Shown here in pieces: positions 1 to 64,000 of a DNA stretch of 64,000 nucleotides. The stretch is from Haloferax massiliensis (GTDB taxonomy: Archaea > Halobacteriota > Halobacteria > Halobacteriales > Haloferacaceae): NCBI RefSeq assembly GCF_001368915.1, contig NZ_CSTE01000002.1:825349-889348 (forward strand), in the 5' to 3' direction. Made by a program: the position numbers and the translations under genes. Below the pieces are notes generated by a model. That model was given only the letters and a program-made list of their open reading frames with translations. It was not told the DNA's origin and did no database searches. Numbering within the stretch: position 1 is the stretch's first letter; each line of letters starts with the position of its first letter.

Positions 1-215
1 TTGTCGGCGACGGCGTCGGCGGCGAGGCGCATCGGGACCGCGAGACAGACCACGTCGAACCGCTCGTCGCCGTCCAGCGGGACCGCCCGGCCGCCCAGCG
101 CGTCCGCTGTGGCGACCGCTTTCTCGGGGGCCGCGTCGGCGAACGCGAGGTCGGCGTCGACGGTGCGGCCGAACCAGCGTCCCATTGCGCCCGCGCCGAC
201 GATGAGCACGTCCAT
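1..215 (-). CDS. tyrA: Prephenate dehydrogenase (TyrA), N-terminal part only
   Basis: The minus-strand frame opens with ATG at 215 and runs off the window edge, giving about 71 residues. The protein begins MDVLIVGAGAMGRWFGRTV, a classic Rossmann dinucleotide-binding start (GxGxMG). It continues with an Asp-rich turn and a VVCLAVPM strand, as in the NADP-binding half of prephenate dehydrogenases. Such enzymes oxidise prephenate to 4-hydroxyphenylpyruvate for tyrosine synthesis in the cytoplasm. aroA and aroC lie within 8 kb, which favours TyrA over other NAD-binding enzymes. The catalytic C-terminal domain is outside the window, so another short NAD-binding oxidoreductase cannot be excluded. 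The gene is divergent from the dehydrogenase at 361. Confidence 0.75.
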   Translation of the reverse strand, partial: MDVLIVGAGAMGRWFGRTVDADLAFADAAPEKAVATADALGGRAVPLDGDERFDVVCLAVPMRLAADAVAD

Positions 216-360
216 CGGTACGGGTGTGGAGGTGCGGCGGGCAAAAGGGAATCGGTGGCGGCGGGTGTGGCGAGACGGCCGTCCGCGCCCGACCCGCAAA
301 CCCCGTTCAACGGACACCCGGTGTCCGAACCGTCAAGTGGTCGTTAGCCGATAGGAAACC

Positions 361-1206
361 ATGGCATTCGATGATGTGGATTTCGAGGGTCGGACGGCCT
401 TCATCACGGGAACCAGTCGCGGCATCGGGAAGGCCATCGCGCTCGATCTCGCCGACCGAGGCGTAAACGTCGTCTCGACGGGCAAGACCGTCGACGGGCG
501 CGAGGACCTCCCCGGAACCATCGTCGAGACGACGGAGGAGATACGCGAGCGTGGCGGGAACTCCATCTGGTGTCAACTCGACGTGCGCGACGACGACTCG
601 GTGCGGACGGCCATCGACGAGACGGTCGACGCCTTCGGCGGCATCGACTTCGTCGTCAACAACGCGGGCGCGATTCACATCGCCGGCTTCGAGGACACGC
701 CGCCGAAGCGGTTCGACCTCCTCATGGACGTGAACGCCCGCGGGGCCTACGCGACCACGCACGCCGCGCTCCCGCACCTCCGCGAGAGCGACCGCGCCCA
801 CGTCGTCACCTTCTCCCCGCCGATGCCCGCCCGCCCCGCGCCGGGCAAAGTGGCCTACGCGCTCTCGAAGTACGGCATGACGTTCATCGCGCAGTCGCTG
901 GCGGGCGAACTCGCCGCCGACGACATCGGCGTGAACGCGCTGTGGCCGGTCGCCGCCATCGAGTCCGAGGCGACGCGACACTTCGGGATGGGCACGCCCG
1001 AGGACTGGCGCACCCCGCAGATAATGTGCGACGCCGTCGCCGAACTGTTCTCGCGCGACCCGACCGACTGCACCGGCAACGCGTTCTACGACGAGGAACT
1101 GCTGTCCGAGGCGGGCGTCGACGACTTCTCTTCGTACGCCGTCGTCGAGGGGAGCGACCCCGGCCCGATGTCGGCCCGGCTGTTCGACCCCGACTACGAG
1201 CGATGA
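361..1206 (+). CDS. Short-chain dehydrogenase/reductase (SDR)
   Basis: This 281-residue protein is a full-length classical/extended SDR. It shows the cofactor motif TGTSRGIG near residue 17, the NNAG motif near residue 100 and a catalytic YALSK (Tyr-x-x-x-Lys) near residue 163. It ends in an acidic tail. The closest family I can suggest is the HSDL2-like group of SDRs, whose substrate is unknown. It should be a cytoplasmic NAD(P)-dependent alcohol/ketone oxidoreductase. ATG at 361 is the first start in frame and lies just behind an AT-richer stretch that could hold the promoter. The substrate cannot be read from the sequence. Confidence 0.85.
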   Translation: MAFDDVDFEGRTAFITGTSRGIGKAIALDLADRGVNVVSTGKTVDGREDLPGTIVETTEEIRERGGNSIWCQLDVRDDDSVRTAIDETVDAFGGIDFVVNNAGAIHIAGFEDTPPKRFDLLMDVNARGAYATTHAALPHLRESDRAHVVTFSPPMPARPAPGKVAYALSKYGMTFIAQSLAGELAADDIGVNALWPVAAIESEATRHFGMGTPEDWRTPQIMCDAVAELFSRDPTDCTGNAFYDEELLSEAGVDDFSSYAVVEGSDPGPMSARLFDPDYER

Positions 1207-1254
1207 CGCGCCCCGGTTATCGGCGCTGAGACTCGGAGGCAGACGTTTATACCG

Positions 1255-1287
1255 CGTGAACTCGATAACACGCACGATGAGTTCACG
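1255..1287. promoter_or_regulatory. Promoter with 9-bp inverted repeat
   Basis: The arms CGTGAACTC (1255-1263) and GAGTTCACG (1279-1287) are perfect inverted repeats separated by 15 nt. They sit directly downstream of a TATA-like TTTATA (about 1245-1250) and over the expected transcription start of the stretch leading to the gene at 1379. That placement suits an operator, though no regulator can be named. A second AT-rich box (CTTATC, about 1349) lies 25-30 nt before the start at 1379. Confidence 0.45.
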
Positions 1288-1375
1288 TGTCGTCGATACT
1301 GTGGAAACAGCCTCTCCGACGCGATGTTTTACCGAATCGGCAATTAGACTTATCTACCGGTGGGGAATCGCATAG
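1277..1375 (+). CDS. Possible 32-residue small ORF / leader peptide
   Basis: ATG at 1277 opens a 33-codon frame ending with TAG at 1373-1375, three bases before the next gene. A TATA-like element about 30 nt upstream would place a leaderless start here. The peptide (starting MSSRVVDTVE) contains one Cys and an IRLIYRWGIA tail and matches nothing I recognise. It could be a genuine small protein, an upstream ORF controlling the gene at 1379, or chance. Its start overlaps the inverted repeat at 1255-1287. Confidence 0.25.
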   Translation: MSSRVVDTVETASPTRCFTESAIRLIYRWGIA

Positions 1376-1378
1376 CGC

Positions 1379-1900
1379 ATGGAGTTCCCTCGCCTCCCGA
1401 CACGAGACACGAGCGGTCAGAAGGTCGTCCTTCCCGACGACTTGGAGGGCGAACAGACGCTCGTGCTCATCAGCTTCGACCGCCGCCAGCAGTCGCTGGT
1501 CGGGTCGTGGCGCGGGTTCGCGAAGGAGCTATGCGAGACGTACGGCCATTTCGGGTACTACGAACTGCTCGTCCTCGGCGGGCGAAGCGGGATGATGCCG
1601 CCGATGGCCGGCGGCGGGATGTCTCCGGAGGCGGCCCGGAGCCGACCCCACGACAACGCGCTCGTCGCGCGGGTGGACAAGACCGCGCTCCAGCGCCGCC
1701 TCGGACTGCTCGGCGAGGGCAACATCTACGCGCTTCTCATCGAAGACGGGACGGTCGTCCGGCAGGCCGCGGGCGTGCTCACGCCCGAGACGGGCGACGC
1801 GCTGGAAGACCTACTGAAACAGTGGCGCGAGGCCAACTCCGGATGGACCGACGCGTCGGCCGTCGGCAGTCCGACGGGCGACAACGCTCTCGACAGCTGA
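1379..1900 (+). CDS. Thioredoxin-fold protein without CxxC
   Basis: The 173-residue protein reads like a thioredoxin-fold domain of the AhpC/ATP10 kind. An extended substrate-entry strand (TLVLISFDRRQQ) is followed by a helix, a variable Gly/Met-rich loop (about residues 73-88) and a late strand-turn of the form YALLIEDGTVVRQAAG. The redox CxxC motif of true thioredoxins is missing; the single Cys near residue 50 is not in an active-site context. It may therefore be a non-redox binding protein, perhaps assisting assembly. ATG at 1379 is preceded by an AT-rich promoter. The function is not recognised. Confidence 0.6.
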   Translation: MEFPRLPTRDTSGQKVVLPDDLEGEQTLVLISFDRRQQSLVGSWRGFAKELCETYGHFGYYELLVLGGRSGMMPPMAGGGMSPEAARSRPHDNALVARVDKTALQRRLGLLGEGNIYALLIEDGTVVRQAAGVLTPETGDALEDLLKQWREANSGWTDASAVGSPTGDNALDS

Positions 1901-1939
1901 TTTTCCGCGCCGACCGCGATTTCGCGTCCGCCGCGCCGG

Positions 1940-3115
1940 CTACTCGACGACGAGTTCGACCGGGTACTCCGTCAGGTTCTCGTAGCCGTCCTCGGTGACG
2001 ACCACGAGGTCTTCGATTCTGACGCCGCCGACGTCGGGGTCGTACAGGCCCGGTTCGATGGTGATGACGTGGCCGGGGCGAAGCTCCTCGCCGCTCGGAC
2101 TCAGCGAGGGCAGTTCGTGCACGTCCAGACCGACGCCGTGGCCGGTGCTGTGGATGAAGCCGGTCTCCGCCGAGGGGTCCGCGCGGAGCGTGTTCTCGCC
2201 GGCCGCTTCGTACACGTCGCAGACGGCGTCGTGGACGTCGGCTCCGGTCGCGCCGGGTTCGACGGCGTCGAGGGCGGCCTCGAACGCCTCCTCGGTGAGG
2301 TCGAACCACTCGCGGATTTCGGGCGACGGCTCGCCTTTCACGAACGTCCGGGTCATGTCGCCGTTGTACTTCGTCTCCTTGTCGCGCGGGAAGATGTCGA
2401 TGATGACGGGCTCGTCGGCGCGGAGCGGGCCGCTCCCGCGGTCGTGGGGGTCGGCGGCGTCGGCCCCGCAGGCGACGATGGTCTCGTCGAGGGCGCAGCC
2501 GTGTCGCAGGAGCGTCACCTCGATTTCCTCCCTGACGCGCTCGCTCGTCAGGGGGTCGCCCTCGTGGGTGAGCGTGCCGTCGTCGGCCACGTCGGCGTCG
2601 CGGATGAGGCCCTCGGCGGCGCGCATCGCGGCCTCGTTGGCGTCTTGGGCGGCGTGGACGTGCTCGACTTCCTCGTCGGTCTTCACCGCGCGGATGTTCG
2701 TGAGCACGTCGTCGGTCTCGGCCTCGACCGCGACGCCCTCGTCGCGCAGGCCGTCGGCGGTGCCGAGCGGGAAGTCCGCGGGGACCGCCAGCGAGTCGAC
2801 CTCGTGGTCGGCGAGGAACGCCGCGACCGTCTTGGCCTTCCCGACGACCGCGCCGTGTTCGGCGTGCTTGTCGCGGTAGTCGTAGTCGGAGAGCCGCGAG
2901 ACGGTGTCCGCGCGGCTCTCCTTCTTGGCGCGCCCGAACTCCAGCGTCGAGACGAGGAGGTGGATTCCCTCGGGCGTGTAGAGCGTCACGTACGGGTCCG
3001 GCGCGTCGAACCCGGAGAGGTACAGCTGGTTGGAGTCGCCGCCGTCGGCCGAGATGAGATAGCCGTCGAACTCGTCGCCGAGGAACTCGGCCAGCGGTGA
3101 GAAATCGGGTTCCAT
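1940..3115 (-). CDS. M24-family Xaa-Pro aminopeptidase/dipeptidase
   Basis: This 391-residue protein has the two-domain creatinase/prolidase build: an N-terminal domain of about 150 residues and a C-terminal pita-bread metallopeptidase. Metal ligands are visible in order: two Asp in the IIDIFPRD...YNGDMTRTF stretch, His in GHGVGLDVHE, Glu in TIEPGLYD and Glu in VRIEDLV. It should cleave Xaa-Pro bonds with two Mn/Co ions in the cytoplasm. The ATG at 3115 is chosen because the protein then starts at the usual domain boundary; the open frame continues far upstream only because of the G+C content. The gene is convergent with the thioredoxin-fold gene and divergent from aroA. Confidence 0.9.
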   Translation of the reverse strand: MEPDFSPLAEFLGDEFDGYLISADGGDSNQLYLSGFDAPDPYVTLYTPEGIHLLVSTLEFGRAKKESRADTVSRLSDYDYRDKHAEHGAVVGKAKTVAAFLADHEVDSLAVPADFPLGTADGLRDEGVAVEAETDDVLTNIRAVKTDEEVEHVHAAQDANEAAMRAAEGLIRDADVADDGTLTHEGDPLTSERVREEIEVTLLRHGCALDETIVACGADAADPHDRGSGPLRADEPVIIDIFPRDKETKYNGDMTRTFVKGEPSPEIREWFDLTEEAFEAALDAVEPGATGADVHDAVCDVYEAAGENTLRADPSAETGFIHSTGHGVGLDVHELPSLSPSGEELRPGHVITIEPGLYDPDVGGVRIEDLVVVTEDGYENLTEYPVELVVE

Positions 3116-3436
3116 ACGCCGGAGTTCGCCCGGCCGGTAGTAAAGCCCTCGCGTCGCGGTCGGCGGGTTCCGGTATCGGCACCGCGACGCTCCTCTTCGG
3201 GCGGGAGACGCGCCGCGGATGGACCGCCGGAACTCGCCGTGAGCGGTGACTGAGTGCCGCAATCCCGGCGCGACTCGTCCGCGGTTGCGGCGGTTCGCCG
3301 CCGGCCGTACGATACGCTCCCACGCGATATATGTTTGTTGGCAAACACGAAATCGAGCGACCGCGGTGCCGTCGTCGCCCGGGAGAACGTCGCCGCGTCC
3401 GGTACCCTGATACCGGACCCTGCCGACCCCTCGCGT

Positions 3437-4729
3437 ATGGACGCCCACGTCTCCCCGTCTCGGGTCGCCGGACGCACCCGAGCGCCGCCGTCGAAGAGTT
3501 ACACCCACAGAGCCGTCCTCGCCGCGGGCTACAGCGACGAGGCTGTCGTCCGCGACGCGCTCGTCAGCGCCGACACCAAGGCGACCATGCGCGCGGTCGA
3601 GGCCTTCGGCGGGTCGGTCGACCGCGACGGACAGACGGTCGAGGTCGCCGGCTTCGGCGGCCGACCGGGCACGCCCGACGACGTGGTCAACTGCGAGAAC
3701 TCGGGAACGACGATGCGCCTCGTCACCGGCTGTGCCGCGCTCGGCGACGGCCTGACGGTCCTCACGGGCGACGCGTCGCTCCGGTCGCGCCCCCACGGCC
3801 CGCTTCTCGACGCCGTCTTCGACCTCGACGGCCGCGCCGAGAGCACGCGCCGAAACGGACAGGCCCCGCTCGTCGTCGGCGACGGCATGACCGGCGGCAC
3901 CATCGAGATTCCCGGCGACGTGTCCTCGCAGTTCATCACCGCGCTCCTCATGGCCGGCGCGGTCACCGAAGAGGGAATCGACATCGAACTCACGACGGAA
4001 CTCAAGTCCTCGCCGTACGTCGATATCACGCTCGAACTCCTCGCCGACTTCGGCGTGGAAGCGAGCCGAACCGACGCCGGTTTCTCGGTCCCCGGCGGCC
4101 AGTCGTACGCCCCCGAGGGCGGCGCGTACAGCGTCCCCGGCGACTTCTCGTCTATCTCGTACCTGCTCGCGGCCGGCGCGGTCGCCGGCGCGGAGGGCGA
4201 GGACGTCGTCATCGAGGGCGCGCGGCCGTCCGCGCAGGGCGACAGCGCCATCGTCGATATCGTCCGCGACATGGGTGCGAGAGTCGACTGGGACGAGGGC
4301 GCGGGCGAACTCACCGTCTCCGCGGCCGACCTCACCGGCACGACCGTGGACGTGGGCGACACGCCCGACCTGCTGCCGACCATCGCGGTCCTCGGCGCTA
4401 TCGCCGACGGCGACACGGTCATCGAGAACTGCGAGCACGTCCGCTTCAAGGAGACCGACCGCGTGAGCGCGATGGCGGAGGAACTCGCGGAGATGGGCGC
4501 GAACGTCACCGAGCAACAGGACCGCCTCACGATTCACGGCGGCGAGACCGACCTCGTCGGCGCGGCGGTCGACGGCCGCGGCGACCACCGAATCGTCATG
4601 TCGCTCGCGGTCGCCGGCCTCGTCGCCGAGGGCGAGACGACGATTGCGGGCAGCGAGCACGTCGACGTGTCGTTCCCGAACTTCTTCGAGGCGATGCGCG
4701 ACCTCGGTGCCGAGATGACCGAGCGCTGA
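3437..4729 (+). CDS. aroA: 3-phosphoshikimate 1-carboxyvinyltransferase (EPSP synthase)
   Basis: The 430-residue protein has the expected EPSP synthase length. It carries the N-terminal phosphoshikimate/PEP motif [10 protein letters not shown], the ENSGTTMRL motif near residue 92, and the later [11 protein letters not shown] segment followed by GDHRIVMS, all diagnostic. It transfers the enolpyruvyl group of PEP to shikimate-3-phosphate, the sixth step of the shikimate pathway. ATG at 3437 places the standard N-terminus ([12 protein letters not shown]); the frame is open about 180 nt further upstream, but that extension is Arg-rich and unlike the family. aroC lies 2 kb downstream. Confidence 0.97.
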
Positions 4730-4795
4730 GGGCGCGACCCCACAGCGACCCGCCCGGACGGAACTTTTTTCGCGCGCCCGCACGCCGACCGTGGT

Positions 4796-6034
4796 ATGTT
4801 CGACGCCGACGCGCAGGCGCTCCGCGAGCGACAGTCGGACGGTGACTACCTCCTGCCGGCGTACGACGACTGGTGTTTCTCGCGGGTACCGGGGACCGTC
4901 GCCGACCTGCTCGGCGCGGACGCCGGGCCGCGACTCCCCGCCGAAGCGACCGCGGGCTACGACGACGTGTCGCGGGTGGTCGTCTTCCTCGTCGACGGCT
5001 TCGGCCTCGCCCAGTGGGACGGCGAGCGCGACCGGATTCCCTTCCTCCGCGAGTTCGAGCGCGCGGGCCGGGTCACGCCGCTCACCACAGTTTTCCCGTC
5101 GGAGACGGCCGCCGCGTTGAACACGTTTCACTCCGGGGCGCTCCCGGCCGAACACGGCGTCGTCGGCTGGAACGTCTACGACCCCGACGCCGACGAGCTG
5201 TTCGAGGCGTTGCCATTCCTTCGGAAGGACGGCACCGAACCGGAGCGAATCGACCGCGCCGACGTGGCCGACTGCGAGAGCGTCTATCCCGACCTCGCCG
5301 CCGCGGGCGTCGAGACGCACCACGTGACGCCGTTCCCCTCCGAGGAGACGGTCCCGCACACCTACGACCCCGAGGACCTCTCGACGTTCTCGGACGCCTT
5401 CGCCGAGGCCGCCGAGGAGGCCGCGGACCCGTCGTACGTCTTCGCGTACCTCCCGCAGACCGACGCCGTGGCGCACCCCGAGGGCGTCGACTCCGAGGCG
5501 TACCGCGAGACGGTCGCCGAGACGTTCGCCCGCGTGGAAGACGCGATAGCGACGCTCGCCGAGACGGCCGACGGAGACGCGGGCGAGACGCTCGTCTGCG
5601 TCACCGCCGACCACGGCCTCGTCGACACCGACCCCGAGCGCAACCCCGACCTCTCGGAACCGCCGTTCGACCTCGTCTCGGACCTGCGGACGCTCACGGA
5701 CGGGACGCCGATTCGGTTCTCGGGGAGTCCGCGGAACGTCCACCTCCACCTGAAGGACGACCGAATCGACCCCGTCTACGACCTGCTCACGACCGAGTTG
5801 GACGCGCGGGTGTTCCGGAAACGGGAGGTGCTGGAGCGGGAACTGTTCGGTCCCGACCCCTCGCCGACGTTCGAGCGGCGACTCGGCGACCTCGTGGTCG
5901 TCCACCGCGACCTCGGCGTCTGGTACGGCGACGAGGAGCCGGGGAACCTCGGCTTCGTCGCCATGCACGGCGGCCTCCACCCCGACGAGATGCTGATTCC
6001 GCTCGCCACGGCGACGCTGGACTCACTCCGCTGA
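4796..6034 (+). CDS. Alkaline-phosphatase-superfamily phosphodiesterase/pyrophosphatase
   Basis: The 412-residue protein belongs to the type I phosphodiesterase/nucleotide pyrophosphatase branch of the alkaline phosphatase superfamily. An N-terminal metal-binding strand (VVVFLVDGFG) is followed by the nucleophile segment TVFPSETAAALN with Thr/Ser, then QTDAVAHPEG, VTADHG and FVAMHGGLHPDEM, which supply the usual Asp/His metal ligands. No signal peptide or membrane segment is seen, so it is probably cytoplasmic. The substrate is unknown; nucleotide sugars, phosphonates or dinucleotides are possible. It starts 66 nt after aroA and may be co-transcribed. The last 12 nt overlap the convergent gene at 6023. 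Confidence 0.85.
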   Translation: MFDADAQALRERQSDGDYLLPAYDDWCFSRVPGTVADLLGADAGPRLPAEATAGYDDVSRVVVFLVDGFGLAQWDGERDRIPFLREFERAGRVTPLTTVFPSETAAALNTFHSGALPAEHGVVGWNVYDPDADELFEALPFLRKDGTEPERIDRADVADCESVYPDLAAAGVETHHVTPFPSEETVPHTYDPEDLSTFSDAFAEAAEEAADPSYVFAYLPQTDAVAHPEGVDSEAYRETVAETFARVEDAIATLAETADGDAGETLVCVTADHGLVDTDPERNPDLSEPPFDLVSDLRTLTDGTPIRFSGSPRNVHLHLKDDRIDPVYDLLTTELDARVFRKREVLERELFGPDPSPTFERRLGDLVVVHRDLGVWYGDEEPGNLGFVAMHGGLHPDEMLIPLATATLDSLR

Positions 6035-6562
6035 GTCGGAGTCGGGGCCGCGGCCCGTCACGCCCGTCTCCCGCACGACGGCGTCGACCCACCAGAGCTT
6101 GAGGACCATCACGCCGAGCGTGCCGAGGAGCGTTCCGACCGGCCTACGCCGTATGGCCGAGGCGAAGGCGTAGAGCGTGACGGGGACGTTGAGCACGTTG
6201 AGCACGTTCGGGTAGTCCAACCCCATCGTCCCCCGCTCGGCGTCGAGCCACTCGCGCTCGGCGAGGACGATTCGGCTGAGGTAGTTGTCCGTGCGCGCGG
6301 GCCGCGGGAACAACACCGGGTTGACCGCGGTGAACGCGAGGGCGGCGAGGAAGAGCCGGCGGTCCCGCCGGTAGACGGCGTACATCAACACCGGGTAGAC
6401 GAGGATGCGCGTGCCGGCGCTCCACGGGTTGGCGTGGCGCTCCCAGAACGCCGCTTCGAAGCGGTCGCGGAGGCCGGAAGCGGAGGTGGAGGCGGAGGCG
6501 GGGCCGCGGTCGGGGGCGGACCCGCGGTCGCGGTCGGGGCCGGTGGAGGGCGTCGATGCCAT
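6023..6562 (-). CDS. DUF6653-type membrane protein
   Basis: This 179-residue protein has a low-complexity Asp/Ser/Arg N-terminus (about residues 1-30), then a WERHANPWSAGTRIL motif that I associate with the haloarchaeal DUF6653 family. Three to four hydrophobic segments follow (around residues 52-68, 75-88, 122-140 and 145-160), so it should be an integral membrane protein. No catalytic residues are evident and its role is unknown. The ATG at 6562 gives the family-like N-terminus. Its 3' end overlaps the phosphodiesterase gene by 12 nt in convergent orientation. Confidence 0.75.
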   Translation of the reverse strand: MASTPSTGPDRDRGSAPDRGPASASTSASGLRDRFEAAFWERHANPWSAGTRILVYPVLMYAVYRRDRRLFLAALAFTAVNPVLFPRPARTDNYLSRIVLAEREWLDAERGTMGLDYPNVLNVLNVPVTLYAFASAIRRRPVGTLLGTLGVMVLKLWWVDAVVRETGVTGRGPDSDSAE

Positions 6563-6668
6563 ACGCCCGATTCGTCGGCGTCGACCATGAACGTGGGGTC
6601 GCGGGACCCCCTCCCACGATTGCGGCTTTCTACAAACACTAAATGGGCGGCCACCCGAGGGGCGGGTA

Positions 6669-7877
6669 ATGAACGGCAACGAATTCGGTCGTCTCTTTCG
6701 GATGACCACCTACGGCGAGAGCCACGGCGACGCGATGGGCGTCACGGTGTCCGGCTGTCCCGCCGGCGTGGAGCTATCGGTCGAGGACGTACAGCACGAA
6801 CTGGACCGACGCAAACCGGGCCAATCGATGATTACGACGAGCCGCGGCGAGCCGGACGCCGTCGTCGTCAACTCCGGCGTGCAGGACGGCTACACGACGG
6901 GCACGCCCATCGGGATGGTCGTCCAGAACAAGGACGCCCGCTCGGGCAAGTACGAGCCGTACGTGACCGCGCCGCGGCCCTCCCACGGCGACTTCACGTA
7001 CTCGGCGAAGTTCGGCACGCGCAACTGGGGCGGCGGCGGTCGCTCCTCCGCGCGCGAGACGGTGAACTGGGTCGCCGCCGGCGCGGTGGCGAAACAGGTC
7101 ATCGAGCAGAGCGACTACGACATCGAAATCAAGGCGCACGTGAACCAGATCGGCGACGTGGAAGCGCCGGAGGTCTCGTTCGAGGACCTGCGCGAGCACA
7201 CGGAGGAAAACGACGTTCGGTGTGCGCACCCCGAGACGGCCGCCGAGATGCAGGAGCTCATCGAGGAGTACCAGAAGGAAGGCGACTCCATCGGCGGCTC
7301 GATTTACTTCGAGGCGCAGGGCGTCCCGCGCGGCCTCGGCGCGCCGCGGTTCGATTCGATTTCGGCGCGACTCGGACAGGCGCTCATGTCGGTTCCGGCG
7401 GCGACGGCGTTCGAGTTCGGTCTCGGCCGCGAGGCCCGCGAGTGGACCGGCCACGACCGCAACGAGAACTGGGAATTTGACGAGAGCGAGTCGCAAAGCG
7501 ACTCGGAAGACGCGAGCGGTGACGAACCGCGAGCGCACGGCGACCCCCGACCCGTCGGCAACAAACACGGCGGCATCCAGGGCGGCATCACGACCGGCGA
7601 ACCGGTGTACGGCGAACTGACGCTCCACGCGCCCACGTCCATCCCGAAGAAACAGCGGACCGTGGACTGGGAGACCGGCGAGGAAAAGGAGATTCAGGTC
7701 GTCGGCCGACACGACCCCGTGCTCCCGCCCCGCGGCGTCCCGGTCGTCGAGGCGATGCTCTACGTGACCATCCTCGACTTCATGCTCCTCGGCGGACGCA
7801 TCAACCCCGACCGCCTCGACGGACGCGCCGGCGAGTACGACACTCCGTACCACCCGTCGAGTCCGGACAACGAGTAG
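6669..7877 (+). CDS. aroC: Chorismate synthase
   Basis: The 402-residue protein opens with FRMTTYGESHG, a signature of chorismate synthase. It also has the RSSARETVNWVAAGAVAKQ segment and the late RHDPVLPPRGVPVVEAM motif that binds FMN and substrate. It converts EPSP to chorismate with reduced flavin, the final shikimate-pathway step. Unusually, about 30 residues of Glu/Asp/Ser (roughly residues 272-300, DESESQSDSEDASGDEPR) are inserted before the GNKHGGIQGG motif; this looks like a halophilic surface-loop expansion. ATG at 6669 lies nine bases after an AT-free leader with no clear Shine-Dalgarno. Confidence 0.96.
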   Translation: MNGNEFGRLFRMTTYGESHGDAMGVTVSGCPAGVELSVEDVQHELDRRKPGQSMITTSRGEPDAVVVNSGVQDGYTTGTPIGMVVQNKDARSGKYEPYVTAPRPSHGDFTYSAKFGTRNWGGGGRSSARETVNWVAAGAVAKQVIEQSDYDIEIKAHVNQIGDVEAPEVSFEDLREHTEENDVRCAHPETAAEMQELIEEYQKEGDSIGGSIYFEAQGVPRGLGAPRFDSISARLGQALMSVPAATAFEFGLGREAREWTGHDRNENWEFDESESQSDSEDASGDEPRAHGDPRPVGNKHGGIQGGITTGEPVYGELTLHAPTSIPKKQRTVDWETGEEKEIQVVGRHDPVLPPRGVPVVEAMLYVTILDFMLLGGRINPDRLDGRAGEYDTPYHPSSPDNE

Positions 7878-7939
7878 CGAACGCGATTCCGCGTTATCGT
7901 TCGCGCTATTCGGCGAGCGTGATAGCCCGTTCGTCCACT

Positions 7940-8076
7940 TTCGATGGTGGGACGGTGAGTCAGTTTAACAATATTAAGTCCTTCATTATCTTTCCTTGTT
8001 AATCCATAGCAAAGTCTTTAATCGGACCCTCCCCAACTTTTCAGGTAGCGCCCCAGCGGGGCCGTGAGCTCAACAT
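7940..8076 (+). promoter_or_regulatory. porA promoter and leader with hairpin
   Basis: The aroC-porA gap is AT-rich, with several possible TATA elements (TTAACAATATTAAG at about 7964 and a TTTAAT at about 8014). A 5-bp GC stem-loop, GCCCC (8050-8054), loop AGC, GGGGC (8058-8062), lies 14 nt before the porA ATG. If transcription starts near 8040, the leader would carry this hairpin close to the ribosome entry site. Most genes in the window lack leaders, so this one stands out. An Lrp-type regulator gene lies downstream of porB. Confidence 0.5.
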
Positions 8077-9972
8077 ATGACTGACCACGAACTTATCTGG
8101 CGGATCGCAGGGGGTTCCGGTGACGGTATCGCCTCGACGAGCCAGAACTTCGCCAAAGCCCTGATGCGAGCGGGGCTACACGTTTTCACGCATCGCCACT
8201 ATCCATCGCGCATCCGCGGCGGCCACACGTACACCGAAGTGCGCGTGAGCGCAGACCCCGTCAAGTCCCGCGGCGACGGGTACAACTTCCTCCTCGCGCT
8301 CGGTGACTCCTTCGCCCGCAACCCGAGCGAGGGTGCCTACTACGGCAACGAGGAGATCAAGCCGCTGTCGGAGAACCTCGACGAACTCAACGAAGGCGGC
8401 GTCATCGTCTACGACTCCGGTCTGCTCGACGCCTCCGAAATCGAGGACTTCGACGAGCGCGTCGAGGAGAACGACTGGCACGTCTACGACATCGACCTGC
8501 GTACCATCGCCCGCGAACACGGTCGCGAGGTCATGCGCAACACCGCCGGTGTCGCCGTCACGTGCGCCATCGCCGACATCGAACCCGACGTCATCAAGAG
8601 CCTGATGTCGGACGCGATGCCGGACAAGATTCTCGAACCGAACCTGACCGTCTTCGACGACGCCTACGAGATGGTCCAAGAGGAGTACGACGTCGAGGCT
8701 CCCGACGTGTCCGCGCCGACCGGCGAACACGACGAAGAGCAGGTGCTCCTCTCCGGCTCCGACGCCATCGCGTACGGCGCCATCGACGAGGGCTGCCGCT
8801 TCATCGCGGGTTACCCGATGACCCCGTGGACGGAAGTCTTCACCATCATGACCCAGAACCTCCCCGAACTCGGCGGCATCTCCGAGCAGGTGGAGGACGA
8901 AATCGCCGCGGCCGCGCTGGCAATCGGTGCCTCCCACGCGGGCGTCAAGGCGATGTCCGGCTCGTCCGGTGGCGGTTTCTCGCTCATGTCCGAGCCGCTC
9001 GGGCTCGCCGAGATCACCGAGACGCCGCTGGTGCTCGTCGAGGCCATGCGCGCCGGCCCCTCGACGGGGATGCCGACGAAGCCCGAGCAGTCCGACCTCG
9101 AACACGTTCTGTACACCTCGCAGGGCGACTCCCACCGCATCGTCTTCGCGCCCGGTAACGCCGCCGAGGCGTACTACCAGACGCGCAAGGCGTTCCAGAT
9201 CGCCTACGAGTACCAGATTCCGTCCATCGTCCTCTACGACCAGAAGCTCGGGGGCGAACTCTCGAACGTCCCGGCGTCGGTCTTCGACGAGGAGCCGAAC
9301 GCCGACCTCGGCTCGGTCCTGACGGAAGCGGAACTCGAAGACGCGCCGCACGACGACTCCGGCAAGTACCAGCGCTTCCAGCACGACACCGAAAACGGCG
9401 TCTCGCCGCGTTCGCTGCCGGGCCAGAAGGGCGGTCGCTACCTCGCGACGGGTAACGAGCACATGCCCGCGGGTCACATCTCGGAGTCCCCCGAGAACCG
9501 CGTCGCGCAGATGAACCGCCGCATGCAGAAGGTCGACAACATCCGCGCCGAACTCGACGCCGACGGCGAGTTCAACACGGTCTACGGCGACGAAGACGCC
9601 GACCTCGGTCTCATCACCTTCGGCAGCCAGCAGGGCACCGTCGAAGAGGCCGCCGACGTCCTCAACGAGAAGGGCCACTCGGTCAAGGTCCTCGGCGTCT
9701 CCGAGATGATGCCGTTCCCGAAACAGCAGGTCGCGGAGTTCCTCGACAGCGTCGACGAGGCGCTCGTCATCGAGATGACCGCCTCCGCCCAGTTCCGCGG
9801 ACTCATCTCCAAGGAACTCGGCGGCTACGGCGACCAGATGTCGAGTCTCCTCAAGTACAACGGCAACCCGTTCGAGCCCGCCGACATCGTCGAGGGCTTC
9901 GAGACGGCGCTCCTCGAAGGCGAGGAGCTCCCAGACAACCGCACGAAGTTCGTCCCCAAGGTGGGTGAATAA
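8077..9972 (+). CDS. porA: Pyruvate:ferredoxin oxidoreductase, fused gamma/alpha subunit
   Basis: The 631-residue protein starts with the gamma domain (residues 1 to about 195; LIWRIAGGSGDGIAS, then HRHYPSRIRGGH), which is fused to the alpha/pyrimidine domain (from about 225; ALIEGCRF-like AIDEGCRFIAGYPMTPWTE) and a C-terminal transketolase-like segment. This two-subunit architecture is the haloarchaeal type. With PorB it oxidatively decarboxylates pyruvate to acetyl-CoA, reducing ferredoxin, in place of pyruvate dehydrogenase. I assign Por rather than Kor on length (about 630 residues) and remembered haloarchaeal gene order; the paralogous 2-oxoglutarate enzyme is the alternative. porB follows after 3 nt. 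Confidence 0.88.
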   Translation: MTDHELIWRIAGGSGDGIASTSQNFAKALMRAGLHVFTHRHYPSRIRGGHTYTEVRVSADPVKSRGDGYNFLLALGDSFARNPSEGAYYGNEEIKPLSENLDELNEGGVIVYDSGLLDASEIEDFDERVEENDWHVYDIDLRTIAREHGREVMRNTAGVAVTCAIADIEPDVIKSLMSDAMPDKILEPNLTVFDDAYEMVQEEYDVEAPDVSAPTGEHDEEQVLLSGSDAIAYGAIDEGCRFIAGYPMTPWTEVFTIMTQNLPELGGISEQVEDEIAAAALAIGASHAGVKAMSGSSGGGFSLMSEPLGLAEITETPLVLVEAMRAGPSTGMPTKPEQSDLEHVLYTSQGDSHRIVFAPGNAAEAYYQTRKAFQIAYEYQIPSIVLYDQKLGGELSNVPASVFDEEPNADLGSVLTEAELEDAPHDDSGKYQRFQHDTENGVSPRSLPGQKGGRYLATGNEHMPAGHISESPENRVAQMNRRMQKVDNIRAELDADGEFNTVYGDEDADLGLITFGSQQGTVEEAADVLNEKGHSVKVLGVSEMMPFPKQQVAEFLDSVDEALVIEMTASAQFRGLISKELGGYGDQMSSLLKYNGNPFEPADIVEGFETALLEGEELPDNRTKFVPKVGE

Positions 9973-9975
9973 ATC

Positions 9976-10914
9976 ATGAGTGCATTCAGCGCAATCGGTG
10001 AAGAAACGGAGCAGGACCAAAACGAGTTCACCCCCGGACTCGAACCCCAGCCGACGTGGTGTCCGGGCTGCGGTGACTTCGGTGTCCTCAAGGCGCTCAA
10101 GGGCGCGGCGGCCGAACTCGGCCTCTCGCCCGACGAGATGATGGTGACGACCGGTATCGGCTGTTCCGGCAAGCTCAACAGCTACTTCAACAGCTACGGC
10201 TTCCACACCATCCACGGTCGCTCGCTGCCCATCGCCCGCGCCGCGAAGCTGGCGAACCCCGGGCTGACCGTGGTCGCCGCCGGCGGCGACGGCGACGGCT
10301 ACGGCATCGGTGGCAACCACTTCATGCACACCGCCCGTGAGAACCACGACATCACCTACATCGTGTTCAACAACGAGATCTTCGGCCTCACGAAGGGCCA
10401 GACCTCGCCCACGTCGCCGATGGGTCACAAGTCGAAGACCCAGCCTCACGGCTCGGCCAAGACGCCGCTGCGTCCGCTCTCGATGTCCCTGAACGCCGGG
10501 GCGTCGTACGTCGCGCGGACGGCCGCCGTCAACCCGAACCAGGCGAAGGACATCATCGTGGAAGCCATCCAGCACGACGGCTTCTCCCACGTCGACTTCC
10601 TCACGCAGTGTCCGACGTGGAACAAGGACGCCCGTCAGTACGTCCCGTACATCGACATCAACGACTCCGACGACTACGAGTTCGACAAGACGAACCGCTC
10701 GGAGGCCTCCGAGATGATGTTCGAGACGGAGAACGCCCTCCACGAGGGCACCGTCCTCACCGGCCGGTACTACGTCGACGAAGACCGCCCGTCCTACCAG
10801 CAGGAGAAACAGCGCATCGGCGAGATGCCCGAAGAGCCGCTCGCGGAGCGCTACTTCGACGACTCCTACGAGTGGGAGCGGACGTTCGACAACTTCCTCG
10901 ACAAGCACAAGTAA
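9976..10914 (+). CDS. porB: Pyruvate:ferredoxin oxidoreductase, beta subunit
   Basis: The 312-residue protein is the thiamine-diphosphate-binding beta subunit. An N-terminal WCPGCGDFGVL motif and a GIGCSGKLNSYFNSYGFHTIHGR segment are followed by the ThDP/Mg motif GGDGDGYGIGGNHFMHT and NNEIFGLTKGQ. The cysteines in CPGC and GC fit the single [4Fe-4S] cluster held by this subunit. It starts 3 nt after the porA stop, so it must be translated from the same message. The acidic C-terminal tail is typical of haloarchaeal PorB. Substrate assignment depends on PorA. Confidence 0.9.
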   Translation: MSAFSAIGEETEQDQNEFTPGLEPQPTWCPGCGDFGVLKALKGAAAELGLSPDEMMVTTGIGCSGKLNSYFNSYGFHTIHGRSLPIARAAKLANPGLTVVAAGGDGDGYGIGGNHFMHTARENHDITYIVFNNEIFGLTKGQTSPTSPMGHKSKTQPHGSAKTPLRPLSMSLNAGASYVARTAAVNPNQAKDIIVEAIQHDGFSHVDFLTQCPTWNKDARQYVPYIDINDSDDYEFDKTNRSEASEMMFETENALHEGTVLTGRYYVDEDRPSYQQEKQRIGEMPEEPLAERYFDDSYEWERTFDNFLDKHK

Positions 10915-11032
10915 CGTCGCCGACGTCGTCGGCGGCGTTCGGTTTCCGGCCGGCGACCGCGCCGGTTCGATGTGACCGAGAACCCTTTTCGGATTCGCAA
11001 GATATTTTTTACCCGTGAGAAAACCAACGGGC

Positions 11033-11461
11033 ATGGAAACCACGTCCACGGAGGGACGCATCCTCGCGGTCTTGGAGGAAGACGCGAAAGCGTCGTACGC
11101 CCAGATCGCGGACAGGGCGGGCGTGTCGAAGCCGACGGTCCGGAAATACATCCGCAAACTCGAAGACGACGGCGTCATCATCGGCTACTCCGCCGACGTC
11201 GACCCGAAGAAACTCGCCGGGCAGTCCATCGCCATGGTCGGCATCGACGCGACGAGCGAGCGCTACGTCGAGGTCACGCGCATCCTCAAGGAACTCGACT
11301 CGGTGGAGGCGCTGTACACGTCCTCCGGCGACCACATGCTGATGGCCGAGGTCCGCGCCGTCGACGGCGACTCCCTCGGCGACGTCATCTCCGACGAGAT
11401 TCTGTCTATCGACGGCGTCACGGCCGCACACCCCTCGTTCCTGCAGGAGCGACTGAAGTAA
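11033..11461 (+). CDS. lrp: Lrp/AsnC-family transcriptional regulator
   Basis: The 142-residue protein has an N-terminal helix-turn-helix (about residues 10-55; SYAQIADRAGVSKPTVRKYI) and a C-terminal RAM/ligand-binding domain (about 65-140) with the VEALYTSSGDHMLMAEV strand pattern. The ATG at 11033 is preferred over the frame opening 18 nt earlier because the HTH then sits at the normal distance from the N-terminus and a TATA-like GATATTTTTTA lies about 25-30 nt upstream. Its place just downstream of porAB suggests that it may control that operon or respond to an amino acid linked to pyruvate metabolism. That is inference only. Confidence 0.88.
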   Translation: METTSTEGRILAVLEEDAKASYAQIADRAGVSKPTVRKYIRKLEDDGVIIGYSADVDPKKLAGQSIAMVGIDATSERYVEVTRILKELDSVEALYTSSGDHMLMAEVRAVDGDSLGDVISDEILSIDGVTAAHPSFLQERLK

Positions 11462-11565
11462 CGCGACCGACTGCGACCGCGACCGACCCGCCGCGTCCTT
11501 CCTCGTCCGTTCACTTTCGCCGCGCTATCTGAAGCTTCAGGTGCGTCGCGCCCGTCCCCTCGACT

Positions 11566-12894
11566 ATGGCGGAGGAGACGCTGCCGGGCACGGCCGACGA
11601 CGACGGTCCCGACAGCATCGTCCTTCACGTGGACATGGACTGCTTTTACGCCGCCTGCGAGCGCCTGCGCGAGCCCGAACTCGAAGGCGAGCCGGTCGTC
11701 GTCGGCATGGGCTACGAATCCGGCGAGGGTCACGGCGCGGTCGCGACGGCGAGCTACGAGGCCCGCGAGTTCGGCGTCGAGAGCGCCCAGCCGATTTCGA
11801 CCGCGCTCGAACGCCTCCCGCGAATCGACGACCTCGCCCCCGACGACGACCCCGCGGCGGCGGGCCACTACCGCACCGTCGACCTCGACTTCTACAAGCG
11901 CGTCGCCGCCGACGTGAAGGCGATTCTCCACGACTGCGCCGACGTGGTCCGCGAGGTGAGCATCGACGAGGCCTACCTCGACGTGACGGACCGGACCGCG
12001 TGGGACCTCGCGGCCTCGGGCGACCGGACGCTGGCGGAGGGCTTCGCCCGCTACGTGAAACAGCGCATCGCCCGCGAGGTCGGCGTCGCGGCCTCCATCG
12101 GCGTCGCGCCGAACATGTCGACCGCGAAGATCGCCTCCGACTTCGACAAACCCGACGGGCTGGTCGTCGTCCGCCCCGGCGAGGTGCGGTCGTTCCTCGC
12201 GCCCATCCCGGTCGAGGAGGTCCACGGCGTCGGTCCCGTGACGGCCCGGAAACTCGGCTCGCTCGGCATCGAGACGGCGGGCGACCTCGCCGAGGCCGAC
12301 GCCTCGGCCCTCGAAGCCGAGTTCGGCTCCCGCGGCCGCGAACTCCACGACCGGGCCCGCGGCTACGACGACCGGACGGTCACGCCGACGGGCCGGCCCA
12401 AGAGCCTCTCTCGGGAGTCGGCGTTCACCGAGCCGACGGCCGACATCGAGGACAAGCGGGAGGTCGTCCGCGCGCTCGCGGCCGACGTGGCCGACCGCGC
12501 GCGCTCCCGCGGGGCGATGTACCGAACCATCGGCATCAAGGTGGTCGTCCCGCCGTTCGATATCAACACCCGGGCCACGTCGCTTTCCGGCCCCGTCGAC
12601 GACCCCGAGCTGGTCGAGTCGGTCGCGCTCGACCTGCTCGACGCCGAGTTCGCCGAGACGATCGTCAGAAAACTCGGCGTCCGCGTCTCGAAGCTCTCCT
12701 TCGCGGACGCCGACCAGTCGAGCCTCGACGGTTGGGAGTCCGCTGGTGCGGACGGCGACGGCGGCTCTGACGACCGCGTCGGCGACGACCGGCACGACGA
12801 CGACACCGGCCGCGACACCGATGACGACGAGCCACCGGCCGGCCGCGAGACCACCTCGCGCGGCGGCCAGTCGTCGCTCGTCGAGTTCGACTGA
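11566..12894 (+). CDS. dinB: DNA polymerase IV (Y-family translesion polymerase)
   Basis: The 442-residue protein shows the Y-family catalytic motifs: HVDMDCFYAACE near residue 22 and VSIDEAYLDVT near residue 131. A helix-hairpin-helix follows near residue 223 (VEEVHGVGPVTARKLGSLGI), then a little-finger domain. The last 60-70 residues are a disordered Asp-rich linker ending in QSSLVEFD, a clear PCNA-interacting box (Q-x-x-L-x-x-F). It should carry out error-prone bypass synthesis at stalled forks while bound to PCNA. ATG at 11566 is the only sensible start; a short acidic extension precedes the catalytic core. A HerA-like ATPase gene starts 63 nt downstream. Confidence 0.95.
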   Translation: MAEETLPGTADDDGPDSIVLHVDMDCFYAACERLREPELEGEPVVVGMGYESGEGHGAVATASYEAREFGVESAQPISTALERLPRIDDLAPDDDPAAAGHYRTVDLDFYKRVAADVKAILHDCADVVREVSIDEAYLDVTDRTAWDLAASGDRTLAEGFARYVKQRIAREVGVAASIGVAPNMSTAKIASDFDKPDGLVVVRPGEVRSFLAPIPVEEVHGVGPVTARKLGSLGIETAGDLAEADASALEAEFGSRGRELHDRARGYDDRTVTPTGRPKSLSRESAFTEPTADIEDKREVVRALAADVADRARSRGAMYRTIGIKVVVPPFDINTRATSLSGPVDDPELVESVALDLLDAEFAETIVRKLGVRVSKLSFADADQSSLDGWESAGADGDGGSDDRVGDDRHDDDTGRDTDDDEPPAGRETTSRGGQSSLVEFD

Positions 12895-12957
12895 CCCCGC
12901 GAGACCGGCGGGGCGAGGGGGAGGAACTATGGCCTCCGAGGGAGTCCACCAACTCGG

Positions 12958-14718
12958 ATGACGGATTCGGACACGGAAACCATCTCGGTCGCCGAGATCA
13001 GCGACGGACCAGGGGGAGAGGGAACCGAAGAACCGGGGACGAGAGTCGACCTGCCGGTGGTCGACATCCTCACCGGTCGGGGGTTCGTCACCGGCAAGTC
13101 CGGGTCGGGCAAGTCGAACACGGCGTCGGTCATCATCGAGAACCTGCTGTCGGCGAACTTCCCGGTGCTCATCGTCGACACCGACGGCGAGTACTACGGC
13201 CTCAAACAGGAGTTCGAACTGCTCCACGCCGGGGCCGACGACGAGTGCGACATCCAGGTGAGCCCCGAGCACGCGGAGCGACTCGCCACGCTCGCGCTCG
13301 AACAGAACGTACCCATCATCCTCGACGTGTCCGGCTACCTCGACGACGCGGCCTCCGACGAGCTGGTGACGGAGGTCGCAAAACACCTCTTCGCGAAGGA
13401 GAAGAAGCTCAAGAAACCGTTTTTGATGCTCATCGAGGAGTGCCACGAGTACATCCCCGAGAAGGGCGGGATGGACGAGGCGGGCAAGATGCTCATCAAA
13501 ATCGGAAAGCGCGGGCGCAAACACGGCCTCGGCGTCGTCGGCATCTCCCAGCGCCCCGCCGACGTGAAAAAGGACTTCATCACCCAGTGCGACTGGCTCG
13601 TCTGGCACCGCCTCACGTGGCGCAACGACACCAAGGTCGTCGGGCGCATCCTCGGGTCGGAGTACGCCGACGCCATCGAGGACATGGGCAACGGCGAGGG
13701 CTTTCTCGTCACCGACTGGTCCGAGTCGATTCGGCGCGTGCAGTTCCACAAGAAACAGACGTTCGACGCGGGCGCGACCCCCGGGCTCGACGACTTCGAG
13801 CGCCCCGACCTGAAGTCCGTCGACGGCGACCTCGTCTCCGACCTCAAGGAGATTTCCGACGAGAAGGCGAGACGGGAGAGCCGCATCGCCGACCTCAGAC
13901 AGGAGATAGACAAGAAAGAGGCGCGGATTCGACAGCTCGAACGCGAGTTAGAGGAGGCGCGGGACCTCTCGCGGATGGCCGACCAGTTCGCGCAGGCGAT
14001 GTTCCAGAAGGCCGAGTCGCCCTACCGCGGCGGCGACGGTCGCAACCTCAACCGCCCCACCGAAAAGCAGGCCGCGCTCGGCGAGTACAACGAGCGTGCC
14101 GAGGGTGAGGCGGCAGACGCCGCGGCCGACGCCGACTCCGCAGGCGGCGATGCCACCCCCGGAGAAGCGGACGACGCGCCACCCCGGCGGTCGCTCGAAG
14201 CGCCCTCCGGGCCGCCGTGGCCGACCCACGGACTGCTCTCTGAGGGCGGCGAGGCGTCGGCCGACGGCGCGGCCGACGGGGGCGGAGTGACCGCGCCGAC
14301 CGACGGCGAGTCGTGGCTGGCTGACGCCGAGATGGGCGACTTCGAGCCGGCGGAACTCCACCCCGCGCCGGGCGCGGAGAGCCGCCGGGACGTCGTCGAC
14401 CGCATGACGGCCATCGTCGACGCGCTGGGCGACGCCCACCACGGGATGCTCGCGCACTACCGCGAGCGCGGCGTCTCCGACCCGCTCGCCGCCCACGTCG
14501 CCGCCGGCGAGACCGGCGACCAGCACCTCGCCTACGGGCGAAATCGGTCGCTTCGACGGGCGGGGTTCATCCGGCACGCCGGCCGCGGGAAGTACGAGTA
14601 CGCGCTCCCCGACCTCGTGAGCGACGAGTACGCGGACCTCTTGGACGAGGACGAACTCCGGGAGACGGTCGCGGCTATCGAGGCGTCGTTCGTCGAAGAA
14701 GAGGCCGACGGGGAGTAG
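12958..14718 (+). CDS. HerA/FtsK-like ATPase with DUF87-type domain
   Basis: The 586-residue protein carries a Walker A motif (GKSGSGKSN, residues 46-54), a Walker B-like FLMLIEE (155-161) and an Arg-rich sensor region (KRGRKHGLGVVGISQRP), as in HerA/DUF87 translocases. A coiled coil of about 50 residues follows (about 295-345), then an acidic low-complexity linker, and a C-terminal domain of about 130 residues rich in His and Arg (DALGDAHHGMLAHYRERGV). It lacks the full-length HerA N-terminal barrel, so it is a HerA-like relative rather than HerA itself. A role in DNA processing or in moving a DNA or protein substrate is likely; the target is unknown. It follows dinB closely. Confidence 0.8.
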   Translation: MTDSDTETISVAEISDGPGGEGTEEPGTRVDLPVVDILTGRGFVTGKSGSGKSNTASVIIENLLSANFPVLIVDTDGEYYGLKQEFELLHAGADDECDIQVSPEHAERLATLALEQNVPIILDVSGYLDDAASDELVTEVAKHLFAKEKKLKKPFLMLIEECHEYIPEKGGMDEAGKMLIKIGKRGRKHGLGVVGISQRPADVKKDFITQCDWLVWHRLTWRNDTKVVGRILGSEYADAIEDMGNGEGFLVTDWSESIRRVQFHKKQTFDAGATPGLDDFERPDLKSVDGDLVSDLKEISDEKARRESRIADLRQEIDKKEARIRQLERELEEARDLSRMADQFAQAMFQKAESPYRGGDGRNLNRPTEKQAALGEYNERAEGEAADAAADADSAGGDATPGEADDAPPRRSLEAPSGPPWPTHGLLSEGGEASADGAADGGGVTAPTDGESWLADAEMGDFEPAELHPAPGAESRRDVVDRMTAIVDALGDAHHGMLAHYRERGVSDPLAAHVAAGETGDQHLAYGRNRSLRRAGFIRHAGRGKYEYALPDLVSDEYADLLDEDELRETVAAIEASFVEEEADGE

Positions 14719-14772
14719 ACGCGAGACGCGACGCGGGCCGTCGGCCGGAGTCAGAGTGTTTTTTCGACGCGC

Positions 14773-15417
14773 TTACAGCCCGGAGACGAGGTCTTCGAGC
14801 GCCGCGCGCGGGTCGTCGGCCTTGGCGACGCCGGAGGCCAGCAGGATGCCGGACGCGCCGAGTTCCTCGGCGGTCACCACGTCGTCGCCGGTCGAGATGC
14901 CAGCGCCGCAGTAGACTTCGACGTCCTCGTCGACGTTGGCCGCGGCGTCGACGGCGTCGGTGACGATGCCGGGGTCGGCCGTCGCGACGGAGACGTCGCC
15001 GCCGATGAGCTCCGGTGGCTCGACGGCGACCGAGTCGGGACCGAGCGCGGAGACCGCGCCGATCTGGGCGGGGTTGTTGGCGCAGACGCAGGTTTCGAGG
15101 CCCGCTCGCTCGGCGGCCTGTACGGAGCCGTCGATGTCGGCGAGCTTCAGGCGCTTTTCGGAGTGGTTGATGAGCGTGCCGACCGCGCCGGCCTCGGCGA
15201 CGGCCTCGGCGAGGGTGCTGCCGGTGTGGCTGCCGTGGCCGTTCGGGTCGACGTGCTGGGCCCACGTCTCGACGCCGGTGTCGGCGACGCGGGAGACGTC
15301 GGCCGCCTGCGGGGAGACGGCGATGCGGACGCCGGACTCCTCGGCCACGTCGCGCGCGGCGGTGGCGACTTCGATGGGGTCACACGGGTACGCCTTGAGG
15401 TTGACTAGGATGAACAC
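14773..15417 (-). CDS. tpiA: Triosephosphate isomerase (archaeal type)
   Basis: The 214-residue protein has the short archaeal TIM length. Catalytic Asn and Lys are in the N-terminal VNLKAYP, the His is in the GHGSHTGS stretch (about residues 87-93), and the Glu is in [10 protein letters not shown]. It interconverts dihydroxyacetone phosphate and glyceraldehyde 3-phosphate. A GTG at 15417 is chosen as start because it gives the usual [12 protein letters not shown]-terminus, and a minus-strand TATA element (ATTTATTA, plus coordinates 15442-15449) lies 25-32 nt upstream, as expected for a leaderless mRNA. An open frame upstream of the GTG is therefore not coding. Confidence 0.95.
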
Positions 15418-15441
15418 AAGCGAAGTCGGGCCCGACGAGAC

Positions 15442-15449
15442 TAATAAAT
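15442..15449 (-). promoter_or_regulatory. TATA box of tpiA
   Basis: ATTTATTA on the minus strand lies 25-32 nt before the GTG start of tpiA, exactly where an archaeal TATA box should sit for a leaderless transcript. It supports the choice of start codon. Confidence 0.6.
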
Positions 15450-15572
15450 TGGTTTTCGGGGCCGCGATTGCCACGAGACGGCGTCTCGCGGGCGGAAAAT
15501 CGTGATAAACTCCGCGGGGACTCGGCCGTGCGGTTCCCGCGACGGGTCGGCGGAACTAGTCGCCGACTCGCG

Positions 15573-16094
15573 TCAGTCCTTGCGCTTGACGACGTCGCCG
15601 AGGGTGGTCGTCGTGGAGCCGCCGCCGGACCACTCGGAGTCGTCGTCGCTCTCGCCTTCGACCAGCGAGATGTCGAGCTTGCGTTCGATCTTCTTCCGGA
15701 CGGAGTCCGGCGGCATGATGTCGCCGCGTTCGAGCTTGCGGATGAGGCTCGCCTTCTCGTTGAGCGACTGGGCGAGCTCTTCTTGGCTCAGCCCGCGGGA
15801 CTCCCGCGCCTGCCGGATGCGGTCGTCGTAGTCGGTCGCGATTTCGTCCATGTCGTCGAACATGTCGCGGCGACGCCGCTTCGACGAGGAGGAGGAAGAC
15901 GACCCCGAGGAGCGAGAGGAGTCCGAGCCCGACGAGGAGGAGGTGGAGTACTTCGTGCTCGCGCTGGAAGTCGACTCGGTGCGGACCTCCGTGCCGAACT
16001 CGGCGCAGTCGTCACACAGCTGTAGTTCTGCGCCTTCGACCTTCACAGTCTTCAGAGAGGCTTGGTCGGAGCCGCACATCTCGCACTGAGGCAT
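15573..16094 (-). CDS. Multiprotein bridging factor aMBF1
   Basis: The 173-residue protein starts with a four-cysteine zinc ribbon (MPQCEMCG and LQLCDDCAEF) and ends with a Cro/C1-type helix-turn-helix (about residues 93-150; RESRGLSQEELAQSLNEKASLIRKLE), the standard architecture of archaeal MBF1. The two halves are joined by an unusually long Ser-rich linker (about residues 45-75, almost pure Ser/Thr/Gly) followed by KRRRR. Archaeal MBF1 is thought to link transcription and translation and to bind ribosomal subunits. It is transcribed alone. The polyserine linker is longer than I would expect and may be a halophilic adaptation. Confidence 0.9.
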   Translation of the reverse strand: MPQCEMCGSDQASLKTVKVEGAELQLCDDCAEFGTEVRTESTSSASTKYSTSSSSGSDSSRSSGSSSSSSSKRRRRDMFDDMDEIATDYDDRIRQARESRGLSQEELAQSLNEKASLIRKLERGDIMPPDSVRKKIERKLDISLVEGESDDDSEWSGGGSTTTTLGDVVKRKD

Positions 16095-16198
16095 ACACTC
16101 ACGTACCCGCCCGCCGCGTATAAAAGGCACGCCACCGGCCACCGAATCGGCGCGGTCGGGTTGTGACGGAACCGTCCCCGGAACGCGACCCCTCCGTC

Positions 16199-16633
16199 TT
16201 ACTGGCGTCCGAGACGCTGCCGAACCTGCCGTCGGAGCGGTTCCGTGACGACCCGGTGGCCTCGCCGGTAGACGACGACGTACGCAACCGGCAGGAGTGC
16301 GACGAACGCGACGATGAGCCAGCGCCCCTGCGTGAACGGGTCGGGCGGGAGCGTGAACGCGCCGGCGTACGAAGCGACACCGGCGAGCATCACGGCGAGC
16401 GCGGCGCGCTCGGTCCTCGACGGCGGTCGCCGCCTCGACGACCCGCTGACGAAAAACAGCAGGTAGGCGACCAGTCCGACCGGAACGAAGGCGACGAGCG
16501 CCCCGAGGAGGTTCGGGAACCCGTGGCCGCGGGCGGCGGCGTTCTGCGAGACCCAAAGCGACGTGGCGACGAGGACGACGACCGGAACGAAAAACAGCGT
16601 CGCCTCCGCGGGCGACGGAACGATGGAGGGCAC
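16199..16633 (-). CDS. Small multi-pass membrane protein
   Basis: The 144-residue protein has four hydrophobic segments, at about residues 11-28 (LFFVPVVVLVATSLWVS), 42-62, 78-95 and 107-124. They are separated by short Arg-rich loops, so it is an integral membrane protein with a positively charged C-terminal tail (RRQVRQRLGRQ). No catalytic or transporter motif is recognised and no family name can be given. It lies between aMBF1 and a histidine kinase gene on the same strand with gaps too large to prove an operon. Confidence 0.6.
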   Translation of the reverse strand: MPSIVPSPAEATLFFVPVVVLVATSLWVSQNAAARGHGFPNLLGALVAFVPVGLVAYLLFFVSGSSRRRPPSRTERAALAVMLAGVASYAGAFTLPPDPFTQGRWLIVAFVALLPVAYVVVYRRGHRVVTEPLRRQVRQRLGRQ

Positions 16634-16687
16634 GAATCCTCGTCGTTCGTGTCATCTAATAATCGTTTTGGCGGGGGGTCGGAACAG

Positions 16688-18104
16688 TCAGTTCCGGCTC
16701 ACGTCCGCCAGCGGGAGCGTCAGTCGGACGGTGCTCCACCCGTCGCGCCGGTCGTAGTCGACTCGCCCGCCCGCGGACTCGACGACCCATTTGACGACCC
16801 ACAGCCCCAGTCCGGAGCCGTGGCTGAGTTGCGTGATGTCCTCGTCGCCGAAGACGGCGGCCCACTCGATTTCGGGGATGCCGTCGCCGTCGTCGCTGAC
16901 GCGGACCGTGGCGTCGTTCTCGCGCCGCTCCGCGTCGATGCGGACCGTCACGTCCTCGGAGGTGTGTTCGAGCGCGTTCTCCACGACGTTGGCGAGCGCC
17001 TGCGCGAGTTTCGGCCCGACCGAGACTGGCAGCGACGGCGGGAGGTCGAGGTCGAACATCGCCGCGGGGTATCGGTTCCGCCGCGACTCGACGACGGCGC
17101 GGACCGTCGCGGTCGCGTCGACCACCTCGTCGGGTCGTCGGTCGTCGAGGACGGCGGCGGCGGTTCGGGCCTTCTCGCTGACCCGCAAGAGCGTCTCCGT
17201 GTGGTCGGCGATGCGCCCGGCGGCGTGGTCGACGCGCGGGTCGCCCGTCGCCTCGCGTATCTCCTCGGCCATGCCGAGAACCACGTTCATCTCGTTTCTG
17301 AGGTTGTGTCTGAGGACGCGCTGGAGCACCTGCAGGTGCTCTCTGGCCCGGCGCTGACCGGTGATGTCCGAATAGATGGAAAAACCGTACCGCCTCCCGT
17401 CGCCGCGGCTGTAGGGGATGCCGCGGTAGAGGAACTCCCGTCTGCCCCACGCGGTCTGCCGGGTGACGATGGCGTGGTTGGCCTTCCCGTCGGCCGTCCG
17501 CTGGTCGAAGTCGACCGCCTCGCCGTCGGCGTCCGGCGGGACGATGAAGTCGTTGAGCGACTCGCCGCGCACCTCGTTGGCGTCGTAGCCGAAGACGGTC
17601 TCGAACCCCGGATTGACCGCCCGCACGACCGGCTCGATGCCGACGATTTCGAACTCGATGACGGCGTCGTCGATGAGGTCGAACAGGTGGTCGAAGCGGT
17701 CGCGCTCGGTGTGCAGTCGCGCGGTCGTCGGTTCCGCGGTCTCGCGGCGCACCGCGCCGACCACCCGGTCTGCGTCGGGGTCAGGGGCGTGACATCCGTC
17801 GCCCCCACTGCCGTCGTCCCCACCACCGCTGTCGCCCCCGCGGTACGGGGCGAACTCGATTTCGACTTCGGCTTCGGTGGCCGGAGCCGCCGCCCCCCGA
17901 GAGCCGACAGCGACACCGCCGGCTCTCCCACCCGCTCGCCGCTCGCACGGCGGCCGCGGCCTCGCGAACCTCCGGCCAGTCTCCGTCGGCGACGAACTCG
18001 GAGAACGGCCGTCCGCGGAGCGCCGCGGCGTCCGCGCCGAGATGCGCCGCGAACTCGTCGCTCGCGTGGACCACGGTTCCCGCCGCGTCGAGGACGAACA
18101 TCAC
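16688..18104 (-). pseudogene. PAS-PAS histidine kinase split by a frameshift
   Basis: The C-terminal frame (16688 up to about 17930) encodes a PAS domain (FDLIDDAVIEFEIVG...NPGFETVFGYDANEVRGESL), an H-box region (VLQRVLRHNLRNEMNVV), an N-box (NVVENALEH) and a GLGLWVVKW G-box. The N-terminal PAS domain (MMFVLDAAGTVVHASDEFA onward, start GTG/ATG at 18104/18101) lies in a different minus-strand frame. Both frames stay protein-like up to about 17930: one ends after REAAAAVRAASG, the other resumes ahead of EAEVEIEFAPYR. A single indel at about 17900-17940 would restore one kinase of roughly 470 residues. The sensed signal is unknown and no receiver partner is adjacent. Either the kinase is broken or there is a sequencing indel in this G-run-rich stretch. 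Confidence 0.8.
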
Positions 18105-18297
18105 CTGAGGAGAGCCGAGCGCCGCGGGCGCTCACCGTCGGTTAGAGAAAACGGGCATCGTGGGGACGCGCGGTGAGATTGCGCGAGTATATGAGAGTAT
18201 ACTGCGCAGTTGTGCATCATTCAATTCGTTCTCAGATGGTGATCTGAAATACATAAATCCGCGTTCCCGGGCAACATCCTCGGGCAGTCGAACGGGG
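18105..18297. other. Intergenic region with palindromic AT-rich core
   Basis: No gene is seen. Around 18179-18212 the sequence reads GCGCGAGTATATGAGAGTATACTGCGC, an imperfect dyad (GCGC...GCGC outside, AGTATA/TATACT inside) with TATA-like steps. It probably holds the promoter of the kinase gene reading leftward, and possibly an operator. The 18220-18297 stretch is AT-richer and unassigned. Confidence 0.4.
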
Positions 18298-18900
18298 TTA
18301 CGTCAAGTCGCCCCACGCGCCCCAGAAGCGCTGGACTGCGGTGAGGTGACCGACGACGGCGAAGAACACGAGGAGCCAGCCGACGAGCGTCAGCCCGCCG
18401 ACGGCGTCGGGGTAGACGGCGGCCGCGAGGCCGACGAGACCCATCAGCGCCAGTCGGTCGGCGCGGCCGACGAGGCCGCCGTAGGCGCGCCCGAGGCCGA
18501 CCGCCTGAATCTGCGTGCCGAGGTAGGAGGTCATGAGGACGCCCGTGACGGCGGCGAGGCCCAGCGCGAACGAGTCGATACCGGCGGCGAGACCGACGAG
18601 GACGACGATGTCGGCGTAGCGGTCGAGCACGTGGTCGAGCAGGTCGCCGGCCTTCGAGGAGACGCCCTGTTCGCGGGCGAGCGCGCCGTCGACGAGGTCG
18701 AGCCAGCCGTTGCAGAAGACGAACACCGCGCCGAGGCCGTACCAAAGCGGGTCGGCGAGGCCGAAGGCGACGCCGGCGGCGACGGCGAACCCGAAGGCGA
18801 CGACGCTCACGCCGTTCGGCGAGAGGCCGACGGCGTCGGCGACGGAGACGAACGGGGCGAGCAGTTTGTCGGCGGTGTCGCGGTACTGGTCGAGCGTCAT
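18298..18900 (-). CDS. CDP-alcohol phosphatidyltransferase family protein
   Basis: The 200-residue membrane protein carries the family signature in the segment FCNGWLDLVDGALAREQGVSSKAGDLLDHVLDR, a good D-x2-D-G-x2-A-R-x8-G-x3-D-x3-D match. About five or six hydrophobic helices follow. It should transfer a phosphoalcohol (such as inositol-phosphate, glycerol-phosphate or serine) onto a CDP-activated archaeal lipid at the cytoplasmic membrane face. Start ATG is at 18900; its first 4 nt overlap the end of the upstream kinase gene, so the three genes hisC, kinase and transferase form one operon. Which headgroup is used cannot be told. Confidence 0.9.
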   Translation of the reverse strand: MTLDQYRDTADKLLAPFVSVADAVGLSPNGVSVVAFGFAVAAGVAFGLADPLWYGLGAVFVFCNGWLDLVDGALAREQGVSSKAGDLLDHVLDRYADIVVLVGLAAGIDSFALGLAAVTGVLMTSYLGTQIQAVGLGRAYGGLVGRADRLALMGLVGLAAAVYPDAVGGLTLVGWLLVFFAVVGHLTAVQRFWGAWGDLT

Positions 18901-19406
18901 AGATATTCGATGAAGTCGACGGTCCCCGCCGAGGGGTTGCGCTCGCCCGCGACGACCGCCGCGATGTCGTCGGCGACGGCGTCGGGGTCGCGGTCGGTCG
19001 TGTCGATTTCGTACACCGCGTCCTCGCCGTGGAACTCGACGGCCTCGCCGAGAATCACGTCCAGCGCCTCGGACTCGCGGTTCTCGCGCGCCTTGGCCTC
19101 CGACTCGCCGCGGTCGAGGAGTCGCTGTTCGAGGATATCGGGGCGACACCGAAGCACGACCACGCGGTCGGCCTCGAAGTGGTGTGCGAGGTGGCTCTCG
19201 ACGACGCCGTCCCAGTCGCCGAGGTGGTCGCGGGCGGCGTCGAGGTCGACGACGAGCGTGTCGCGGTCCTCGTCGCGCTCGGTCCACAGCCCCTCGTCCT
19301 TGACGAGTCGGTTGAGGTGGACCACGTCGAGGTCGAGGTCATCGGCGACGCGCTCTGTCGCCGTGGTCTTGCCGGTGCCGGGCGTGCCGGTGACGACGAC
19401 TCTCAC
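18897..19406 (-). CDS. Adenylate-kinase-like nucleotide kinase (AK6/Fap7 type)
   Basis: The 169-residue protein begins VVVTGTPGTGKTT, a P-loop (GTPGTGKT) of the adenylate kinase AK6/Fap7 family, and has the short lid and Arg-rich CRPDILEQRL segment of that group. It probably has adenylate kinase activity and may, like Fap7, act in small ribosomal subunit maturation. The GTG at 19406 overlaps the hisC stop codon (GTGA), and its own stop overlaps the next gene by 4 nt, so translation is coupled. No extra domain is present. Assignment is to family; the cellular role is inference. Confidence 0.87.
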   Translation of the reverse strand: MRVVVTGTPGTGKTTATERVADDLDLDVVHLNRLVKDEGLWTERDEDRDTLVVDLDAARDHLGDWDGVVESHLAHHFEADRVVVLRCRPDILEQRLLDRGESEAKARENRESEALDVILGEAVEFHGEDAVYEIDTTDRDPDAVADDIAAVVAGERNPSAGTVDFIEYL

Positions 19407-20488
19407 GCCGGCGGCACCTCCGAGACGATGCGGTTGAGCACGTCCACGGCGCGCTTGGTTTGGGCTTCGGTGCCGCAGGAGACGCGGATGCACTCCGGCA
19501 GGCCGAAGCTCCCGCAGTCGCGGACGATGACGCCCTCGCGCTGGGCGGCCTCGGTGACGGCGGTGGCGTCGCCGACCTCGACGAGGACGAAGTTGCCCTC
19601 GCTTTCCCACGTCGGCGCGTCGAGCCGTTCGCGGAGGTACCCGCGGGACCACCGGGCCGACTCGACGGATTTCTCGACGTGTTCCTCGTCGTCGAGCGCG
19701 GCGAGCGCGGCGCGGCAGGCGAGCTCGCTGGCGGCGAACGGCGTGTTCACGCGGGCGTAGGCGTCGGCCCACGCCTCGGGCACGCAGGCGTAGCCGATGC
19801 GGAGCCCGGCCAGCCCGTACGCCTTCGAGAACGTCCGCAGGACCGCGATGTTGTCGTACTCCGAGAGGAGGTCGATGGCCGACGGCTCCTCGGCGAACTC
19901 GCCGTAGGCCTCGTCGACGACGAGGAGCGTGTTGTCCTCGACGGACTCGGCGAGTTCGCCGAGTTCGTCGCGGGGGAACACGGACCCCGTCGGGTTGTGC
20001 GGCGTCGTGAGGTAGACCATGCGCTCGCCGTCGTAGGCGTCGAGGACGAGGTCGGAGGTCTGTTCGAAGTCGTCGCCCTTCGACACCTCGTACTGGACGG
20101 CGTCGCCGTGGTGGTAGCGGGCGCTCATCGAGTAGTACGAAAAGCCGGGCGACGGTTCGAGAATCCGGTCGTCGGGTTCGAGCATCGCGCGGGTCAGGTA
20201 GTCGATGGAGCCGTCGGCCCCGGGCGACACCCACACCTGTTCGGATTCGAGGCCCCACTTGTCGGCGAGACGTTCGGTCAGGTCCGTGTGGGCGGTCTTC
20301 GGGTAGACGCTCACGGTCGGCGCGGCGTCCTCGATGGCGGCGACCGCCTTCGGGCTCGGGCCGTGGGGGTTCTCGTTCGAGGAGAGTTTCGTCAGGTCCT
20401 CGGGGTCCATCCCGAGTTCGCGGGCGACCTCCTCTGTCCCGCGGCCGGGTACGTAGGGAGCGTGCGCGGAGAGGTCCCGTGGTTGCAT
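19403..20488 (-). CDS. hisC: Histidinol-phosphate aminotransferase
   Basis: The 361-residue fold-type I aminotransferase matches HisC in length. It starts MQPRDLSAHAPYVPGRGTEE and has the SSNENPHGPSPKAV motif (LSxNENPxGP), typical of HisC. The PLP-binding Lys lies in RTFSKAYGLAGLRIGY (about residue 220). It transaminates imidazole-acetol phosphate with glutamate for histidine synthesis and may also serve aromatic amino acids. It is the first gene of an overlapping operon with the kinase and CDP-alcohol transferase. ATG at 20488 is the only start that keeps the full N-terminal arm. Confidence 0.94.
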   Translation of the reverse strand: MQPRDLSAHAPYVPGRGTEEVARELGMDPEDLTKLSSNENPHGPSPKAVAAIEDAAPTVSVYPKTAHTDLTERLADKWGLESEQVWVSPGADGSIDYLTRAMLEPDDRILEPSPGFSYYSMSARYHHGDAVQYEVSKGDDFEQTSDLVLDAYDGERMVYLTTPHNPTGSVFPRDELGELAESVEDNTLLVVDEAYGEFAEEPSAIDLLSEYDNIAVLRTFSKAYGLAGLRIGYACVPEAWADAYARVNTPFAASELACRAALAALDDEEHVEKSVESARWSRGYLRERLDAPTWESEGNFVLVEVGDATAVTEAAQREGVIVRDCGSFGLPECIRVSCGTEAQTKRAVDVLNRIVSEVPPA

Positions 20489-20566
20489 GGTCGGAAAATG
20501 CGGGTCGCGGTTCTTAAGCGTGCGTACTCCGGGTCGGCGCAGACGGAACGGACACGCCGACGGCCG

Positions 20567-22147
20567 TCACCCGAGTTCGGCCCGGAGCGACTCGGCGAGC
20601 CGGAGGGAGAGCGCCGCGATGGTGAGCGTCGGGTTCATCGCGCCGCCGGTCGGGAAGACGCTCGACCCCGAAATCCAGAGGTTGTCGAGGTCGTGGGCGC
20701 GGCAGTCGGCGTCCACGACGCTCGATGCGGGGTCGTCGCCCATCCGCGTCGTCCCCATGTGGTGGTACGCGGGGCCGGTCTCGTCGGGGCCGACGGTCCA
20801 GCGGTCCTCGACGCCGAGTTCGTCCAGCACCCGCGTCTGAATCTCGTTGGCCCGCGAGAGTGCGGCCCTCGTCCGCTCGTCGACCGACCAGTGTATCTCG
20901 GGGACGGGGTCGCCGAGGTCGTCGGTCGTCTCCCGGTCGAGGCCGACGTAGTTGTCCTCGCGGGGAAGCTGTTCGACCAGCGCGCCCATCGAGACGTGCG
21001 TGCCGTAGCGCTCGTCCAGTTGGTCGAGCAGGTCGTCGCCCCACGTGTCGGCGGCGAGGGCGTCGATGACCGGCGACGGGCCGGCGTAGTTGAGAAACTC
21101 CAGTTTGAGGCCGTTGACCGGCTCGGCGTCGTCGTAGAACTGGTGGCACTCGCTGGTGTTGAAGCCGACGTGGTTCTGCCGCGTGGGCCGGTCGAGGCGG
21201 CCGCCCATCCCGGCGAACAGGTGGTCCATGAAGTACCGGCCGACCGCCCCCGAGGAGTTGGCGAGGCCGTCGGGGTGGCGGTCGGACGCCGAAAGCAGGA
21301 GCAGTCTGATGTTCTCGACGCCGCCGCAGGCGAGGACGAACCGGGTCGCCGCCTGCCTGTGGGTCTCGCCGTCGGGCGTCGTGTAGGCCGCGGCGACGAC
21401 GCGCTCGCCGGCCGCGTCGTGTTCGAGTCGCCGGACCCGCGCCCGGTCGATGACCCGCGCGCCGGCGGCTTCGGCCTTCTCGACGTGGGATTCGGCGGTG
21501 TACTTCGCACCCGAGGGACACACCGGCTTGCACGTCCCGTAGCCGACGCAGGGCGACCGGTCGTCGTAGGGCTCGGAGTTGCGGGCGTTGCCGACCGAGT
21601 GCATGTCGATGCCGAGGCGTTCGCAGGCCTCGGCGAAGATGGAGTCCGAGTGCGACGGCCGGAAGGCGGGAAGCGGATAGGGCTCGTCCCGCGGCGGCGC
21701 GTAGGGGTTGTCGGCCGCGCCGGCGACGCCCAACTCGCGCTCCGCGGCGGCGTAGTGCGGCCGGAGGTCGTCGTAGCCGATTGGCCAGTCGACTCCGACG
21801 CCGTGTCTGGAGTCGAGTTCGAAGTCGCGCTCGTGGAGGCGCATCACCATCCCCTGCCAGTGGAGCGTCGACCCGCCGACGCCCTTCACCCGGGCGGCGT
21901 TCAGCGGGTAAAACGAGTCGCCGGAGGAGGAAAACGCGTCCCGCGGGCCGCCCATCTCCCACGGGCCGCCGAGGCCGGGGCGGATGTGCTGTTCCAACTG
22001 CTCCCGCCTGTCGCCGTCGAACCGCGGTCCGGCTTCGAGGACGACGACCGACGCCCCCGACTCTGCGAGGCGGTGGGCCACGATACCGCCGGCGGGTCCC
22101 GCACCGACGATGCACACGTCGGCGTCGGCGACGGGCGTTCTATCCAT
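20567..22147 (-). CDS. GMC-family dehydrogenase with Fe-S-type cysteine motif
   Basis: The 526-residue flavoprotein has an N-terminal FAD-binding GxGxxG (CIVGAGPAGGIVAHRLAE), the GMC signature-like GGSTLHWQGM stretch and a late second signature (HHMGTTRMGDDPASSV, WISGSSVFPTGGAMNPT). The catalytic His is expected in this C-terminal part. Around residue 188 the sequence CVGYGTCKPVC has spacing C-x5-C-x3-C, as I recall for the 3Fe-4S cluster of bacterial FAD-dependent glucose dehydrogenase. With its Tat-type small subunit upstream it should oxidise a sugar or alcohol outside the cell membrane. No cytochrome subunit is next to it. The start at 22147 overlaps the preceding stop by 8 nt. Confidence 0.87.
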   Translation of the reverse strand: MDRTPVADADVCIVGAGPAGGIVAHRLAESGASVVVLEAGPRFDGDRREQLEQHIRPGLGGPWEMGGPRDAFSSSGDSFYPLNAARVKGVGGSTLHWQGMVMRLHERDFELDSRHGVGVDWPIGYDDLRPHYAAAERELGVAGAADNPYAPPRDEPYPLPAFRPSHSDSIFAEACERLGIDMHSVGNARNSEPYDDRSPCVGYGTCKPVCPSGAKYTAESHVEKAEAAGARVIDRARVRRLEHDAAGERVVAAAYTTPDGETHRQAATRFVLACGGVENIRLLLLSASDRHPDGLANSSGAVGRYFMDHLFAGMGGRLDRPTRQNHVGFNTSECHQFYDDAEPVNGLKLEFLNYAGPSPVIDALAADTWGDDLLDQLDERYGTHVSMGALVEQLPREDNYVGLDRETTDDLGDPVPEIHWSVDERTRAALSRANEIQTRVLDELGVEDRWTVGPDETGPAYHHMGTTRMGDDPASSVVDADCRAHDLDNLWISGSSVFPTGGAMNPTLTIAALSLRLAESLRAELG

Positions 22148-22757
22148 CGCTCTCACCGCCGGAGTCGGTTGCCTCGCCCCCGTCCATCGTCGCCCGCCGG
22201 TAGCTCTCGGTTCCGCCGGGGTGGCCGATGGGGTTCTCGATGCCGACGAGGCGGCCGCCGGTCGGCGAGGCGTAGAAGGCGTACAGCAGTTCGTTCACGA
22301 CGTGAAACCGGAGGCGCTCCGAGAGCGTCCCGTCCGGAACCGGGTCGGCGGTGTTGACGCCGAGTTCGCGCAGGAGGCGGTCGCGGTCGCCCGCCGGCAG
22401 GTCGGCGAAGGCCGCGTTCTCCCAGTCGCGGGCCACGCCGTCTAACTCGGCCACGGCGTCGACCATCGCATCCCGGCGCGCGTCGTCGCGGGCGCGGCCG
22501 ACGACGTAGGTCTCGACGAACTCGGGTATTCCTTCGACGGCGCTCGGGTAGACCACCTCGCCGGCGGCGACCATCGTCTCGCGCACCGCGGTCGGTGGGG
22601 TGTCACCGTCGCCGTCACCACCGCGCTCGCCGCCCGAACCGCGCCCCTCACCGGTCGAATCGGCGGTCGACGGGTCGAACTGCGTCAGCGAGACGGCCCC
22701 GGCGGTGACGCCGAGACCGGCGAGCACGGCCAGCGCGTCCCGTCGGGTCAGTCGCAT
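22140..22757 (-). CDS. Gluconate-2-dehydrogenase subunit-3-like protein with Tat signal
   Basis: The 205-residue protein starts MRLTRRDALAVLAGLGVTAG, a twin-arginine signal (TRRD plus a hydrophobic core), followed by an Asp/Gly/Ser-rich spacer and a globular domain of about 130 residues (VVYPSAVEGIPEFVETYVVG onward) of the gluconate 2-dehydrogenase subunit 3 / FAD-GDH gamma type. In known systems this subunit carries the flavoprotein through the Tat pathway and stabilises it. It overlaps the GMC gene by 8 nt, so the two must be co-translated. The GMC protein itself has no signal and should be exported as a hitch-hiker. Confidence 0.86.
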   Translation of the reverse strand: MRLTRRDALAVLAGLGVTAGAVSLTQFDPSTADSTGEGRGSGGERGGDGDGDTPPTAVRETMVAAGEVVYPSAVEGIPEFVETYVVGRARDDARRDAMVDAVAELDGVARDWENAAFADLPAGDRDRLLRELGVNTADPVPDGTLSERLRFHVVNELLYAFYASPTGGRLVGIENPIGHPGGTESYRRATMDGGEATDSGGESDG

Positions 22758-22798
22758 TCGACGGGGATTAGGCCAGCCTAATTATAGGGTTTGTCCTC

Positions 22799-23182
22799 TC
22801 ACCCCGCGCGGTCGAGAACGACGCCCGCGACGGCGCCGAACGTGACGACCGCGACGGGCATATCGAACCGCGCGCCGAGGTTGTACGCGAGGACGAGCGC
22901 CTGCACGTACGCGAGAAACGTCGCCAGCACCGTATCGAAGACGGGCGGGACGCTATCGCCGATGGCCGTCGCCCCGGCGAACCGGGTGACGAGGAGCGCG
23001 CCGACGCCGATGGTCGGGACCAGAAACACGCCGAGCGGGGCGGCGACGAAGGAGTCGGGTTCGCCCCCGGTTCCGAAGTGAACCGCGACCGAGGGGGGAA
23101 GCGCGGGAAGGAGAACGACGCCCACGACGGCGCTGAGTGCGAGTATCGCGACGCCGACGAGTGTCATTCGAGGGACACGCAT
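22799..23182 (-). CDS. DUF1648-type membrane protein
   Basis: The 127-residue protein has four hydrophobic segments and carries the motif LPPSVAVHFGTGGEPDSF near residue 28, which is the DUF1648 signature (LPxxVPxHFxxxGxxD). Members are membrane proteins of unknown biochemical role, sometimes linked to SdpI-type immunity. It stands alone, separated from both neighbours by 40-50 nt. The alternative start at the second Met (MTLVGVAIL, five codons in) would fit equally well. Confidence 0.75.
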   Translation of the reverse strand: MRVPRMTLVGVAILALSAVVGVVLLPALPPSVAVHFGTGGEPDSFVAAPLGVFLVPTIGVGALLVTRFAGATAIGDSVPPVFDTVLATFLAYVQALVLAYNLGARFDMPVAVVTFGAVAGVVLDRAG

Positions 23183-23230
23183 GCGGTCGGGTTGTGACTC
23201 GGCGACGAAAAAACGAGATGCCGGTCGCGC

Positions 23231-23962
23231 TCAGTCCTGTCGCACGTCGTGTTCGAGGACGCCGACGCCCTCGACTTCGACTTCGACGGTGTCGCCGTCT
23301 TCCAGCGGGCCGACGCCCTCGGGCGTTCCGGTCGAGATGACGTCGCCGGGTTCGAGCGTCATGTAGGTCGTGATTTCGGCGACGAGGTCGGGAATCGAGA
23401 AGATGAGGTGTTCGATGCTGGAGTCCTGTCGCGTCTCGCCGTTCACGCGGAGCGAGATGCTCGCGTCCTCGGGGAGGTGGTCGGGGTCGGCGAGGACCGG
23501 TCCGAGCGGGGCGGAGCCGTCGAACGCCTTCCCGCGGACCCAGTTCGTTTCGATGTCCTGGTCGTCGCGGTTGGACACGTCGTTCATCACGGTGTAGCCC
23601 GCGATGACGTCCTCGGCGTCCTCGGGGGCGACGTTCCGGCACTGCTCGCCGATGACGACCGCGAGTTCGGCCTCGTGTTCGACGTTCTCCTTGCCCGCGG
23701 GGAGCGTGACGGTGTCGCCGTGGCCGGCGACCGCGTTCGGCGGCTTGAGGAACAGAAGCGGTCGGTCGGGGACCTCCTCGTCGCGCTCCTCGGCGTGCTT
23801 GGCGTAGTTGCGGCCGATGCAGACGATTTTCGACGGCTCGCACGGGGGGAGTACCTCGACCTCGTCGAGGTCGTAGTCCTCGCCGCCGAAAGAGACGGAA
23901 TCGCCGTGCCACTCGCCGGTTCGGACTGCGCCCGCGGGGTCGCGGAATCGAGCGTGATGCAT
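23231..23962 (-). CDS. Fumarylacetoacetate hydrolase family protein
   Basis: The 243-residue protein is a compact FAH-domain enzyme. An N-terminal beta region is followed by PSKIVCIGRNYAKHAEERDEE, KPPNAVAGHGDTV, then HEAELAVVIG with the metal-binding Glu residues, and an Asp in FDGSAPLGP. A short form of this kind often acts as acylpyruvate hydrolase or oxaloacetate decarboxylase. The substrate is not determinable here. It is transcribed leftward away from the UPF0173 gene; ATG at 23962 sits in an AT-richer gap. Confidence 0.88.
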   Translation of the reverse strand: MHHARFRDPAGAVRTGEWHGDSVSFGGEDYDLDEVEVLPPCEPSKIVCIGRNYAKHAEERDEEVPDRPLLFLKPPNAVAGHGDTVTLPAGKENVEHEAELAVVIGEQCRNVAPEDAEDVIAGYTVMNDVSNRDDQDIETNWVRGKAFDGSAPLGPVLADPDHLPEDASISLRVNGETRQDSSIEHLIFSIPDLVAEITTYMTLEPGDVISTGTPEGVGPLEDGDTVEVEVEGVGVLEHDVRQD

Positions 23963-24270
23963 GCCCCACGCCTCGGCGGGGGGCGTGATAGGTTTTTACA
24001 TCGCGCGGGACGGCCGGTGACGTGAGACATTCTTGCACGATTCTCATCGCTTTTGTAGTCGTGGGATGACGGACGTGTATCGGCCGCCCCGGACAGTTCG
24101 TTCGAGTGGACTCCGGCGGCCGATTTTACTGTCGAAATCGACGCGAGAGCGGCGGGGCTGTCCCGTCGAACGACACCGAGAGAACCCCGACGAGCGGGCC
24201 CGCCGAAAAGCGGTCACACCGCCCCCTGCGAATAACTTTTTGTGTATTTCGCATGTAACAACCGAGTGCT

Positions 24271-24987
24271 ATGGAACTCACCTGGCACGGTCACTCGACG
24301 TGGTACGTCACGGTCGGAGACACCTCGCTTCTCATCGACCCCTTTTTCGACAACCCCGCCACGTCACTCGACCCGAGCGACGTGGAGACGCCGGACTACG
24401 TGCTTCTCACCCACGGGCACGCGGACCACATCGCCCACGCAGGCGAGTTCGACGGCGCGACGGTCGTCGGCACGCCCGAACTCACCGGCTACGTCGAAGC
24501 CGAGATGGGCGTCGACGACACCATCGGGATGAACATCGGCGGGACGGTCGAACTCGGCGACGCGTTCGTCACGATGGTCCGCGCCGACCACACCAACGGC
24601 ATCAACACCGGCTACGAGCACGAGGCCGGGATGCCCGGCGGCTACATGATCAGCGACACGGTGCCGACACAGGAGTCCGACGACGAGTCGACGACGTTCT
24701 ACCACGCCGGCGACACGGGACTCATGACCGACATGCGCGAGATTTTCGGTGCCTACTTCGAACCCGACGCGGCCGCGCTCCCGGTCGGCGACCACTACAC
24801 GATGGGGCCGTGGCAGGGCGCAGTCGCCGCCGACTGGCTCGGCGTCGACCACGTGTTCCCGATGCACTACAACACGTTCCCGGCCATCGAAATCGACGTG
24901 CGCGACTTCGAGCGCGAGGTGAAAGCCGCCGGCAGTCAGGCCGAGGTCCACGCCCTCGACGGCGACGCATCGTTCACGCTCGAATAA
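24271..24987 (+). CDS. Metal-dependent hydrolase, UPF0173 type
   Basis: The 238-residue protein is a metallo-beta-lactamase-fold hydrolase: [33 protein letters not shown] (HxHxDH), then later FYHAGDTGL and FPMHYNTFP with further His ligands. This matches the UPF0173 / YtkL group, which binds metal but lacks a settled substrate. Length is standard. An AT-rich patch (AATAACTTTTTGTG, about 24231-24244) about 25-40 nt upstream could be its promoter. It is single and divergent from the FAH-family gene. Confidence 0.9.
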
Positions 24988-25091
24988 CCCCGGCCCCCGG
25001 TCGGCGGCGACCCGTTTTGGGGTCGGCGCTTGTGCACACCGTTGTCCTATTGAGGAACTTTTAGGGTCGGTCGCTCCTTTCCTCGGAATGA

Positions 25092-25490
25092 ATGTCCGAC
25101 ATCCAGACCTCTACTGTCAGCGAGGACGGTTTCGCATGCACGAGCCAGGTCGGCGACTTCGACCTCCAGATCGACGCCACCGACGAGACGGGACCGAACC
25201 CGAACGCCGCGCTCGTCGCGACGTACGCCTCCTGTTTCCTCCCCGCGTTCCGCGTCGGCGGTCAGAAGACGGGCTTCGACGACCTCGGTAAGGTCCAGAT
25301 CGACGCCGACGCCGACCTCGACGACGGCGACGACCTCACGAGCATCAGCTTCGACGTCTACGTGGAGTCCGACCTCTCGGACGACGAGTTCGCCGAGATC
25401 ACGGAACTCGCCGAGGACATCTGCCACGTCCACGACGCCCTCCGCGACGAGCTGCAGGCCGACGTGACCGTCGTCGGCGACGCGTTCTAA
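25092..25490 (+). CDS. OsmC/Ohr-family protein
   Basis: The 132-residue protein has the OsmC fold. A Cys sits in the ATYASCFLPAFRVGG stretch (about residue 52) and a second Cys is in EDICHVHDAL (about residue 113), the usual redox pair of OsmC/Ohr peroxidases. It may detoxify organic hydroperoxides or act in oxidative stress. ATG at 25092 is preferred over the out-of-frame ATG at 25088. The protein is short by some 5-10 residues compared with bacterial OsmC, but the conserved core is complete. Confidence 0.85.
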   Translation: MSDIQTSTVSEDGFACTSQVGDFDLQIDATDETGPNPNAALVATYASCFLPAFRVGGQKTGFDDLGKVQIDADADLDDGDDLTSISFDVYVESDLSDDEFAEITELAEDICHVHDALRDELQADVTVVGDAF

Positions 25491-25590
25491 GCGTCGCTCG
25501 CGGCTCGCGCCGACACGTATCCATTCTTTCGCAGAAATCGACGCCGCCAGCGACGGGTGTCGCGGCGGACGCTGAACCGCGCCCGCCGGG

Positions 25591-25725
25591 TCAGTAGCGG
25601 CGCTTCTTATAGCTTCGAAGACTCATAGCCTCGCCTTCCACGATGATAACCTCGCGGTCTTGGGGGTCCGATTCGACGACGTCGTCGACCTGTTCGCGGA
25701 AGTACGGGCTGTTCGGCTCTTCCAT
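25591..25725 (-). CDS. Small charged haloarchaeal protein (44 residues)
   Basis: ATG at 25725 opens a 44-residue frame that starts MEEPNSPYFREQVDDVVE, contains DREVIIVEGEAM and ends SLRSYKKRRY. Acidic in the first half and strongly basic at the tail, it looks like a real small cytoplasmic protein. Codon use is the normal GC-rich style with C/G third positions. The spacing from 25490 and to 25804 leaves room for its own promoter: AATAAAAATC near 25747-25756 lies about 25 nt upstream of the start on the minus strand (ATTTTTATT). No family is recognised. Confidence 0.6.
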   Translation of the reverse strand: MEEPNSPYFREQVDDVVESDPQDREVIIVEGEAMSLRSYKKRRY

Positions 25726-25803
25726 ACCACTCCCTTCGTCGCCCCTAATAAAAATCTTTGTCAGACATTCTCACACGCGATATCGTGTGAGCGGTTCGGC
25801 GAA

Positions 25804-26400
25804 TCAGTCGTCGGCGGCCGCTGCGGCCGGTTCGTGGCTGATTTCGGTGCCGAGCACGTCGAGGAACGCCGCCAGCCACTCGGGGTGGTCGGGCCACGCC
25901 TGTCCGGTGACGAGGTTGCCGTCCACGGTCACCTCGTCGACCCACGAACAGCCCGCGCGCTCGACCTCCGCGCGGACGGCGGGGTAGGCAGTCATCTCGT
26001 AGCCGTCGAGGACGCCCGCGGCGGCGAGAATCTGCGGGCCGTGGCAGATTGCGGCGACCGGCTTCCCCTCGTCGAAGAAGTGCCGGACGGCGTCGAGGAC
26101 CTCGTCGTAGCCGCGGAGGTACTCCGGCGCGCGCCCGCCGGGGACGACGAGCGCGTCGTAGTCGGCGGGGTCCACGTCGGCGAACGTCGCGTTCAGCGCG
26201 AAGTCGTGGCCGCGGGTCTCCAGATACGTCTGGTCGCCGCGGAAGTCGTGGACGGCGGTCTTACACCGGTCGCCGTCCTCCTTTTCGGGACACACCGCGT
26301 GGACCTCGTGACCCACCATCTGGAGCGCCTGAAACGGTACCATAATCTCGTAGTCCTCGACGAAGTCGCCGGCGAGGAGCAGAATCTTCTTTCCGGACAT
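25804..26400 (-). CDS. DJ-1/PfpI-family protein
   Basis: The 198-residue protein shows the DJ-1/PfpI fold: [19 protein letters not shown] at the N-terminus with an acidic residue at the Glu position, the nucleophile elbow [14 protein letters not shown] (Cys-His, about residue 117-118) and a [15 protein letters not shown] loop. Members act as deglycases, chaperones or proteases, and length fits the PfpI branch. ATG at 26400 is preferred over the frame opening 9 nt earlier because it begins [12 protein letters not shown], the family consensus. The gene is single and cytoplasmic. Confidence 0.9.
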
Positions 26401-26525
26401 GGGCTTCACCCGACCAGTAGTTGTCGCGTCAGAACGATAATGATTGTGCAGGCGGGGAGCGGCGGCCGAGATGTCGAGAGTCGCCGGCTCTCGCGGTCGA
26501 ACCGGGGTGCGCCGAGACGATGCGC

Positions 26526-27308
26526 CTACTTCGAGACGATGCGCCCGATGTCGCCGAGGCCGTCGAGGACGAAGTCGGGTTCGTAGTCGCTCGCCGCGAG
26601 CGCCGCGTCGTCGGTCACGCCGGTTCGGACCAGCGCGGTTCCCATACCCGCGTCGAGGCCGAACGCGATGTCGGTGTCGAGGCGGTCGCCGACGATGAGG
26701 ACCTCCTCGGGCGGCAGGTCCAACTTGTCGAGGACGAACTCCTGGGCGACCTTCGAGGGCTTGCCGAGAATCGCCTCGGGGTCGCGCTCGGCGACGCCCG
26801 CGACGGCGTTGATAATCGCGCCCGACCCGGGGATGTCGCCGTCGGCGGTCGGGATGATGACGTCGGGGTCGGTGCCGTAGAAGGCGGCCCCGGACCGGAG
26901 CGCGCTGTTGGCGTCGCGGAGGTCGTCGTAGTGGAACTCGCGGTCGATGGCGACGACGACGACTTCGGGCTCGTCGCCCGGCCCGACGAGTTCGAGGCCG
27001 GCGTCTCGAAGCTGGTCGCGGAAGCCCGACTCGCCGATGCAGAAGGTCCGCGCGCCGGGATGTCTGTCGGCGAGGTACGCCGTCGTCGTCGTGCCGGAGG
27101 TGACGACTTCGTCGGCGGTCGCGTCGATGCCGGCCCGACGGAGCCGCGCCTCGTAGGCGACGGGCGCTTTCGTCGGGTTGTTCGAGACGAACAGCCGGTC
27201 GAGCCCGGCGGCGTCGACGGCGGCGAGGCCGTCGAGCGCGCCCGGAATCGCTTCGTCACCGCGAACGACGGTTCCGTCGACGTCGAGAACCACTCCTCTG
27301 TAGTCCAT
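26526..27308 (-). CDS. HAD-superfamily sugar/nucleotide phosphatase (NagD type)
   Basis: The 260-residue protein starts [19 protein letters not shown] (HAD motif I, DxDGT) and has [10 protein letters not shown] (motif II Ser/Thr), a cap domain of type C2, LGKPSK (motif III Lys) and VGDRLDTDI (motif IV). This is the NagD / p-nitrophenylphosphatase pattern. It should dephosphorylate a small phosphometabolite in the cytoplasm; the natural substrate is unknown. ATG at 27308 gives the standard N-terminus although the frame is open further upstream. Confidence 0.92.
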
Positions 27309-27386
27309 CGTCCTCGGTAGGGAACCGGGGCTGTTGAACGTTCGCCCGAGAGAACCGTTATGTTCCACGGTGGCATATGTCACTGT

Positions 27387-27641
27387 ATGGATGTCTCTTC
27401 GAAGCGGCTGGTCGGGTGGCTCCGCGGCCCGGCGACCGGCAACAGCCCCATCGGCGTCTACGGGCTCGTGACCGCGATGGTCGCGGTGTTTCTGACCTAC
27501 TCCATCGTGGCCACGGTCTCCGTCGTCGGCCCGTTGCTGTCGACGACGGCCCTCCTCCTCCTGTCGGTCGGCGTGTGGCTCGCGACGTGGGCGGTCCTCG
27601 ACGTCGTCGCCAGTCGGACGCTCCGGGAGTCGGAGGGCTGA
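27387..27641 (+). CDS. Small two-helix membrane protein
   Basis: The 84-residue protein begins MDVSSKRLVGWLRGPATG and contains two hydrophobic helices, about residues 25-45 (VYGLVTAMVAVFLTYSIVA) and 50-75 (LLSTTALLLLSVGVWLATW), followed by an acidic-basic tail. It is likely an integral membrane protein of unknown function. The ATG at 27387 is chosen because the earlier ATG in frame at 27360 adds a Cys/His stretch with no family look. It is separated by 72 nt from the next gene. Confidence 0.6.
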   Translation: MDVSSKRLVGWLRGPATGNSPIGVYGLVTAMVAVFLTYSIVATVSVVGPLLSTTALLLLSVGVWLATWAVLDVVASRTLRESEG

Positions 27642-27713
27642 ACCGTCTCCGGGGTTGCGGCGGAACCGTCACAGAACCAAAGACCAATATGCGCGTCGCC
27701 CCACTCGTCTACC

Positions 27714-28499
27714 GTGACGAACACGCAGCTGACACTCGTCCAAATCGACAACTACGGGCCGTGGACGGTCACTCCGGACCCGCGGCGGGAGATGGACCTC
27801 CAGACGCTCCAGTCGCGGCTCTTCGCCGACTTGGCCCAGTTCGTCGGCGCTCGCGACGGGTACGCGTTTTTCACCCGGTTCGACAACATGGTCGCGGTCA
27901 CGAACGGGCTCGACCGCGACGACCACGAACTGCTGCAGGAGTCTATCGCGAACCGCTATCCCGTGACGCTCAGTCTCGGCATCGGCGTCGACCGGTCGCC
28001 CGCGGTGGCGCTCGAACGCGCCACCGACCGCATCCAGCGCGTCGGGAGCGCACAGGACGGCGACCGCCGCGAAGTCCTCTCCGGTGAGACCCTCCCAGAG
28101 GCCGACCGCTCGGACACCGACCTCCAAATCGCGCACTTCGACGTGAACGACGCGACGGGCAAGTACACCGACCGCCTCAACGAGTTCGACACGTTCATCC
28201 ACATCGAACAGGGCTACGCGTCGCTCATGCGCCACCTGCGGGAGGAACACGGCGCGCTGTCGTTCTTCGTCGGCGGCGACAACATCATCTCGGTCACGCC
28301 CGACCTCACGGAAGACCAGTACCGCGACGCCATCGACCACGTCGAGGCCGAGGCGGACGTGGAACTCAAAGTCGGCGTCGGCACGGCGTCGAACGCCCAC
28401 GAGGCCGGCTTCGCGGCGAAGCACGCGCTCGAAGACTGCCGCCACCGCGGCACGACCGTCGAGTTCGCCGACGCCGCCGTCGAGACCGCAGACGACTGA
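27714..28499 (+). CDS. gch3: GTP cyclohydrolase III
   Basis: The 261-residue protein matches archaeal GTP cyclohydrolase III: TLVQIDNYGPWTVTPDPRRE at the N-terminus, then FFTRFDNMVAVTNGL, and in the second half FFVGGDNIISV with a GVGTA motif. The fold consists of two palm-like domains. The known product in archaea is 2-amino-5-formylamino-6-ribosylamino-pyrimidinone phosphate, which feeds riboflavin and F420 synthesis. A GTG at 27714 is the start; MTNTQLTLVQID is the family N-terminus. The next gene starts only 3 nt after its stop, so it heads an operon. Confidence 0.93.
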   Translation: MTNTQLTLVQIDNYGPWTVTPDPRREMDLQTLQSRLFADLAQFVGARDGYAFFTRFDNMVAVTNGLDRDDHELLQESIANRYPVTLSLGIGVDRSPAVALERATDRIQRVGSAQDGDRREVLSGETLPEADRSDTDLQIAHFDVNDATGKYTDRLNEFDTFIHIEQGYASLMRHLREEHGALSFFVGGDNIISVTPDLTEDQYRDAIDHVEAEADVELKVGVGTASNAHEAGFAAKHALEDCRHRGTTVEFADAAVETADD

Positions 28500-28502
28500 G
28501 CG

Positions 28503-29501
28503 ATGGAGGGTCGCGCGGTCTACTTCGTGGCCCCCGAACGCGTCGAGGTCCGCGACCGCGACGTGCCCGCGCCCGACCCCGGCGAGGTCCGGGTCCGCAC
28601 GCTGACCTCCGCCGTGAGTTCCGGGACCGAACGGCTCGTCTACCGCGGCGAGGCCCCGACCGACCTCGCCGCCGACGAGTCAATCGCGGCGCTCGACGGC
28701 GACCTCTCGTTTCCGCTCCGCTACGGCTACGCCGCCGTCGGCGAAATCGAGGCCGTCGGCGACGGCGTGCCCGACTCGCGGCTCGGAAGCCGCGTCTTCG
28801 CGTTCAACCCCCACGAGAGCCGCTTTCTCGCGTCCCCGTCGGAACTCATCACCGTCCCCGACGACGTGCCAGACGAGCGCGCCGCCCTCCTGCCGACGAT
28901 GGAGACCGCGCTCAACTTCGTGATGGACGGTCGGCCGCTCATCGGCGAGCACGTCGTCGTCTTCGGACAGGGCGTCGTCGGGCTCGTGACCACCGCGCTC
29001 CTCGCGGCGTTCCCGCTGGGCAGTCTGACCGCGGTCGATTGTGTGGCCGAGCGCCGGACCATCGCCGAGAGCCTCGGTGCCGACGAGGCCGTCCACCCCG
29101 AGTCGCTGGACGCGCCCGCAGACGGGGCCGACCTGACGCTCGAACTCTCGGGCGACCCCGACGCGCTCGACGACGCGCTGTCGGTGACGCGGTACGACGG
29201 CCGGGTCGTCGTCGGGTCGTGGTACGGCACCAAGCCCGCCACGCTCGACCTCGGCGGGCGATTTCACCGCTCGCGCATCAGCGTCGAGAGCAGTCAGGTC
29301 AGCACCATCGACCCCGACCTCCGCGGGCGCTGGGACGCCGACCGCCGCTTTTCGTTGGCGTGGGACCACCTCGAAGACCTCCCGCTCGACCCGCTCGTGA
29401 CCCATCGAATCGACGTCGACGAAGCCGCGCGGGCCTACCGACTCCTCGAAGACGCCCCCGACGAGGCCGTCCAAATCCTCTTTACCTACCGGAACTGTTG
29501 A
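28503..29501 (+). CDS. Medium-chain dehydrogenase lacking structural-zinc cysteines
   Basis: The 332-residue protein has the MDR layout. An N-terminal GroES-like domain contains VSSGTERLVYRG, and a Rossmann domain contains VVVFGQGVVGLVTTALLAA (GxGxxG) and a fitting acidic residue after it. It lacks the usual catalytic Cys and the four structural-zinc Cys, so it is not a classical zinc alcohol dehydrogenase. BchC-like or TDH-related reductases show a similar appearance. Squeezed between a pterin-type cyclohydrolase and a PTPS-family gene (gaps of 3 and 6 nt), it probably acts on the same pathway. The substrate is inference only. Confidence 0.8.
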   Translation: MEGRAVYFVAPERVEVRDRDVPAPDPGEVRVRTLTSAVSSGTERLVYRGEAPTDLAADESIAALDGDLSFPLRYGYAAVGEIEAVGDGVPDSRLGSRVFAFNPHESRFLASPSELITVPDDVPDERAALLPTMETALNFVMDGRPLIGEHVVVFGQGVVGLVTTALLAAFPLGSLTAVDCVAERRTIAESLGADEAVHPESLDAPADGADLTLELSGDPDALDDALSVTRYDGRVVVGSWYGTKPATLDLGGRFHRSRISVESSQVSTIDPDLRGRWDADRRFSLAWDHLEDLPLDPLVTHRIDVDEAARAYRLLEDAPDEAVQILFTYRNC

Positions 29502-29507
29502 CAGTTC

Positions 29508-29885
29508 ATGTACCGCGTCTCGGTCCGCAGGGACCTCATCGCCCAGCACTACCTGACGGTTCCGAACCCCGGCCCGGAGGGTGAGCTGCACTCCCACGCG
29601 TTCACCGTCGAGGTCGAACTCTCGGGGCCGGAGCTCGACGAGTACGGCTACCTCGTCGACATCGACGACGTGAAGGCCGCGCTGGACGCGACGCTGTCCC
29701 GCTACCGCGACGAGACGATGAACGAGCTCGTGGAGTTCGCGGGGGAGAACCCGAGCGTCGAGCGGTTCGCCCGCGAGGTGTGCGAGCGGTTCGTCGAGGC
29801 GGCCTCTCTCGACGCGCCCCAGCACGTCTCGGTCCGCGTCTGGGAGGACGACGTGGCGAGCGCGACCTACGAGACCCCGCTCTGA
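29508..29885 (+). CDS. 6-pyruvoyl-tetrahydropterin synthase / QueD-family protein
   Basis: The 125-residue protein is of the PTPS/QueD fold: MYRVSVRRDLIAQHYLT carries one conserved zinc His, and GELHSHAFTVEVELSG the second and third (LHSHAF), followed by the DIDDVKAALDATL helix and the ENPSVERFAREV segment. The catalytic Cys of canonical QueD/PTPS is not in its expected place, which points to one of the alternative PTPS subfamilies. It acts on dihydroneopterin-type substrates. Strong coupling to the upstream dehydrogenase and the downstream glycosyltransferase (1 nt) supports a shared pterin pathway. Confidence 0.87.
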   Translation: MYRVSVRRDLIAQHYLTVPNPGPEGELHSHAFTVEVELSGPELDEYGYLVDIDDVKAALDATLSRYRDETMNELVEFAGENPSVERFAREVCERFVEAASLDAPQHVSVRVWEDDVASATYETPL

Positions 29886-29886
29886 C

Positions 29887-30984
29887 GTGCGTGTCGGACT
29901 CGTCGTCTACGGCCCGCTCGACGGTCGCTCCGGCGGCTATCGCTACGACTCCGAACTCGTCCGCGGACTCCGCGCCGCCGGCGACGACGTGACCGTCGTC
30001 TCGCTCCCCGAGCGGCCGTACCGAACGAGACTCCGAGACAACCTCACCGCCGTCCGCCGCCTCCGGAGCCTCGACGCCGACGTGCTCCTACAGGACGAAC
30101 TGTGTCACCCCTCGCTCGTCGGCGCGAACGCCCTGCTCGACGACGGCGTTCCGGTCGTCTCGGTCGTCCACCACCTCCACTCGCTGGAGCGGTTTCGGTG
30201 GTGGCGACGACGCGCCAGACGCGCCGTCGAGAGCCGGTATCTCCGCTCCGCCGACGCGTTCGTGTTCAACAGCGAGACGACGAAACGGACGGTCGCGGCC
30301 GTCACCGACCCCGAACCGAGCGTCGTGGCGCACCCGGCCGGCGACCGCTTTTCGTCGTTCGGCGCGCCCCTCGGCGACGACGAGATACGGGCGCGCGCCG
30401 CCGACGGCCCGCTCCGAATCGTCACGGTCTGCAACCTCGAACCGCGGAAGAACGTCGACGGCCTGCTCCGCGGCCTCGCCCGCGTCCGCGGCGACTGGGA
30501 GCTAACCGTCGTCGGCGCGCCGGTCGACGGCGATTACGCCGACTCCCTCTCGACGCTCGCCGTTGACCGCGGCATCGACGACCGCGTGACCTTCGCGGGC
30601 CGGCTCTCGGACGCCGACCTCGCGGCGACGCTCCGGGAGTCCCACCTGTTCGCGCTCCCCTCGCACTACGAGGGGTTCGGCATCGCCGCGGTCGAGGCGA
30701 TGGGGTTCGGCCTCCCGGCGCTCGTCTCGTCGGCCGGCGGCGCGGGCGAACTCGTCGCGCACCGCGAGAACGGCTTCCTCGTGGACCCGACCGACTCGGC
30801 CGAAATCACCGACGCGGTGGCCCCGCTGTGTCGGAATCGGCGGCGACTGCAGTCGCTGTCGCTTTCGGCCCGCGACCGATTCCTCGCGCACCCGACGTGG
30901 GACGAGACGGCGGCGACGATTCGCTCGTTCCTGCTCGATATCGTTGGGGATGCAGACGCGGCGTCGCATCCGAACCGCGATTAG
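29887..30984 (+). CDS. Family-4 glycosyltransferase (GT-B fold)
   Basis: The 365-residue protein has the GT4 layout: RVGLVVYGPLDGRSGGY at the N-terminus (a Gly-rich loop), VVSVVHHLHSLERF, then the RIVTVCNLEPRKNVDGLL nucleotide-sugar strand, and ALPSHYEGFGIAAVEAM with the E-x7-E signature (EGFGIAAVE). It should transfer a sugar from a nucleotide donor to an unknown acceptor at the cytoplasmic face. GTG at 29887 lies one base after the PTPS stop, so it is the last gene of the four-gene operon. The acceptor could be a lipid, a protein or, given its neighbours, a pterin. Confidence 0.88.
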   Translation: MRVGLVVYGPLDGRSGGYRYDSELVRGLRAAGDDVTVVSLPERPYRTRLRDNLTAVRRLRSLDADVLLQDELCHPSLVGANALLDDGVPVVSVVHHLHSLERFRWWRRRARRAVESRYLRSADAFVFNSETTKRTVAAVTDPEPSVVAHPAGDRFSSFGAPLGDDEIRARAADGPLRIVTVCNLEPRKNVDGLLRGLARVRGDWELTVVGAPVDGDYADSLSTLAVDRGIDDRVTFAGRLSDADLAATLRESHLFALPSHYEGFGIAAVEAMGFGLPALVSSAGGAGELVAHRENGFLVDPTDSAEITDAVAPLCRNRRRLQSLSLSARDRFLAHPTWDETAATIRSFLLDIVGDADAASHPNRD

Positions 30985-32291
30985 CCGCCGGCGGGCGCGG
31001 GACCGCCACCGCCACCGCCGCCACCGCCGTCGGCATCGACGGTTTCTCCGACCTGCGTGTAAACGAGGAAGAGCCCGACCGCGCCGAGCGCGGTCGCGGC
31101 CACGAAGGGGACCGCGAAGCCGAAGCCGACGAGGACGCCCGAGAACAGCGCGCCGATGGCGACGCCGAGGCCGAACCCCATCGTGAGAATCGAGAGCGTC
31201 GACCCCGACTGGCCCGCCTTGGCGAGGTCGCCCGCGAGGGCGAGCGAGGGGGCGAAGACGGCCGCGACCGCGACGCCCTGCAGGAACCGCGCGAGAATCA
31301 TCAGCCCCGGCGTCTGGACGAACCCCTGTGCGAGCGTCGTCGGCAACAGGAGGACGAAGCCGCCGACGAGGAACGGCCGCCGCCCGTAGCGGTCGCTCAG
31401 TCGGCCGATGGGGTACTGGAAGACCACGTTGGCGAGGACCGTCGCGCCGAACTGCACCGAAAACAGGAACGTCCCCTGGTCGAGGTGCTCGTTGATGACG
31501 TTGGCCAGCGGGGCGTACATGGCGATGCTCAGCGCCATCACGACGGTGGCGACGCCGAGGGCGAACACCGGGTCGAGGCCTGACCCGTCTGGGTTCCGCA
31601 CCGAAAGCGAGATGTCGTCGGCCGCCTCGCTGTCGGTCCGTTCGGGGTCCTCGATGAGCAGTACGATGAGGACGAAACTGACCGCCGCGCCGACGACGGC
31701 GACGAGGAACGCGGCGTCGAAGCCGGATAGCTCGACGCCGGCGACCGAGTAGGGGCCGGCGGTGACCACGCCGCCGGCGACGAGCGGGCCGGTCCCGAAG
31801 CCGAGCAGTCGGAAGGTGTTGAACAGGCCGAAGTTGCCGCCGCGTTCGTCTTCCCCGGAGAGTTCGTTCACGAGCGCCACCGTGACCGGGATGGTAAACG
31901 CCGCGCCGATGCCCTGCAACGCGCGCATGACGAGTATCGAGCCGTAGTCCGCGAACACGAGGTAGCCGGCGCTCCCGACGGCGACGAGCGCGAGGCCGGT
32001 CAGGAGAAAGACCCGCCGCCGTCCCGTCCGGTCCGACAGCGACCCCGTGAACGGCTGGCTCAAGCTGTTGAGAAAGCCGAAAAGCGAGAGCACGACGCCG
32101 ATGAGGAGCTCGGTCGAGAGGGGCAACCCGACGGGGCCGAGCGGGAGCGTCGTCCCGACGAACGACGGCATCGACACCAACTGGCTCCCGATGTACAACG
32201 GGAGGACGACGACCAGAAACGAGTTGGCGAGGGCGTCGACCATCCGGGCCAGCGCGAGCGCGAGAATCCGCGTGTCGACGTTCGGGCGCAT
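30981..32291 (-). CDS. Major facilitator superfamily transporter
   Basis: The 436-residue protein has about 12 hydrophobic helices. The loop 2-3 motif is present as LSQPFTGSLSDRTGRRRVF (G-x-L-a-D-r-x-G-r-k/r-r), which defines MFS permeases, and a second copy after helix 8 reads PIGRLSDRYGRRPFLV. It ends in a Gly-rich tail of about 15 residues (GGGGGGGGPAPAGG). The substrate is not known; drug or metabolite efflux is most common for this type. Its stop overlaps the glycosyltransferase stop by 4 nt in convergent orientation. Confidence 0.92.
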   Translation of the reverse strand: MRPNVDTRILALALARMVDALANSFLVVVLPLYIGSQLVSMPSFVGTTLPLGPVGLPLSTELLIGVVLSLFGFLNSLSQPFTGSLSDRTGRRRVFLLTGLALVAVGSAGYLVFADYGSILVMRALQGIGAAFTIPVTVALVNELSGEDERGGNFGLFNTFRLLGFGTGPLVAGGVVTAGPYSVAGVELSGFDAAFLVAVVGAAVSFVLIVLLIEDPERTDSEAADDISLSVRNPDGSGLDPVFALGVATVVMALSIAMYAPLANVINEHLDQGTFLFSVQFGATVLANVVFQYPIGRLSDRYGRRPFLVGGFVLLLPTTLAQGFVQTPGLMILARFLQGVAVAAVFAPSLALAGDLAKAGQSGSTLSILTMGFGLGVAIGALFSGVLVGFGFAVPFVAATALGAVGLFLVYTQVGETVDADGGGGGGGGGPAPAGG

Positions 32292-32389
32292 CGTCGCCCG
32301 CTACGGCCCTCCGGCGTATCAAGCTACGCGCCCCAGCGACCCTCGCCGCGAGGTACGCGGACGCCGGCCGTGCTGGCGTGGCCCCGACC

Positions 32390-32875
32390 TCAGTCGCGGT
32401 CGGCCCGGACCCACTCTTGGAGCGTGAAGCCCTCGTAGTCGGTCGCGACGTCGAGTACCCACTCGTCGTCGTCCCACTCGGGATAGAACGCGTCGCCCTC
32501 GTACTCGCCGGGGACGCGGCTCAGCACCATCCGGTCGAGGTGGGGCTGGAACAGCGCGTAGATGGCGGCGCCGCCGATGACGTAGGCCGTCTCCGCGCCC
32601 AGCGACTCCGCGATGTCGACCGCGTCCTCGACGCTCGCCGCGCGGTGGGCGGTGTCGACCGCGAAGGACCGTTCGCTTCGGCTCATGACGATTTGGGCGC
32701 TCCCCGGCAGGTCGTCGCGCATCGACTCGAACGTCGTCCGGCCGAGGACGACCGGGTCGTCGGCGATGCGGGCGCGGTACTGCGCTTTGTCGGCGGGAAT
32801 GCTCGGCCACGGGAGTTCGCCGTCGCGGCCGATGACGCGGTTCTCGGCGAGCGCGGCGACAGAGACGAGTTCCAT
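32390..32875 (-). CDS. hdrA: Dihydrofolate reductase
   Basis: The 161-residue protein begins [20 protein letters not shown] and has [27 protein letters not shown], and [20 protein letters not shown], all standard DHFR motifs (including the catalytic acidic residue near 30 and the GG-x-x-[IL] of the NADPH site). The sequence resembles the Haloferax volcanii HdrA enzyme as I remember it but differs at several positions. It reduces dihydrofolate with NADPH. ATG at 32875 is used; a GTG directly before it (32878) is the alternative. The mutable surface is highly acidic. Confidence 0.95.
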
Positions 32876-32964
32876 CACTCACCCCTCGGGCGCGGGAGAG
32901 AAAATCGTTGTGCAGCGGCGACGTCGCCGCGGTCGGCGGGGCCGCGACGCGACCGCCCCGGCAC

Positions 32965-33345
32965 TCAGCCGCTCCGGTCGACGATGCGCCGGCAGTCCTC
33001 GATGAACCAAAGCAGGTCGGTCCCCGCGTCGGTTCCGACACTGATGATGATTCGCTCCGTCTCGGAGAAGGGAAACTGCAGGACGAACGCGTTCTCGTAG
33101 TAGTAGACGACGGCGCGGCGCTCGCCGGCGGGCGGCGAGTCGACGCTGGGAGCCGAAAGCGGCGTTTCGACCCGGAGGTCGGAGACGACGTCGGCCAGCG
33201 TCCGTTCGGTGTACCGCTCCGAGAGGTCGTCGCGGATGTATTCCAGTTCGTACCCGTCGCCATCGGCGATGACGACCGTCCGGAGTTCGTCGCCGATGCG
33301 CCTGCTCAGGTACTCGGCGAGTCGATGCGCTGTGTCCCGTACCAT
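32965..33345 (-). CDS. Haloarchaeal conserved protein (DUF7522-like)
   Basis: The 126-residue acidic protein has an alpha/beta look: VRDTAHRLAEYLSRRIGDE, a strand TVVIADGDGYELEYIRDDL, ERRAVVYYYENAFVLQFP and ERIIISVGTDAGTDLLWFIEDCRRIVD. I associate this pattern with a small haloarchaeal family (probably DUF7522). No enzyme motif is visible. It is most likely cytoplasmic, transcribed alone and divergent from the small membrane gene at 33451. Confidence 0.65.
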   Translation of the reverse strand: MVRDTAHRLAEYLSRRIGDELRTVVIADGDGYELEYIRDDLSERYTERTLADVVSDLRVETPLSAPSVDSPPAGERRAVVYYYENAFVLQFPFSETERIIISVGTDAGTDLLWFIEDCRRIVDRSG

Positions 33346-33450
33346 ACCGCGCCGTCACCCCGAGCGGCTATAATTGATTGGTATTTTTGTGGTAATATCT
33401 TCCGGGTCGGGCGCCAATTCTTTTCAAACGAGCGACAGAGGTTGCGACGC

Positions 33451-33708
33451 ATGGAGAAACAGTCGCGGAATCTCCGCCGTGACGGCGCGTTGGTTCTCGT
33501 CGGACTCGCGGGACTGGTTGCGCTCAGCGTGTCGGTTCCGGCGGACTCGGTCGCTGGCGCGGCCGGGGTTCTCCGGGGCGCGCTCCTCGGTGGGTTCGTT
33601 TCGGTGATGGCGTCCGGCGTCTTCCGCGTGGACGACGAACAGGCGCTTCGCTTGGTGGTCGTCGTGGCCGCGGGCGCTGTGCTGGGCTCTCTCGCGCTTC
33701 TCCTGTGA
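33451..33708 (+). CDS. Small three-helix membrane protein
   Basis: The 85-residue protein starts MEKQSRNLRRDGALVLVGLAG and has three hydrophobic helices at about residues 13-28, 37-57 and 65-84, with one acidic loop (VDDEQALRL). It looks like a tight bundle with no motif I recognise. Translation from 33451 is the natural start; a longer open frame upstream overlaps the divergent promoter. It is the last chromosomal gene before the integrated element. Confidence 0.6.
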   Translation: MEKQSRNLRRDGALVLVGLAGLVALSVSVPADSVAGAAGVLRGALLGGFVSVMASGVFRVDDEQALRLVVVVAAGAVLGSLALLL

Positions 33709-33787
33709 GTACGGGTTCGTGGTTCTGGGGGAGAACGTACCTCCCGGAGTGGTGGTAAACCTCCCCGAGAGCGTCGCTACTCCGTGA

Positions 33788-33836
33788 TAAAACCCTGCGG
33801 TAGAATTAATATTAGAGTGGCCCGGAGGGATTCGAC
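33788..33836. repeat. Left attachment repeat (degenerate tRNA-Trp 3' end)
   Basis: This stretch matches 41101-41148 with about five differences, one of them an indel. Its last 20 bases repeat the 3' end of tRNA-Trp (TCGAATCCCTCCGGGCCA on the minus strand) with altered bases. It is the duplicated attachment site left at the far end of the element. The number of changes suggests that the insertion is old. Confidence 0.8.
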
Positions 33837-34180
33837 GTTCTGATCCCCGGTTTTGTCGCGTTCTCGCGTCTCTTCTTTCGAATGAGCGAAACTGGGCGAA
33901 TGAACGAATCCTAGCGCAGTCTGTCGATTGGCAAGGTGAGCGAATCAGTTAGATCGAGCCTGTCGAAGTCATTAGGAACTGACAGAGATCGCGTGACTCG
34001 GACAGAGAGATGTGTTCAGCACGGCCCGCTCATTCAGTTTAAGAATGCTCGATTGAATCAACCGGTAGATAGGTGTGCAGAACGGGACAGTCTGATCAAT
34101 GTCTGTACAATGATTGGTCAATTTAGAAGAAGTATTACCACTACCTCGGCCGAAGGTCATCTCAGGGGGTACTCATCAAA
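33837..34180. other. Element left end, no convincing gene
   Basis: This AT-richer stretch between the attachment repeat and the first small ORF holds short direct repeats of the type GAGCGAA/GGGCGAATGA and no ORF with protein-like composition; a 98-codon frame at 33936 has many Arg/Ser/Cys and no recognisable pattern. It may contain promoter or recombination-accessory sites. Confidence 0.4.
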
Positions 34181-34303
34181 ATGCTCGACTACTTACCGCA
34201 CGTTGTTGACGTTGCGCTCAGTTCTGAGCTAGGCGCTATGGCCTTAGAACTAGCCAGCGTTGGTGTCGTCTTCACTGCACTGTTCAAACGAACAACTGAG
34301 TAA
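34181..34303 (+). CDS. Possible 40-residue hydrophobic peptide
   Basis: ATG at 34181 starts a 40-residue frame beginning MLDYLPHVVDVALSSELG and continuing with a hydrophobic stretch, AMALELASVGVVFTALF, before ending KRTTE. It could be a small membrane peptide of the element. The TAA at 34301 is followed in the same frame by the toxin remnant at 34304, but the two do not look like one protein. The frame is short, so chance cannot be excluded. Confidence 0.35.
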   Translation: MLDYLPHVVDVALSSELGAMALELASVGVVFTALFKRTTE

Positions 34304-34450
34304 ATCAGACCACGGGCGCAGCGTGGTAATGAGCGACATGCCGGGTCCGAAGTCGAGATAATCGACTTCCCTGGGATGCTGACGCTCTACGACCGGTTCA
34401 AAGAAGAGGCCGAGGAGATGTCGTCCATCTCTTGGGACTGGGAAACGTGA
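34304..34450 (+). pseudogene. Remnant of TumE-type toxin gene (C-terminal part)
   Basis: The frame from 34304 to TGA at 34448-34450 has no start codon and encodes RHAGSEVEIIDFPGM followed by LTLYDRFKEEAEEM and SWDWET. From memory this matches the C-terminal end of TumE-family toxins that precede HVO_A0114-type HTH antitoxins in haloarchaea; I could not check it. The N-terminal two thirds are missing. The neighbouring antitoxin is intact, so the toxin was lost by deletion. Confidence 0.6.
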
Positions 34451-34473
34451 GAGATCACGGCAAGGAGACAGAC

Positions 34474-34878
34474 ATGATGAAGCTCAAAGTGACGGTTGGA
34501 GAGGGGAACAACCTCGATAAAAGTACGAGACAGCGGCTCAAGGCGGCTCAAGCAGGCGAAGAACTCGAAGACGCTCAGCCGGTGCTGAACTTCGACTCGT
34601 TCGAAGAACTCAGTCGACTGCTCAGCCCGAAGAACCTCGAACTGCTAGAGGCGATTTCCGAGTCCGAGCCAGACAGCATCCGCGAAGCCGCGGAGTTGGT
34701 GAATCGTGACTACAAGCAGGTTCACCGGAACCTGACTGAGCTGGCCGACATCGGTGTCATCGACTTCGAAGGCGATGGGCCGGGACTCCCGAAGAAACCC
34801 ATACTCACCTACGACGGCCTCAAAATCGACCTTCCGTTCAAGGACTCGAACAACAACGTCGGTGCCGCCACGCCGTAG
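34474..34878 (+). CDS. HTH antitoxin/regulator of the TumA (HVO_A0114-like) family
   Basis: The 134-residue protein starts MMKLKVTVGEGNNLDKSTRQ with an AAGGAGA ribosome-binding site six bases upstream (34462-34468), so this ATG is preferred over the frame opening at 34432. Residues 45-130 form a winged helix-turn-helix (LSPKNLELLEAISES, SIREAAELVNRDYKQVHRNLTELADIG, then a wing ending ILTYDGLKIDLPF). This matches haloarchaeal TumA-type antitoxins. The toxin that should lie upstream is truncated, so it is an orphan antitoxin or has become a plain repressor. Confidence 0.8.
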   Translation: MMKLKVTVGEGNNLDKSTRQRLKAAQAGEELEDAQPVLNFDSFEELSRLLSPKNLELLEAISESEPDSIREAAELVNRDYKQVHRNLTELADIGVIDFEGDGPGLPKKPILTYDGLKIDLPFKDSNNNVGAATP

Positions 34879-34951
34879 CCTGTGAGATTGACCACCTCCC
34901 GCGCTGAGGCGCGAGGATTCCTACCGCTGGATTGGGATCGTTAATAGATTG

Positions 34952-35257
34952 TCAGAAGTCGTATCGCTTGTGGGCATCATCGATTGGTAATATCTCGAGG
35001 ATGCGAACCTCTCTTTCCTCTTCCAAGACGGTGTAAATCGCTGTGTAGGTCCGCGAGACGTGCATTCGGAACCTATCGCGTCGCCCGTCGATGGGCAACT
35101 TCTCTTTATCCCCGCGTCCGCGCCCCGGATATGGGTTCTCACTCAGGTACCCCAGCTTCTCCTTGCAAATTCGTGTCGTCTTCTCATCGGCGACATTCAA
35201 GAACTCGCGTGGTTGATCAGCAAGAAGAACAGCGTGGTCGTCCTCAGACATCCTCAA
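34952..35257 (-). CDS. RelE/ParE-family toxin
   Basis: The 101-residue basic protein has the RelE fold order: an N-terminal helix (HAVLLADQPREFLNVADEK), KLGYLSENPYPG with GDKEKLPIDGRRDRFRM, and the C-terminal strands RTYTAIYTVLEEEREVRILEIL plus HKRYDF. Length and motifs are typical of an mRNA-interferase-like toxin. It overlaps the preceding antitoxin gene by 14 nt, so the two are co-translated. The toxin probably cleaves mRNA at the ribosome when the antitoxin is degraded and serves element maintenance. Confidence 0.87.
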   Translation of the reverse strand: MRMSEDDHAVLLADQPREFLNVADEKTTRICKEKLGYLSENPYPGRGRGDKEKLPIDGRRDRFRMHVSRTYTAIYTVLEEEREVRILEILPIDDAHKRYDF

Positions 35258-35438
35258 GAGAGGTTAGATCATCACTATCTGCGTCCTCCAACTCTTGGAA
35301 GCGCTTTTCGAGGTCCTCACGACGACGACTTTGGGCAAGTTCCTTGAGGAGATCGTCGTATGTCTGCCCCGGCTTTTTCAGTTCGTGAAGTTCCTCCCGA
35401 GTCTCTTCGGTCACCGGGATTCGTTTGTCAGCGGACAT
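35244..35438 (-). CDS. Antitoxin of the RelE module
   Basis: The 64-residue acidic protein starts MSADKRIPVTEETREELHEL, a ribbon-helix-helix-like N-terminus, followed by KKPGQTYDDLLKELAQSRRRED and a disordered Asp/Glu-rich tail that would wrap the toxin. The sequence TYDDLL is common in archaeal antitoxins of this kind. It is the first gene of the pair, and its 3' end overlaps the toxin gene by 14 nt. It should also repress its own promoter. Confidence 0.8.
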   Translation of the reverse strand: MSADKRIPVTEETREELHELKKPGQTYDDLLKELAQSRRREDLEKRFQELEDADSDDLTSLEDV

Positions 35439-35484
35439 GCGTTGTAAGGGCGTATCGCCTTGACAGTATTAACCGTTTTGTCAC

Positions 35485-35676
35485 TCACGGCTCGACGAGT
35501 CGATACCGGGTCCCTCGCGTCGCGCCTTCTTGTTCGATGAGTCGGTACCGTTCGAGCGCACCGAGATACCGACGACGGGTCGCCTTCGACTTCGGTGCGG
35601 CTTCGAAGCCGTCGACGCGCTGGATCTGGTCTGCTTCAGCGCGTTCTCCCGCGCGCTTCGAGGGCGCGAGACTCAC
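35485..35676 (-). CDS. Short winged-helix fragment
   Basis: The 63-residue frame begins with GTG and encodes VDGFEAAPKSKATRRRYLG and ALERYRLIEQEGATRGTRYRLVEP, a helix followed by a wing, as in the C-terminal half of winged-helix regulators. The recognition helix region ahead of it is Ala/Glu-rich and seems incomplete. It may be a truncated regulator left by rearrangement in the element. No RBS is obvious. The function is unknown. Confidence 0.4.
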   Translation of the reverse strand: MSLAPSKRAGERAEADQIQRVDGFEAAPKSKATRRRYLGALERYRLIEQEGATRGTRYRLVEP

Positions 35677-35840
35677 GCGGAATCACCGCCTGAGAGGGGA
35701 CTAACGTAAGGTGAGCGCGGTTGCTCTCTTCCTTTATTACTCCCTACGAAAAGGTTATTTTAGGTATGGGGCCGGAGGGTTGAGTAAAATCGGCAGACAG
35801 CGGCACGGTGCCCCGTGAAACTGCCGAACTCTCGCATCCC
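35677..35840. other. Gap before the integrase 3' end
   Basis: The 164 bases are AT-rich (CCTTTATTACTCCC, AAAAGGTTATTTTAGG). They include likely promoter sequence for the leftward fragment at 35676 (minus-strand AATAAAGGAAG) and the end of the integrase message. No gene is seen. Confidence 0.4.
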
Positions 35841-36878
35841 TCAGTCATGGTTCTGGATGTCGAGAGATGCGCTCAGTTCACGACGCCGCTCACGGAACCG
35901 CTCGTGCACGTCCGCCTTATCGTAGTACCGCCGAATCGTCGAAGGCGTCGCGTTCACACGCTCAGCCACCAGTTCGATAGGCACACCGCGGTCGAGTTGC
36001 CACGTAATCGACCCCGTCCGAATCGCGTGCGGCGACCGAGAAGACGGGCACTTGCTTCCAGCGCCGCGAGTCGTGTACGAACACGCGTGACGCTCCCGAC
36101 CGTGGGGGCAATCTCTGTACAGACACGGTTGCGTCCCGAGGTACGACCACGACCGAATCGTCGTCCGCGACGGTCGCCCCTGTCGGCAGGAGAACAGCGG
36201 TTGACGCCCATACTCGTCGCGCTTGTCCGACCGCTCACGAGCGATGTACTCGTCGAGAGCATCGACCACTGGCTCAGGGAGACCGACGACACGCTCGCCG
36301 TCCTCCTTGTTCTTCAGCGGCGTCTCAGTCTCCGGCTGGTGACGGAACTCCAGCGACCGTTCTTCCCTATCGAAATCGCCGAGGTCGAGCGCCCGGATGC
36401 CGCCCATCCGAGCGCCCGTGTGCCACGTCACCTCCAGAAACGCGTGCCACGCCGTTCCGTAGAGCCGACGAGACTCACGGTACATCGACAGCAGGTTCAG
36501 CGCGTCCTCAGCGGCCAGCGTCTCGTCGCTGGTCTGCTGGGCCTTCGACAGCTTCGGCACCTTGATTTTGTCCAGCAGGTCCGGGTCTACGGCCTCGATG
36601 CGGTGGCAGTACTTCACCAGTTGCCGCAGTGCGACAACCGCACCCTTCACCGTCGACGGCGACATTCCCTGTCTCTCACGGTACGCCTGATACTCGTCGA
36701 CGAGCCAGCCGTTCAAGTCCGCCATCGACTCCACGTTCTCCGACTCGCACCAGTGAACGAACGCGTTCAGCCGATTCCGGTACGACCGAATCGTCGCTTT
36801 CGCCTGTGTCTGCGCCCGTCGAGCAAGGAACCGCTCACGCGCTTCACGCGGTGAGAGGTCCCGCAGTTCGTCGCTCAT
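35841..36878 (-). CDS. Tyrosine recombinase (integrase)
   Basis: The 345-residue protein is a phage-type integrase. A SAM-like N-terminal domain (residues 15-95) precedes the catalytic domain with Arg I in WHTGARMGGIRALDL (about residue 157), His/Arg II in SPHAIRTGSITWQL (about 284/287), and the nucleophile Tyr in IRRYYDKAD (about 318-319). A His/Cys-rich loop (CLYRDCPHGRERHAC, about residues 252-266) is inserted in the catalytic domain and may bind zinc. ATG at 36878 overlaps the TGA of the upstream small gene by one base. It presumably recombines the tRNA-Trp 3' end with the element. Confidence 0.93.
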   Translation of the reverse strand: MSDELRDLSPREARERFLARRAQTQAKATIRSYRNRLNAFVHWCESENVESMADLNGWLVDEYQAYRERQGMSPSTVKGAVVALRQLVKYCHRIEAVDPDLLDKIKVPKLSKAQQTSDETLAAEDALNLLSMYRESRRLYGTAWHAFLEVTWHTGARMGGIRALDLGDFDREERSLEFRHQPETETPLKNKEDGERVVGLPEPVVDALDEYIARERSDKRDEYGRQPLFSCRQGRPSRTTIRSWSYLGTQPCLYRDCPHGRERHACSYTTRGAGSKCPSSRSPHAIRTGSITWQLDRGVPIELVAERVNATPSTIRRYYDKADVHERFRERRRELSASLDIQNHD

Positions 36879-37069
36879 CACAGCACCTCCCGCGTCACCC
36901 GCCGGGTGTTCACCTCGGCGTCGAGGAACTCGGCCAGTCTCTCCGCGTCGATCTCCTCCGGCGTCACGAAGATAATCGACTCGTCGAAACCGAAGGTCGC
37001 GCTTCGACCATCGGCGAGGGCTTCCCGCTGTTCCTCGGACAGCTGAAGCACGGTGAGTTCCTTACTCAT
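36878..37069 (-). CDS. Small integrase-linked protein
   Basis: The 63-residue acidic protein begins MSKELTVLQLSEEQREALAD and has FDESIIFVTPEEIDAERLAEFLDAEVNTRRV. Directly coupled to the integrase (TGATG overlap), it is probably an accessory factor, perhaps an excision or regulatory protein. No HTH is apparent. The family is not recognised. Confidence 0.6.
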   Translation of the reverse strand: MSKELTVLQLSEEQREALADGRSATFGFDESIIFVTPEEIDAERLAEFLDAEVNTRRVTREVL

Positions 37070-37613
37070 CGTGCCGCACCTCCGGTTCGGCTACACTCCG
37101 TTCGCTACGCTTACGGTGGGGGCTTTCGTAGGGTGTCATGGGTTCTTGGTTCCGAGGCTCCAAACTCCCGGATTCCTGATTTCTGGGTTCGATGGCTTCG
37201 GTATCGGGACCGGAACGCACGGGGAGCGTCCTGTCAGACTGTTTCTCTCCGTGCCGGACCTTCAACCGAGAGAGACGTTGGTGGGTAGACGTATAAACCC
37301 CAAATCCACTCCCCGGAGTGAAAGTGAAGGTTCTAGCGAAAGTGAAACTCAGACGTGCCGTCGAGGTCGATTCTGCCGGGATTCGTAGGGGTTCAAGGCC
37401 CCTCGGATTGTTGTTGAACATGCTTCCGTAGGCTGTTTACGGGAGCCACCGCGGGCCAGTGGTGCAACACTGGGTCCGCTTTGATTCTGGATGGACCCGA
37501 CCACGGTCAGGTCCGCGTGTAGCTTCCGTTACTCTCCTTCTGGGTGGGACTGCGCAATAAAACTAACCCTGTTCGTTGCATCCTGCAACATGCAGGGCTA
37601 ACTTATCATTTCC
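37070..37613. other. Non-coding control region between integrase and repressor genes
   Basis: Over 500 bases separate the divergent integrase and winged-helix genes. The stretch contains short tandem motifs (GTGAAAGTGAA and GCGAAAGTGAAA, about 37319-37348), an AT-poor middle and the inverted repeat at 37567-37597. A 119-codon minus-strand frame covers part of it but is Thr/Phe/Pro-rich and unlike a real protein. It likely holds both promoters and operators, and possibly the element's replication or excision sites. Confidence 0.5.
37567..37597. promoter_or_regulatory. Nested inverted repeat, likely operator
   Basis: Two nested dyads share one centre: outer arms CCCTG (37567-37571) and CAGGG (37593-37597), inner arms GTTGCA (37575-37580) and TGCAAC (37584-37589) around TCC. 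The structure ends 16-46 nt before the possible starts of the winged-helix gene and is well suited to a dimeric repressor binding its own promoter. Confidence 0.6.
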
Positions 37614-37925
37614 GTGAGCATTAAGAAACTAACCTGTGTCCCTGTGGACGTGCAACCCACTTGGTGGAGCAAGTACGACGACCCTATCCTCCAGTTCTTA
37701 GCCGATACTGGTGCCGCTGTTCCACCACGGGTGATTCTATTCAACCTCGAACGTAGGGAGATTGCTTCTCCGCATCGTTCGACTATCAAGAGACGACTCC
37801 AGCGACTGCAGAAGTACGGGCTCGTCGAAAAGGTCGGTGAGGAAGGCTACTACGAGATTTCTGAGCTGGGCAAGGCCTACGTTTCAGGCGAACTCGACGC
37901 CAGCGAACTCGACGCCGACGAGTGA
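37614..37925 (+). CDS. Winged-helix repressor-like protein
   Basis: The frame opening at GTG 37614 encodes 103 residues; a GTG at 37650 giving QPTWWSKYDDPILQFL is the start I would prefer by family look. The core DDPILQFLADTGAAVPPRVILFNLERRE, then HRSTIKRRLQRLQKYGLVEKV and EGYYEISELGKAYVSGEL, is a MarR/PadR-like winged helix found in haloarchaeal viruses and plasmids as a putative repressor. It ends in a GELDASELDADE repeat. It lies just behind the nested inverted repeat and so probably controls itself and the divergent integrase. Confidence 0.82.
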   Translation: MSIKKLTCVPVDVQPTWWSKYDDPILQFLADTGAAVPPRVILFNLERREIASPHRSTIKRRLQRLQKYGLVEKVGEEGYYEISELGKAYVSGELDASELDADE

Positions 37926-38079
37926 GCACCCACCACCCTGACCCGTAAAGGGGGCGGGTGGATGGGTGGGTGGCTCCGTTATTGACTTAACTAAGCATTG
38001 TTGATTTTCACACGTATTCATATCGAATATTTCATGTTTCGGAGAAAGCGTTATACCGGTCAAAACACGAACATTATCC

Positions 38080-38394
38080 ATGGATAATTGTATTTTCTGT
38101 AGAGAATTGACCAATAGTATGACCGCTTTACTCGATCCTGACTCCGAATTTGTCGGATCCGTTTGTGACCTGTGTTCAAAGATACTCACTACGAAAACAA
38201 ACGTGAATCCTGGAAGTTGTGCCTACTGCGAAAACGATGAGCACATATACTCTATTCAACTCCCTGCGACACGTCACCAATTTCAAGGTAGTACTGACCC
38301 AGTCACGAACAACCCAGAGCCACGTGAGATTCTCTGCCATGACTGTTTCATGAAATATACAGAACCCGAAAACCAGCTACCAGGAAGAGTCTGA
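38080..38394 (+). CDS. Small zinc-finger protein with several CxxC pairs
   Basis: The 104-residue protein starts MDNCIFCRELTNSMTALL and contains four CxxC or CxxC-like pairs: CIFC, CDLC, CAYC and CHDC. It should fold around one or two structural zinc ions. A His (RHQF) lies between the second and third pairs. It may bind nucleic acid or be a redox-sensing regulator. The base composition is lower in G+C than the flanking chromosome, fitting an element gene. Upstream (about 38020-38055) an AT-rich stretch offers a promoter. Confidence 0.65.
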   Translation: MDNCIFCRELTNSMTALLDPDSEFVGSVCDLCSKILTTKTNVNPGSCAYCENDEHIYSIQLPATRHQFQGSTDPVTNNPEPREILCHDCFMKYTEPENQLPGRV

Positions 38395-38429
38395 TAAGTT
38401 GTGAAACATATCTGGCATCCTATTACGAT

Positions 38430-38453
38430 TCCAGATAAGCCACCTTATCTGGA
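38430..38453. terminator. Perfect 10-bp stem-loop at the end of rep
   Basis: TCCAGATAAG (38430-38439), loop CCAC, CTTATCTGGA (38444-38453) is a perfect inverted repeat overlapping the rep stop codon. It lies between the convergent zinc-finger gene and rep, so it could stop transcription in both directions. It could alternatively be a replication structure of the element. Confidence 0.55.
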
Positions 38454-40382
38454 GTCGTGCCGCTCCGCTGGGTGCCGCATACACTCTCTGTCTTCGTCGT
38501 AGTAGTCATCGACCAGCAGGACATGGTCCGCGCTCTCTGGGTCCGTGATACCGTGCTCCCCGACGAAGTGACGTGCGTGCATCGTCCCGTCGTCGTGGTA
38601 CGCGAAGTTACACTTCGAGCACCGCCACATCTCTCCACGTCCGAGACTGTGCTGTAGTCTCGTCTCGTCGAGGATGCGCTGTACCGGGAGCTTCAGCGGG
38701 GCCATGTCGACGCCGCCGCCGTTCGGCGCGTGCTCCTCGCCGTCGCGGTCGACGATGGCCTCTAGGTGCCACTCGGAATCGAGTGACGCCCGGCGGAACG
38801 ATTCCGGTTCGGAGTCGTCCTCGCCGTTCATCACCGATTCGACAAACTCGGCGTGCTTCGGGTCTATCATGTTCCGACCGAGCATTCCGGCTACCGTTGG
38901 TACATCGTTACAGTACTTCAACTCCGCTTCGACGCGCTTCCGTATTCGAGTCTTCGTGGTCGACTCTCCGACGCTCGCCGCCGCGGTCGCGGTCGGCCAG
39001 CGTTCGGCCAGCGTCAGCTCGCGCTCAGTCTCGTCCGACTTCCCTTCGGCGTCGAGGGCGTCGCTCAGGTCGTCGTCGGAGACGGGCGCGTCGAGCCGTG
39101 ACTGGTCTATCGCCCATCCAGAACCACAGCACTCGCAGACGACATCAGGGCCACGGCCGTCGTCCCACACGACCGCGTCGCCGTGCGCGTCGGTCTGGTT
39201 CGACTCGTCGGACTCAGCCCGCTGTTCGCAGGCGTCCGCGGCAATCGCTTCGGTGAGCACCTTCGAGCGTGAGGTTCGACGGCGCGCCGCCGACCAGTAA
39301 ATCGAGCCCCACGCGAGGTACTCGATTGGCTTCTCTAGGAGTTCTTCGGTGTATCCGCCCATGTACGCCGCGAGGTACGAACCCATGTTCTCCACGCTTG
39401 CGTTCAGGGAGATACAGCCGTTCGACTCCTCTACGTAGTCGATTATCGTATCGTAGTCGTGTGCCGACCGACCGGCGTACTCGCACACTTCGACGTGTTT
39501 GTCGATGACCCGCTCGAACTCGGAGCCGACGCTGTGCAGGTCGTCGTCGAGTCCCAGCGGTTCCGTATCGAAGTACACGCCCACGTGGAGATGCGTGTAG
39601 CACGCGTTCATCCCGCTCCCGTCGCCGCCCATTCCGTGCGGCTCTGCCTGTAGCCAGTAGCCCCACTGGTCGGCGTCGAGCCCGAGATGATACTCCATCG
39701 TGTTGCGGAGTGTGTCGCGCACGCCGTCGTACGAGAACGAGTCGTGTACGGCGTCAGCGTGTTCTACCGGCGGTACCCGAGTCCCGTCAGGAACCGACGA
39801 CGCGGTGAGGGTGAGCATCGCGGTCGCGGGCGAGTCCCACGCCGCGATTGATTCACCGCCACTCGGTCGGTCGCCACCGGCCATCTGGCGCTGGAGCGCC
39901 ATCGCCCGTGCGTACTGTTTCTTCGAGTACTCTTCTCCCCACGCATCTACCAGCGGTATCTCGAACTCGTCGCCCTGCTCGTTGGCGAACCGGGCGCGGA
40001 GTCCGTCGTACCGTGCGTGCGCGGTGAGGAAGGCACTCAGAGCGTCCGCCCACGTCGAGGCTTCACGTTTCGCTAGCTCCGTCACTTGGAACGCGTTTTC
40101 GGTGGGCTGTTCTGGTTCGACCCACTGGTCTCGCCAGTCCGCTTCCGTAACGATGCGTCTCAGCTTGCGCCCGTGTGTTTCGCACAGGGGCGTCTCGGCC
40201 AGTTCCGGGTACTTCTGTGCGAACTCTAGAACTCGTTCGTGTACGAGTTCGTCGGGTTCGTCAGAGTCCCGTGAACGCTCGCGTTGAGCCTCTACAGAGT
40301 TAGTCTCCTTGGAGGGCCAAGGCTCAGCCCCCGGTTGAGTCCCTTCGACTCCTCCGGTGGGCTGGTCGCCATCGCTACTCAC
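38445..40382 (-). CDS. HUH-type rolling-circle replication initiator (Rep)
   Basis: The protein (645 residues from the GTG at 40382; an ATG at 40427 gives 660) carries MLTLTAS (motif I, about residue 190), then WGYWLQAEPHG and YTHLHVGVYFD with the HUH His pair (HLH, about 264-266), and Tyr residues in MGSYLAAYMGGY (about 336/340) as motif III. This is the arrangement of haloarchaeal plasmid and SNJ1-like RepA proteins. C-terminal Cys pairs (CECCGSGW; CSKCNF...H...H) suggest zinc-bound domains. It nicks one strand to start replication. The GTG start shares GTGAGTAG with the stop of the upstream gene. Confidence 0.82.
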   Translation of the reverse strand: MSSDGDQPTGGVEGTQPGAEPWPSKETNSVEAQRERSRDSDEPDELVHERVLEFAQKYPELAETPLCETHGRKLRRIVTEADWRDQWVEPEQPTENAFQVTELAKREASTWADALSAFLTAHARYDGLRARFANEQGDEFEIPLVDAWGEEYSKKQYARAMALQRQMAGGDRPSGGESIAAWDSPATAMLTLTASSVPDGTRVPPVEHADAVHDSFSYDGVRDTLRNTMEYHLGLDADQWGYWLQAEPHGMGGDGSGMNACYTHLHVGVYFDTEPLGLDDDLHSVGSEFERVIDKHVEVCEYAGRSAHDYDTIIDYVEESNGCISLNASVENMGSYLAAYMGGYTEELLEKPIEYLAWGSIYWSAARRRTSRSKVLTEAIAADACEQRAESDESNQTDAHGDAVVWDDGRGPDVVCECCGSGWAIDQSRLDAPVSDDDLSDALDAEGKSDETERELTLAERWPTATAAASVGESTTKTRIRKRVEAELKYCNDVPTVAGMLGRNMIDPKHAEFVESVMNGEDDSEPESFRRASLDSEWHLEAIVDRDGEEHAPNGGGVDMAPLKLPVQRILDETRLQHSLGRGEMWRCSKCNFAYHDDGTMHARHFVGEHGITDPESADHVLLVDDYYDEDRECMRHPAERHDSR

Positions 40383-41049
40383 GCTCCCCGCCGTCGGCTG
40401 CCAGTAACTCGTCAGACTGCACCGCACCGCCTCTCGTCTGAGCCCGGCGTCCGCCGGACTCGTGCGGCCCGGCTTCCGGGTCGAGGGGCGAGCCCTCGCT
40501 TCCGGCAGGACGGTCAGGGCGGTCGCGCGTGTGCGCCGCGCTCCCGCCGAGAACCTGACCGTCCTCTCCGGACCTTGCGGTGGAATCTCGGGCGGCCATG
40601 TGCGCCCACAACAAACTGGTGAGACGGTGGTCTCTCAGCTTGTCGTCGAGGGCGGGAACCCGCGCGCAGTCCCTACACTGCCGGAGCTTCACGGCGCGCT
40701 CGGCGTGGTCGACGAGGCACCGCTTCTTACAGCTTCCACAGTTGTAGCGGATGAGCCGCCAGCTGTCTTCCTTCGCTGGTGGTTCCCGGTAGGAGCCGTC
40801 GATGACGTGACTCTTTGGCTCGTAGGGCGGGTCTGGGTCCGTCCAGTAGTTATCGTAGCGTCCCGGTCCGCGCGACGCCTCTAGAGGAAGTGCGTTGAAC
40901 GCGACTTTCCTCCCGTGCTCTGTCGGCACGGGTGAGAGTCCATCGAGTCGTTTCTTCCCCAGCTCCGACTCGTCGACTTCGGCGTCGTACCAGAGGTCGC
41001 CGTCCCCGTCGTCGAGGTCGTCACTCTCCTGTTTTGGAGAGTCAGACAC
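40375..41049 (-). CDS. Element protein with Cys-rich zinc-binding core
   Basis: From GTG at 41049 (a GTG at 41070 adds seven residues) the protein has about 224 residues. An acidic N-terminus (DSPKQESDDLDDGDGD) is followed by PPYEPKSHVIDGSYREPP and a Cys cluster (IRYNCGSCKKRCLVDHAERAV and CRDCARVP) that should bind zinc; the C-terminal 70 residues are disordered and Arg/Gly-rich. It is translationally coupled to rep and probably assists replication or its control. The family is not recognised. Confidence 0.6.
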   Translation of the reverse strand: MSDSPKQESDDLDDGDGDLWYDAEVDESELGKKRLDGLSPVPTEHGRKVAFNALPLEASRGPGRYDNYWTDPDPPYEPKSHVIDGSYREPPAKEDSWRLIRYNCGSCKKRCLVDHAERAVKLRQCRDCARVPALDDKLRDHRLTSLLWAHMAARDSTARSGEDGQVLGGSAAHTRDRPDRPAGSEGSPLDPEAGPHESGGRRAQTRGGAVQSDELLAADGGERE

Positions 41050-41068
41050 GGGGAAACACCCCCGTGTC
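41047..41068. promoter_or_regulatory. GC hairpin at the start of the rep operon
   Basis: ACACGGGG (41047-41054) pairs with CCCCCGTGT (41060-41068) around AAACA. The hairpin covers the start region of the rep-operon leader and could regulate translation or bind a repressor. It supports the later GTG (41049) less strongly, because that start lies inside the stem. Confidence 0.4.
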
Positions 41069-41100
41069 ACAGGGTCGATTACAGCGCTTCTGCTCCTTGT

Positions 41101-41148
41101 TAAAACCCTGCGTTAGAATTAAGGTTAGAGTGGGGCCGGAGGGATTTG
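41101..41148. repeat. Right attachment repeat overlapping tRNA-Trp 3' end
   Basis: The right copy of the 48-bp direct repeat includes the last 18 bases of tRNA-Trp and 30 bases beyond. It keeps the tRNA sequence intact, which identifies this side as the functional tRNA end and 33788-33836 as the degraded copy. Confidence 0.8.
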
Positions 41149-41307
41149 AACCCCCGATCGACTGATATCTCCGGTGGGCACCTCGGAACTCCAGAGGGTC
41201 GTCAACACGACCGATGATCAGTCGGTCGCTCAGTATATCAGCTGGAGTGTCGTCCCGGGCGCCAAGCCTCTGGAGTCAGTCGCCATGCCGGGCTTGGCCA
41301 CAGCCCC
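41131..41307 (-). tRNA. tRNA-Trp (CCA anticodon) with large intron
   Basis: On the minus strand, GGGGCTG (41307-41301) pairs with CGGCCCC near 41132-41138, with discriminator A at 41131. The T arm (GGGGGTTCAAATCCCTCC) and the anticodon stem are clear. The anticodon CCA lies at 41273-41271, followed by an insertion of about 103 nt (41166-41268) before the exon 2 stem strand. The spliced RNA would be 74 nt. This matches the Haloferax tRNA-Trp gene as I know it. CCA is not encoded. The exact splice sites should be set by the bulge-helix-bulge fold. Confidence 0.95.
41166..41268 (-). ncRNA. tRNA-Trp intron with box C/D guide features
   Basis: The removed segment contains UCUGGAGU (plus 41188-41195), exactly complementary to ACUCCAGA of the tRNA's own anticodon loop, followed by UUCCGA (a D-like box). 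Upstream there are CUGA boxes (CUGAUAUACUGA) and UUGACGA (C-like). In Haloferax the tRNA-Trp intron is known to guide 2'-O-methylation of its own precursor, and this sequence fits. Confidence 0.65.
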
Positions 41308-41363
41308 GATTCGCTCTGTCTGCACTCTCTCGTATGGCGATTTTTCTTAAAGGGGTTTCGATT

Positions 41364-41591
41364 CTACTCGTCGCGGTCGTCGTCGGCCCAGTCGCACTCC
41401 TGGCACTTGTAGGCCGTCACGAACTCCGTCACGCTCGGCATGTAGCCCACTTGGATGACGTTCTCGCCGCACTCCGGGCAGTCGAAGTCGGCGTCCTGAA
41501 TCGGCTCGGCGTCCATCGGGCGCTCGCCCTCGACGAGTTCGGCGAGCGTCTCGGGCGTGACCATCCGTCCTTGCACGACGCGGTTGCTCAT
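41364..41591 (-). CDS. Small zinc-ribbon protein (DUF5795-like)
   Basis: The 75-residue protein has MSNRVVQGRMVTPETLAEL, an acidic middle, and a C-terminal zinc ribbon with FDCPECGENVIQVGYM and YKCQECDWADD, a CPxCG-type four-cysteine site. It matches a haloarchaeal small protein family (DUF5795 as I recall). Its function is unknown; it may be a regulator or RNA-binding protein. It is transcribed alone, just after tRNA-Trp. Confidence 0.8.
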   Translation of the reverse strand: MSNRVVQGRMVTPETLAELVEGERPMDAEPIQDADFDCPECGENVIQVGYMPSVTEFVTAYKCQECDWADDDRDE

Positions 41592-41693
41592 ACCCGTGCA
41601 ACCGTCCCGAAGTAAGTAAGCCCTCCGCCAGCGGTCGGCGTCGGTTTCGGGTTCGACGCCGCCGATGCCTGCGAGGCCGCGCCCCGGGTCGAC

Positions 41694-42080
41694 TCAGGGC
41701 GTCGCAACCGTCACGGTCCGGGTGCGCGGGCCGTCGCACTCCACGAGGAGGACGGACTGCCACCGGCCGAGGTCGAGGTCGCCGTCCGCGACGGGTATCG
41801 AGACGCCGTTGCCGACGAGGAGCGCCCGGAGGTGCGAGTCGGCGTTCCCGTCGAGGTCGTCGTGGTCCCAGCCGTCGTCGGGGACCGCCTCGGCGAGCAT
41901 CGACTCGATATCGCCGAGCAGTCGCGGTTCGGATTCGTTGACGCAGACGCCGGCGGTGGTGTGTTTCGAAAAGACCGTACAGACGCCGTCTGAGTCGGAG
42001 GCAAGCGCCGTTTCGACCTCGTCGGTCACGTCGACGACCTGAAGCCGGCGCTCGGTTCGGATATCGAAGCTCCGTCGCAT
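41694..42080 (-). CDS. YjbQ/UPF0047-family protein
   Basis: The 128-residue protein is the YjbQ (UPF0047) family, with VCTVFSKHTTAGVCVNESEP (the HTTA and NE motifs) near residue 40, HDDLDGNADSHLRALLVGNGVSIPV (the GNADSHLR signature) near residue 75, and LGRWQSVLLVECDGPR at the end. Members have thiamine-phosphate synthase-like activity when overproduced, but their true role is not settled. It is cytoplasmic, of normal length, and transcribed leftward alone. Confidence 0.92.
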   Translation of the reverse strand: MRRSFDIRTERRLQVVDVTDEVETALASDSDGVCTVFSKHTTAGVCVNESEPRLLGDIESMLAEAVPDDGWDHDDLDGNADSHLRALLVGNGVSIPVADGDLDLGRWQSVLLVECDGPRTRTVTVATP

Positions 42081-42122
42081 GCGACGGGGTTCGTCGGCCG
42101 GGAGAAAAAGTCGCCCGGCGGG

Positions 42123-43115
42123 TTACAGCCAGGGCGCGCGGGACTCCTCTTCGCCGGGGTAGCCGTACCCCGGACCGGAGCCGTCGTCGTCGGTCTCGTC
42201 CGCGCCGTCGTCGACCAGGGCGTCGTAGTCCTCGGTCAGGTCGCCGTCGTCACCGCCGTCTGCGACCGCCCCGTTCGCGTTGGCGCTGGGGGTGGCCGAC
42301 TCGGTGGCGGAGGCGTCGTCGACGAACTCGTCGAGGTCCGCGTCGTCGGAGCCGGGGTCGAACGCGAACAGCGCGGTGACGGCGAGGACGCCGAGTGCGA
42401 CGGGCGCCTGCGTCGGCATCAGGCCGAGCACTTCGAGCGCCAGCATGCCGAGTGCGACCGAGCTACCGAAGCGGAAGAGGTCGATGTCGACGTTGCCGCG
42501 GAGTTGCGGGGCGAACAGCGCGACCGCCCCGGCGAACCCGACGCCGGTACCGGCCGCCGCGCCGGCGCTGAGGAGGCGCACCGGGTTAGCGGTGAGCAGG
42601 TTCGTGTCGGGGCTGATGAGAGCTTCGATGCCGGAGGGGTTGAAGCTCGCAACGAGGCCGAGGCCGACGATGACGCTCGGCGACGGGAGGTACTCGCCGA
42701 CCTTCGAGGAGGCCGTCTTCGCCGCCACGGCGAGGATGACGAGGCCGGCGAACCGGTGGAACCGCTCGAAGTACAGGACCTCCGCGATGACCTCCGCGAG
42801 GGCGGCCTCGGCGACCGCGACGGGGATGAGCAGCGCGCCGAGCAGGAGGATGGACGTGAGCTGTTCGCGGCGCGTGCCGTCCATCTCGGCGAGGATGACC
42901 GCGACCGTCGCGGAGCCGCCGAAGATGAGCAGGCCGGTCTGGAGGATGCCCGTAATCGAGGGGTCGCCCGCGGTGGTCGTCAGCGCCCCCGCGATGATGA
43001 GCGCGGGGAAGATGCCGTCGATGAGGGGCAGCCCCATGACGGTTGCGAGCAGTCGGGTGGCACCCCCCACCTGCTGCTCAAGGCGAAGGGCGACTGGGTG
43101 GCGTGAGACACTCAT
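42123..43115 (-). CDS. DUF5794-type membrane protein
   Basis: The 330-residue protein starts MSVSRHPVALRLEQQVGGAT and has about eight hydrophobic segments between residues 18 and 245, with many small residues (for example FAGLVILAVAAKTASSKVGEYL). A strongly acidic, Ser/Gly/Asp-rich tail of about 80 residues follows. I recognise it as the haloarchaeal DUF5794 type. No channel or enzyme signature is obvious. It is divergent from guaB, with 600 nt between the two starts. Confidence 0.75.
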   Translation of the reverse strand: MSVSRHPVALRLEQQVGGATRLLATVMGLPLIDGIFPALIIAGALTTTAGDPSITGILQTGLLIFGGSATVAVILAEMDGTRREQLTSILLLGALLIPVAVAEAALAEVIAEVLYFERFHRFAGLVILAVAAKTASSKVGEYLPSPSVIVGLGLVASFNPSGIEALISPDTNLLTANPVRLLSAGAAAGTGVGFAGAVALFAPQLRGNVDIDLFRFGSSVALGMLALEVLGLMPTQAPVALGVLAVTALFAFDPGSDDADLDEFVDDASATESATPSANANGAVADGGDDGDLTEDYDALVDDGADETDDDGSGPGYGYPGEEESRAPWL

Positions 43116-43711
43116 TCGATGTTACTGGCCGTCACCATGGCCCAAGCGGCGATAGGGACGCAATTCGGACAGCGGGGTGCGGGCGCTCCGCACGCGAAGC
43201 CCATTTCGTCCGATATTGAACTCCCGTTTAAATGTCTGCCACATCGCTGTAAAGAGAATGCCGGAGTCGGAGGTCGTTTGACCGGCAATGCGCGATGCGG
43301 CGGGACGCGTGGAGTCCATACGAGATTACAATAGGACAGGAGTATTAAACGTTGTGTGGGATACGACCGCATGCAACACAGAAATTTCTGCTTTATTTAT
43401 AAGCGTAGCTGAAGATTCGTCGGATATACTCTGAAATCTCGGAAATGTTGGGATACACATTCGTGAACATGGTGATTATTCACGATAGTATTGCCATTCG
43501 GTACACCATGACGAGGAACGGGTGCCTCGGCAGTCGTGCCGGCGTATCCAGTCGACGCGGCCACGGCCGCGTGTTCCGATTGTGCGCCTCGCCCGCCGAC
43601 GCGGCGGCCGCGTAAGCACACACGTGTACATATTGCCGACATAGTTTGCGATACATCGACACGCCCGTGCTATCTCGCAACCCTTTTGTCGTCGCCGCAA
43701 CCACGCTTGAT
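43116..43711. other. Long intergenic region upstream of guaB
   Basis: No gene is supported over about 600 bases. It contains a perfect 12-bp palindrome CAGAAATTTCTG (43379-43390), a TATA-like TTTATTTATAAG next to it (about 43391-43402), and an inverted repeat CGTGAA (43464-43469)/TTCACG (43481-43486). Such signals could regulate guaB or the DUF5794 gene. The long AT-rich upstream region is unusual for this window and may encode a small RNA. Confidence 0.45.
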
Positions 43712-45208
43712 ATGGCGAACGACGTTCCTGACCGAGAACCCTTCACCGAGAAGCTACGGGTACCCGAATCCCTCACATTCGACGACGTGCTGCTCCGCCC
43801 GATGGAGAGCCGCGTCGAACCCGACGACGCCGACGTGTCGACGCGCGTCTCGAAGAACGTCGAACTCAACATTCCCATCCTCTCTGCGGCGATGGACACC
43901 GTCACCGAAAGCGGGATGGCTATCGGGATGGCCCGCGAGGGCGGCCTCGGCGTGCTCCACCGCAACATGAACGCCGAGCAGATGGTCCGCGAGATCGAGC
44001 GCGTCAAGCGCGCCGACGAACTCGTCATCCGCCGCGAGGACGTGGTCACGGCCAACCCCGGCCAGACCATCAGCGAGGTCGACGAGATGATGGAGCGCGC
44101 CGGCGTCTCCGGCGCGCCCGTCGTCGACGACGACGACGTGGTCCTCGGCATTATCTCCGGCACGGACATCCGCCCATACCTCGAAGTCGGCGAGTCCGAC
44201 GAGGTCGGCGAGGCCATGACGGACGAGGTCATCACGGCCGAACGCGACGTGACCGCCCGCGACGCGCTCGAACTCATGTACGACCACAAGATAGAGCGCG
44301 TCCCCATCGTCGACGACGACAGCCGCCTCGTCGGCCTCGTCACGATGCAGGGCATCCTCCAGCGCCGCGAACACGAGAACGCCGCCCGCGACGACGACGG
44401 CCGCCTCGTCTGCGGCGTCGCCGTCGGCCCGTTCGACGACGAGCGCGCGCAGATGGCCGACGACGCCGGCGTCGACGTCATCTTCATCGACTGCGCCCAC
44501 GCCCACAACCTCAACGTCATCGACACCGCCCGCGACATCAAGGAGTCCGTCGAGGCGGACGTCGTGGTCGGGAACGTCGGCACGCGCGAGGCCGCGGCCG
44601 AACTCGTCGACTTCGCCGACGGCATCAAGGTCGGCATCGGCCCCGGTTCCATCTGTACGACCCGCGTCGTCTCCGGCTCCGGCATGCCCCAGATTTCGGC
44701 CGTTGCGGAGGTCGCCGACGTCGCCGCCGACTACGACATCCCGGTCATCGCCGACGGCGGCATCCGCTACTCCGGCGACGCCATCAAGGCGGTCGCCGCC
44801 GGTGCCGACGCCGTCATGCTCGGCTCCTACTTCGCCGGCACCGACGAGGCCCCCGGCCGCGTCATCACGATGAACGGCAAGAAGTACAAGCAGTACCGCG
44901 GCATGGGCTCCGTCGGCGCGATGCAGTCCGGCGGTGCCGACCGCTACCTCAAAGAGGACAACGAAGACGAGGAGTACGTCCCCGAGGGCGTCGAGGCCGC
45001 GACGCCGTACAAGGGCTCGCTCGCGTCCGAACTCCACCAGCTCGTCGGCGGCATGCAGTCCGGCATGGGCTACGTCGGCGCGGAGACCATCTCCGGGGTC
45101 AAAGAGCGCGCCCGCTTCGTCCGCGTCTCGGCCGCCGGGCAGACCGAGGGCCACCCCCACGACGTGATGATCACCGACGAAGCGCCGAACTACAGTCCGA
45201 GCGAGTAA
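43712..45208 (+). CDS. guaB: Inosine-5'-monophosphate dehydrogenase
   Basis: The 498-residue enzyme is full length. An N-terminal strand (LTFDDVLLRPMESRV) precedes two CBS domains (about residues 110-215), then the barrel with the catalytic Cys in GPGSICTTRVV (Cys315), the flap region and MGSVGAMQSGGADRYL. It oxidises IMP to XMP with NAD, the committed step to GMP. ATG at 43712 (MANDVPDREPFTEK) is preferred because the 22 codons that could be added upstream are not conserved-looking. CBS pairs often sense adenine nucleotides. Confidence 0.97.
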   Translation: MANDVPDREPFTEKLRVPESLTFDDVLLRPMESRVEPDDADVSTRVSKNVELNIPILSAAMDTVTESGMAIGMAREGGLGVLHRNMNAEQMVREIERVKRADELVIRREDVVTANPGQTISEVDEMMERAGVSGAPVVDDDDVVLGIISGTDIRPYLEVGESDEVGEAMTDEVITAERDVTARDALELMYDHKIERVPIVDDDSRLVGLVTMQGILQRREHENAARDDDGRLVCGVAVGPFDDERAQMADDAGVDVIFIDCAHAHNLNVIDTARDIKESVEADVVVGNVGTREAAAELVDFADGIKVGIGPGSICTTRVVSGSGMPQISAVAEVADVAADYDIPVIADGGIRYSGDAIKAVAAGADAVMLGSYFAGTDEAPGRVITMNGKKYKQYRGMGSVGAMQSGGADRYLKEDNEDEEYVPEGVEAATPYKGSLASELHQLVGGMQSGMGYVGAETISGVKERARFVRVSAAGQTEGHPHDVMITDEAPNYSPSE

Positions 45209-45436
45209 CGCGTTCTCGCGTTTCTCCGGTCTCTCTCGTCTCTGCCGTCTCTGCCCCGATTTCACCGCGCTCCGGCCGTGATTCCCGAACGCCGGCGTTT
45301 TTCTGGGACACCGCTCGGGGTCCCGCCGCGCTCACCCTCGCGTCGCATTCGCAATCTAACGACTCGACTCCCGGAACGACCGCGGGACGAGAACATGCGA
45401 TAATTAATAGGGATGTATGTCGTCCGTCTACAAGCG

Positions 45437-46525
45437 ATGGATACCGCGGAGCTACGCACCGCACTTCGGAACGCCGGGTTGTCACAGTATCAGGCGGAAG
45501 CCTACGTCGCGCTCCTCCAACTCGGAGCGGCGAGCGCGACCGAACTCGCCGACGCCTGTGCCGTGCCGACCGCCCGTATCTACGATGTTCTCCGCGACCT
45601 CGAAGCGAAAGGCTACATCGAGACGTACGAACAGGACAGTCTGCACGCGCGGGCGTGCGACCCGAAATCCGTGATGGAGGACCTCAAGAACCGCGCCGTC
45701 CAACTGGACGAAGCGGCGGAGGAAATCGAGACGCGCTGGCAACAGCCCGCGGTCGACCGGCACATGCTGAGCATCGTCAAACGCTTCGAGACGGTGTTCA
45801 GCCGGGCCGAAGAGATGATTCGGGAGGCGGATGGCGAGGTCCAACTGTCCGTCACCCCCGAGCAGTTCGACGAGCTCAAGCCGGCGCTCGCGGAGGCGTA
45901 CGAGAACGGCGCGCTGGTGAAGATCGTGCTCCACCCCGATCGGACCGACGAACTCGAACCGGTCGCACAGCGGGAGTACCGCGGGGTCGCCACGGAGGTC
46001 AGACACCGGACGCTGCCGACGCCGTTCGTCGCCATCGTCGACCGGACGGGCGCGTGTTTCGCGCCGCACGACAACTCGGTGAACCAGTACGGCGTCCTCG
46101 TCGACGACTACACGCTGGCGTACGTCTTCCACTGGTACTTCCAGACGGCGCTGTGGGAGGTCTGGGACGTCGTCTACGACGCCCAGACCGACGAACCGCC
46201 GATAGTGTACTCCGACATCAGACACTTCGTTCAGGACGCGGAACCGCTCGTCCGCGACGGGAACCGAATCGTCGCCCACATCAAGGGCTACGAGACCGAC
46301 GAGCGCGACCCCATCGAGTTCACCGGCGAAGTGACGGACGTGTACTACACGGCGGTCTCCACGCCGACGGACACGTTGTCGTTTTCCGAACTCGCGGGAC
46401 AGGTCTGTCTCACCGTCGAGACCGACGGGGAGACCTACACCGTCGGCGGGTGGGGTGCGGTGTTGGAAGACGTCGAGGCGAACCGCATCACTATCGAGTC
46501 GATTTCGGGGACACCTGACGGGTAG
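45437..46525 (+). CDS. TrmB-family transcriptional regulator
   Basis: The 362-residue protein has the TrmB layout. The N-terminal winged helix (residues 1-70: LRTALRNAGLSQYQAEAYVALL, ATELADACAVPTARIYDVLRDL) is followed by a coiled-coil linker (about 75-115) and a C-terminal sugar-binding/PLD-like sensor domain with TVEADG-like strands. TrmB regulators bind maltose, glucose or other sugars and control transport and glycolytic genes. No transporter genes are adjacent, so its target is unknown. ATG at 45437 gives the usual MDTAELRTALR start; the longer frame at 45413 adds eight atypical residues. Confidence 0.88.
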   Translation: MDTAELRTALRNAGLSQYQAEAYVALLQLGAASATELADACAVPTARIYDVLRDLEAKGYIETYEQDSLHARACDPKSVMEDLKNRAVQLDEAAEEIETRWQQPAVDRHMLSIVKRFETVFSRAEEMIREADGEVQLSVTPEQFDELKPALAEAYENGALVKIVLHPDRTDELEPVAQREYRGVATEVRHRTLPTPFVAIVDRTGACFAPHDNSVNQYGVLVDDYTLAYVFHWYFQTALWEVWDVVYDAQTDEPPIVYSDIRHFVQDAEPLVRDGNRIVAHIKGYETDERDPIEFTGEVTDVYYTAVSTPTDTLSFSELAGQVCLTVETDGETYTVGGWGAVLEDVEANRITIESISGTPDG

Positions 46526-46678
46526 TATCTGTTCGGTTCGCCGGAATGTATAACAACTCCGGGGGGTAATTAGTGCCCACAAGTGCGGTTTCGGACGGCG
46601 TTAGACAAGAGGTATTTTGATATACCACTGCACGACATTGAGTTTCGTGAGCGTCCCCGGAACACCACTACAATACCA

Positions 46679-47266
46679 ATGAGCGCAGAACAGCCACTGG
46701 TGCTCATCGTTGAAGATGAGCCTGACCTCGCCGACCTGTACGCAACCTGGCTTAGGAACGACTACAGCGTTCGTGTCGCCTACGGCGGCCGCGAGGCGCT
46801 CGATAAGCTCGACGACGAGGTTGACGTTGTTCTCCTCGACCGTCGAATGCCCGACCTCTCGGGCGACGAGGCGCTCTCGGAGATCCGGGACCGTGGCTTC
46901 GAGTGCCGCGTCGCGATGGTGACCGCGGTCGAACCCGACTTCGACATCATCGCGATGGGCTTCGACGACTATCTCGTCAAGCCAGTCTCGCGCGAAGCGC
47001 TGACCGAGACGGTCTCTAACCTCATCTTACGAAACGCCTACGACGTGGGCATTCAGGACCTGTTTTCCCTCGCGTCGAAGAAGGCGCTGTTAGAGTCCGA
47101 AAAGGACGAGGCTGCGCTCGAAGAAAACGAGGAGTACCAGCGGCTCACCGCCCGTCTGAACGAGCTACGGCGCGAGCTCGACGAGACGCTCGGCCAACTC
47201 GACGAGACCGAAGGAATCTCCGCAGTGTACCGGGACATCGGCGGCGAAGCCGATATCGACAACTGA
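46679..47266 (+). CDS. HalX-type response regulator
   Basis: The 195-residue protein has a receiver domain with the phospho-acceptor Asp54 (VVLLDRRMPDLSG), acidic residues near 12-14 (VEDEPD) and Lys101 (DYLVKPVSREA). It has no DNA-binding domain. The C-terminal 75 residues are the HalX helical extension (LILRNAYDVGIQDLF...ASKKALLESEKDE...LNELRRELDETL), which is coiled-coil-like. It would be phosphorylated by a histidine kinase and act through protein-protein contact. It lies directly upstream of the small-peptide and CHAT-protease genes. ATG at 46679 is the first in a domain-consistent position. Confidence 0.9.
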   Translation: MSAEQPLVLIVEDEPDLADLYATWLRNDYSVRVAYGGREALDKLDDEVDVVLLDRRMPDLSGDEALSEIRDRGFECRVAMVTAVEPDFDIIAMGFDDYLVKPVSREALTETVSNLILRNAYDVGIQDLFSLASKKALLESEKDEAALEENEEYQRLTARLNELRRELDETLGQLDETEGISAVYRDIGGEADIDN

Positions 47267-47399
47267 ACGAGCCCGCCCGTTTCGGACGCCGACCGTTCTC
47301 TCTGTCTGCCGTCTTCGTCGGTTAACGGGCCGTTTTTCGTACCCGGCGGGTCGTTTCTCGCACTCACACGGGGACCGTTCGTCTGATTGACGATTACTT

Positions 47400-47487
47400 G
47401 CGAGTCCCGCCCACTTAATTCATTTAATTTCATATCAGATATACACGAAAAATTATATTTTGAGCTCGCTCCTTGAGGTAACTGCAC
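47400..47487 (+). promoter_or_regulatory. Promoter and RBS of the 46-residue peptide gene
   Basis: The stretch is very AT-rich (TTAATTCATTTAATTTCATATC, then AAATTATATTTTG near 47451-47463). The TATA-like AATTATATTT lies 27-37 nt before the ATG. GAGGT (47475-47479) sits 8 nt before the start as a possible ribosome-binding site, an unusual feature here, which suggests a short leader. Confidence 0.5.
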
Positions 47488-47628
47488 ATGTCCGACGACA
47501 GCAACCAGATGGTCGCGTACCTTCGTCAGAACCCCCGCATGATGGGCGTCCTGTTCACGCTCGCGCTCCTGCTCTCACAGGCCGGCAGCGTGGCGGCCGG
47601 AAACACCAGCGTCATCTACGGGCCGTAA
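47488..47628 (+). CDS. 46-residue single-helix peptide (DUF7503-like)
   Basis: ATG at 47488 encodes a 46-residue peptide: a polar N-terminus (SDDSNQMVAYLRQNPRM), then one hydrophobic segment (GVLFTLALLLSQAGSVAA, about residues 20-37) and a short GNTSVIYGP tail. It resembles the haloarchaeal DUF7503 family as I recall. It could be an export or membrane-anchored peptide. Its TAA (47626-47628) abuts, with no gap, the end of the convergent CHAT protease gene. It could be a membrane effector or protease substrate, but this is inference. It is too short for a normal ORF call. Confidence 0.75.
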   Translation: MSDDSNQMVAYLRQNPRMMGVLFTLALLLSQAGSVAAGNTSVIYGP

Positions 47629-49743
47629 TCACGAAAGGAACTCGCGGTTCCAGTAGACGGTATCGTCGTAGATGACCGGAATCTGTTCTAGCGCGAGGAA
47701 GTCCCGGAGTTCGTCCTCAGTCAGCTCGGTGTTCGAGACGCCGGAAGAAGAGAGATAATACGGCATACTGTCGGTGAGTGCGGGCCTGATCAGCGACCCG
47801 ATTCCCGCCCGCGACGTGTTGAACGCGCGGTATGAAACGTCGAACTGGCCGTCTGCTTTGTCGAACACTTCGCAGTAGACCGCGACTCCGCTCTCGGACT
47901 GTACCACAGAGAGACTCCCGTCCCCGACGACGCCGTACTGGTGTGCCACGTCGCTGTCGATTCGGACCACCTCCAGCGACGCCTGTAGCGGGAACCCCCC
48001 GTTGAGGAGGCGAGCCAGCGTGCGCCCCACACCGACCGCCTGACTGTTGACGACCTCGCTGAACGTGACGATGCCGCCGATTGCGCCGGCCTCGACGAGC
48101 GCCAGCCCCTGGTCGTACGACTGACACGCGTTGAGGAAAAACGCCCCCGTGCCGACGGTGTCGAGCGTCTCCGCGTCGACCCTGCCGTCGCGGCACTGGA
48201 AGCCGTCGTCGTCGATGTGACCGATGTAGTGGAGGAAGTCGGTCGGCTCCGCGAGCGTCTCCCGAAGCGCCGCCCCGCTGAGGTCGTAGTGGGCGTCGAC
48301 GTCGAACGACAGTCCGTCGCGCGAGCCGTACACCTCGTCGACGATATCCGTCTCGGCGAGCATCTCGGGGTCGTTACAGACGACCGTGATACCGATGTCA
48401 CCCTGCGTCGGCTCCCGCTGAAGGCGGTTCCGGTAGGCGGCGGGCGTGGTCTTGCTCGCGCCGACGGGCGTCCCGTCGCTGATCCACGCCTGCTCGACCG
48501 AATCGGTCGAACTGGGTTTGACGTACGTCTCGCTCGGCGTCGTCGTGCCCGCGCTCCTGACGACGTCGCCGTCGCCGTCGTCCCTGAGAAAGTCGTCGAC
48601 GACCGCCGCCTGAACCGCCGAGTGGTGAACCTCGGTTCCCGACGGCGTCCGGACGACCGCGAGGTCGTTCGTGACGAATGGGAGAAGCTCGATGTTGTCG
48701 GCCCGGGGCGCGACGTGCGTCGTCAGTTTCCACTCCGGGAGGAGGTCGGCGATCCGCTCGTAGGGAATCTCGAAGTACGCCGAGAGCCGTTCGCCGAGCG
48801 ACGCGTCGTACAACTCCTTGACCTCGATGTCCGTCCGCGATTCGACGGTCTGGCGCTCGTGGAGCGGCACGTCGTAGATGCCCTCCGTCCGAACGACGCA
48901 GTCGAGGAAGAACGTCCGCTTGAGCGCGCGCGCGACCGCCTCCTCGAAGCCGTGGGGGCCGTCGAAGTCGTGGACGAACCCGCTTTCGGCGACGAGTCGC
49001 GGGGCGTCACCGGGGACGAGCCGCGCGCCGAGGTAGTACGCCAGCGGCGTCGCCACGAACACGTGGCGAAGCGTCGGCGGGAGTTCGATGCGGACGCCGG
49101 TCTCGGGGACGTCGAGCGCTTCGGGGACGACGAGTTCGTCGCCCAGTTCGAGAAGCGGCGGGTGGCCCCGGAGCGTCGGGTACGACCGCTCGACGCTCGT
49201 GGTCTTGAGCGCGGAACTGAACGCCGAGACGGCCGCCATCACGTCGAGCGGATCGTCGGTCGTCGTAATCGTCGCCGCCGGGCTCTCGTGGGACGACCGC
49301 GCGCCGACGGACACCGGCTGCGGGTCCTCGAAGGAGAGCACGGTTTCGAACGGTCGCGCGTCGACGGTCAGCGGTCCGTCGGCCCGGAGGTACGTCTTGA
49401 CCGCGCCGAAGAGTTCGATGCTGTACGTTCCCGCCCCGAGTTCCTCGCGCCCCTGTTGGTCGACCTGCGCGAGCATCGATCCCGCCTCGTCGCGGACGCA
49501 GACGACCGTGTTCGCCGCCAGCCCGATGCGGCCGGTCTCGATGCGGACCGCGGCGTCCGTCGGAAGCGAGAACCGACGGCGGTCGGTGGGTTCCGGCGCG
49601 ACCGGCGACGGCGTGCGGAGCACGAACTGGTGGCGTTCCACGTTGTCCCGAACGACCAACCCCGTTCCTTCTGAAGGGAGCGAAAAGCCGACTTCCAGCG
49701 TGGAAGACGCGTCAGCCCGCTCGCCCTGCCCGGGCGGTTCCAT
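47629..49743 (-). CDS. CHAT-domain protease-like protein
   Basis: The 704-residue protein ends in a caspase-like CHAT domain (about residues 430-660) with the catalytic dyad visible: His509 in DFLHYIGHIDDDG and Cys540 in AFFLNACQSYDQG, followed by AGAIGGIVTFSEVVNSQAV. The first 430 residues are an acidic, beta-rich halophilic domain of unknown fold. CHAT proteases in bacteria cut partner proteins such as gasdermins or anti-sigma factors when triggered by a sensor. It is encoded behind the DUF7504-type gene, in the same orientation with a 50-nt gap, and convergent with the peptide gene. ATG at 49743 is the first Met of the frame. Confidence 0.9.
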   Translation of the reverse strand: MEPPGQGERADASSTLEVGFSLPSEGTGLVVRDNVERHQFVLRTPSPVAPEPTDRRRFSLPTDAAVRIETGRIGLAANTVVCVRDEAGSMLAQVDQQGREELGAGTYSIELFGAVKTYLRADGPLTVDARPFETVLSFEDPQPVSVGARSSHESPAATITTTDDPLDVMAAVSAFSSALKTTSVERSYPTLRGHPPLLELGDELVVPEALDVPETGVRIELPPTLRHVFVATPLAYYLGARLVPGDAPRLVAESGFVHDFDGPHGFEEAVARALKRTFFLDCVVRTEGIYDVPLHERQTVESRTDIEVKELYDASLGERLSAYFEIPYERIADLLPEWKLTTHVAPRADNIELLPFVTNDLAVVRTPSGTEVHHSAVQAAVVDDFLRDDGDGDVVRSAGTTTPSETYVKPSSTDSVEQAWISDGTPVGASKTTPAAYRNRLQREPTQGDIGITVVCNDPEMLAETDIVDEVYGSRDGLSFDVDAHYDLSGAALRETLAEPTDFLHYIGHIDDDGFQCRDGRVDAETLDTVGTGAFFLNACQSYDQGLALVEAGAIGGIVTFSEVVNSQAVGVGRTLARLLNGGFPLQASLEVVRIDSDVAHQYGVVGDGSLSVVQSESGVAVYCEVFDKADGQFDVSYRAFNTSRAGIGSLIRPALTDSMPYYLSSSGVSNTELTEDELRDFLALEQIPVIYDDTVYWNREFLS

Positions 49744-49793
49744 TGTGTCTATGTGACACGATTAAGGTGAAAAACGTACTGGTCGCGAGAAGT

Positions 49794-50510
49794 TCACGAC
49801 TCCAACGGAAACCAGCCGGACGAGACGTCTTTCCGCCGGAGACACCACCGCTGGCGGGCCTCGGAACCCTCGACGTCGAGTTCGACGACGGCGTCGAACA
49901 GCGGTTCGAGCAGTCGGTTGACCTCGTCTTCGCGGTCACCGGGTGACCAGACGTGGACCATCCCGTCTCGCGCGCGAACGTGGGTGGTCATGACGTGGAG
50001 AAACCGAAACACGTGGTCTCGGTCGTACCGCGAGAGGAGCGACGGGAGACAGTCGAACGCGACGCGGAGTTCGGCCGGAGAGAGCCCGCCGGCGAGCGTG
50101 TCGAACTCGGTCACGTCGTTGGCGAGTTCCGCGCCGAGTCGGCCGAGGCCGCCGTCGATCCAGCGCTCGCAGGTGTCGTCCGCACTCGGCACGGCGGCGG
50201 CCGGCGACGGCGATGCCGCCGCGCTTCGTTCGAGCGTCGCGTACCGAACCACGCGCGTCCACTCCGCGGAGCGTTCGACGCCGGAATCGAGCCGGTCGTC
50301 GAGCGGCGTCGAACCGTTGAGAACCAGTAGACGACGCCGCGGCTCGTCGGGAGCGCCGAGCATCTGCTTGGACGCACGCGAGTAGAGTTCGGTCGGAACC
50401 GATCCAACGACGAGGAGCGCACTCCCCCGTCGCTTGAGGTCGTCCAGCCCGAGTTGGAACGTGGACGTGTCCTCCGTCACGGCGGTGTCCGTGTCACCTC
50501 CCGAAACCAT
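49794..50510 (-). CDS. DUF7504-like protein linked to the CHAT gene
   Basis: The 238-residue protein starts MVSGGDTDTAVTEDTSTFQLG (ATG at 50510) and carries GLDDLKRRGSALLVVGSVPTE and EPRRRLLVLNGSTPLDDRL, with a strand-helix alternation like the RecA/KaiC-like fold but without a clear P-loop, so it may be a degenerate ATPase. I recall it as DUF7504. A TATA box (TTATTAAA on the minus strand, plus 50534-50541) lies 24-31 nt before the start, so it is the first gene of a leaderless operon with the CHAT protease. It is probably a sensor or adaptor. Confidence 0.72.
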   Translation of the reverse strand: MVSGGDTDTAVTEDTSTFQLGLDDLKRRGSALLVVGSVPTELYSRASKQMLGAPDEPRRRLLVLNGSTPLDDRLDSGVERSAEWTRVVRYATLERSAAASPSPAAAVPSADDTCERWIDGGLGRLGAELANDVTEFDTLAGGLSPAELRVAFDCLPSLLSRYDRDHVFRFLHVMTTHVRARDGMVHVWSPGDREDEVNRLLEPLFDAVVELDVEGSEARQRWCLRRKDVSSGWFPLES

Positions 50511-50533
50511 TCGTATCGAACGACGAAACCACA

Positions 50534-50541
50534 TTTAATAA
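50534..50541 (-). promoter_or_regulatory. TATA box of the DUF7504-CHAT operon
   Basis: TTATTAAA on the minus strand lies 24-31 nt upstream of the ATG at 50510, an ideal position for a leaderless archaeal transcript. It supports that start over the frame's first codon at 50534. Confidence 0.6.
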
Positions 50542-50659
50542 GACTTTGCGTGTTGGTCCCCCGAGATGTGCCAACAGTGGTCGGCACCGATGACACACTC
50601 CGCCCGGCGGCGTCAACGGCCGTTCGAACGGCCGAGTCGCCGTGTCCGCTTCGCCCGGA

Positions 50660-51085
50660 CTACTCGGTGGCACGGACCGTCAACACGGGGACCGGCGCGG
50701 TCCGAACCACGCGCTCCGTCACGCTCCCGAGGAGCACGCGTTCGACGCCCGTCCGCCCGTGGGTCGCCATCGCGATGACCGCCACGCCGTGTTCGGTCGC
50801 GTAGTCGAGGATGGCGCCGTGCGGCGCGCCCCGACGCACGGCCCCGACCGTCTCGATACCGCGGCTCTCGCCGCGTGCTGTGACCTCATCGACGACGCGT
50901 TTGCCCTCCTGTTCCAGCGTTTCGAGGACCGGCCCGCCGACGATACCCGCGTTGTCCCGCGTGGTGTTCACGACGAACAGCACGTGGACCGTCGCGTCGT
51001 ACCGCTCGGCGAGGTCGAACACGTGCGGCGCCGCCTGTTCGGCCGTCGGACTCCCGTCGACGGGGAGCAGGATCTCGTCGTACAT
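50660..51085 (-). CDS. Universal stress protein (UspA family)
   Basis: The 141-residue protein starts MYDEILLPVDGSPTAEQAAP and ends with AMATHGRTGVERVLLGSVTERVVRTAPVPVLTV, the UspA ATP-binding G-2x-G-9x-G-S motif (GRTG...LGSVTERV). It should bind ATP in the cytoplasm and help stress survival. ATG at 51085 is chosen because the fold begins immediately after it; the frame is open for a kilobase upstream only by chance. It is separate from the CHAT operon upstream. Confidence 0.94.
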   Translation of the reverse strand: MYDEILLPVDGSPTAEQAAPHVFDLAERYDATVHVLFVVNTTRDNAGIVGGPVLETLEQEGKRVVDEVTARGESRGIETVGAVRRGAPHGAILDYATEHGVAVIAMATHGRTGVERVLLGSVTERVVRTAPVPVLTVRATE

Positions 51086-51180
51086 CGCTGAACGTACGCG
51101 CCCCAACCGTGTGAATGCTTCGCATACTTTGGTGCGGCGCTCGTTCGGGAAAAAGGGGGTGCGGGTGTCGTCCGGTCGGC

Positions 51181-52332
51181 TCAGTCGCTGACGTACGCTT
51201 CGATGCGGTCCATCGCCTCGCGGAGTTCGCGCATCCCCGTCGCGTAGGAGACGCGGAGGTGGCCCGCGCCGCCCTCGCCGAAGACGCTTCCGGGGACGAG
51301 CGCGACGTTCTGTTCTTCGAGGAGGCCCTCGGCGAACGCCTCGTCGTCGCCGTCGGGGGCCTCGGGGAAGACGTAGAACGCGCCCTTCGCCTCGAAGCAG
51401 TCGAGTCCCATCTCCTCGAAGCGGGCGAGGACGAACCGCCGGCGGCGGTCGTACTCGCGGCGCATCTCCTCGACGGAGTCGTCGCAGGACCGCAGGGCTT
51501 CGAGCGCCGCGTACTGCGCCGTCGTGGGCGCCGACAGCATCGCGTACTGGTGGACCTTGTTCATCGCGTCGATGGCTCCCGCCGGAGCCATGGCGTAGCC
51601 GAGGCGCAGGCCGGTCATCGCGTAGGCCTTCGAGAAGCCGTTGAACACGATGGTCCGCTCGCGCATCCCGGGCTGGGTGGCGATGGAGGCGTGGTCGTCC
51701 TCGTACCGGAGGTCCGAGTAGATTTCGTCGGAGAGCACGACGAGGTCGTGGTCCCTGACGAACGAGGCCACGTCGGCGAGTTCGTCGTCGGTCATCACCG
51801 CGCCGGTCGGGTTGTTCGGGTAGCAAAGCACCAACACGTCGGCCTCGTCGGCCCCGGCGGCTTCGAGCGCCTCGGGAGTGAGCTTGAACTCGTCTTCGGC
51901 GCGGGTCGGAACCGGTAGCGGCTCGCCACCGGCGAAGATGGCCCCCGGCGTGTACGAGATGTACGACGGCTGGGGAATCGCCACCACGTCGCCGGGGTCG
52001 ACGAACGCCCGGAACGCGAGGTCGACGGCCTCGCTCGCGCCCGTCGTGACGATAATCTCGTCTTCGGGGTCGTACTCCTGCCCGTAGCGGGTGACGCGCT
52101 CCGAGATGGCCTCGCGGAGTTCGCGCATCCCGCGGTTCGACGTGTAGGAGGTCTTGCCGCGTTCGAGCGAGTCGATGGCGGCGGTCCGAGCGGCCCACGG
52201 CGCGGAGAAGTCGGGTTCGCCGACGCCGAGGGAGATGACGTCGTCGACCTCCTCGGCGAGCTCGAAGAACTTCCGAATCCCCGACGGCGGCACCTGTTCG
52301 ACGCGGTCCGAGAGCTGGTCGCCGAGCGTCAT
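51181..52332 (-). CDS. Class I/II pyridoxal-phosphate aminotransferase
   Basis: The 383-residue protein has the fold-type I pattern: DVISLGVGEPDFSAP, TSYTSNRGMRELREAI, VTTGASEAVDLAFR, LCYPNNPTGAVMTDDEL, LSDEIYSDLRY and the PLP Lys in FNGFSKAYAMTGLRLG (about residue 230). It most resembles aspartate/aromatic aminotransferases. Its first codon overlaps the stop of the upstream Lrp gene (ATGA), and this fixed pairing in haloarchaea suggests that the regulator controls amino acid turnover. Substrate specificity is unknown. Confidence 0.92.
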   Translation of the reverse strand: MTLGDQLSDRVEQVPPSGIRKFFELAEEVDDVISLGVGEPDFSAPWAARTAAIDSLERGKTSYTSNRGMRELREAISERVTRYGQEYDPEDEIIVTTGASEAVDLAFRAFVDPGDVVAIPQPSYISYTPGAIFAGGEPLPVPTRAEDEFKLTPEALEAAGADEADVLVLCYPNNPTGAVMTDDELADVASFVRDHDLVVLSDEIYSDLRYEDDHASIATQPGMRERTIVFNGFSKAYAMTGLRLGYAMAPAGAIDAMNKVHQYAMLSAPTTAQYAALEALRSCDDSVEEMRREYDRRRRFVLARFEEMGLDCFEAKGAFYVFPEAPDGDDEAFAEGLLEEQNVALVPGSVFGEGGAGHLRVSYATGMRELREAMDRIEAYVSD

Positions 52333-52814
52333 GGCGACACAGACAGCCGGTCGTCGTCGTCGCCGTCGCCGAGTTCGATGCCCTCCTCCTTGTAGGAGTC
52401 CATCACGAAGTGCGTGACCGTCTTCGTGACCTCGGGGATGGGGGCGATGCGCTCGGAGACGAAGTTCGAGACGGCGTGCATCGACTCGCCTTCGACCTCG
52501 ATGAAGAAGTCGTAGTCGCCGGAGACGAGTCTGAGCGTGGCGACCTCGGGGAACCGCGCGATGCGGCGGGCAATCTCCTCGTAGCCCGTCTCGCGGTCGA
52601 GTTCCACGTCGACTTCGACCTGCGCGCGAACGTGTTCCTCGTCGACGCTGTTCCAGTCGACGACCGCCTGATAGCCGCGGATGACCCCGTCGTCTTCGAG
52701 TTCTTCGAGCGCTGCTGCCACTGCTTCGGCGTCTGCGCCCAGCTGGCGGGCGATGTCATCTACGCTCTCGCGAGCGTCGTGACGCAGCAAGTCGAGCAGT
52801 GACTGCTTGTCCAT
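52329..52814 (-). CDS. Lrp/AsnC-family regulator coupled to the aminotransferase
   Basis: The 161-residue protein starts MDKQSLLDLLRHDARESVDDIARQL with an HTH (about residues 1-48) and a RAM domain (about 62-145; VEVDVELDRETGYEEIARRI, ATLRLVSGDYDFFIEVEG). ATG at 52814 gives the family N-terminus; the frame opens 75 nt earlier in Pro/Thr-rich non-protein sequence. Its stop overlaps the aminotransferase start. The RAM domain probably binds an amino acid that is the aminotransferase substrate or product. Confidence 0.9.
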   Translation of the reverse strand: MDKQSLLDLLRHDARESVDDIARQLGADAEAVAAALEELEDDGVIRGYQAVVDWNSVDEEHVRAQVEVDVELDRETGYEEIARRIARFPEVATLRLVSGDYDFFIEVEGESMHAVSNFVSERIAPIPEVTKTVTHFVMDSYKEEGIELGDGDDDDRLSVSP

Positions 52815-52950
52815 GGAAACCCCGTTGCGGGCATCCGTAAAATGGTTTGCCCAACCGGGCGGAATTGTCGTGGTAAGTGGTACCGTCACTCACTGGCGGC
52901 GGCCTTAGTCGGCGGAACACTATTCCACCGCCGCCGGAAACGTGTCAGCC

Positions 52951-53580
52951 ATGACCACCGAGTTCGATTGGCTCACCCTCGACGACGACGAAGAGGTGCT
53001 CTGGGCCGACACCCCGCATCCCTACAGCCTCGTGCCCTCCTTCATCGTCGGCGTCCCGCTCTCGCTCGTTCTCGTGGGTATTCCGCTCCTCGTCGGGTCG
53101 TACCTCTCGCACACGAACACGAACTACGTCGTCACCTCCGACGCGCTCTACCGGAAGTCGGGCGTCCTCTCCCGGAGCGTCCAGCGCATCGAGTTCGACA
53201 AGGTGCAGGACACCTCCTACAGCCAGACGTTCCTCGGCGCGCAGTTCGGCTACGGCTCCGTCAACATCAGCACCGCCGGCGGCAGCGGCATCGAGATGAG
53301 CTTCCAGAACGTCGCCGACCCGCAGTCGCTCCAGACGCTCGTCAACGAGCGAATCAAGCGCCGCTCCGGACCGGAGACCGACGCCGAGGGGAAGGCGGCC
53401 GTCCTCGACGACATCCTGACCGAACTCCGCGCGATTCGGCGGGCCGTCGAGGGTGAGGGGGAGGCGGCCGGGGGCGACGACGCGCCCGACGGGGACGGAA
53501 CCGACTCCGACTCCGACGCCTCGTCCGACGCGCTCGAACCGAGCGACTTCGAGTTCGACGCGACGACCGACGAGCGATGA
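52951..53580 (+). CDS. PH-domain (bPH2/DUF304) membrane protein
   Basis: The 209-residue protein (ATG at 52951; a GTG at 52942 is the alternative) begins with an acidic segment and LTLDDDEEVLWADTPHPYSLV, two hydrophobic helices (SFIVGVPLSLVLVGIPLLVGS, about residues 25-50), and a bacterial-PH domain (YVVTSDALYRKSGVLSRSVQRIEFDKVQDT). A Glu/Asp/Ser-rich disordered tail of about 60 residues follows. It is anchored in the membrane with the PH domain inside. Its stop overlaps the next, paralogous gene by 4 nt. Confidence 0.85.
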   Translation: MTTEFDWLTLDDDEEVLWADTPHPYSLVPSFIVGVPLSLVLVGIPLLVGSYLSHTNTNYVVTSDALYRKSGVLSRSVQRIEFDKVQDTSYSQTFLGAQFGYGSVNISTAGGSGIEMSFQNVADPQSLQTLVNERIKRRSGPETDAEGKAAVLDDILTELRAIRRAVEGEGEAAGGDDAPDGDGTDSDSDASSDALEPSDFEFDATTDER

Positions 53581-54209
53581 CGGACGGCGATTCACGACCC
53601 GCGGACTCGCCGGACGACCCCGCCCCGACCGACTCGGCGGCCGACTCAGTGGCCGACTCGGAGACCGTCGCGGCCGTCGACGACTGGCTGGCCCGCGGCG
53701 ACGACGAGACCGTCCGCTGGGCGGGTCGCCCGCGGATACAGACCGTCATCCCCGCCGCGGTCGTCGGAGCCGCGATCGCCGTCGTCTCGGCCGCCGTGGC
53801 CGTCGTGAACGACGTGCCGGCGCTCGCGCTCGTGGCCCTCGTCGGACCCCTCTTGCCCGCGTGGTCGTACCTCCGCGTCACCAACACGCGTTTCGTCGTC
53901 ACCGACCGGGCGCTGTATCGGAAGACGGGCGTCCTCTCTCGGACGGTCCAGCGCGTCTCCCTCGACCGCGTCCAGAACAGCGCGCTCTCGCAGGGCGTCA
54001 CCGGGTCGCTGTTCGGTTACGGGACAGTCGCGGTCGAGGCCGCGGGTGGCGGCGCTATCCGTTTCGACGACGTGAACGACCCCGGAACCGTCCGCGACCG
54101 AATCGAGGGACGCGACGACCGCGATAGCGACGAGATTCCTGGCACGGTCGAGCAGTGGGCCGCCGTCCGCGACGAGGTGCGTGCGCTCAGAGCGGCGGTA
54201 GAGCGGTAA
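53577..54209 (+). CDS. Second PH-domain membrane protein
   Basis: The 210-residue protein is a paralogue of the preceding one. An acidic, Asp/Ser/Ala-rich N-terminus (about 40 residues) is followed by DETVRWAGRPRIQTVI, two hydrophobic helices (VVGAAIAVVSAAVAVV; ALALVALVGPLLPAW) and the PH core (FVVTDRALYRKTGVLSRTVQRVSLDRVQN). The pair probably forms a hetero-oligomeric membrane complex. The overlap (ATGA) shows translational coupling. The ligand is unknown. Confidence 0.85.
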   Translation: MTDGDSRPADSPDDPAPTDSAADSVADSETVAAVDDWLARGDDETVRWAGRPRIQTVIPAAVVGAAIAVVSAAVAVVNDVPALALVALVGPLLPAWSYLRVTNTRFVVTDRALYRKTGVLSRTVQRVSLDRVQNSALSQGVTGSLFGYGTVAVEAAGGGAIRFDDVNDPGTVRDRIEGRDDRDSDEIPGTVEQWAAVRDEVRALRAAVER

Positions 54210-54258
54210 CGAAAAACCGAGATTTCGGTTCGGTATCGCGGCGCGGGTTCGCGTCGCG

Positions 54259-55716
54259 TCAGTCGTCGTCAGACGCGGCAGCGGCGGGGCCGGGTCGGGT
54301 CGTGCCGTTCCCCGAGAAGCCGACGCCCGCGAGGACGAAGGCGAACAGCACGAGCGGCGAGAGGTAGCCGAAGAAGTAGTACGGGACGTACTGGAGCGTC
54401 GAGACGCCGAGGACGCCCGCCATGTACGCGCCGCCGGCGTGCCACGGGAGAAGCGCGCCGGTCGGCGTCCCGGCGGACTCGATGGCCTGCGAGAGGTCCG
54501 AACTGTCGAGGCCGAACTCGTCGTAGGTGTCGCGGAGCGTCATGCCGGGGACGACGATGCTCATGTACTGCTGGGCGGTGAGCGCGTTGGTCACTATCGC
54601 CGAGAGGCCGGTCGAGGCGACGAGCAGGCGCGGGCTCCGAATCCCGCGCTGGAGGCGGTGGGCGAGGACCGCGAGCACGCCGGTCTGTTCGAGCAGGCCG
54701 CCGAGCGTCAGCGCCGCGACGACGACGGCGATAGTCCACGCGGAGCCGGAGACGCCGCCCGAGGCGAGCAGGCTGTTGACGAGTTCGGAGCCGGTCTCCG
54801 GCCCGGTGCCGCTCATGAACGTCTGCCACGCCGCGACGAACGACGCGCCCTGCACGAGGACGCTCGTGAACGCGCCGGCGAACGCGCCGGCGAGGAGGAC
54901 GGTCAGCGCGGGGTAGCCCGCCGCGGCGAGGCCGAAGGTGACCGCCAGCGGCAGGAACGCGAGGAGCGTGATGTCGTACGAGGAGGCGAGCGCGGTCTGA
55001 ATATCGGCGATTTGGCCGGCCGGAATCGTCCCGGTGATGCCGAGGCTGAGGACGACGAAGCCGACGAGCGAGAGGCCGAACGCGACGGCCGTTCCGTTTC
55101 GCATCGCGCGGATGTGGTCGTAGAGGTCGGTGTTCGTGACGGCGGCCGCGAGGTTCGTCGTGTCCGAGAGCGGGGACTGCTTGTCGCCCGCGTACGCGCC
55201 GGTGAGAATCGCGCCGGCCGTCATCGGTTCGGGGACGCCGAGCCCCGAGCCGATGCCGATGAAGGCGACGCCGAGGGTTCCGACCGCGGTCCACGACGAG
55301 CCGATGGCGAAGGTGGCGATACCGACGAGAAGCGCCGTCGCGGGCAGGAACACCTGCGGCGACAGCAGGTCGAGACCGTAGTACATCAGCGTCGGAATCG
55401 TCCCCGCGGCGACCCACGTCGAGACGACGCCGTAGATGGTAAACAGGATGAGAATCGCCTGTAGCCCCATCGACAGACTGCGTTCGATGCCCTCGTAGAG
55501 GTCCTCCCAGGTGTAGCCCCAGACGAACCGGCCGAGGAGGCCGACCAGCGCGATACTCCAGACGAGCGGGATGTGCGGGTCGAGTCCCAGCCACGCCGAC
55601 CCGAGACCGAGGAAGGCGACGAGTCCGACCACCGGAACGAGCGCCTGTTTGAGCGTCGGGCGCTGCTCCGGGGCGATGTCGTCGTACGACCGCGGTGTGT
55701 ACCTATCAGTTCCCAT
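54259..55716 (-). CDS. nhaC: NhaC-family Na+/H+ antiporter
   Basis: The 485-residue protein has 10-12 hydrophobic helices and the pattern of the NhaC/ArcD superfamily: IWSIALVGLLG, GSSWTAVGTLGVAFIGIGSGLGVPEPMTAGAILTGAYAGDKQSPLSDTTNLA (the long conserved central motif), and ALTAQQYMSIVVPGMTLRD. It should exchange Na+ for H+ (or malate/lactate for Na+) across the cytoplasmic membrane, fitting salt homeostasis in a halophile. ATG at 55716 precedes a hydrophilic tail of about 25 residues. Confidence 0.92.
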   Translation of the reverse strand: MGTDRYTPRSYDDIAPEQRPTLKQALVPVVGLVAFLGLGSAWLGLDPHIPLVWSIALVGLLGRFVWGYTWEDLYEGIERSLSMGLQAILILFTIYGVVSTWVAAGTIPTLMYYGLDLLSPQVFLPATALLVGIATFAIGSSWTAVGTLGVAFIGIGSGLGVPEPMTAGAILTGAYAGDKQSPLSDTTNLAAAVTNTDLYDHIRAMRNGTAVAFGLSLVGFVVLSLGITGTIPAGQIADIQTALASSYDITLLAFLPLAVTFGLAAAGYPALTVLLAGAFAGAFTSVLVQGASFVAAWQTFMSGTGPETGSELVNSLLASGGVSGSAWTIAVVVAALTLGGLLEQTGVLAVLAHRLQRGIRSPRLLVASTGLSAIVTNALTAQQYMSIVVPGMTLRDTYDEFGLDSSDLSQAIESAGTPTGALLPWHAGGAYMAGVLGVSTLQYVPYYFFGYLSPLVLFAFVLAGVGFSGNGTTRPGPAAAASDDD

Positions 55717-55946
55717 CGTAGTTCGATAAATAACCTTAGAGCATAAAATTGTGTCGTGTTATAATTCAAGTGCATTGTTATGCAATGACGTACTTTCAAT
55801 TGACAGTCTAATGCACCGCGGTTATTCAATCGGCGAATCGGCCCGCGCGAGCGCCCCCGACGTTCACGTATTCCGACAGGTCGATATTCCGGAACGTGTC
55901 AACGAATAGGGAAACAGCCATACCGGAGGCGCGCCACGGGTCGGGC
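55717..55946. promoter_or_regulatory. Divergent AT-rich promoter region of nhaC and the VWA operon
   Basis: The 230 bases between divergent starts are AT-rich (GATAAATAACC, AAAATTGTGTCGTG, TTATAATTCAAG). Two TATA-like boxes point each way, and a small dyad CATTG (55772-55776)/CAATG (55782-55786) lies between them. The left part serves nhaC (its start at 55716 has AT-rich TTATTTATC about 20 nt upstream) and the right part the VWA operon. No gene is seen. Confidence 0.45.
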
Positions 55947-57518
55947 ATGGCCCTCGACGAGTTCTTCTTGTTTCCCCTCGGGTTGGTCGCCCTCCTCGGT
56001 GCGGTCCCGCTCGTCATCCTCTATCTGTTGCGGCCGGAGCCGGTCCGGCGCACCCTCCCGACCTTCCGGTTCCTCGCGGACGCGGCGGGGCGAAGCGCCT
56101 CGAACCCCATCTTCGACCGCCTGCTTCGGAGCCTGCTTCTCCTCATCCAACTGCTCGCGCTCGTCGCGCTCGTCGGGTCGCTGGCGACGCCCTACGTGTT
56201 GGTCCCCGAGTCGGAGACGGTCCAAGAGACCGTCCTCGTCGTGGACACGAGCGCGAGCATGGGCGTCCGCGACGGCGGCGGGACGCGATTCGACAGCGCC
56301 CTCGCCGCGGCGCGAGACGAGGTCTCCGGCACGACCTCGGTCGTCGCGGCGGGGGCGAACGCGGACGTGGTGCTCCGCCGGGGGAGCGCGACCGACGCCC
56401 GAGCCGCCCTCGACGGCCTGCAGGCGAGCGCGGCCCCCGGCGACCTCCGCTCGGCGATCACCGCCGCCGCCTCCGTCGCCGGCGAGGACGCCCGCGTCGT
56501 CGTCCTGAGCGACTTCGCCGACGACTCGCCGTGGAGCGACGCGGTCCGCGAGGCCCGCGCCCGCGGGCTCGTGGTCGAACTGCAACAGTTCGCGGGCGGC
56601 GGGCAGGGCAACGTCGGCATCGTCGACCGGCGCTTCTCCGGCCCGAACGTCACCGTGACGGTGAAGAACTACGGCGAGTCGGCCGTCACGCGGACGCTCT
56701 CGCTCGCCGGGACCACCCGCGAGGTCCGGCTGGACCCCGACGACGTGGCGACCGCGACGCTCCCGGTCCCCGCGGGCGGCGGCCGGGTCGCGCTCTCGCC
56801 GGGCGACGCCTTCCCGACCGACGACGCGCTGTTCGTCGCGGCCCCCGAGGACGCGTCGGTGGACGTGCTCGTCCTCACGAACGACGAGAACCGCTACCTG
56901 ACGGCCGCGCTGTCGGTCATCCCCGAGGTGTCTCTGACCGTGGACAACCCGCCGACGGCCGTCTCGACGGACTACGACGTGGTCATCTACAGCAACGTCA
57001 ACCCCGGTCGCCTGCTCGCGGGCAACGTCGAGGCCGGCCGGGAGATCGTCGCCGACGGCGGCGGCGTGGCGATTCAGGCCCAAGAGGAGTCGCCGAACTA
57101 CGGCGACCTGCGCCTCGTCTCGCAGGGGCCCATCGAGACGAACCCGACGGTCGGGACCGTCGAGAGCCACCCGATAACCCGCGACATCACCTTCCCGCCG
57201 CCGACCGAGTACGTCGCGGGCGACCTCCGGGCGGGCCAGTCGCTCGTGAACACGACCGGCGGAACCTCGCTCGTCGCCGTCGAGCGCCGCGGGGCCGGTC
57301 GCGTCCTCTACTACGGCTTCATGGAGGACAGTTCGGCGTTCAAGTACAACTACCAGTACCCCGTGTTCTGGAAGCGCTCGGTGTTCTACCTCGCCGGGCG
57401 CTCGACGCTTTCCGAACTGAACCGCGAGACGGGCGGGTCGCTCGCGGCGGGCGCGAACCAGACCGTCGGGACGCCCGCCGGCGAGGCGACCGGCCCGGAG
57501 GTCCGCCTCGACGACGCC
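55947..57518 (+). pseudogene. BatA-like VWA membrane protein with damaged 3' end
   Basis: The protein starts MALDEFFLFPLGLVALLGAV, has two N-terminal membrane helices (about residues 7-28 and 60-85), a VWA domain with the MIDAS start VLVVDTSASMGVRD (D-x-S-x-S) and a second domain ending GPEVRLDDA. In the same frame after 57518 the translation turns Arg/Pro-rich and stays open for another 780 codons, which cannot be coding. Bacterial and archaeal BatA proteins continue for about 100 residues to a final membrane helix. So the 3' end is missing here, by deletion or a frame error. It heads a MoxR-type operon. Confidence 0.8.
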
Positions 57519-59892
57519 CCTCGCGTGGACCGTCGAGGCCGCCGGGCGGACGCTCGGCCTCCAGCGCCCGCTGTTCCTCGTCGCGCTCCCGGTGGCCGCG
57601 CTCCTCGCGTGGGCGCTCATCTTCCGCGGGGCCGACGGGACCGCCGGCGGGCGCTCCCGGCGGCTCCTGTTCGCGTCCCGGCTCCTCGTCGTCCTGTGCT
57701 TGGTCGTCGCGGCCGCGGGGCCGTACACCGTCACGACGCGGCAGACCGACGGCGACCCGCAGGTGACGCTCCTCGTCGACGACTCCGACAGCGCGGCGGT
57801 CACCGAGGACGTGGCGTCGCAGCTCGCGGCGGACATCGAGGACGAGGGCGTCCCCGTCACGACCTCGACGGTCGCCCGCGGCGACGAGTCGCCCATCGGG
57901 GACGCCGTCGCGGCCAACCTCAGACCGGACGGGACGGTTGTCCTCGTCTCCGACGGACAGGTCACTTCGGGGCGGAGCCTCGCGTCCGCGACGACGCTCG
58001 CCCGCGACCTCAACGCGACGGTGAGCGCGGTCGGCGTCGAACCGACCGAGACCGAACAGTACGTCACCGTCAGCGGCCCGTCGAAGACCAGCGTCGGCGT
58101 CGAGAACGCGTTCCTCGCGCAGGTCGACGGGGTCGTCCCCGACGACGTCGAGACCGCGACCGTCGAACTCGCCGTGGAAATCGACGGCGAGGAGGTCGCC
58201 CGCGAGACGGTCAACACCACCGACGGCATCGAGTTCTCGCGGACGTTCGAGACCACCGGCACCCACCGCGTCACCGCCCGCATCGACAGCGACGACCGCT
58301 TCGAGACGAACGACGTGTTCCGCAAGACGGTCCGCGTGGTCGAGCCGCCGCGGGTGCTGTACGTCTCCCGCGGCGACTATCCGTTCCGCGGCTACCTCTC
58401 GCAGCTGTACGACGTGGAGACCGCCGAGGCCGTCCCCGCGGACCTCTCGTCGTACCACGCCGTCGTCCTACAGGACGTGCGCGCCGAGGACGTGGGCAAC
58501 ACCGAGTCGCTCCAGCGGTTCGTCATCGACGGCGGGGGCCTGTTGACCGTCGGCGGGCGCAACTCGTTCGAAAACGGCGGCTACGACGGGTCGAGCCTCG
58601 CGTCGATGCTCCCGGTCACGACCGGCGAGGGCGCGTCCCAACAGACGAACCTCGTCTTCGCCATCGACGTCTCCGGCAGCGCGGAAAGCGGCATGCGCGT
58701 CCAGAAGTCGGTCGCGCTCGACGCGCTCGACCAGCTCGGCGACGAGAACCGGGTCGGCATCGTCGGCTTCAACTACCGCGCCTACGACGTCGCGCCGCTC
58801 CGCCCGCTCGGGCCGAACCGCGAGTCGACCGCCGACCTCATCCGCCGCCTCCAGTCCGGCGGCGCGACCGACATCGCGGTCGGTCTCGACGGCGCGGCCC
58901 AGCAGCTCGGCGACAGGCGCGGGACGATTATCCTCATCAGCGACGGTCACGACCGGTTCCAAGACGCCGCGACGCTCGCGGACCAACTCGGCCGCGACGG
59001 AGTCAGCGTCATCACCATCGGAACCGGGCCGAGCCCGAACGAACGGACGCTCCGGGCCATCGCGCGGGCGTCCGGCGGGAACTACCTCAGGGCCGACGAG
59101 ACCGACCGGCTCCGCATCCTCTTCGGCGGGTCGAACCGCCAGTACGCGGGCGACGGCCTCACGGTCGTCGACCAGAACGACTTCGTCACCGCCGGGGTGG
59201 AACTGACCGCCAACCCCGGCAGCGTCAACGACGTGTCGGTCAGGAGCGGCGCGAACTTCCTCGTCGCGGCCGACGACGGCACGCCCGCGGTCGCCTCGTG
59301 GCGCTACGGCCTCGGCCGCGTCGCCACCGTCACCGCCTACGCGGGCGACGGCACGCTCGACGGCCTGCTCCAGCGCCCCGACTCGCTCCTGCTCACGAAG
59401 ACCACGAACTACGTCATCGGCGACCCCGAGCGGAAGGCGTCCGGCGTCGCCGAGGCGTCGGACACCCGGGTCGGCGAGCCGACGACCGTCGTCTACCGCG
59501 GCGGCGAGCGCCCGCGGGGCGTCGAGGAACTGTCCTTCTCGGCGGTCGATACCGGCGTCTACGAGGCGACCGTCGTCCCCACCGAGACGGGCTACCGAGA
59601 CGTGCTCGACACCGCCTTCGCGGTGAACTACCCCGTCGAGTACGCCGGGTTCGGCCGGTCGGCCGCGCTCGAAGCCGCCGTCTCCGACAGCGGCGGGACG
59701 ATGTACGGCCCCAACGACGCGGCCGAAATCGCCGCGTCCGCCCGCGACAACGCCGCCGGCGTCCAACCCGTGCGCGACGACTGGGCGGCCGCGTTCGTCG
59801 CCGCCGCGTTCCTCCTCTACCTCGCGGAGGTGCTCGTCCGGCGTCTTCAAGTGTATCGGGGTCGAACGCAAAGTGAAGGTGGTCTGATATGA
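57519..59892 (+). CDS. Large VWA-domain membrane protein, start codon lost
   Basis: The clean frame runs from about 57519 (PLAWTVEAAGRTLGLQRPLF) to TGA at 59890-59892, with no ATG, GTG or TTG before the body; the first in-frame GTG (57592) lies inside the first helix. It encodes about 790 residues: two N-terminal membrane helices, a GATase1-like fold, a VWA domain (VFAIDVSGSAESGMRVQKSV, D-x-S-x-S) and a C-terminal helix (FVAAAFLLYLAEVLV). Probably translation starts from the fused first gene or the start was deleted at the junction near 57518. It is a membrane-anchored metal-dependent binding protein of the MoxR pathway. Confidence 0.82.
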
Positions 59893-60512
59893 GCGCCCTT
59901 GGTCGGTCCCTCAACGTCGGTCTCGTCGTCATCGTCGTCCTCCTCACCGCCGGAACCGTCGGCGCGACGATGTTCTACCAGTACTCGGTCGACTCGCTCG
60001 ACGAGCAAAACGAGCAGTTGCGCGAGCGAAACGCGGCGCTCGAAGAGGACCTTTCGCAAACCCGACAGAACCTGTCGGCGACGCGGACGGAGCTACGGGA
60101 GCTGAACGACAGCCTCGAACGCACCCGCGGCGACGTCTCGCAGGTCTCCGACAGCCTCGAAGACACGGAGTCGCAGCTGTCGTCGACGCAGGGCGAACTG
60201 TCGTCGACGCGGGGCGAGCTTCAGGAGACGGAAAACAGCCTCGAAGACGCCCGGAGCCGAATCAGCGACCTCACGGCGACGCTCGACGACCTCGAAGAAC
60301 AGCGCAACCGCCTCGAAAACCAGATAGACGACCTCGAAACGGACAACGAGGAGCTCGAAGCGACGAACGACCGACTGGAGGACCGCATCGGGTCGCTTCG
60401 GTCCGACGTCTCCCGCCTCGAAGACCGGGTCAGCGAACTCGAAGCGGAACTCCAGCAGGCCTGTTCCGGCTACCAAGCGGGCAACGAACCGGCGGTGTGT
60501 AGCGATGTCTGA
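59889..60512 (+). CDS. Membrane-anchored coiled-coil protein
   Basis: The 207-residue protein starts with a single membrane helix (about residues 10-30, VGLVVIVVLLTAGTVGATMF), then a continuous coiled coil of about 150 residues (heptads of Leu/Glu/Arg/Asp, for example NLSATRTELRELNDSLER, LDDLEEQRNRLENQIDDLE), and ends in a short tail with two Cys (ACSGYQAGNEPAVCSDV). It probably oligomerises outside the membrane and scaffolds the VWA proteins. It overlaps the VWA gene by 4 nt, so it is in the operon. Confidence 0.82.
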   Translation: MSALGRSLNVGLVVIVVLLTAGTVGATMFYQYSVDSLDEQNEQLRERNAALEEDLSQTRQNLSATRTELRELNDSLERTRGDVSQVSDSLEDTESQLSSTQGELSSTRGELQETENSLEDARSRISDLTATLDDLEEQRNRLENQIDDLETDNEELEATNDRLEDRIGSLRSDVSRLEDRVSELEAELQQACSGYQAGNEPAVCSDV

Positions 60513-60751
60513 AACGACCCCCGACGACGCCGACGTCGACGCCGATGTCGATGACGCCGACGCCGCCGCCAACGAGGCGGGTTCGCCCGACGACGCGGGA
60601 CCCGCTCGCCGCGGCCTACGACTCGACCGGCTACGGCGGCGACGGCGCCGTCGAGAGCCAGCGCGCCGGCTACCTCGCCGACGACACGCTCGAAGAGGCC
60701 GACCTGATTCGCGACTACAGCTTAGAGATACGAGAGAACGAAGATGAGTGA
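60505..60751 (+). pseudogene. Small MoxR-linked gene, frameshifted
   Basis: The ATG at 60505 gives MSETTPDDADVDADVDDADA in frame 1, which turns Arg-rich after residue 30. Near 60590 the sensible frame changes to frame 2, which encodes RDPLAAAYDSTGYGGDGAVESQ, then YLADDTLEEADLIRDYSLEI and ends RENEDE at 60751. A two-base loss of CG, or a one-base gain, around 60590 would restore an 80-residue acidic protein. Its role is unknown. It overlaps the coiled-coil and MoxR genes. Confidence 0.6.
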
Positions 60752-61760
60752 CAACCCAGACCGGCCCGGAGACGACGGACAGCAGACCGCAGTTGACGGC
60801 GAGGCCGCGGTCCCGACAGACGACGACCTCAGCATCGAGGAGCTCCAAGCGAGCGTCGGCGCGGTCAGAGACGAAGTCGGAAAGCGCATCATCGGCCAGC
60901 ACGACGTGGTCGAGCGACTCCTCGTCTGCGTCCTCTGCGACGGCAACGCGCTCCTCGAATCGAACCCCGGACTGGGGAAGACGACGCTCGTGCGCGCCCT
61001 CTCGGACGCGACGGACCTGGGGTTCTCGCGCGTGCAGAACACGCCCGACCTGATGCCCTCGGACATCACCGGCACCGAAATCATCCGCGAGACGCCGGAG
61101 GGCCGGGACTTCGTGTTCGAGCGCGGCCCCATCTTCGCCAACGTCGTCCTCGCCGACGAGATAAACCGGGCGACGCCGAAGACGCAGGCCGCGCTCCTCG
61201 AAGCCATGCAGGAAAAGCAGGTGACCGCCGCGGGCGAGACCTACGAGCTTCCGGACCCGTTTTTCGTCCTCGCCACGCAGAACCCCATCGACCAGGGCGG
61301 AACCTACCCGCTCCCGGAGGCGCAGACCGACCGCTTCCTGATGAAGATTCTCGTCGGCTACCCCGAGTTCGACGAGGAGCGGACCATCGTCAAGCAGTAC
61401 GCCGAGGGCGCGGCGTCGCCCGAGGTCGAGCGCGTCCTGCCGCGGACGCACCTGCTCGCGGCCCAGCGGTTGGTCCGGCAGGTTCCCATCTCCGACGACA
61501 TCCGCGACCGGACCATCGAACTGGTCCGCCGGACCCGCGAGGACGAGCAGGTCGAGTTCGGCGCGAGCCCCCGCGCGAGCATGGCGCTCGTCCTCGCCGC
61601 GAAGGCGCGGGCGTTCGTCCACGGGCGCACCCACGTCTCGTGGGAGGACGTCGTCGAGATGGCCCCGCCGGTCATCAGACACCGCGTCATCCTCGACTTC
61701 CGGGCGGAGCGCGAGGGGCTGTCGCCCGACGACGTGATTCAACGGCTGTTGAACGAGTGA
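60744..61760 (+). CDS. MoxR-type AAA+ ATPase
   Basis: The 338-residue protein has the MoxR pattern: an N-terminal helix, then ALLESNPGLGKTTLVRALSD (Walker A), QNTPDLMPSDITGTEI, ANVVLADEINRATPKTQAALLEAMQ (Walker B with DEIN), FFVLATQNPIDQGGTYPLPEAQTDRFLMKI (sensor) and the VQRLVRQVPIS arm. MoxR ATPases act as chaperones for VWA proteins, inserting metals or activating partners. It is encoded next to two VWA genes and a DUF58 gene, the classic MoxR neighbourhood. ATG at 60744 overlaps the preceding frame. Confidence 0.95.
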   Translation: MSDNPDRPGDDGQQTAVDGEAAVPTDDDLSIEELQASVGAVRDEVGKRIIGQHDVVERLLVCVLCDGNALLESNPGLGKTTLVRALSDATDLGFSRVQNTPDLMPSDITGTEIIRETPEGRDFVFERGPIFANVVLADEINRATPKTQAALLEAMQEKQVTAAGETYELPDPFFVLATQNPIDQGGTYPLPEAQTDRFLMKILVGYPEFDEERTIVKQYAEGAASPEVERVLPRTHLLAAQRLVRQVPISDDIRDRTIELVRRTREDEQVEFGASPRASMALVLAAKARAFVHGRTHVSWEDVVEMAPPVIRHRVILDFRAEREGLSPDDVIQRLLNE

Positions 61761-61767
61761 CCGACGG

Positions 61768-62658
61768 ATGATAGACCCCGGCTTCCTCGACGAACTCGAC
61801 CGCTTCGACACCTCGCTGAAGCGCGTCTCGAACGCCCGACGGCAGGGCGAACAGGAGTCGCCGGACGTGGGCGAGGGGCTCACGTTCAGCGACCACCGCC
61901 GGTACGCCGCCGGCGACGACCCGCGGCTCATCGACTGGAAGGTGTACGCCCGGACCGAGGAGCTGTTCATAAAGCGGTTCGAGGCCGAGCGGAACCTGAC
62001 GGTCCACGTCCTCCTCGACGCCTCGGCGTCGATGGACTTCGGCGAGGCCGACGCGAACAAGTTCGAGTACGGCGCGAAGCTCGGTCTCGGCTTCTGCCAC
62101 CTGACGGCCGAGGAGAACAACGACTTCCGGTTTTCGCTCCTCGGCGATTTGCCCGACCGCATCGACACCGACGCGTCGAGCCGCGGCGAGGTGCTCCGGC
62201 TCGTCGAGCACCTCAACGAGACGACGCCCGGCGGCGACGGCGACATCACGGCGGCGCTCTCGACCTACGCCGAGAGCATCCACTCGCGGTCGCTCGTGGT
62301 CGTCGTGAGCGACCTGCTTTTCGACCCCGACGACGTGGCCGCCGGCCTCGCAGCGCTCGCGCGGAACGACGTGCTCGTCGCGCAGGTGCTCACCTCCGAG
62401 GAACTCGGCCCCGAGGCGACGGGCGACGCCATCTTCGAGGACCCCGAGTCCGAGGCGACCCGCCGGACCTACTTCGGCGGGTCGGCGGCCCGACAGTACA
62501 CCGACCGACTCCAATCGCATCTCGCGGCGGTCGACGAGCGGTGTCAGGCGCTCGGCATCGAGCGCGAACTCGTCGACACCGGCGCGGACTTCTTCGACAC
62601 GTTCGCCGACCTCTGGCTCGGCGCGCGGCTCGGCGGCGAGCGGCGCGGTGGCGGCTGA
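61768..62658 (+). CDS. DUF58-family protein (MoxR partner)
   Basis: The 296-residue protein carries RYAAGDDPRLIDWKVYARTEELFIKRFE, the DUF58 signature (G-D-D-x-R-x-I-D-W), followed by a VWA-like domain with VLLDASASMDFGEADANKF (D-x-S-x-S-like MIDAS) and VVVSDLLFDPDD. In MoxR systems this protein is a membrane-linked or soluble partner whose VWA domain binds metal. It starts 8 nt after MoxR and is the last gene of the operon. Start ATG at 61768 is clear. Confidence 0.93.
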   Translation: MIDPGFLDELDRFDTSLKRVSNARRQGEQESPDVGEGLTFSDHRRYAAGDDPRLIDWKVYARTEELFIKRFEAERNLTVHVLLDASASMDFGEADANKFEYGAKLGLGFCHLTAEENNDFRFSLLGDLPDRIDTDASSRGEVLRLVEHLNETTPGGDGDITAALSTYAESIHSRSLVVVVSDLLFDPDDVAAGLAALARNDVLVAQVLTSEELGPEATGDAIFEDPESEATRRTYFGGSAARQYTDRLQSHLAAVDERCQALGIERELVDTGADFFDTFADLWLGARLGGERRGGG

Positions 62659-62724
62659 CCGGCGTCTCGGACCAACGTCGCCGCGGACCGCGGGCTTTTC
62701 ACGAATCACCCCCCATTGACCGGT

Positions 62725-63963
62725 GTGACGGAGACACAGGAGCGCCGCGTGGTCGGCCTCGTCGCCGGCTCGCACGTCGTCAACCACGCGTATCTGGTCG
62801 CGCTCGCGCCCGTTATCGGCCTCGTCGCCGACGACTTCGGCGTGAGTATCGCCGCCGTCGGCCTCGCCATCGGCGTCCAAGGCGGCGTCGTGACGCTCCT
62901 GCAACTCCCCTTCGGCTACCTCTCGGACGCGCGGAGTCGGACGCTCGTCCTCGCAATCTCGCTCGTCGCCGGCGCGGCGGGCATCGTCGCCACCGCGCTC
63001 GCGCCCTCGTATTCGTGGCTCCTCGCCTCGCAGGCGCTTCTCGGCGTCGGCATCGCGGGCCACCACCCCGCCCACTACCCGCTTTTGGCGACCGCCTCCT
63101 CGGAGACGAACCGCGGGCGGGCGTACTCGCTGCACGCCCTCGGCGGGTCGCTGGGCTTCGCCGTCTCGTACGCCATCGCCGCCGGCGTCGGCGCGCTCGG
63201 CCTCGGCTGGCGCTGGACCGTCGCGGGAATCGCCGTCTTCGGCGCGGCGTTCGCGCTCGTCGCGCTCCCGGTCGCCCGCGGCTTCCCCGAGCGAATCCGG
63301 AAGCCGGCGGCGGAGGACCGCCCGTCGTCGCGCCCCACGCTCGCGGGGATTCGGCGGGGCGCGTCGGAACTCCTCTCGTCGTCGGGGCTGCTGGGCCTCA
63401 CGGTCCTCTCGTTTCTCACCTCGGCGGCCGCGTGGTGCATCCGGACGTACGCGCCGCAGCTGCTCACCGCCGGCTACGGCCTCGCGCCGGGGACGGCGAA
63501 CCTCCTCGTCTCGGCGATGCTCGTCGTCGGCGCGGGGACGATTCTCGTCGGCGGCGCGCTCACCGACCGGGTCGGCCCCGGCACCGTCGCCCTCGGCGGC
63601 TACGCCGCGCTCGCGGGGCTGGCGACGCTCCTTGCGAGCGGGTCGCTCCCGCTCGCGCTCGTCGTGTTGATTCTCCCGCTGAGCGGAACCATCAGCGTCT
63701 CTCGCCCCGCGCGCTCGACGCTCGCCGACCGCCTCTCCGAGCGCGCCGACCTCGGGAAGAACTTCGCCGTCGTCACCGTCGGCATCTCGCTCGGCGGGGC
63801 CGTCGCGCCCCCGGCGTTCGGGGCGCTCATCGAACTCGCGGGCGTCCGCGTCACCTTCGGCGTCGTCGCCGTCCTCGGCCTGCTCTCGGTCGGGCTGACG
63901 CGGTGGCTCCTCGGGCGAGTCGACGGGTCGGCGCGGCGGCCGCAGACGGCCCCGAGCGACTGA
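62725..63963 (+). CDS. Major facilitator superfamily transporter
   Basis: From GTG at 62725 (TTG at 62716 is the alternative) the protein has 412 residues with about 12 hydrophobic helices. It starts TETQERRVVGLVAGSHVVNHAYL and has the loop 2-3 motif LPFGYLSDARSRTLVLAI (G-x-L-a-D-x-x-x-R), plus the mid-protein acidic/Arg-rich loop (FPERIRKPAAEDRPSSRP). The HVVNHAYL motif is typical of haloarchaeal sugar/phosphonate-type MFS permeases. The substrate is unknown. The leader is short and GC-rich, with no promoter signal I can single out. Confidence 0.88.
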   Translation: MTETQERRVVGLVAGSHVVNHAYLVALAPVIGLVADDFGVSIAAVGLAIGVQGGVVTLLQLPFGYLSDARSRTLVLAISLVAGAAGIVATALAPSYSWLLASQALLGVGIAGHHPAHYPLLATASSETNRGRAYSLHALGGSLGFAVSYAIAAGVGALGLGWRWTVAGIAVFGAAFALVALPVARGFPERIRKPAAEDRPSSRPTLAGIRRGASELLSSSGLLGLTVLSFLTSAAAWCIRTYAPQLLTAGYGLAPGTANLLVSAMLVVGAGTILVGGALTDRVGPGTVALGGYAALAGLATLLASGSLPLALVVLILPLSGTISVSRPARSTLADRLSERADLGKNFAVVTVGISLGGAVAPPAFGALIELAGVRVTFGVVAVLGLLSVGLTRWLLGRVDGSARRPQTAPSD

Positions 63964-64000
63964 CGGCGGCGCGTTCGTGCTCGGTTACTCGCCGCTCCTC

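Follow-up and report, generated by a model that had tools for sequence, protein, structure and literature searches.

FAD-dependent glucose dehydrogenase of Burkholderia cepacia (BcGDH; PDB entries 6a2u and 8grj) and Gluconobacter japonicus fructose dehydrogenase (FDH; 7w2j, 8jej) are the best structurally solved relatives of the flavoprotein described here. According to the available part of PMC6719666, the BcGDH alpha subunit carries FAD covalently attached to His105 and a 3Fe-4S cluster, which is ligated by C212, C218 and C222 and lies 12-13 Å from the flavin. The gamma subunit bears the export signal, and its C-terminal loop (C152-P153...P156-G157) packs on the cluster; the disulfide between Cys213(alpha) and Cys152(gamma) is described in the same part as not conserved in the family. 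BcGDH also has a triheme cytochrome beta subunit, and a multi-heme cytochrome c subunit is likewise borne by FDH and its relatives, the sorbitol, 2-ketogluconate and gluconate dehydrogenases, as stated in the available part of PMC9727119.

We analysed a 64,000-nucleotide stretch of Haloferax massiliensis DNA (the window), in which a GMC flavoprotein is encoded together with a small protein of the Gluconate_2-dh3 family, the same Pfam family as the BcGDH hitchhiker subunit. As listed in Table 1, both genes lie on the minus strand, with the small-subunit gene upstream and the two overlapping by 17 nt as called. The translation of the small subunit begins MRLTRRDALAVLAGLGV, and its Gluconate_2-dh3 domain exceeds the Pfam cut-off (E 4.7e-6). 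An earlier note on this DNA, made from the letters alone, had described a GMC protein encoded with a Tat-signal small subunit, and both reading frames were found where it had placed them.

Table 1. Coordinates of the gene pair and of its predicted functional residues in the window
Feature	Position	Strand	Remarks
Small subunit, Gluconate_2-dh3 'hitchhiker' (PF13618), 205 aa, no Cys	22140..22757	-	Tat signal, RR at residues 5-6
Small-subunit C-terminal motif NPxGHPGG (residues 175-182)	22212..22235	-	N175 and P176 invariant in 40 sequences
GMC flavoprotein, alpha (catalytic) subunit, 529 aa as called	20567..22156	-	GTG start; alternative start M4
H99, aligned with His105 of BcGDH (covalent FAD)	21860..21862	-	Sequence alignment
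C178, invariant fourth Cys, candidate fourth cluster ligand	21623..21625	-	Aligned with BcGDH Leu185
C203-x5-C209-x3-C213 (CVGYGTCKPVC, residues 203-213), predicted iron-sulfur ligands	21518..21550	-	In register with 6a2u
H465, catalytic His of the GMC His/Asn pair	20762..20764	-	Invariant column and alignment
N508, catalytic Asn of the GMC His/Asn pair	20633..20635	-	Invariant column and alignment

The GMC protein contains the N- and C-terminal domains of its superfamily (PF00732, GMC_oxred_N, and PF05199, GMC_oxred_C, both above the Pfam cut-offs) as well as the FAD dinucleotide motif. In phmmer searches, it matched the BcGDH alpha subunit over its full length with an E value of 4e-94 and FDH with an E value of about 1e-83. 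Pyranose and choline oxidases, which lack the Fe-S cysteines, ranked far below these Fe-S dehydrogenases, and thus a clear flavin oxidase signature, named beforehand as a finding that would refute the idea, did not emerge. An identity as an O2-using oxidase was rejected on this ranking together with the invariant cysteines described below. The AlphaFold model of the protein (mean pLDDT 78) gave the same picture, since the top nine matches in a PDB fold search were all FDH or FAD-GDH (E down to 1.8e-48, TM 0.83-0.89), with FDH as the top structural match. A small Tat subunit is common to FDH and the haloarchaeal pair; the substrate site of FDH and its relatives is unlike that of the haloarchaeal GMC protein. 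H465 and N508, which align with the His/Asn pair of the solved relatives, are unchanged across 41 haloarchaeal rows, and H99 is conserved in the haloarchaeal alignment, so that a covalent FAD bond may be present here.

The earlier note had recognized in CVGYGTCKPVC the 3Fe-4S spacing of FAD-GDH, and the alignment with 6a2u bore this out, as C203, C209 and C213 fall exactly on the GDH ligands C212, C218 and C222. A lack of conservation of these cysteines in close homologues had been named in advance as another finding that would refute the idea. We found C178, C203, C209 and C213 to be Cys in all of 111 haloarchaeal loci (80 + 31, some of which come from the same genomes and two of which are the window's own), while C277, C337 and C485 of the same protein are variable. 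A chance occurrence of the motif was excluded by the full-length match to FAD-GDH, the register with the ligands and this conservation. A plasmid copy in DL31 reads C-x5-C-x2-C and is shorter by one residue. Outside the haloarchaea, 18 of the 21 sequences sampled (19 bacterial loci and two PDB stretches) contain the three-Cys motif, and only three of these 18, two from Deinococcus and one from Sphingomonas, have a Cys at position 178; none of the FAD-GDH and FDH types compared among them does. Since C178 is invariant in haloarchaea and missing from FAD-GDH, where Leu185 takes its place in BcGDH, it may serve as a fourth ligand, and the predicted Fe-S cluster of the haloarchaeal GMC protein may then be of the 4Fe-4S rather than the 3Fe-4S type. 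The AlphaFold model is uninformative on cluster geometry, because the cluster loop (residues 201-218) has a pLDDT below 50.

Nearly all small-subunit rows carry a Tat-type RR signal, with R5 and R6 invariant in 40 sequences, and a regular expression for the lipobox matched 11 of 71 small subunits, the window's copy not being among them. By our reading of the residue list in the available part of PMC6719666, the NPxGHPGG motif probably sits at the place of the BcGDH gamma C-terminal loop. The intersubunit disulfide of BcGDH is absent here, because V204 replaces the alpha-subunit Cys and the window's small subunit is free of Cys. With the AlphaFold model of the small subunit, no PDB match was obtained at E<=0.001 and the BcGDH gamma chain was not retrieved; a PDB sequence search with the small subunit likewise gave no useful match.

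Gene order and occurrence were then compared among relatives. The locus sample consisted of the window and the best 80 of at least 590 relatives and is therefore biased toward close ones. In this sample, a profile search placed a small-subunit gene directly upstream of the GMC gene in 72 of 81 loci. For each of the other nine, the small-subunit gene was found elsewhere in the same genome (9/9), and the translated stretch upstream of the GMC gene contained no Tat signal of its own, so that export in these cases, if any, must rely on the distant small subunit. At the genome level, the GMC protein was assigned to 298 of 391 Halobacteria genomes (E<=1e-100; 11 weaker matches, with E values from 7.8e-31 to 9.8e-39, were excluded from the initial 309 as other GMC proteins). 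The small subunit, counted separately, occurs in an identical set of 298 genomes, even where the two genes are apart. Roughly three in four Halobacteria genomes thus carry the pair, which is far from rare.

The haloarchaeal pair lacks the multi-heme cytochrome c subunit of the FAD-GDH/FDH complexes, as had been noticed from the sequence at first sight. Cytochrom_C (PF00034) and Cytochrome_CBB3 (PF13442) had no match in the window's own genome, and the pattern C-x2-C-H was not found in the window DNA; we therefore consider the pair to be a gamma-alpha core only, not the full three-subunit complex. The premise that the bacterial enzymes use such a cytochrome does not hold throughout. Among the 19 bacterial loci, a cytochrome c gene lies beside the pair or within about 2.5-5 kb in seven (L126, L157-L160, L164 and L165), nine are annotated and have none (L124, L125, L127, L154, L155, L161, L162, L166 and L167), and three are without annotation (L123, L156 and L163). 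In L161 and L162, both among these nine, the cysteines are missing as well. The order small subunit-GMC-multicopper oxidase was seen in Skermanella (L155), a ferritin-like protein is encoded beside the pair in Methylobacterium (L124), and Deinococcus has neither. These loci show that in bacterial relatives the cytochrome subunit can be absent or have another protein in its place. The cytochrome-less pairs of Deinococcus (L125/L166), Skermanella and Methylobacterium share the two-gene core and the three-Cys motif with the haloarchaeal pair, and that of Deinococcus also has the C178 equivalent, but they are only about 35-38% identical to it, have other neighbors, and no co-inherited dolichol-type glycan genes were seen with them. 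From these comparisons, the pair is, as far as sequence can tell, an archaeal member of the bacterial FAD-GDH/FDH enzyme type, minus the cytochrome: the GMC fold, C-x5-C-x3-C, the His that binds FAD covalently in BcGDH, the His/Asn pair and a Tat hitchhiker subunit encoded just upstream are common to it and BcGDH, the host being a halophilic archaeon in one case and a bacterium in the other.

The carrier chain of haloarchaea is not settled, and for species that have no equivalent of complex III the available part of PMC8305020 describes the route of the electrons as unresolved. A blue copper protein or a membrane quinone had been proposed as the acceptor, together with a search for halocyanin or cytochrome genes. 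The window's own genome contains 10 Copper-bind matches and no match to the two cytochrome c families. A halocyanin-like sequence was found near the GMC gene or the detached small-subunit gene in only 2 of 93 loci, a test made with 10 query fragments, of which the six from the coding strand were informative. A halocyanin as a dedicated neighbor was rejected on this count, albeit by a weaker test than ten informative queries would have given, and a general electron carrier is accordingly likelier than a dedicated one.

Two gene contexts were distinguished in the 81 loci. Context B was defined by at least two of a GT39-type transferase with DUF7846, a GT2 dolichyl-phosphate hexose transferase, an RGP-type protein and an ABC transporter, the last consisting of an SBP_bac_6-type lipoprotein, a fused permease and an ATPase; context A was defined by at least two of hisC, an adk-type kinase, a CDP-alcohol transferase-like gene, FAA hydrolase and metallo-beta-lactamase. 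In this sample of the best 80 of at least 590 relatives plus the window, context B was found in 44 loci, context A in 32, both in none and neither in five. The window itself belongs to context A, and its neighbors DUF1648 and FAA hydrolase were rejected as partners, as they follow one of the two contexts. On the GMC tree, eight changes of context label are needed against a minimum of two (a quick method, with many weak forks), which indicated that the pair has been relocated more than once. On Salarchaeum plasmid pJOR178, RGP, SBP, ABC, GT39, small subunit, GMC and dolichyl-phosphate hexose transferase genes follow each other on one strand with short gaps; the entire context B set is plasmid-borne in both Salarchaeum and Halobaculum. 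Of nine fetched genomes with a detached small subunit, eight could be examined for context (the contig of G398, a Haloarculaceae-type genome, is too short), and in all 8 regions the small-subunit gene directly adjoins the GT39 gene and is accompanied by the context B permease and binding protein. Thus, the conserved neighborhood that had been looked for exists as glycan-type genes beside GMC in 44/81 loci, and it fails in the 32/81, the window included, where the neighbors are unrelated. Membrane proteins encoded upstream of the pair in Komagataeibacter and DL31 were considered as mutual homologues and rejected (blastp E 1.8, no Pfam family).

Co-inheritance extends the association beyond gene order. 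Among 145 genomes (G000-G144), RGP (PF03214) and DUF7846 (PF25230) each occur in 115, and these are the same 115. GMC occurs in 116, namely these genomes and G104, and 29 genomes are devoid of all three, which gives a phyletic table of 115/1/0/29 for RGP, and likewise for DUF7846, against GMC (phi 0.98). A rhodopsin control in the same 145 genomes (present in 103) yielded a phi of 0.17 with GMC. The one exception, G104, has a divergent GMC (E 7e-180) and a small subunit and lacks RGP and DUF7846. A further comparison covered 59 genomes. Here, the dolichyl-phosphate hexose transferase (NF041391, over cut-off) was present in 44/44 with GMC and 0/15 without, and the ABC binding protein in 44/44 and 2/15, respectively, at E<=1e-90, a cut-off set post hoc in the gap between 1e-93 and 1e-73. 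Some genomes without GMC (e.g., G022, G097, G031 and G052) come from genera in which the remaining genomes possess the complete set, so that several separate losses or non-gains are concordant. Proximity alone does not explain the phyletic match either, because the genes lie at three places in the window genome: the RGP-SBP-permease-ATPase-GT39 cassette occupies C2:410.9-418.4 kb, the hexose transferase gene maps to 522 kb, and the pair is found at 846-848 kb.

Based on family names (Pfam, NCBIfam) and on this co-inheritance, we favor a sugar at the cell surface or attached to a lipid as the target of oxidation. The pair would be folded in the cytoplasm, exported by the Tat pathway on the signal of the small subunit and sometimes tethered as a lipoprotein; the enzyme would then oxidize a sugar hydroxyl outside the cell, passing electrons from FAD to the Fe-S cluster and on to an acceptor. 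Rather than a cytochrome c dedicated to the pair, this would most likely be a general carrier of the haloarchaeal membrane (halocyanin or menaquinone). The most likely substrate would be a sugar within a glycan, dolichyl-linked or at the surface, that is built by the co-inherited genes for the dolichyl-phosphate hexose transferase, the GT39/DUF7846 transferase and the RGP-type protein. The hexose transferase would load dolichyl phosphate in the cytoplasm, the GT39-type membrane transferase would use such donors on the outer face, and the RGP-type protein would have a nucleotide-sugar or protein-glucosylating role, so that a sugar of a surface glycan or glycolipid, oxidized after export, would be the simplest common theme. 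The Fe-S cluster itself, the export of the pair, the acceptor and the substrate are what we infer; the family, the cysteines, the Tat-type signal, the missing cytochrome c families and the co-inheritance are what the analysis shows. The co-inherited genes suggest where the substrate should be sought; by our assessment, the earlier note put it too strongly in naming a sugar on homology alone.

As a whole, the view that an exported Fe-S flavin dehydrogenase pair oxidizes a surface or dolichyl-linked glycan sugar and uses a non-dedicated acceptor stands, in our estimate, about evenly between right and wrong. Its more specific form, with a [4Fe-4S] cluster involving C178 and a blue-copper or quinone acceptor, is put forward only tentatively. 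The shared phyletic pattern could reflect transfer and loss of a multi-function cassette, and 32 of 81 loci, including the window, place the pair among unrelated genes (hisC, adk-type kinase, FAA hydrolase). A pure glycan role is also at odds with G104, whose pair is without RGP and DUF7846, and with the copy in Halarchaeum, which adjoins arabinofuranosidase, sugar ABC and xylose dehydrogenase genes and makes it clear that divergent relatives can function in ordinary sugar utilization. The low number of lipoboxes (11 of 71 small subunits) and the failure of the small-subunit model to retrieve a PDB match also count against the proposal.

The Halarchaeum copy, lying in a region of pentose/galactoside utilization, leads to the strongest of the alternatives. 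In this view, the enzyme would be an ordinary respiratory-chain aldose dehydrogenase acting outside the cell, which would convert glucose, lactose, xylose or arabinose into the sugar acid and have no functional tie to glycan genes. The closest solved enzymes use glucose and fructose, and the Deinococcus and Sphingomonas relatives adjoin glycosidases. Halobacterium saccharovorum reportedly oxidizes lactose independently of NAD and forms lactobionate, according to old reports, which would fit such an enzyme. The near-perfect co-inheritance with three glycan-type genes argues against it, as does the presence of the pair in Halobacterium salinarum (L028), which is not known to grow on sugars. We consider this explanation unlikely, if worth keeping in mind.

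A third reading, in iron uptake, was entertained because the motif N-H-Y-Y, known from ferric-binding proteins, is present in 30 of 31 context B binding proteins. Oxidation of an external saccharide would yield an Fe(III)-chelating acid or serve Fe(III) reduction, and the neighboring ABC transporter, with its SBP_bac_6-type lipoprotein, fused permease and ATPase, would import the iron. However, the occurrence of the transporter does not follow that of GMC strictly, as seen in the binding-protein matches in 2/15 genomes without GMC, and NCBIfam models for other substrates score equally on the permease and the ATPase. The main text of a Haloferax iron-starvation proteome paper, in its available part, mentions neither GMC nor glucan (PMC11349517). 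We regard a role in iron uptake as improbable. Finally, a structural role of the cysteines, or their binding of a different metal, in a protein of the O2-using pyranose/C-glycoside oxidase type is very improbable: the C-terminal half does match these oxidases as well and the putative cluster loop is poorly modelled (pLDDT <50), but the oxidase matches have E values of 2e-20 or worse against 4e-94 and partial coverage, the Cys positions coincide with the 3Fe-4S ligands without variation, and the Tat small subunit is co-inherited in 298/298 genomes.

Public records already annotate the haloarchaeal proteins as 'GMC family oxidoreductase' and 'gluconate 2-dehydrogenase subunit 3 family protein'; the genes as such were therefore on record before, and bacteria are known to have enzymes of this type. 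A search of the open-access literature found no description of the haloarchaeal pair, its cysteines or its co-inheritance. On this search, what appears to be new is an FAD-GDH-type gamma-alpha core that occurs without a cytochrome, carries a fourth invariant Cys and belongs to a haloarchaeal glycan-gene set. FAD-GDH is used as a biosensor enzyme, and a salt-stable, cytochrome-free relative may therefore be of practical use. The co-inherited gene set provides a short list of Haloferax volcanii knock-outs with which to place the enzyme. If the glycan reading is true, the pair would be a test case for cytochrome-free electron transfer by FAD-GDH-like enzymes, and an exported redox step would belong to the surface-glycan chemistry of haloarchaea.

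As shown in the table, another gene takes the place of the cytochrome c gene beside the small subunit and the GMC flavoprotein in two bacterial plasmids. The multicopper oxidase of Skermanella rosea is a hint that a copper acceptor is used instead of cytochrome c in a bacterial case. When the GMC protein of this locus was aligned, the usual catalytic His/Asn pair was absent from the expected columns, and this absence is perhaps a fault of the alignment. Membrane proteins precede the pair on two further plasmids, one archaeal and one bacterial. These proteins are about 310-325 aa in size and matched no Pfam family, and a blastp comparison showed no likeness between the two. Both might serve as electron acceptors in the membrane.

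Loci carrying the pair, parts of it, or a second RGP protein
Locus	Source	Feature
L155:1831-5708	Skermanella rosea plasmid pSR-1	consecutive genes for small subunit, GMC and multicopper oxidase
L124:6694-7929	Methylobacterium phyllosphaerae plasmid	ferritin-like-domain protein (PF12902) after small subunit and GMC
L122:3465-6668	archaeon DL31 plasmid	membrane protein, then small subunit and GMC
L167:738-3991	Komagataeibacter xylinus plasmid	membrane protein, then small subunit and GMC
L129:1-13410	Halarchaeum sp. CBA1220 plasmid	copy of the pair
G351:C1:2094760-2095269	genome G351	small-subunit match
L151 (G010:C2:1525556-1526527)	genome G010	second RGP protein

The Halarchaeum copy, 58% identical, is flanked by genes for an arabinofuranosidase, a sugar ABC transporter, a GH2-like protein, and D-xylose 1-dehydrogenase. 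The small-subunit match of genome G351 carries one TGA in frame, possibly reflecting a broken gene or a sequencing fault.

In the window, numerous long ORFs overlap on both strands at 16163-20258 and elsewhere, a pattern typical for haloarchaeal DNA of high GC, and no tRNA gene was found in the window as a whole.

The second RGP protein matched the Pfam RGP model nearly over its full length with an E value of 1.1e-135, whereas the usual haloarchaeal RGP-type protein reaches only about 1e-16. It has the appearance of a genuine plant-type RGP encoded by an archaeon.
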